Shown here in pieces: positions 1 to 19,006 of a DNA stretch of 19,006 nt. Origin of the DNA: Candidatus Omnitrophota bacterium (GTDB taxonomy: Bacteria > Omnitrophota > Gorgyraeia > B26-G9); assembly GCA_030630245.1 (NCBI GenBank), contig DAOVNL010000001.1, positions 1-19,006 on the forward strand. Reading direction: 5' to 3'. Positions within the stretch are counted from its first letter, which is position 1; each line of letters starts with the position of its first letter. The notes under the pieces are model-generated. The model ran no database searches. It was not told the DNA's origin and saw only the letters and a list, made by a program, of their open reading frames with translations. The position numbers and the translations under genes are program-made.

Positions 1-26
1 AAGAAACTCAAAACAACATCGTCACG

Positions 27-54
27 AAAAAAAATAAGCTTAAGCTCTTTTTTA
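27..54 (-). terminator. Possible terminator after the GH65 gene
   Basis: Just past the stop codon of the GH65 phosphorylase, the minus strand reads an A-run, a short GAGC-TTAA-GCTT hairpin core, then TATTTTTTTT. The A-run and T-run extend the hairpin, so it could work in both directions. The GC core is very short, so this is a weak call. I could not define a further gene in positions 1-72. Confidence 0.4.
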
Positions 55-72
55 AACTTATCCGCGCTGATC

Positions 73-2490
73 CTATTTTGCTAAAGTTACGGCGATCGTT
101 GAACCAGGCGTAATTAAATATTTTTTTGAATTAACCTTGATCGGCAGTTTCCCGGCAACCGAGACATGTTTTTTCAAGGATATTTTAATCCTTGATTTTT
201 TGATATCAAAAGCCAATGACTGCCCCTTATAAAAAATATTAAATTTCATCCTGCGCCACTTGCGGGGCAATTTAGGGTTGACCTCAATTCCACTATCCGT
301 TACCTGGATACCGGCAAAACCTCTTATTGCAATATCCAGGGATCCTCCCATTACGCCGGCATGAATTCCTTCCGTTGTGGTTCCGCCCTGGGTATCATAT
401 ATGTCTGATTTTAAAACCTCTACAAACCAATCCCAGAATGCCTTTGCCTTGCCTACCTTTTGAGAAACAAAACAATGCACAACTTTACTCAGGGTCGAGC
501 CGTGAGAAGTACGCTTAATATAATAATCATAGTTCTTTTTCAAGAGCTTGCTATTAAAATTATATCCCGCTGCCTTAAAGATAGTCTCTACCTCTTCTAA
601 GGTCAATAAATAAAAAATCATCAATACATCTGCCTGCTTAGCCATCTTATAATTATCCGGAGACTTTCCTTCTGCTTTAAGGATCCTGTCCATGCGGTGT
701 ATATTTTTGTATTTTTTCTTATAGCGGGCCCAATCAAGCTCTTTAAGTTTAAAGTATCCCTTGAATTGAGCAATAATACCATTGCTGTCAATAATTATAC
801 GCATTTTACGTATGACGCGTTCCCATCGGCCTGTCTCATATTCGGTAAGTTTTAATTTTTTCTTAAGCTGCGCTGCTCTTTTTTTTGAAACTAATTTCAG
901 TATTTCTTGTGCTTTTTTAAGTGTCCAGACTATCAATACATTTGTATAAGCATTATCAATCAATCCCGGAAGAGAGATACCCGGGAATTTTTCATGAAAT
1001 TCATCCGGGCCCATAACCCCGCGCACATGATACTTTTTCTTCTTGGCATCATATTCGCATAAGCTGCATGCAAACTTGGCAATAGATAGAATTATCTCAG
1101 CGCCATATTTTTCCAGAAAGTCAAGATCATTAGTAACTCTCCAGTAATTCCACACATTATAAGAAATAGCAAAGGAAACATGTCTCTGGTTTCGGCTGTA
1201 ATCCGGCCCCCATTTGCCTGAGCGCGGGTTTAAATGCACGACTTGTGTTTCCTCTCTCCCGGAAGAACCGCTTTGCCAGGGAAACATCGCGCCTTTAAAT
1301 CCGTTATCTATCGCGTATTGCCTTGCCTTTTCCAATCGCTTATACCTGTATAAAAGCAGTGCCTTTGATATTTGCGGCATATGAAGATTAAAAAAGGGCA
1401 GGACAAAAATCTCGTCCCAGAAGACATGCCCGCGATATGCCTCTCCGTGCAAACCGCGTGCCGGCAGCCCGGCATCGATATCTTTATTATGGGGTGAAGC
1501 GGCCTGCAGCAAATGAAACATATGCAGCCGCAGAACCTGCTGAGAAAAAACATCCCCCTCTATCTCGATATCAAATTCATCCCAAAGCTTTTTCCAGGCC
1601 TTTGCGTGAAGCGTAAATAAAACATCGAACTTAGGCAGTTTTTTTGCCGCTTTGACCGCATCTAACTTTGCGTTTTTAACCCCTTTATCTTTGGACGTAA
1701 AAATGGAGACTGTTTTTTCTATGCTGCAAGTCTGATGCTTCTTGGCAAATATCCTGAATTCCTGTCCGACAACCTGGTTGCCGTGGCGAATAATCTCAAT
1801 TGTAGGCTTGAGCTCTTTTGCGCCGGAAAAAATTCTCAACTTTGCCGCTTCATACAGCTCGATCCTGGACTGGCTTGTTTTAACCCCCAGATAAACCCCG
1901 TTACGGGTAAATTTTCCCAGCACATGGGAACTCCAGTGATTGAAATTAAGCTGGCGGTACCGTTCAACATTCATGTTCAATACTGCCCCGTCCAGCATGG
2001 AACGCACACTTATATAATCACTGTAATTATCAGGAGTGATCTCATATTTTATTGCCGCAATATGCGGATTTGCCATACTCACAATTCTTGTTTCATGGAT
2101 CCATGTCCTGCGTCCATGCGGCATCTGGCACAATATCTTTCTGACAAACTTACCATAGCGCATATCAAGTTCCTGATGAAAAGAAAGAATTCTGGTAGCA
2201 GAAGGACTGAACCATACGCCGTCCCTGACCTTAAAAGTCAGATATGTCCAGTTAGGACAGTTTACCAGGTCTTCATTATAAATGGTTCTGCCCGCAATGT
2301 TTGTAGACAGCCGGTTGTATAAACCCGCGACATAAGTACCCGGATAATGCATTTCCGTGGGAACTGTTTCCGGTGCAGCGCCTCTTGTGCCGAAGTAACC
2401 GTTACCCAGAGTGCAAAGAACCTCGCGCAAACTCTCTTCTTCGGGTTCAAAACGTTTATAGATCAATTTCCATGGATGCTCTTTATGCAT
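73..2490 (-). CDS. GH65 family glycoside phosphorylase (trehalose or trehalose-6-phosphate phosphorylase-like)
   Basis: Members of GH65 split alpha-glucosidic disaccharides such as trehalose, maltose or kojibiose with phosphate, giving beta-glucose 1-phosphate. The protein has the family layout: an N-terminal beta-sandwich (about residues 10-265), an (alpha/alpha)6 barrel (about 310-690) and a short C-terminal beta domain. The motif GVMGPDEFHE carries the expected general acid, Glu497. Other family signatures are LGNGYFGTRGA near the N-terminus and RGHVFWDEIF. I prefer the ATG at 2490 (805 residues), preceded by GTAGAG at 9 nt. An upstream in-frame TTG at 2514 overlaps the previous stop codon by 4 nt but has its purine stretch directly against the codon. 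Either start leaves the gene translationally coupled to the HAD/OtsB fusion upstream. That neighbour points to trehalose or trehalose 6-phosphate as substrate rather than maltose, but substrate cannot be read from the sequence alone. Confidence 0.9.
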   Translation of the reverse strand: MHKEHPWKLIYKRFEPEEESLREVLCTLGNGYFGTRGAAPETVPTEMHYPGTYVAGLYNRLSTNIAGRTIYNEDLVNCPNWTYLTFKVRDGVWFSPSATRILSFHQELDMRYGKFVRKILCQMPHGRRTWIHETRIVSMANPHIAAIKYEITPDNYSDYISVRSMLDGAVLNMNVERYRQLNFNHWSSHVLGKFTRNGVYLGVKTSQSRIELYEAAKLRIFSGAKELKPTIEIIRHGNQVVGQEFRIFAKKHQTCSIEKTVSIFTSKDKGVKNAKLDAVKAAKKLPKFDVLFTLHAKAWKKLWDEFDIEIEGDVFSQQVLRLHMFHLLQAASPHNKDIDAGLPARGLHGEAYRGHVFWDEIFVLPFFNLHMPQISKALLLYRYKRLEKARQYAIDNGFKGAMFPWQSGSSGREETQVVHLNPRSGKWGPDYSRNQRHVSFAISYNVWNYWRVTNDLDFLEKYGAEIILSIAKFACSLCEYDAKKKKYHVRGVMGPDEFHEKFPGISLPGLIDNAYTNVLIVWTLKKAQEILKLVSKKRAAQLKKKLKLTEYETGRWERVIRKMRIIIDSNGIIAQFKGYFKLKELDWARYKKKYKNIHRMDRILKAEGKSPDNYKMAKQADVLMIFYLLTLEEVETIFKAAGYNFNSKLLKKNYDYYIKRTSHGSTLSKVVHCFVSQKVGKAKAFWDWFVEVLKSDIYDTQGGTTTEGIHAGVMGGSLDIAIRGFAGIQVTDSGIEVNPKLPRKWRRMKFNIFYKGQSLAFDIKKSRIKISLKKHVSVAGKLPIKVNSKKYLITPGSTIAVTLAK

Positions 2491-2510
2491 ATTTATTTTC
2501 TCTACTAATT

Positions 2511-4121
2511 TCAATCCTCTACCAATTGCTTGAACAGTTTGCCAACTTCATCCGGTGAAGCCAGGCGGAAACGAGCAGCGGATTTCCTTTCCTGATTACT
2601 TACAAGTATCCCCACTCCCCTGCTGTTTACAGTTCTGAAGGCGTCTTCGTCGGTTGTGTCATCACCGATATAAAAAACAGCATGGTCTTCCCAGGATAGA
2701 TCAAGAGCCTTCATTATCCAGCGCACTGCCTTTCCTTTGTTCCAGTCAATAGCAGGTAAAATCTCAAATACCATTTTCCCGTTCATCAGGCGCAACGCGT
2801 CATTTTCATCAACAACTTTTTCCACAACTTCTTTTATGGCAGGGATTTGTTCTTCTTTAACCAGACGGTAATGCACCGCGACACTGAACTTTTTTTCTTC
2901 GATGATCACTCCGTCTATACCGGAAAGAACATCTTTCAAAACTCCTGTCACTTTATCAACTACAGGGATGGTTTCTTTTGCCTTTGGCTGTATCATCGAG
3001 ACCCCTTTGCCTTGAATATCAAACCCATGGCTTCCGGCATAAAAAATCCCTTCAACTCCCGCAAGTTTTTCCACGTCCTTGCGCATTCTGCCGCTGACAA
3101 TAGCCGTGGTAAATTTAACGCAGAGCCTCTTTACAAGCTCCCTCATTTGTTCATTAATGACCGCAAGCTCCGGCCTATCGACTATCGGCGTAAGTGTCCC
3201 GTCATAATCGAGAAAAAATACTATTTTTTTATCCGACTTGAATATAGATTCTGGCACATCAAAATACTGCGGATTTATCGTTAAATCGTTTTTATCACCC
3301 TTGAATTTCGCGTATACGTTTTCAATTAATTTTTTGTCATTCCAGCAAGCAAATAAAGAAACCGGTTTCCTGTCAAACCATTCCTGTATTCTGTCCAGGC
3401 TTAACACTGAAAAAGAAGTTATCACTACATCTGCGCCGTTTTTATTCAGGGCTTCTATATTATCGCTTCTGGCAACCCCGACTACGAAAGCAAACCCACC
3501 ATTTCTGCCGGCCTGAACCCCTGATATGGCGTCCTCAAAAACCACACTGCGGCTAGGGAGCGTTCCCAGGTTCAAAGTAGCCTGAACAAATATATCGCCT
3601 TCGGGTTTTCCCTCCATGCCCATTTTCTCAGAGATGACGCCATCAACTCTGGTATCAAACAAATCCAGGACTCCGGCAATTTCAAGAATAAACTGACAGT
3701 TTTTAGAGGAAGAAACCACCCCGACCTTAACCCCGTTTTTTTTAAGATCGTTTATAAACTCAATACACGGCTTATACACTTCTACTCCGTTGATTTTAAG
3801 CACTTCTCTAAATTTTGCATTCTTTTTATTGCCAATTGAATATATTGTCTGTTTATCCGGGGTATCATCAGCGCTTCCCAGTGGCAGATGAATTCCTCTT
3901 GATTCTAAAAAGCTCTTTATCCCCTTAAGTCTTGGTTTACCATCGACAAAATTAAGATAATCCTGATGGGTAAATTCCTTAAAAGGCTCACCACAGGATT
4001 CTGCCTTTTCCTTTAAACATTCGTCAAAAACCAATTTCCAGGCATTCGCGTGAACAATAGCTGTCTTCGTTATAACACCATCCATGTCAAAAATGCCAGC
4101 TTCAAAAGAGTATTTTCCCAT
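2511..4121 (-). CDS. Two-domain protein: beta-phosphoglucomutase-like HAD + trehalose-6-phosphate phosphatase
   Basis: A 536-residue fusion of two HAD-fold enzymes. Residues 1 to about 245 are beta-phosphoglucomutase-like: the nucleophile motif is FDMDGVIT (Asp12, Asp14), with a cap region containing FVDGKPRLKG, then VVSSSKN and VFEDAISGVQAG. Residues about 290-536 are OtsB-like: FFLDYDGTLTPI (Asp305, Asp307), SGRMRKDV, GSHGFDIQG, DWNKGKAV and GDDTTDEDAF. Both catalytic sets look intact. The first half would interconvert beta-glucose 1-phosphate and glucose 6-phosphate; the second would dephosphorylate trehalose 6-phosphate in the cytoplasm. The start has a GAGAGG ribosome site 5 nt upstream. 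The stop codon overlaps the alternative TTG start of the GH65 gene. From memory, mycobacterial OtsB1 (Rv2006) has HAD, OtsB and GH65 domains in this same order in one polypeptide. No trehalose-phosphate synthase (OtsA) is in the window. Confidence 0.9.
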   Translation of the reverse strand: MGKYSFEAGIFDMDGVITKTAIVHANAWKLVFDECLKEKAESCGEPFKEFTHQDYLNFVDGKPRLKGIKSFLESRGIHLPLGSADDTPDKQTIYSIGNKKNAKFREVLKINGVEVYKPCIEFINDLKKNGVKVGVVSSSKNCQFILEIAGVLDLFDTRVDGVISEKMGMEGKPEGDIFVQATLNLGTLPSRSVVFEDAISGVQAGRNGGFAFVVGVARSDNIEALNKNGADVVITSFSVLSLDRIQEWFDRKPVSLFACWNDKKLIENVYAKFKGDKNDLTINPQYFDVPESIFKSDKKIVFFLDYDGTLTPIVDRPELAVINEQMRELVKRLCVKFTTAIVSGRMRKDVEKLAGVEGIFYAGSHGFDIQGKGVSMIQPKAKETIPVVDKVTGVLKDVLSGIDGVIIEEKKFSVAVHYRLVKEEQIPAIKEVVEKVVDENDALRLMNGKMVFEILPAIDWNKGKAVRWIMKALDLSWEDHAVFYIGDDTTDEDAFRTVNSRGVGILVSNQERKSAARFRLASPDEVGKLFKQLVED

Positions 4122-4187
4122 ATATACCTCTCAACCCAATACAAAATCACTTCCAAATAATTTTAATCAGAAAATCCCAGTTTTACC

Positions 4188-4215
4188 TATATAATCGGCA
4201 GGTCATTTGTGATAA
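4188..4215 (-). promoter_or_regulatory. Candidate promoter of the trehalose cassette
   Basis: On the minus strand TTATCA (4210-4215) and TATATA (4188-4193) are separated by 16 nt, about 65 nt upstream of the HAD/OtsB start codon. The match to sigma-70 consensus is only moderate and the surroundings are AT-rich. Confidence 0.3.
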
Positions 4216-4324
4216 CTTTAAAAACTGAATATTTTAAGTAACTGTGCGCAATTCCTGTAATTAATCATCTTTAATATAATAACACAAAAGGCCTTAAAAT
4301 AAAAATCGAATTTAATGATTTATA

Positions 4325-4570
4325 ATAATAGGTGAGTCAATGGAGGGGGTATCATATCTTCACGCGAAACAGATGAAGAGAATCTGTTTTGGCGGATTTA
4401 ATTAGTTAATTTTACATGGATGTTAAAATTAACTAATTTCCTCGGAGACTGACAGGATGTCAGTCGAGAATGAGCCAAAATAGATTCTCTTTAACTGTTT
4501 TAAACACTATGCGGTATATTTTAAACATAATGACCCCTGCCGCATTATCCCCTATTGACTCACCGATTAT
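4325..4570 (+). repeat. MITE-like inverted-repeat element with an internal three-way-junction fold (possible plus-strand RNA)
   Basis: This fills most of the 438-nt gap between the HEAT gene and the trehalose cassette. The ends are 17-nt inverted repeats, 4325-4341 and 4554-4570, matching at 16 positions (core GGTGAGTCAAT); the right copy contains the HEAT stop codon. Inside, 4366-4393 pairs with 4474-4501 as a 28-position helix with 24 Watson-Crick pairs, 3 G.U pairs and 1 mismatch. It encloses two hairpins: 4400-4414 with 4424-4438 (15 perfect pairs) and 4447-4454 with 4458-4465 (8 pairs). All three wobbles are G.U on the plus strand and would be C.A on the minus strand. TTTATA occurs next to the left end (4319-4324) and 2 nt beyond the right end (4573-4578), a possible but weak target duplication. 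No protein is encoded. It could be a small non-autonomous element, a structured RNA, or both. Confidence 0.55.
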
Positions 4571-7517
4571 GGTTTATATTTTCATTAAGCCAGTTCTGCC
4601 ATTTTTCTTTATCCTGTCCAAAGTAATGACCAGTTATATTCCTCAACGCCTCAACGGTATTTTCACGCACAAGCTTGTTTTCATCGTCTAAAACCCTGAT
4701 CAAAGGCCCCACAGCCCTAATATCCTTAATCTCACCCAGGGCAAGCGCAGCCTGATAACGTACAGACCAATGTATGTCATTTAAAGCATCAATAAGCGAA
4801 ACTACTGATTTAAGATCTTTAATCTCGGACAGAGCTAATGCCGTCTGGTAACGCACAGAGGTATCTTTATCTTTAAGCATTCCGATTAATGCGTCAACAC
4901 AAGAACGATGCTTTAATTCACCAAGAGCAAGCACGACCTCATAACGCACTGAGGAATCAGGGTCTTTTAACATGGGCATAAGATACTTTACCGCGCGAAG
5001 GTCTTTAAGTTTAGCCAGGGAACTTGTCGCCTTTATTCTCACCGATGAGTTTTTGTCTTTTAAATCCTTAATAAGCTTTTCAAAACCCGGATTACTCTCT
5101 ATAGTTTCCAGATCCGGCATCACCAAAATCTCCTCCTGCTTTTTCTCATCACTTTTTTCCGCCTCTGCTTTAGGATAACTCTCTTTAGAGTATACCTTGT
5201 CCTGTTTTCGGAGAATATCCGCGACATACTTGCGGGTTATAGGATTACTGGTTTTCAACTCATTTTTTAATTTGCCCCTGGTTTCTTTGCTGCGGAATTT
5301 TTCCAGGGTTCTGACAATTCTTTGCCTGATAGAATCATCAGTATCCTGCAGTCCCTTGATCAAAGCCTCCACGGTTTGTTTGTTTTCAAAATTAGCCAAG
5401 GCTTCCGCTGCTTTATAGCGCACTGTCCATTGCCGGTCTCTCAGAGCTCGTGTTAAAATTTCCACTGCCTGGGGCCGCCTTAATTTTCCCAAAGACTCCA
5501 TTACCTGTGAGCGTACAGCAGGATGTTTGTCATAGCTTGCATTGATCAACCCGGCAATAGCCCTCCCATCCTGTATTTCTCCCAATGACTTTGCCGCATG
5601 ATAGCGGGTTTTCCAATGCCTGTCTTTAAGCGCAATAAGCAGGGAATTTACCGCCCGGCTACTACCGATAATACCCAAACTCCAGGCAGCCTGATAACGC
5701 ACACTTGGGTGCGGATCTTTCAGAGCGTTTATTATATCAGAAACCGCCCTATCATCTTTTATTCGCGCCAGTGCCTTTAAACCATGAAATCGCACCAGCC
5801 AGTTTTCATCATCTAAAGCTTTAGTCAATGCACCAAATGCACGCGGGTTTTGCAGTTTTTCCAATGCCTTTACCGCATGATAACGCAAGCTCCAGTGCGT
5901 ATCATCAATTGCTTTACTAAGCGGTTTAAGCGCACGATTATCCCGGATATTACCAAGAGCCCATGCAGCATAACTGCGCACCACATGATCCTCATCCTTT
6001 AACGCTCTGATTAAAGGTTCAACAGCCCTGTTATCCTTTATCTTTCCCAATGCCCATGCGGCATAGTAACGCACCTGTCTTGCCCCATCGTAAAGCAACA
6101 CATTTATCAGCTCTTTTAGTGCCCTTTTATCACCGATTTGCCCGAAAATCCCGGCAATAAACATTCTAACCTGACGGTTTTCATGCTTTATATTTTCTAT
6201 AAGTGAAATATCCGTATTAACGCTGCATATTCTCACCAGTGCCCATGCGGCATAATTACCTACTATCTGATCTCTGTCGCTTAGTAGATTGATCAACCCT
6301 GGCACTGCCCTTGTTACTTTCATTTTACCCAATGCCCTTGCCGTATAACTTCTCACAATAGGATCACTATCCCGCATAGCAGCGATCAAGATATCTACAG
6401 CATCAGGATTTCTGCCTTGGCCTAACATCCAGGCTGCCTGACGGCGCAGCAGGATGCGGTCACTTTTTAAATATTTGATCAGCAGTTTTACGCTTTGCAG
6501 TTTGTCGATTTGTTCAATAGCATTTAGAGCCAGCTTGGCTAAAGAAATATCTTGTCCAACAGCCAGAACCCTCAAGGCGCTTATCGCGCTCTTATCACCT
6601 ATTTTAACCAGTGCCTTCACCGCTTCTTCGATATTGCTTATATTTCCGGCGCTGCCAAGCACATTAATAAGTTTTTCCGTAGCCCTTTTATCCTGCAGCT
6701 GCCCTAAAGCACTGATGACTTTATTGCGAATTCTTGCATATTTTCTCCTGTTTAAAACGCTGAGCAGAGCTCCTAAAGCCGCAGGGTCTTTAATATTACC
6801 CAATGCCTCTGCTGCTTTTTTTGACACATTCATGTCCTCATCAGCAGTTAATACTAAAGAGAGTGCTTTGACCGCAAGAGGACTTTTAATCTGCCCTAAA
6901 GCAATAACCGCGTATTTACGAATCTCAGGGTTTTCATCGTCAAGTACACCTATAAGCATTTCCACGCTATAAACGTCTTTTATATTGCTTAGCGCCACAG
7001 CAGCATTGTGTTTAAGCCAGGCATCAGGCTCATATAGGCTCATTATCAGCGCCTCAACCGCAAGACTGCTCTTCAGCTTGCCCAGCGTCTGGGCGGAAAC
7101 ACTGCGCATGAAGCTGTTCCCGTTTTTAAGTGTTTGTATTAAAAAAGGGACCGAGGCATCTCCGATATTGACCAGAGCCTTTAAAACTTCCTCAAATACA
7201 TAGCTCTTACCGGGGAGTATTTTCTCTTTACCAGAAAGCCAATTAATTTGAGCCTGATCATCAATTAATTTTATTAATGCGGGAACTGCTCCAGCAGCCT
7301 TCTCTTTCATCAATCCCAGATTATAGGCTGCCTCAGCACGAGTATTGGCATCCTGAGAGAGAAGCTTTTTAGACTCATTAACTACTTTTTCAGAAAGCTG
7401 CAAAGACAGAACGCTTTTCCCGTCTGCATCCGCAAAAGTATTTTTTGCAAATGAAATACCCCATGTTATATTAATTATCAACATAAGGCATATAGCATTT
7501 TTCCAAAATATCTTCAT
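4560..7517 (-). CDS. Exported HEAT-repeat (PBS-lyase-like) protein, 985 residues
   Basis: After an N-terminal hydrophobic signal segment (about residues 5-24, ending in SFAK) nearly the whole protein is a chain of roughly 30-residue HEAT repeats. The recurring patterns are D..VR..AA.ALG.I and D.RAV..LI.AL, and I estimate 28-30 repeats. A charged, lysine/glutamate-rich linker at about residues 770-800 splits the array into a long N-terminal and a short C-terminal block. No catalytic domain is visible. HEAT arrays usually act as protein-binding scaffolds; the signal segment places this one in the periplasm or at the envelope. The gene starts 36 nt after the DUF457-like gene, probably in the same transcript, with a weak GAAGAAG ribosome site. 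Its final codons (HNR-stop) lie inside the right terminal repeat of the neighbouring inverted-repeat element. A specific function cannot be given. Confidence 0.88.
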   Translation of the reverse strand: MKIFWKNAICLMLIINITWGISFAKNTFADADGKSVLSLQLSEKVVNESKKLLSQDANTRAEAAYNLGLMKEKAAGAVPALIKLIDDQAQINWLSGKEKILPGKSYVFEEVLKALVNIGDASVPFLIQTLKNGNSFMRSVSAQTLGKLKSSLAVEALIMSLYEPDAWLKHNAAVALSNIKDVYSVEMLIGVLDDENPEIRKYAVIALGQIKSPLAVKALSLVLTADEDMNVSKKAAEALGNIKDPAALGALLSVLNRRKYARIRNKVISALGQLQDKRATEKLINVLGSAGNISNIEEAVKALVKIGDKSAISALRVLAVGQDISLAKLALNAIEQIDKLQSVKLLIKYLKSDRILLRRQAAWMLGQGRNPDAVDILIAAMRDSDPIVRSYTARALGKMKVTRAVPGLINLLSDRDQIVGNYAAWALVRICSVNTDISLIENIKHENRQVRMFIAGIFGQIGDKRALKELINVLLYDGARQVRYYAAWALGKIKDNRAVEPLIRALKDEDHVVRSYAAWALGNIRDNRALKPLSKAIDDTHWSLRYHAVKALEKLQNPRAFGALTKALDDENWLVRFHGLKALARIKDDRAVSDIINALKDPHPSVRYQAAWSLGIIGSSRAVNSLLIALKDRHWKTRYHAAKSLGEIQDGRAIAGLINASYDKHPAVRSQVMESLGKLRRPQAVEILTRALRDRQWTVRYKAAEALANFENKQTVEALIKGLQDTDDSIRQRIVRTLEKFRSKETRGKLKNELKTSNPITRKYVADILRKQDKVYSKESYPKAEAEKSDEKKQEEILVMPDLETIESNPGFEKLIKDLKDKNSSVRIKATSSLAKLKDLRAVKYLMPMLKDPDSSVRYEVVLALGELKHRSCVDALIGMLKDKDTSVRYQTALALSEIKDLKSVVSLIDALNDIHWSVRYQAALALGEIKDIRAVGPLIRVLDDENKLVRENTVEALRNITGHYFGQDKEKWQNWLNENINHNR

Positions 7518-7553
7518 GTTTTAAACTTCTTCAATACCTTTATTAACCTCTTC

Positions 7554-7994
7554 TTATTTTTTTTCAACTTTTTCAAATAGCTTATTTATATCAAACCCCT
7601 TACGTATTCTCCAGGTAAAAAAATAAAAGTTTACGGATAAATTATTTCCCCCTGCATCCATTATCAAATGCAATGTATATCCTGCGGTAAAAGCCGTCAA
7701 ATAAATGTTGTTGGCAAAAACTGAAGCTATCCATAGAAGTATGACCAGCTCAATACTGTGCAGGAACAGGTATAGTTTTTCAAACGGCAGGTCATGACCC
7801 GGGGAAAACGCATCGTAAACCTTTTTCACAGTTATGCCTCTTATGCCCTTATGGATAATGAATTCCAAAACATGGTCAATATCAGGCATTACACCGCCAA
7901 GAATTAAAATGATTCCCGCAAGCAGGTTCCTGCCCGCAACCCATATTGCTATACCCGAACACGCAGAAGCAATAATATGTCTTTGAGGTCTCAT
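7554..7994 (-). CDS. YdjM/DUF457-type membrane-bound metal-dependent hydrolase-like protein
   Basis: A 146-residue, largely hydrophobic protein with about three or four membrane segments and the conserved polar residues of the YdjM/DUF457 group: His6 near the N-terminus, MPDIDH (residues 36-41), LHS (78-80) and LHLIMD (108-113). These His/Asp residues are spaced as expected for a metal site facing the membrane surface. The family is known mostly by annotation and its substrate is not established, so the hydrolase label is inherited rather than shown. The start has AAAGGA 5 nt upstream. A promoter with an extended -10 lies 32 nt before the start codon, and the HEAT gene follows after 36 nt, suggesting a two-gene operon. 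Confidence 0.7.
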   Translation of the reverse strand: MRPQRHIIASACSGIAIWVAGRNLLAGIILILGGVMPDIDHVLEFIIHKGIRGITVKKVYDAFSPGHDLPFEKLYLFLHSIELVILLWIASVFANNIYLTAFTAGYTLHLIMDAGGNNLSVNFYFFTWRIRKGFDINKLFEKVEKK

Positions 7995-8025
7995 GAAAAT
8001 CCTTTAATTTTGTCTGTTTATAATA

Positions 8026-8034
8026 ATTATAGCA
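8026..8034 (-). promoter_or_regulatory. Extended -10 promoter of the DUF457-HEAT operon
   Basis: The minus strand reads TGCTATAAT here, an exact extended -10 (TGnTATAAT). Transcription would start near 8019, leaving a leader of about 25 nt before the ATG at 7994. No good -35 box stands at the usual distance, as is common with extended -10 promoters. Confidence 0.55.
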
Positions 8035-8113
8035 TAATCATTTTAAAGGGGCGAGCAAGTAGTTTTAATAGATAGGTGATAAAAAGTCAGAAAAATAAAA
8101 TTACGGGTGAGTT

Positions 8114-8500
8114 TCAAGCCTCAAGATCAAACTCTGTTTTATTCTTATTTGCTCTTGAGTCATTCCATCTTTTATAGCAGTAATCGATAAGGAATTGTCT
8201 TTCGGTTGGGTCCATTGATTCCAGTTGAATACCAGCGTCAAACTTCGAACTGTTCTCTTGAGCACAATCCCTAACCCATACAACTTTTCCGCTTGAGAAA
8301 AAAGGCATAATTGTTTCCGGGAACGTCATTTCGCAGTCCAGGGTAACTCCCTCTTCTACTTTTTGGTTCAAAGTTGCTTTAAAACCGCCGCGGCTAAAAT
8401 TATCAGTGGTCAATAATCCCTTGGTTTGAGAATTGCGTACATGAAATTCGCCGCTTATACTTGCACCAAAACGCATATGTTTTCTTTTGTCATCTACCAT
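8114..8500 (-). CDS. PilZ domain protein (predicted c-di-GMP binding)
   Basis: A 128-residue protein consisting almost wholly of one PilZ domain. The c-di-GMP signature is present in both parts: RKHMR (Arg6, Arg10; the RxxxR motif) and NFSRGG (Asn34, Ser36, Gly39; the [D/N]xSxxG motif). The beta-barrel continues through GVTLDCEMTFP and GKVVWVRD to GIQLESM. There is no signal peptide or output domain, so it probably acts in the cytoplasm as a stand-alone receptor that changes partner binding on c-di-GMP. A good promoter lies about 65 nt upstream. It appears monocistronic, between the nitronate monooxygenase terminator hairpin and the DUF457 promoter. The downstream gap (7995-8113) contains that promoter but no clear terminator. 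Confidence 0.88.
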   Translation of the reverse strand: MVDDKRKHMRFGASISGEFHVRNSQTKGLLTTDNFSRGGFKATLNQKVEEGVTLDCEMTFPETIMPFFSSGKVVWVRDCAQENSSKFDAGIQLESMDPTERQFLIDYCYKRWNDSRANKNKTEFDLEA

Positions 8501-8566
8501 AATATTTCTCTGTAGAATTAACTCCGTTTTATACCAGCAATTAAATTTTCACGATAAAACTGATTA

Positions 8567-8594
8567 AGTATACCACAAAAATAAAAGTTTACAA
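8567..8594 (-). promoter_or_regulatory. Promoter of the PilZ gene
   Basis: TTGTAA (8589-8594) and TATACT (8567-8572) on the minus strand are 16 nt apart, placed to transcribe the PilZ gene with a leader of about 60 nt. Confidence 0.55.
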
Positions 8595-8604
8595 GGTCCG
8601 GCAA

Positions 8605-8660
8605 GAAATTTTATAAGACCTGCAGGATTACTTCCCGAGGGGGTTAATCCTTTAGGACTT
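8605..8660 (-). terminator. Hairpin terminator after the nitronate monooxygenase gene
   Basis: The minus strand forms a two-part stem overlapping the stop codon. AAGTCCT (8654-8660) pairs with AGGTCTT (8615-8621) with one mismatch, and AGGATTA (8645-8651) pairs perfectly with TAATCCT (8624-8630). The following tract (ATAAAATTTC) is a poor U-run, so it may be only partly efficient. Confidence 0.5.
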
Positions 8661-9740
8661 ATCCAAAGCAGCAATAGTTTCCTCAACAATTTCATCCATA
8701 AGCTCTTTAACAGAGACTATTTTATTTATCCTGTAAACATTACTTCCGGAAAAAACTACCGCATCATCAATTTTTCCGCTCACAGCATTAAACAAGGCTT
8801 TTGCTATGCAATAAGGAGCCGTTGAAGGATTACAGGTTTTAAGACAATGGTAATTACATCTAAATTCTTCTCTCTTGCCCTCTACAACGCGTTCGATCAA
8901 AGATGTTTTTATCGACCTTCCCGGCATGCCCACAGGGCTTTTAATAATTACAATGTCTTCCTTTTTAGCTTCAAGATAAAGCTTTTTGAACTCATCGGGA
9001 ACCGAACACTCATGTGTAGCTACAAAGCGCGTAGCCATTTGCACGGCATTTACACCCAGCTTGAAAAAACGGGCCGCGTCTTTTCCGTCGAATATACCGC
9101 CGGCTGCGACAACCGGGATAAACACATTAAATTCTTTTTCGTATTCACGAATTATTTTAAGCACATCATTCACTAAAATTTCAAGCATATTTTCCGGAGG
9201 ATTAATCAGTTCTTCAAATTTAAACCCAAGATGTCCTCCAGCTAAAGGGCCCTCAACTACAACCGCATCGGGAAAACGATTATACCGTTTTTTCCATGTC
9301 TTTAATATAATTGCTGCAGCCCGGCCTGAAGAAACAATAGGGATAATTTTAATTGATGAGCCTTCCACATATTCAGGAAGTTTTAAAGGAAGCCCTGCTC
9401 CTGAAACAAGAAAATCAGCTTTCTCCTGAGCCACAACCCGCGCCAGATCCTCATAATTACTTACAGCAACAAGTATATTTGTTCCTATGACACCCTGTGT
9501 TAATTCCTTTGTTCTGCGTATCTCATTCTGCAGGCCCCGACGGGAAGCTTTAACAAAATCCTTATCATTTTCTTCCGTTCCATAGCCCAAGCCGACACTT
9601 GCAATTGTTCCTGCCCCTCCGCAATTGGCAACTGCGCTTACCAAAGAAGCTGTTGAGATAGCAACTCCCATCCCTCCCTGAATTATTGGTATCTTTACCT
9701 CTAAATCACCGATAAAAAGTGGTTTTAATTCATTTATCAT
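8652..9740 (-). CDS. Nitronate monooxygenase / FabK-like FMN-dependent TIM-barrel enzyme
   Basis: A 362-residue protein of the 2-nitropropane dioxygenase family. Signatures are PIIQGGMGVAIS at the N-terminus, VVEGPLAGGHLGF with the family's catalytic-type histidine, AAGGIFDGKDAARF and LGVNAVQMATRF (phosphate/FMN binding). Members oxidise alkyl nitronates or, in the FabK branch, reduce enoyl-ACP; which applies here cannot be told from motifs alone. The C-terminus carries four cysteines, Cys295, Cys299, Cys303 and Cys311, in a CxxxCxxxCxxxxxxxC pattern ending in PYCIAKAL. I associate such a cluster with a clade of anaerobe homologues, possibly binding an Fe-S cluster or metal. The start codon has AGGA 4 nt upstream. 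The gene stands alone between tRNA-His and a terminator hairpin. Confidence 0.85.
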   Translation of the reverse strand: MINELKPLFIGDLEVKIPIIQGGMGVAISTASLVSAVANCGGAGTIASVGLGYGTEENDKDFVKASRRGLQNEIRRTKELTQGVIGTNILVAVSNYEDLARVVAQEKADFLVSGAGLPLKLPEYVEGSSIKIIPIVSSGRAAAIILKTWKKRYNRFPDAVVVEGPLAGGHLGFKFEELINPPENMLEILVNDVLKIIREYEKEFNVFIPVVAAGGIFDGKDAARFFKLGVNAVQMATRFVATHECSVPDEFKKLYLEAKKEDIVIIKSPVGMPGRSIKTSLIERVVEGKREEFRCNYHCLKTCNPSTAPYCIAKALFNAVSGKIDDAVVFSGSNVYRINKIVSVKELMDEIVEETIAALDKS

Positions 9741-9822
9741 AAAATCCTATCTATCTTTCTTTTTAATACCAGTTGTCGCATTAATTAGAGACTCACTAAC
9801 TGCTTATAAAACTTTAATCCTA

Positions 9823-9900
9823 TGGGGTGGATGATGGGATTTGAACCCACGACCCCAAGAACCACAATCTTGTGCTCTAACCAACTGAGCTACATCCACC
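9823..9900 (-). tRNA. tRNA-His (GTG)
   Basis: The minus strand folds as a complete cloverleaf. The acceptor GTGGATG pairs with CATCCAC, the anticodon loop is TTGTGGT with anticodon GTG, and the T arm contains GGTTCAAAT. A G at position -1 opposite C73, diagnostic for tRNA-His, is present, and the 3' CCA is encoded (9823-9825). It is the last gene of a Pro-Arg-His cluster. Confidence 0.97.
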
Positions 9901-10110
9901 ATATACAAGTTACAAGTAAAAAGTTAAACACTAAAAAATAACATAAAAGATCATTTTATTTTCTATGTTGCAATGAATAATTTCCAGCTTTAATTCTGCC
10001 ACCGAAGCATATCTCTGAATCAGCCTATAACGAGCCTCGCCACAGGCCACTCTATTTAACCAATTCTTTATTTTCCGTTTTTAGCTTATTACTTTTTACT
10101 TATGTAGTAT
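9901..10110 (-). other. Spacer between tRNA-Arg and tRNA-His with inverted repeats and a short ORF
   Basis: The 210-nt spacer is long for a tRNA cluster. AAGTAAAAAGT (9914-9924) and its exact reverse complement ACTTTTTACTT (10091-10101) bracket the interior. Within it the minus strand has an open frame of about 48 codons whose translation includes the segment RVACGEARYRLIQRY; the first usable start is a GTG giving about 38 residues, with no clear ribosome site. I recognise no family. AAAAGTTAAACA also recurs near 10201, so related sequence lies just 5' of both tRNA-Arg and tRNA-His. Confidence 0.35.
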
Positions 10111-10187
<77 letters not shown>

Positions 10188-10273
10188 ACTGTGATTATAT
10201 AAAAGTTAAACAGCTAAATTATAAAATCAATTTAACTCTAACCCACCCATCCCCATGCTCAAGTACGCTTAAG

Positions 10274-10352
10274 TGGTCGGGGCAGGTGGATTCGAACCAC
10301 CGACCTCTTGGTCCCAAACCAAGCACTCTAAGCCAAGCTGAGCCATGCCCCG
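10274..10352 (-). tRNA. tRNA-Pro (TGG)
   Basis: The minus strand shows acceptor CGGGGCA paired with TGCCCCG, anticodon stem CTTGG/CCAAG with loop TTTGGGA (anticodon TGG), T arm GGTGGTTCGAATCCACC, and an encoded ACCA end (10274-10277). It is the first gene of the cluster in transcription order. Confidence 0.97.
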
Positions 10353-10389
10353 AATCATTTACAATGCTTAGATAATATTTTAATATTAT

Positions 10390-10428
10390 AAAAGTGTAGA
10401 GAAATGGTTGATACTTCTCTACACTTTT
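10390..10428 (-). terminator. Strong intrinsic terminator after the small secreted protein gene
   Basis: A perfect 14-bp stem (10390-10403 with 10415-10428) surrounds an 11-nt loop. Both arms end in AAAA/TTTT, so an A-run precedes and a T-rich tract follows in either direction. It closes the transcript of the secreted protein gene and separates it from the tRNA cluster. Confidence 0.8.
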
Positions 10429-10459
10429 CAAAAACGTATATTTTATTATTTATATTAAT

Positions 10460-10837
10460 TTAATTCTTTTTCCCCGACTTTTTAGCCTGTTTAGCTGTCT
10501 TTACTATACTTAAGGAAACAAGCGTATTCTTTTCTCTTCCCTTCTTGTCTTTTTCCTTTCGGAAAGTTGCCAGAATCGTCGCGTCACTCTTTAGTTCTTT
10601 CAGGGAAATCTTTATAGACTCACCTTTACTGGTTTTAAGCACTATGGTTGATTCTCCACGCGCCTTAAAATCAACATAATCAACTTTTCCCACCACACCA
10701 TATACATTTTGAGTCTTCGCCCCTAAAGTAAGCACCGAAGATGATGCAGCTTTTTCTTCAGCAAACAAACTCACCCCCTGCGCAGCCAGAAATAATAAAG
10801 CAAGGATTAAAATAACTACGGATAAATTTTTCCTCAT
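10460..10837 (-). CDS. Small secreted protein of unknown function
   Basis: A 125-residue protein with a clear signal peptide: a basic start (MRKN), a hydrophobic core of about 16 residues, and a likely cleavage after LFA near residue 26. The mature part of about 100 residues is rich in beta-forming segments (VYGVVGKVDYVDF, STIVLKTSKGESIKISL), then turns strongly lysine-rich at the C-terminus (KKSGKKN). No cysteines or known domain stand out. The gene is a self-contained unit, with a near-consensus promoter, a GGAGGG ribosome site 6 nt from the ATG and a strong terminator, so it is probably well expressed. I do not recognise a family; an exported small beta-barrel or OB-like protein is only a guess. 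Confidence 0.8.
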   Translation of the reverse strand: MRKNLSVVILILALLFLAAQGVSLFAEEKAASSSVLTLGAKTQNVYGVVGKVDYVDFKARGESTIVLKTSKGESIKISLKELKSDATILATFRKEKDKKGREKNTLVSLSIVKTAKQAKKSGKKN

Positions 10838-10872
10838 TTTTCCCTCCTCAATAAGGCCAAAAAGTTAAATTA

Positions 10873-10901
10873 AGTATAACACTATTTAATAATAACGTCA
10901 A
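10873..10901 (-). promoter_or_regulatory. Sigma-70 promoter of the small secreted protein gene
   Basis: TTGACG (10896-10901), a 17-nt spacer, then TATACT (10873-10878) with TGT just upstream of the -10. This is the best sigma-70 match in the window and leaves a leader of about 30 nt. Confidence 0.75.
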
Positions 10902-10937
10902 GAAATTAGGATATTAAGTTCCGCCTCAACAAAAGCA

Positions 10938-11348
10938 TTAAAATGAACGCTTCCAGAACAGTTTAAGACGTTCATCATCCGGATCCACCCTTATATCCAC
11001 TTTATAACGGTTCAGATAGGGATCATCAAGCTTATTGAGCCATTCAAAATAATCAACCCCCTTATCCATCAATTCCGAGAACTGAGGGATATAGTATTCA
11101 TTAATTGTAAGCCTTACTGTTTCCGGTGTTATCTTTTTTTTATCCGGGTATTTCTTCTTTTTATTTTCTTCCTGGTTTATTGTCTTATTCCAGTCTAATG
11201 TTACATAGCTGTATTTTGAAAGCTCTTTCTGGTCGATATCATTAGCCGGCAAATAATCCACATTCGCCAAAAGAAGAAAAAATAGTGCCCCGAAACTAAA
11301 AGCTAAAAATTTAACTTCAAATTTTATTTTAAATTTAACTCTTTTCAT
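10938..11348 (-). CDS. Small membrane-anchored or exported protein of unknown function
   Basis: A 136-residue protein. A basic N-terminus (MKRVKFKIKFEVK) is followed by one hydrophobic stretch at about residues 14-30, which could be an uncleaved anchor or a signal peptide. The rest is hydrophilic and charged, with a lysine-rich patch (EENKKKKYPDKKK) and an acidic, aromatic C-terminal half (VDYFEWLNKLDDPYLNRY). No recognised domain. The start lacks a clear ribosome site, and the gene begins 37 nt after the rRNA methyltransferase gene, so it is probably read from that transcript. It could plausibly be lineage-specific. Confidence 0.65.
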   Translation of the reverse strand: MKRVKFKIKFEVKFLAFSFGALFFLLLANVDYLPANDIDQKELSKYSYVTLDWNKTINQEENKKKKYPDKKKITPETVRLTINEYYIPQFSELMDKGVDYFEWLNKLDDPYLNRYKVDIRVDPDDERLKLFWKRSF

Positions 11349-11385
11349 AACAATAACTTAAATACACACTGCTTCGCCTGTACCC

Positions 11386-12102
11386 TTATTTTCTTTGTCT
11401 GGCAACCTCATAGCAAAATATCGCTGTTGCTACCGCTGTGTTAAGGGAAAGCCTGGCTCCCGGCATGGGCAAAGTAACCTTAAAATCCAAATGCGCAATT
11501 AATCCCGGTCGAATCCCCTTATCCTCAGAGCCGATAACAAGACAAAGCGGAAATTGAAATTTAAAACCGGTGATATCCTCGCCTTCTTCAACCACCGTCC
11601 CGGCTACCCAATAGCCCGCGTCTTTAGCCTGTTTAATCGCAGGTATCAGATTTGTTTCCTGTATTACCGGTATATAGTTTTCCCCTCCGCAGGCAACTCT
11701 TAAAACTGTCTCATTTATGCTTCCAGACCTATGCCTGGGAATTATCAGGGCAAATCTGCTAAAACATGCCGCTGTTCTTAAAATAGAACCCAGGTTCTGC
11801 GGATCCGTAATATTACTTAAAGCGATCAGCGTTAATTTCTCCTCATCCGGCAATTGCAAAATATTCTGCAAATCATTGTACAGAAAATCCTGAGTTTCCG
11901 CTATAACTCCTTGATTATTTACATTCTTTGCAAGCAACATAAATTCCTCATCAGGAAGGAAAAGATGCGGAACATTAAACTGCTGTGCCAATTTCTTAAT
12001 AAACCTGTTGTCTGTGCTTTGATTACAAATTATTTTTTTTATGGTTTTAGGATGAGCCTTTAAACGCTCAACAACCTGGTTTTTGCCATAAAGTCTAATC
12101 AT
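11386..12102 (-). CDS. rlmB: SpoU/TrmH-family 23S rRNA 2'-O-methyltransferase (RlmB-like)
   Basis: A 238-residue SPOUT methyltransferase that transfers a methyl group from S-adenosylmethionine to a ribose 2'-hydroxyl. The N-terminal substrate-binding domain (about residues 1-75, starting IRLYGKNQVVERL) is typical of RlmB, which modifies G2251 of 23S rRNA. The three knot motifs are NITDPQNLGSILRTA, LVIGSEDKGIRP and LPMPGARLSLNTAVATAI. Motif 2 has GSED where GxEG is more usual, and motif 3 has SLNTAVA instead of SLNVSVA; the key Glu and Asn are kept. A different TrmH-family rRNA target is possible. The start has AAAGG about 9 nt upstream. It follows mgtE after 198 nt of repeat-like DNA and is followed closely by a small membrane protein gene. 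Confidence 0.82.
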   Translation of the reverse strand: MIRLYGKNQVVERLKAHPKTIKKIICNQSTDNRFIKKLAQQFNVPHLFLPDEEFMLLAKNVNNQGVIAETQDFLYNDLQNILQLPDEEKLTLIALSNITDPQNLGSILRTAACFSRFALIIPRHRSGSINETVLRVACGGENYIPVIQETNLIPAIKQAKDAGYWVAGTVVEEGEDITGFKFQFPLCLVIGSEDKGIRPGLIAHLDFKVTLPMPGARLSLNTAVATAIFCYEVARQRK

Positions 12103-12158
12103 GAAATTTTACCTTTAAAATAAGCTTGAACAATAATTATTTGAACTGCCTGTGATTA

Positions 12159-12299
12159 TGGCTTTGTTGCAAAACAACAAAGCCACACGAATTATCACTA
12201 ATATTTACCAAATGTTCACAAATAGCTCGTCGGTACTTTCTGTTAAATTCGTATTTTAATTCGTGTTGACTTGCGGGGACTGTGTTTCGCAACAGTCCC
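12159..12299 (-). repeat. Degenerate intergenic repeat with nested inverted repeats
   Basis: The 198-nt gap between mgtE and rlmB has no gene. TGGCTTTGTTG (12159-12169) pairs perfectly with 12175-12185 around a 5-nt loop, and ACACGAATTA (12185-12194) is the exact reverse complement of 12257-12266. On the minus strand, units like ACGAATT and TTAGTGATAATTCGTGT recur in diverged form. I associate such AATTCGTG-type units with dispersed intergenic repeats in some environmental bacteria, but only this copy is visible here. Confidence 0.45.
12276..12299 (-). terminator. Hairpin directly after the mgtE stop codon
   Basis: GGGACTGT pairs with ACAGTCCC (8 bp, 8-nt loop) immediately downstream of the mgtE stop. 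No U-run follows on the minus strand, so it may stabilise the 3' end or belong to the adjacent repeat rather than terminate. Confidence 0.35.
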
Positions 12300-12300
12300 A

Positions 12301-13701
12301 TTATCTTAATACAGGTAGGATAAGCTGCGCAACTTTAAAATATATTATTAACCCGATAATATCAACAAAACTTGTCGTAATCGGTCCGGCAAGCACAGCA
12401 GGATCAAGACCCATTTTTTTTGAAATAAAAGGTAAAGAAATACCCGTGCATATCGCGAGTAATACAATCAAAAACATAGTCAAGCCTACCACTAATCCGA
12501 GTAACGGGTCACTCTGTAGTAATATAGCTCTTATAAACGCCACCACCCCCACTATGAACCCCATCATTAAAGCGGCAAAAAGTTCAAGTTTAAACACCCT
12601 CTTCACATTATCAAAGCTGGCATCGCCGGTAGCTAAACCGCGGATAACCGTAATTGAACTCTGCGTTCCCGCGTTTCCTCCGGTACCCAGCAGCATTGGG
12701 ATAAAAAACACCAGCGCCACCACACTGCTTAAAGAATTTTGAAAAGTCTTAAGAACTGTTCCTGTTAAAAAATCAAATATAAGCAGGAAAACAAGCCAGC
12801 CTGCCCGACGGCTGATAAGCTCCTTAACCGTAGCCGTGGCATAACTTATCATTTTACCTTCCCCGGGAGTCATCTTACCAACTTCGTAAATCTCCTTTGT
12901 TGCTTCCCTTTCAATAACATCAACAATATCGTCAATAGTAATTACGCCGATCAATTCATTGTTTTCATCAACAACCGGCGCGTCAATAAGGTCATAACGT
13001 TTAAAACTCTGGGCAACCTCCTCATCAGGAGCATACTCATTGATTTTTATAAAATCAGTGCTTTCCATCAAATCTTTGATCAGCATATCAGACGGTGCTT
13101 TGATTAGATCCTGCAGTTCCACCACCCCGATCAATTTATGCCCGGCGGCAGTAACGTATATTGAGCTGATATCCAGATCATCATCAAAGCTTAAAGTATC
13201 CTGCAATTTTAAAATTGCCGCGCGCGCCGTTATCTCCTTACGCAGCTCAATATAATCCGTTGTCATGATCGCGCCCGCGGTTCCCTCATCGTAAGTCATC
13301 AACTCTCTTACGTCTTCAACCTCTTCCTTTTTCATCAGTTTAAAGAACTTTTTTATTACCTTAGGAGGCAGATCTTTAAAAAGATTAGCACGGTCATCCG
13401 GGGCCATTTCGTTTAAAACCTGAGAAACCTCGGCATTATCAAGGTTATCAAGCAGGAACGACTGCTCTTCAAATTTAAGCGTCTCGAACAATTCCCCGGC
13501 CAGGGAAGTCCTCAGGAGTTTAAAAATAAGGATCTTTTCCTGATCGGAGAAATTATGCCAGCGTTCGGCAATATCTATTGCCGGAATCTTTGAGATAAGA
13601 GATTTCACCTCGGAAAAGCTCTTATTATTCAGCAATCTCCTGATCTCGGGGACAAACAACGCTGTCATGCTTAATGATTTTTGCTGGTTCTTTTTCGTCA
13701 T
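12301..13701 (-). CDS. mgtE: MgtE magnesium transporter
   Basis: A 466-residue protein with the complete MgtE layout. A cytoplasmic superhelical N domain (about residues 10-130) contains MAPDDRANLFKDLP. A CBS pair follows (about 135-255), starting at YDEGTAGAIMTTDYI, then a connecting helix and five membrane helices (about 285-466). The pore signature is PMLLGTGGNAGTQSS. MgtE dimers carry Mg2+ into the cell down the membrane potential, and the N and CBS domains close the pore when internal Mg2+ is high. Length and motifs are normal, with no truncation. The start lacks a clear ribosome site, but a promoter with a perfect TTGACA box lies about 50 nt upstream. The short leader leaves no room for an M-box riboswitch. 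Confidence 0.95.
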   Translation of the reverse strand: MTKKNQQKSLSMTALFVPEIRRLLNNKSFSEVKSLISKIPAIDIAERWHNFSDQEKILIFKLLRTSLAGELFETLKFEEQSFLLDNLDNAEVSQVLNEMAPDDRANLFKDLPPKVIKKFFKLMKKEEVEDVRELMTYDEGTAGAIMTTDYIELRKEITARAAILKLQDTLSFDDDLDISSIYVTAAGHKLIGVVELQDLIKAPSDMLIKDLMESTDFIKINEYAPDEEVAQSFKRYDLIDAPVVDENNELIGVITIDDIVDVIEREATKEIYEVGKMTPGEGKMISYATATVKELISRRAGWLVFLLIFDFLTGTVLKTFQNSLSSVVALVFFIPMLLGTGGNAGTQSSITVIRGLATGDASFDNVKRVFKLELFAALMMGFIVGVVAFIRAILLQSDPLLGLVVGLTMFLIVLLAICTGISLPFISKKMGLDPAVLAGPITTSFVDIIGLIIYFKVAQLILPVLR

Positions 13702-13752
13702 TTTTAGATTTTTAGTTTAGTAAAATTAAAAGTCATTAAAAATTATATATTT

Positions 13753-13782
13753 ATCATATATTAATTAAGTAACCTATGTCAA
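13753..13782 (-). promoter_or_regulatory. Promoter of mgtE
   Basis: On the minus strand a perfect -35 TTGACA (13777-13782) and TATGAT (13753-13758) stand 18 nt apart, giving a leader of about 45 nt. Confidence 0.6.
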
Positions 13783-13834
13783 AATTATTTTCAACCCCAG
13801 GACAAGATTAATACCGGAAAATAATAGAAAATAA

Positions 13835-15475
13835 CTAATGCGGTTTCTCCGTTACCGGCTCCGCTGTCCACTGCAGTTTACCCAGAACAGCCTGAGCAAC
13901 ATTAGTTAAATGATCTGCAATTTTTTCAAAATTACTGATCAAATCAAGAAAAACAATCCCGGAAAGAACCTTACACTGGCCGCTGGACAAACGATTTATG
14001 TGATTCTCACGCAGTTGCTGCGTAAATTTATTAACTTTCTTTTCCAAGTCCAATACCTTTTTCGCATCTTCGGTGCTGTCATTATCCAGGGAATTAATCG
14101 TTGCTTGAGCCATGTCATCTACGAGAGAAAACATCTCCTTAAGCTCCTTTTCCGCTTCTTTGGAAAAAGGAAGATGGAAAGAGATTTTTCTTTCAGCAAG
14201 CTCCATAATGTTCTCGCAATGATCCCCCATTCTCTCGATATCATTTACGCTGTGCAGTAAGGAGGGTATCTTATTTGCAAGTTCAGGTGATATTTCCTTT
14301 TGCATAAGCTCCATAAGATAATTAGTTACCGCCTCCTGCAGATTGTCTAATGCTGCTTCTTTTTTAGCAACAAGGCTTAATACCTTAACATTCTCCTTTA
14401 AAAAACCCTGCATAGTATCACTCATCATTCCTCGAGCAAGGTTGGTCATACGCACAACTTCCTTGATCGAAGCATCAAAAGCAGCAATCGGGGTAAATAA
14501 AAGGTGTTTTTCAAGAAATTGCGGCTGGTTATCAATAATTGTGTCTTTGCCGGGTAACACCCTTGTTACAACCTTTGCATAAACTGAGGCAAACGGGACC
14601 AAAACTAATGTCCCTACCACATTAAATAATGTATGCGCATTAGCCACCTGCCTTGCGATGTCGCCTGATGTAAACGCAATAATCTTGTGGTAAAAAGGCA
14701 ATGTCGGCAAAAACAAGAGCGTTATCATAACATTAAACAAAACATGCGCAAGCGCCGCTCTTTTTGCGGAGATCGTTGTTCCCAAAGAAGCAAGCATTGC
14801 TGTAACACATGTACCTATATTACAACCGAATATAAGCGGAATAGCACCTTGTAAGTCAAACAGCCCCACAGAGGCCAGGGTAATAATCATACCTGTGGTA
14901 ACGCTTGAACTCTGGAACAGTGCTGTTACGCCTGCGCCAATCAAAATACCCAGAAAGGGATTCTTGCTAAACTGGACAAAAATATTCTGTATAGCCGGAT
15001 CTCCCGCAAAGGGCTTTATCATCGAAGTCATTATCTTTAAGCCAAGAAACAAAATACCAAACCCTAAGCAGAAAAGGCCAAAAAACTTCCAAAATCTTTT
15101 TGGTGAAAATAAATACAGGCATGTGCCAATAGCAATAACCGGCAGCGCAATTGCCGTTAATTTAAAGGCAATTATCTGAGCGGTTATAGTTGTGCCGATA
15201 TTAGCGCCGAAGATAACACCTATTGCCTGCGCCAAACTCATAAGTCCAGCGTTAACAAAACCTACCACCATAACCGTTGTTGCTGATGAGCTTTGGATAA
15301 TAGCAGTAATTCCAGCACCAAGCAATGTCCCTGAAAAAGTATTTTTGGTAAGGGCCTTAAGCAAACGTCTCAGCCTGTCTCCGGCAGCATTTTGCAACCC
15401 TTCACCCATCAAATGAATACCGTAAATAAAAAGCCCCAACCCTCCAACAACACTAAAAACCAACTCCTTGACCAT
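13835..15475 (-). CDS. Na+/phosphate cotransporter family protein with PhoU-like C-terminus
   Basis: A 546-residue membrane protein of the Na/Pi cotransporter family (NptA/PNaS type). The transport domain is an internal repeat, each half marked by a QSSS motif: QSSSATT at residues 61-67 and QSSSVTT at 188-194, with FGANIGTTITAQ and FGCNIGTCVTAM following each. About eight membrane helices precede a cytoplasmic, helical PhoU-like domain (about residues 335-530). The family moves phosphate with sodium; whether this member imports or exports is unknown. I chose the ATG at 15475 because GGGAGG lies 5 nt upstream. An in-frame ATG at 15496 would add seven residues without a ribosome site. The preceding gene of unknown function ends 24 nt upstream, so the two are probably co-transcribed. 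Confidence 0.92.
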   Translation of the reverse strand: MVKELVFSVVGGLGLFIYGIHLMGEGLQNAAGDRLRRLLKALTKNTFSGTLLGAGITAIIQSSSATTVMVVGFVNAGLMSLAQAIGVIFGANIGTTITAQIIAFKLTAIALPVIAIGTCLYLFSPKRFWKFFGLFCLGFGILFLGLKIMTSMIKPFAGDPAIQNIFVQFSKNPFLGILIGAGVTALFQSSSVTTGMIITLASVGLFDLQGAIPLIFGCNIGTCVTAMLASLGTTISAKRAALAHVLFNVMITLLFLPTLPFYHKIIAFTSGDIARQVANAHTLFNVVGTLVLVPFASVYAKVVTRVLPGKDTIIDNQPQFLEKHLLFTPIAAFDASIKEVVRMTNLARGMMSDTMQGFLKENVKVLSLVAKKEAALDNLQEAVTNYLMELMQKEISPELANKIPSLLHSVNDIERMGDHCENIMELAERKISFHLPFSKEAEKELKEMFSLVDDMAQATINSLDNDSTEDAKKVLDLEKKVNKFTQQLRENHINRLSSGQCKVLSGIVFLDLISNFEKIADHLTNVAQAVLGKLQWTAEPVTEKPH

Positions 15476-15480
15476 TAAAT

Positions 15481-15486
15481 CCTCCC
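15481..15486 (-). promoter_or_regulatory. Ribosome binding site that sets the Na/Pi transporter start
   Basis: GGGAGG on the minus strand, 5 nt before the ATG at 15475. It lies inside the frame that would be coding if the ATG at 15496 were used, which favours the shorter protein. Confidence 0.75.
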
Positions 15487-15499
15487 TAAAAAACATGTT

Positions 15500-16153
15500 T
15501 TATAGAAGCTCTGCTTCTACTTTACTGATCACCTTTTCAATTTCCGATATTACATCACCGGATAAAAAATTATTTATTTTTATTTCTTTCTTTATTGAAT
15601 TAAGCGAACCGAGCATTCTTCGCAAATAAGTTATGCGCCTTTGCTTGTGTGTTTCCTCAGGGCTATTCTCCTCTCTGAGAGACTTAATCATAGCCCTGTA
15701 TACATCCTTTACGTCTTTGTCCGCCTTGCCTTCCTCAAAAACATGGCGCTTCATTTTTTCATAATCGGCGATACTCAAATCCTTATTTGTCTTTACCCGG
15801 CGCAGTGTATTTACCGCTTCATAAGAAGGCAGCTGCGGGCTGCTCGCTGATTCCAGGTATTCCTTTTTTATAAATTGCGGTTCTTCCTGCTCAAGGAAAT
15901 AATAGGAACGAAGTAATTTTAATCCTGTTTCTTTTCTGATACCTATCTCTTTACCACAATAAGCCTCAAAGGTCAGGTAATCCCATTCCTTATACAGTTT
16001 ATCCTTATAAACAGCCGTCAAATGCTGGCCGAGCTCAAGCCATGAAGACTTGAAGTTCTTCGCACAGTTTAGAATCTCATAACGAAAACTGCCCGGTTCA
16101 ATTCTGTCCATGCTTGTTTGAATTCTATCAAGCGCTTTTGTTCTTTTGTACAT
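15500..16153 (-). CDS. Uncharacterised cytoplasmic helical protein, possibly DNA-binding
   Basis: A 217-residue, charged, mostly helical protein with no signal peptide or membrane segment. The central stretch FEAYCGKEIGIRKETGLKLL (residues about 62-81) resembles a helix-turn-helix in plasmid- or phage-type proteins of the kind 'F..Y...ELG.S...AY.L', which would suggest nucleic-acid binding; this is a pattern judgement only. A lysine/arginine-rich segment and a C-terminal heptad-like helix (about 170-217) could mediate oligomerisation. The start has AAGG about 8 nt upstream. It follows a 390-nt intergenic region with a promoter and conserved-looking hairpins, and precedes the Na/Pi transporter gene by 24 nt, so it may regulate or simply share a transcript with that gene. 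Confidence 0.7.
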   Translation of the reverse strand: MYKRTKALDRIQTSMDRIEPGSFRYEILNCAKNFKSSWLELGQHLTAVYKDKLYKEWDYLTFEAYCGKEIGIRKETGLKLLRSYYFLEQEEPQFIKKEYLESASSPQLPSYEAVNTLRRVKTNKDLSIADYEKMKRHVFEEGKADKDVKDVYRAMIKSLREENSPEETHKQRRITYLRRMLGSLNSIKKEIKINNFLSGDVISEIEKVISKVEAELL

Positions 16154-16418
16154 TTTTCTGCCTTCTCTGCTGTTTTAAAATGATAAATCAAGCGTTAGTT
16201 TAATTAGTCTGCTCATTTCATGCCCCGTCGAAAAAGAAACTCATTCAGGGCAACCCTGGCAGCATGATTAAATCGCGTAACAATTTAATCAGCCAGCCCT
16301 TTTCCCCGTAGATTTACAAAACTAAATCAAACACAGGCACAAGCGGTTGGACATTTCATAAATAATATGAAATATCCAGGTAGGGGGTTAAATATAGAAT
16401 AGAACTTTCAGTAGGCGT
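16154..16418 (-). ncRNA. Possible structured 5' leader RNA of the 217-aa protein / Na-Pi transporter operon
   Basis: From the promoter at 16419-16448 the transcript would run about 258 nt before the start codon at 16153. It contains a 13-position hairpin (16366-16378 with 16348-16360) whose only internal mismatch becomes a G.U pair on the minus strand. It also has a bulged stem: 16297-16300 with 16247-16250, 16292-16296 with 16256-16260, and nine pairs 16283-16291 with 16265-16273. The bulge opposite is CAACC and the loop 9 nt. It matches no riboswitch class I know. A long untranslated leader with this much pairing suggests cis-regulation, but covariation is untested. Confidence 0.35.
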
Positions 16419-16448
16419 ATTGTAACATAAAATACCCTGTATTTACAA
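16419..16448 (-). promoter_or_regulatory. Promoter for the leader and 217-aa protein gene, embedded in a hairpin arm
   Basis: TTGTAA (16443-16448) and TACAAT (16419-16424) on the minus strand are 18 nt apart. The -35 and spacer fall in and beside the downstream arm of the 18-bp inverted repeat that ends the previous operon. Confidence 0.5.
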
Positions 16449-16493
16449 GAAATTAAGAACCTGAGTCAATTTTCATAAATACAGGGTATTTTA
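16428..16493 (-). terminator. 18-bp inverted repeat, probable terminator of the phasin operon
   Basis: Positions 16428-16445 and 16476-16493 are perfectly complementary over 18 bp with a 30-nt loop (core ATACCCTGTATTTA). It lies 50 nt after the small basic protein gene, and the minus-strand arm ends in TATTTTA before ATGTTAC. The large loop is unusual for an intrinsic terminator. As a DNA palindrome it could also be a protein binding site, because it overlaps the next promoter. Confidence 0.55.
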
Positions 16494-16543
16494 AGCCCAT
16501 TTTTACAAATTCCAAACAAGCCTTCCCTCAATTAGCAAAGCTC

Positions 16544-16765
16544 TTAGATCCTGGATACAACCCGTTTTTTTACTCTATCCTGAGCCAACACCGGCAATTT
16601 ATATCCATAACGCTTTAAGGCTTTTATCATGCGCTGATAAGCTTGATTAGCCGTCGTTCCTTCAGTCAGATTATTCAGAGAGATGGCTGCATAACCGCGG
16701 CGATTAGCAATTTTGAAAATTCTCACTTTCATCGGTGAAATTTTTCTTAAAGGCTTTTTTGCCAT
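16544..16765 (-). CDS. Small basic protein of unknown function
   Basis: A 73-residue protein, strongly basic (about a quarter Lys/Arg), starting MAKKPLRKISPMKVRIFKIA and ending VKKRVVSRI. It has no signal peptide, membrane segment or cysteine. A strong AAGGGAG site precedes the ATG, and the start is 13 nt after the stop of the second phasin-like gene, so it is the last gene of a three-gene operon. The charge would suit nucleic-acid binding, but no domain is recognised. Confidence 0.75.
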   Translation of the reverse strand: MAKKPLRKISPMKVRIFKIANRRGYAAISLNNLTEGTTANQAYQRMIKALKRYGYKLPVLAQDRVKKRVVSRI

Positions 16766-16778
16766 TTTTACTCCCTTC

Positions 16779-17120
16779 TTACTTTTTCTTTGCTTTTGCT
16801 TTCTTTTTTGTTTCAGAAGCCCTGTTTTTTCTTTTTCCCGCCTCTAATGCTTTTGATATCTTAGCTAGTTTTTTATTTAATGCGTCGATTTGCTTTTGAG
16901 ATCTATCCAAAATGCCCTCTGAGATCTGCTTCATCTTTTTCTCAAGATCTTTATCCAATTTTTTCGTACCCTGCAGCAAACGGTTAAGGACAGCTTTCTT
17001 ATCCTTTGCTTTGATCTGCCCTTTTTTAATCAGCGTATCCACAAGCTTTTCTGCTTTTTCTTTTGTCAGATTTGCTAACCCCACTCCCGCTAAAAGTATT
17101 TTTTCCAGTATTTCAAACAT
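16779..17120 (-). CDS. Phasin-like coiled-coil protein, copy 2
   Basis: A 113-residue helical protein of the phasin / PHA-synthesis-regulator-like type. It begins MFEILEKILLAGVGLANLTK, then a charged helical region with heptads (KLVDTLIKKGQIK, LDKDLEKKMKQI, QIDALNKKLAKISKAL). It ends in a lysine/alanine-rich tail (KKKAKAKKK) like those of PhaF- or histone-H1-like proteins. Such proteins coat storage granules or link them to DNA, but no polyhydroxyalkanoate gene is in the window, so that role is only inferred from similarity. GGGAGG lies 7 nt upstream. It is a tandem duplicate of the gene just upstream, identical at about 51 of the first 60 residues. Confidence 0.8.
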   Translation of the reverse strand: MFEILEKILLAGVGLANLTKEKAEKLVDTLIKKGQIKAKDKKAVLNRLLQGTKKLDKDLEKKMKQISEGILDRSQKQIDALNKKLAKISKALEAGKRKNRASETKKKAKAKKK

Positions 17121-17159
17121 TCCCTATCCTCCCTTTCTTTTAAGGTTGATAAACAAATT

Positions 17160-17474
17160 CTATTTTTTCTTTATTTTACCCTTTTTCTTTTCAATATGTA
17201 AGTCTTTCGCGACTTTTGCCAGTTTTTTCTTTAACATATCTATCTGCTTTTGAGAGCCGCTTACCATTTTTAAGGAAACCTGTTTAATTTTTTTTTCAAG
17301 ATCTTTATCAAACTTTTTAGTGCCCTTAAGCAGCCTGCTTAATACTGCCTTTCTGTCTTTTGCCTTGACCTGCCCTTTTTTAATCAGCGTATCTACCAGC
17401 TCTTCTGCTTTTTCCTTTGTCATGCTTGCCAGCCCGACTCCGGCTAAAATAATTTTTTCCAGAATCTCAAACAT
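17160..17474 (-). CDS. Phasin-like coiled-coil protein, copy 1
   Basis: A 104-residue paralogue of the following gene: the same MFEILEKIILAGVGLASMTK start, the same helical heptad region, and a shorter lysine-rich tail (KKKGKIKKK). Divergence between the copies is concentrated after residue 65 and in the tails, while the N-terminal 60 residues are nearly unchanged. The N-terminal halves also remain very similar in DNA, suggesting a fairly recent tandem duplication or ongoing conversion. The ribosome site is a G-run (GGGGGG) 7 nt from the ATG. A candidate promoter lies 27-56 nt upstream, so this is the first gene of the operon. Confidence 0.8.
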   Translation of the reverse strand: MFEILEKIILAGVGLASMTKEKAEELVDTLIKKGQVKAKDRKAVLSRLLKGTKKFDKDLEKKIKQVSLKMVSGSQKQIDMLKKKLAKVAKDLHIEKKKGKIKKK

Positions 17475-17500
17475 ATCTTATCCCCCCTGCTTATACACTT

Positions 17501-17530
17501 ATTATTATCAAACTCCTGTATTAAATTCAA
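17501..17530 (-). promoter_or_regulatory. Candidate promoter of the phasin-like operon
   Basis: TTGAAT (17525-17530) and AATAAT (17501-17506) on the minus strand with an 18-nt spacer. The -35 box overlaps the stop codon of the GlgC relic, so that relic's end may be kept partly as promoter. Confidence 0.4.
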
Positions 17531-17736
17531 ATTACGGTATGTGCCGCAAGATTTATTCCGCGCCTTATAATAGTTATCCCGCCCCGCACATAATAATAGT
17601 CCTCGTCCTTATCCGGTGCATTTCTTTTATCTGCAATATGGCAAAAATCACCTATAGTAACATTCTTATCGACTATCACCCTCTCGATGGCCACCCCCTT
17701 TCCGGGTATTAAAACTAAACAATCCGGAACATGCAC
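17527..17736 (-). pseudogene. C-terminal fragment of glucose-1-phosphate adenylyltransferase (GlgC-type)
   Basis: The 69-residue frame resembles only the end of ADP-glucose pyrophosphorylase of the plant/cyanobacterial pattern: ERVIVDKNVTIGDFCHIADK matches the last left-handed beta-helix turns (usual form AIIDKNARIG..V.I), followed by YYYVRGGITIIRR and the terminal HTVI (usual form Y.I..GI.VV ... GTVI). The nucleotidyltransferase domain, normally about 300 residues, is absent, so it cannot make ADP-glucose. The frame is open and begins with a GTG five codons after the uppP stop, in the same frame as uppP. It could be a relic of a deletion or a retained mini-protein translated by coupling; the lack of internal stops does not decide this over so short a length. 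Confidence 0.65.
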
Positions 17737-17751
17737 AATTTTCTCTTTCCT

Positions 17752-18579
17752 TTACCCCTTAAGTAATACTGCGAAACAAATAAATCCCATCCCCCAGCAA
17801 TAAAATGAAAAGTAATGGAATTTAGCCCTTGCTATCATCTTAGACAAAATCACTAAAGAAAAATATCCGCTCAAAAAAGCCGCCAAAAATGATAAAACCA
17901 GCCCTAAATTACCTATTGAAAGCTCACCCATCCCATCCCTTAACTTATATATTGCCGCTGCGGCAATAGTCGGAATTGACAGAAGAAATGAAAACCGTGC
18001 TGCCAGTTCTTTATTAAGTCCTCTAAACATTCCGCTTGAAATAGTAAGCCCAGAGCGGGAAATTCCCGGAATAATCGCCACAGCCTGCGCAAGTCCGATA
18101 AGAAGAGAATCAATAAGGGTGATTTGTTTTTTCTTAACAGGCGTTCCTTTTCCCCTAGTAAAAAACAGTATGGTTCCGGTGGCAAAAAAACTCAAGCTTA
18201 TTACCCGCAAAGAGCTGAACATCTTCTCGATAAAGAAGTGAAAAAAAAATCCTATTAATACTGCAGGAATAACCGCAGCGATTACAAAAACAAATAGCCG
18301 CAGATATTCAAGCTTACGCCAGATTTCCTTCAGGCTCTCCCCTTTAGCTATTTTATTAAAGGCAAGGATCAATTCCTTAAGTATGGACAAAAGGTCTTTT
18401 CTTAAGAAAACAATAACGGAGAAGACAGTCGCTACATGCAGAATAATATCAAAATTAACAAGCGGTTCTTCAAAACCGATAATTTCCTGAAAAAAAACCA
18501 GGTGACCGGAGCTGGAAATCGGAAGAAACTCCGTTACTCCCTGCAGGCATGCTAAAAATAAATAACGCGTCAAATCCAT
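17752..18579 (-). CDS. uppP: Undecaprenyl-diphosphate phosphatase (UppP/BacA)
   Basis: A 275-residue integral membrane enzyme that dephosphorylates undecaprenyl diphosphate on the outer face of the inner membrane, recycling the lipid carrier for peptidoglycan and polysaccharide synthesis. Both active-site signatures are intact: QGVTEFLPISSSGHL (residues 13-27, with Glu17, Ser22-24 and His26) and PGISRSG (171-177, with Arg175). Seven to eight hydrophobic segments fit the family, and length is typical. The ATG has AGGGGA 5 nt upstream, and a promoter overlaps the region just after the RluA gene. A GlgC-like fragment follows in the same frame 15 nt beyond the stop. Confidence 0.95.
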   Translation of the reverse strand: MDLTRYLFLACLQGVTEFLPISSSGHLVFFQEIIGFEEPLVNFDIILHVATVFSVIVFLRKDLLSILKELILAFNKIAKGESLKEIWRKLEYLRLFVFVIAAVIPAVLIGFFFHFFIEKMFSSLRVISLSFFATGTILFFTRGKGTPVKKKQITLIDSLLIGLAQAVAIIPGISRSGLTISSGMFRGLNKELAARFSFLLSIPTIAAAAIYKLRDGMGELSIGNLGLVLSFLAAFLSGYFSLVILSKMIARAKFHYFSFYCWGMGFICFAVLLKG

Positions 18580-18611
18580 ATTTTTCCCCTGAGTATTTAC
18601 AAATCCTATTT

Positions 18612-18645
18612 ATTTTATCATAGACAACTTCGACGGGCAAGACAA
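18612..18645 (-). promoter_or_regulatory. Promoter of uppP (two overlapping options)
   Basis: Two overlapping minus-strand pairs both have 17-nt spacers: TTGCCC (18635-18640) with TAAAAT (18612-18617), and TTGTCT (18640-18645) with TATGAT (18617-18622). Either gives a leader of about 30-35 nt. Confidence 0.5.
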
Positions 18646-18666
18646 TGATTTTTTGTTGTCATCTTT

Positions 18667-19006
18667 TCAATCAAAGATATCTGAGATTTTATGTGTTTTT
18701 AGGAAGCCTTTCATATCCTCCGGCATAGGCGTTCGGAAACTCATACGTTCTCCGGTCAAAGGATGATTTATTTCGATGGAGTATGAATGCAAAGCAGCCC
18801 TCCTGAATTTTACCGGCCAATCTTTAGCATATGCAAAACGTCTTTCACCTACAAGCGGATGCCCGTAGTCCCTGAACTGTATTCTTATTTGATTAGTTCT
18901 TCCGGTAACCGGCTCAAGGCGCATAATACTAAAATTATCCGAGCTGAAAATTAATTTAAAATTAGTAACAGCCAATTTATTCGCTTCACGGCGCCTGTAA
19001 GGCCAG
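18667..19006 (-). CDS. RluA-family pseudouridine synthase, C-terminal part (runs off the window)
   Basis: The reading frame is open to the window edge, so only the last 112 or so residues are seen; the in-frame TTG at 18975 is internal, not a start. The visible part has the RluA-family C-terminal signatures: LEPVTGRTNQIRIQF, GHPLVGERRFAY, AALHSYSIEINHPLTGERMSF and PMPEDM. The catalytic HRLD motif would lie upstream, outside the window. These enzymes isomerise specific uridines in rRNA or tRNA; the target cannot be assigned. Asn replaces the usual His in TGRTHQIR. The stop is followed within 50 nt by the uppP promoter. Confidence 0.88.
   Translation of the reverse strand, partial: WPYRRREANKLAVTNFKLIFSSDNFSIMRLEPVTGRTNQIRIQFRDYGHPLVGERRFAYAKDWPVKFRRAALHSYSIEINHPLTGERMSFRTPMPEDMKGFLKTHKISDIFD

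Follow-up and report, generated by a model that had tools for sequence, protein, structure and literature searches.

The inverted-repeat element at positions 4325-4570 of the window (the whole stretch of 19,006 nucleotides that was analyzed, from a Candidatus Omnitrophota genome, G000) is real and is part of something larger than first reported: a structured module that occurs in several bacterial phyla and is here carried on MITE-like ends. The element is multicopy, has target-site duplications in its own genome and a conserved structure, and the loop sequences of the module are associated with csrA. We give about even chances to the reading that it is a mobile plus-strand RNA scaffold which docks CsrA where the host has CsrA.

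In the window, the element is bounded by inverted repeats and folds into a three-way junction, with the following parts:

4317-4324, no strand: left target-site duplication GATTTATA, identical to 4571-4578 at 7 of 8 positions
4325-4341, plus strand: left terminal inverted repeat, 16 of 17 positions pairing with 4554-4570; consensus by eye GTAATCGGTGAGTGAATGGGG
4366-4393, plus strand: 5' side of the outer helix, with 24 Watson-Crick pairs, three G.U pairs and one mismatch; covariation in the inner 14 pairs
4380-4487, plus strand: three-way-junction module by covariance model R1 (110.1 bits, the window itself being among the model's 26 sequences), with relatives in other genomes
4394-4399, plus strand: junction strand GGATTT, from alignment A1 and base counts in 188 copies
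4400-4438, plus strand: arm A hairpin, tip ACATGGATGT at 4414-4423
4440-4446, plus strand: junction strand CCTCGGA, a box partly imposed by the scan pattern
4447-4465, plus strand: arm B hairpin, tip ACAGGATGT at 4452-4460
4466-4473, plus strand: junction strand GAGAATGA; every base is shared by 161 to 179 of 188 copies, a conservation that the scan pattern and the model partly imposed
4474-4501, plus strand: 3' side of the outer helix, pairing with 4366-4393
4554-4570, minus strand: right terminal inverted repeat, 16 of 17 with the left repeat, holding the stop codon of a HEAT-repeat ORF
4571-4578, no strand: right target-site duplication GGTTTATA, 7 of 8 against GATTTATA

The earlier note on this DNA had described the 17-nt terminal repeats, the helix between them and two perfect stems inside the helix, and all of these were reproduced at the same coordinates: stem A has 15 bp (4400-4414 with 4424-4438) and stem B 8 bp (4447-4454 with 4458-4465). 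The three G.U pairs of the outer helix lie exactly at 4366.4501, 4375.4492 and 4386.4481, as described, and an A.A mismatch at 4373/4494 had been omitted. Within the junction, CTC (4441-4443) is able to pair with GAG (4466-4468). The amount of pairing indeed exceeds chance: as plus-strand RNA, 4325-4570 folds at -101.5 kcal/mol (z -11.2), and none of 200 shuffles folded as well; the same held for the minus strand (z -9.7, 0 of 200 shuffles). The HEAT-repeat ORF ends inside the element (stop codon at 4560-4562), which is antisense to both neighboring genes. The TATAAT at 4321-4326, read by the earlier note as a plus-strand -10 box, runs from the target duplication into the element, of which it takes in two bases, and recurs at none of the other left ends that were read in G000; we discarded it as a coincidence of the insertion junction. 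No terminator was found at the window copy, and its promoter-like sites (3, against 2.5 expected) are at chance level.

The impression that the element fits no RNA family was borne out by Rfam searches. At the gathering score the window gave three tRNAs only and no match to the element, and at E <= 5 the region 4200-4700 gave only MIR2606, SNORD73 and tsr24 (E 0.03-1.1), far under their cut-offs. Among 16 loci searched at the gathering score, a cobalamin riboswitch and a tRNA were recovered while the module was without a match, including to any known Csr/Rsm family. No precedent for the element was found in the titles and abstract openings of the open-access literature. Elsewhere in the window, a GH65 enzyme adjoins a fused HAD phosphatase with a trehalose-phosphatase domain (73-4121), perhaps a disaccharide phosphorylase operon, and two similar neighboring ORFs of 113 and 104 amino acids (MFEILEKI.LAGVGLA...; 16779-17474) may stem from a duplication.

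The earlier note had proposed a search for further copies, and these exist in the window's own genome as well as, for the inner part, elsewhere. The genome (1.14 Mb in 221 contigs, 69.5% complete) holds 29 BLAST pieces of the element, and the terminal-repeat motif TAATCGGTGAGTSAATG occurs at 24 places in it with at most two mismatches (control, 0). At least 10 copies are two-ended, with ends such as GTAATCGG or ATAATAGG, and measure 118 to 246 bp (227-246 bp with the junction, 118-122 bp without it). When one-base shifts were allowed in the comparison, the duplications flanking ten two-ended copies agreed at 8 of 8 positions in four (L030, L035 and twice in L029), at 7 of 8 in the window and at 3 to 6 of 8 in the other five. 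L030 is a long copy; L035 and both L029 copies are short and lack the junction. Three of the seven short junction-less copies hence carry their own exact 8-bp duplications at unrelated sites, and we therefore conclude that the ends, which behave like those of a MITE, do not need the junction in order to move. A parent transposase was sought with PF03050 (IS66-type) alone and in this 69.5% complete genome only, where it had no match, and IS66, whose elements have GTAA ends, was provisionally set aside as a parent on this basis. By eye, the Desulfurivibrio copies and those of G003 and G011 had no convincing target duplications. One short junction-less copy (C23:5051-5170) lies about 560 bp past csrA in G000, which may be coincidence. 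In five G011 loci (L313, L318, L321, L326 and L332), a second, unrelated repeat (TAGGGGC..GCGCCCCTAC) stands directly left of the modules.

Beyond this genome, it is the inner module that recurs. BLAST against 58 relatives gave matches in six, with other genera matching the inner part only, and copies in relatives have the same junction within different outer sequences. csrA is present in all six matched relatives and in four of the six family members that gave no match. Scanning the genome collection for the two boxes CCTCGNAG and CGAGAATGAGYC returned at least 117 stretches; because the pattern demanded these boxes, their invariance in alignment A1 is partly imposed. Among the matches listed, true elements with a stem and a second arm come from Desulfurivibrio, Desulfarculaceae, Thermodesulfovibrio and other Nitrospirae, Latescibacterota, Spechtbacteria/Parcubacteria, Sulfurimonas and Omnitrophota. 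The stem filter was passed by 58 of 209 places, some of them by chance (for example L281, L173, L154, L132 and L145). Carriage by phages was considered and dropped: 88 viral stretches fit the two-box pattern, but a single one, L281, got through the stem filter, and no junction is seen in its flanks.

Among 384 genomes drawn from the window's phylum (G001 was outside the draw), covariance model R1 found the module in 6; among 295 from the phylum to which the Thermodesulfovibrio bin G392 belongs, it found the module in 55. In these large searches only 10 or 13 candidates were scored per genome, under stricter filters. All 13 genomes behind the 16 named loci matched, twelve with 2 to 54 matches and one with a single match, although one match each was given by the choice of genomes with a matching locus. 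Together, these 13 genomes hold 264 matches, in hosts with or without csrA. In G390 and G398 there are several subfamilies that have unrelated outer stems and the same junction. Six Desulfurivibrio loci (G390 L372, L381, L383, L384, L387 and also L178) have, by eye, unique outer stems and common ends like CCGTTNNNGG ... CCNNNAACGG, unlike the major subfamily of G390. These ends were considered as attC-like, and the idea was rejected on the order of GTT and AAC; attC requires a particular order of the two, and the order here is wrong. Inverted pairs of modules about 45-155 bp apart, resembling REP doublets, were seen in G398 (C101:28283-28552 and C114:1-309) and in G395 (C126:3600-3984).

A covariance model was built and covariation was checked, both of which the earlier note had suggested, and the homologs show extensive compensatory change. 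The junction boxes GGRTTT, CCTCGGA and GAGAATGA are conserved and the stems around them vary. In the covariation test, for which the structure was written by hand and 26 copies were picked for diversity (alignment A1), 87.6% of cells were paired, compared to 58.9% after shuffling, and both sides had changed in 30 of 36 pairs. Doubly changed cells numbered 275 (88 shuffled), and the covariation value was 0.704, compared to 0.182 in shuffled and at most 0.19 in slid alignments. The three CTC/GAG pairs are invariant and hence uninformative on covariation. Alignments A2-A4 were fitted to the model, and R1 itself was built mostly from copies with GGA and may favor similar ones. Covariation alone cannot tell selection on structure from correction of palindromes.

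Both arm tips of the window copy have a motif like that bound by CsrA, with 37 nt from one GGA to the other. The SELEX consensus for CsrA, RUACARGGAUGU, mostly has its GGA in the loop of a hairpin, and a single dimer is able to span two sites that are separated by 10 to 63 nt (PMC7652899). Both tips present GGA in a hairpin loop within a sequence near this consensus. The genome has its own csrA (C23:4334-4489, E 6.6e-27) with fliW adjacent (C23:3943-4489 for the two), and the four distinct modules scored in it all have GGA in both loops. A fifth, weaker match (C91:437-525), outside the loop counts, has an arm A without GGA by eye. In two further places in G000 (C70:4487-4577 and C123:16-108) and in G001 L037, the tip of arm A is broken off or extended (TTTTACATG then CCTG...), as if the tip takes insertions.

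Loop sequences were compared with the presence of csrA in two sets of genomes. The first comprised 20 genomes, 11 of them with csrA, and loops were read in 19. Ten of the 11 csrA genomes have mainly GGA tips, the exception being Sulfurimonas G397 with CGA loops; in arm B of G011, five of eight copies have CGA. Mostly other loops were found without csrA, namely in the CPR bins G391 and G399 and in G071, G393, G394 and G400, and GGA loops despite csrA not being found occurred in G395 and G402. The second set was drawn from one phylum and contained 58 genomes (55 carriers plus G393, G394 and G402), 28 of them with csrA. Here, loops were read in G401 and in the 29 best-scoring of the 55 carriers (30 if G392, from the first set, is included); this choice by R1 score may favor copies like those behind R1. 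GGA in arm B was present in at least one copy read in 18 of 18 csrA genomes (in one of two in G524, G578 and G673) and in 1 of 12 genomes without csrA, G550 only.

Over 188 distinct copies from 49 genomes, with identical cores counted once and a few matches cut by a contig end included, GGA occupied both tips in 79 of 119 copies from csrA genomes versus 6 of 69 copies from genomes in which csrA was not found, a class that may partly reflect gaps in bins. At least one arm had GGA in 112 of 119 versus 25 of 69 copies, and 20 of those 25 come from G395, G402 and G550. Counted by genome, GGA was found in at least half of the copies read in 28 of 29 genomes with csrA and in 5 of 20 without (Fisher P = 1.4e-7, kinship disregarded); the five are G401, G394, G395, G402 and G550, and as the loop count adds one base on each side, G401 and partly G394 score as GGA through closing bases. 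In the 85 copies with GGA at both tips, the two motifs lie 30-42 nt apart (median 38). The module is 105-116 nt long in 115 of 119 copies from csrA genomes versus 27 of 69 others, and the fuller motif ACA(N)GGAYGT occurs at least once in 45 of 119 versus 8 of 69. The CGA and GCTG loops seen elsewhere had raised a doubt about the CsrA reading, which was lifted once loops were compared against csrA presence. Since fliW was found in 28 of the 29 csrA genomes and in none of the 20 others, the association does not separate the two genes. CsrA is favored by the motif; another factor of the csrA-fliW module could be read instead.

The association of loops with csrA is observed, with relatedness poorly controlled. 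A RecA tree of 42 genomes requires at least five changes for csrA and as many for GGA, with two independent contrasts on supported branches and five on all branches. In the supported contrasts GGA changed in the same direction as csrA in 1.8 of 2 on average and never in the opposite one, too few to test. recA was not found in G000, G391, G395, G397, G400 and G401, and in G071 only below threshold; it was found in G402 and G550. With recA also missing from G395, the absence of csrA there means little, and G402 and G550 stay as exceptions.

The earlier note had taken the wobble pairs, all G.U on the plus strand, as a hint of selection on a plus-strand transcript. Over the 188 copies, which are related by descent and not independent, G.U pairs outnumber A.C pairs 260 to 126. 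When split by helix, with A.C derived from the tallies in place of a per-helix line that counts some cells twice, the ratio is 167:36 in the outer helix, 65:65 in arm A and 28:25 in arm B. Because both arms are even, the wobble argument stands for the outer helix alone. The excess of G.U, together with GGA on the plus strand of the loops, favors a function of the plus strand as a single strand, most simply as RNA.

Judged by a simple ORF rule, 69 of 81 copies lie between genes, in either orientation. In genomes without csrA, 23 of 27 copies have a stop codon facing their 3' side; in G003 and G011, 3 of 16 do. In the other csrA genomes the 32 copies are split evenly, 16 facing a stop and 16 a start with that side. 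Orientation looks non-random in the genomes without csrA. From these counts, sense modules before a start are more common where csrA exists, which lineage may explain. A consistent 5'-UTR placement is not supported overall, orientation being mixed.

We propose that 4325-4570 is a copy of a MITE-like mobile element and that a structured RNA would be read from the plus strand of its inner 108 bases, in which two arms and an outer helix meet at a conserved three-way junction. In hosts with CsrA, most arm tips show GGA, frequently within A(N)GGA, and the roughly 38 nt between the two could be bridged by one CsrA dimer. Transcripts running through the plus strand of the module would then dock CsrA, each copy may act as a local CsrA-binding site or as a titrator of CsrA, and the ends would carry the module around the genome. 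Docking of CsrA accounts for the tip motif, the spacing, the narrow length and the link to csrA. It leaves unaccounted for the junction core, which persists without csrA, and the mixed orientation. More tentatively, with perhaps a minority chance of being right as a whole, we suggest a mobile family of several phyla with a prefabricated CsrA dock, in which a fixed junction keeps two A(N)GGA hairpins apart by a distance that suits one dimer. Insertion would give the CsrA regulon a site or titrate CsrA; without CsrA the tips would lose the motif and the arms their fixed length, and the core would have a second, CsrA-independent function.

A different view of the same fold, which we consider rather unlikely, is that it acts as single-stranded DNA: a hairpin-binding transposase (HUH, of the REP-associated kind) would recognize the junction during transposition, and the GGA tips would simply be stable DNA hairpin loops. 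The subfamilies of G390 and G398 look as if the junction were recognized, sharing it despite unrelated outer stems, and the close pairs in opposite orientation (G398 C101 and C114, G395 C126) and the intergenic placement of copies in either orientation also suit this view. However, the exact duplications around three of seven short junction-less copies (L029 twice, L035) fit an enzyme acting on the ends, and DNA folding does not predict that loop sequence and module length track csrA.

This tracking equally argues against an ordinary MITE whose palindromes are matched by template switching between arms, so that compensatory change would arise without selection on RNA. We regard this as improbable, although the repeat is MITE-like with target duplications and covariation by itself is what such correction would also leave. 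The mostly unpaired junction boxes recur across phyla and are not a product of palindrome correction, and the outer helix has its strong excess of G.U over A.C, whereas correction of arms is strand-neutral. The earlier note had treated MITE and functional RNA as alternatives; the data uphold the MITE-like ends with 8-bp duplications as well as a widely conserved structured module, and suggest both at once in place of the either/or. Quite improbable, finally, is that the copies are separate genes for a CsrB/RsmZ-like sponge RNA, multiplied across the genome and each having a promoter and a terminator of its own. The presence of csrA in the genome and of several GGA motifs in the element, two in hairpin loops, would fit such a gene; against it, no terminator was found at the window copy and its promoter-like sites are at chance level, flanks differ between subfamilies, and the module matches no Rfam family.

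Compared to known systems, the element resembles bacterial MITEs in its terminal inverted repeats, in the 8-bp duplications at half of the two-ended copies, in having no gene that we could see and in its many copies. Unlike them, it carries a three-way-junction module that is found in several phyla with unrelated ends. With the sponge RNAs CsrB, CsrC and RsmX/Y/Z it shares GGA hairpin loops, hosts with csrA and a spacing that suits one CsrA dimer; it differs in being a dispersed repeat on mobile ends with one fixed three-way junction and a conserved core, in occurring also where csrA was not found and in its lack of an Rfam match. REP and BIME sequences are likewise dispersed palindromes, some in inverted pairs (for REP, excerpts of PMC2817692 and PMC3733652), but the element is about 110-250 bases long compared to the 20-40 of REP and has a three-way junction. 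REP/BIME have GTAG or CGTC at one end, and the ends of the family in the window's genome lack GTAG.

Many bacteria use CsrA as a global regulator, and most of what is known about its sponge RNAs comes from Gammaproteobacteria. In excerpts of PMC4894983, Campylobacter jejuni is described as lacking antagonizing small RNAs. If our reading is right, a dispersed CsrA-type RNA module in bacteria with csrA and fliW would let transposable elements rewire a post-transcriptional network in a new way, and the 264 matches in 13 genomes, with csrA present or not, would offer many candidate sites at which this can be tested. Even if CsrA is the wrong partner, a conserved three-way junction that belongs to no Rfam family recurs in unrelated phyla, and its partner is wanted.
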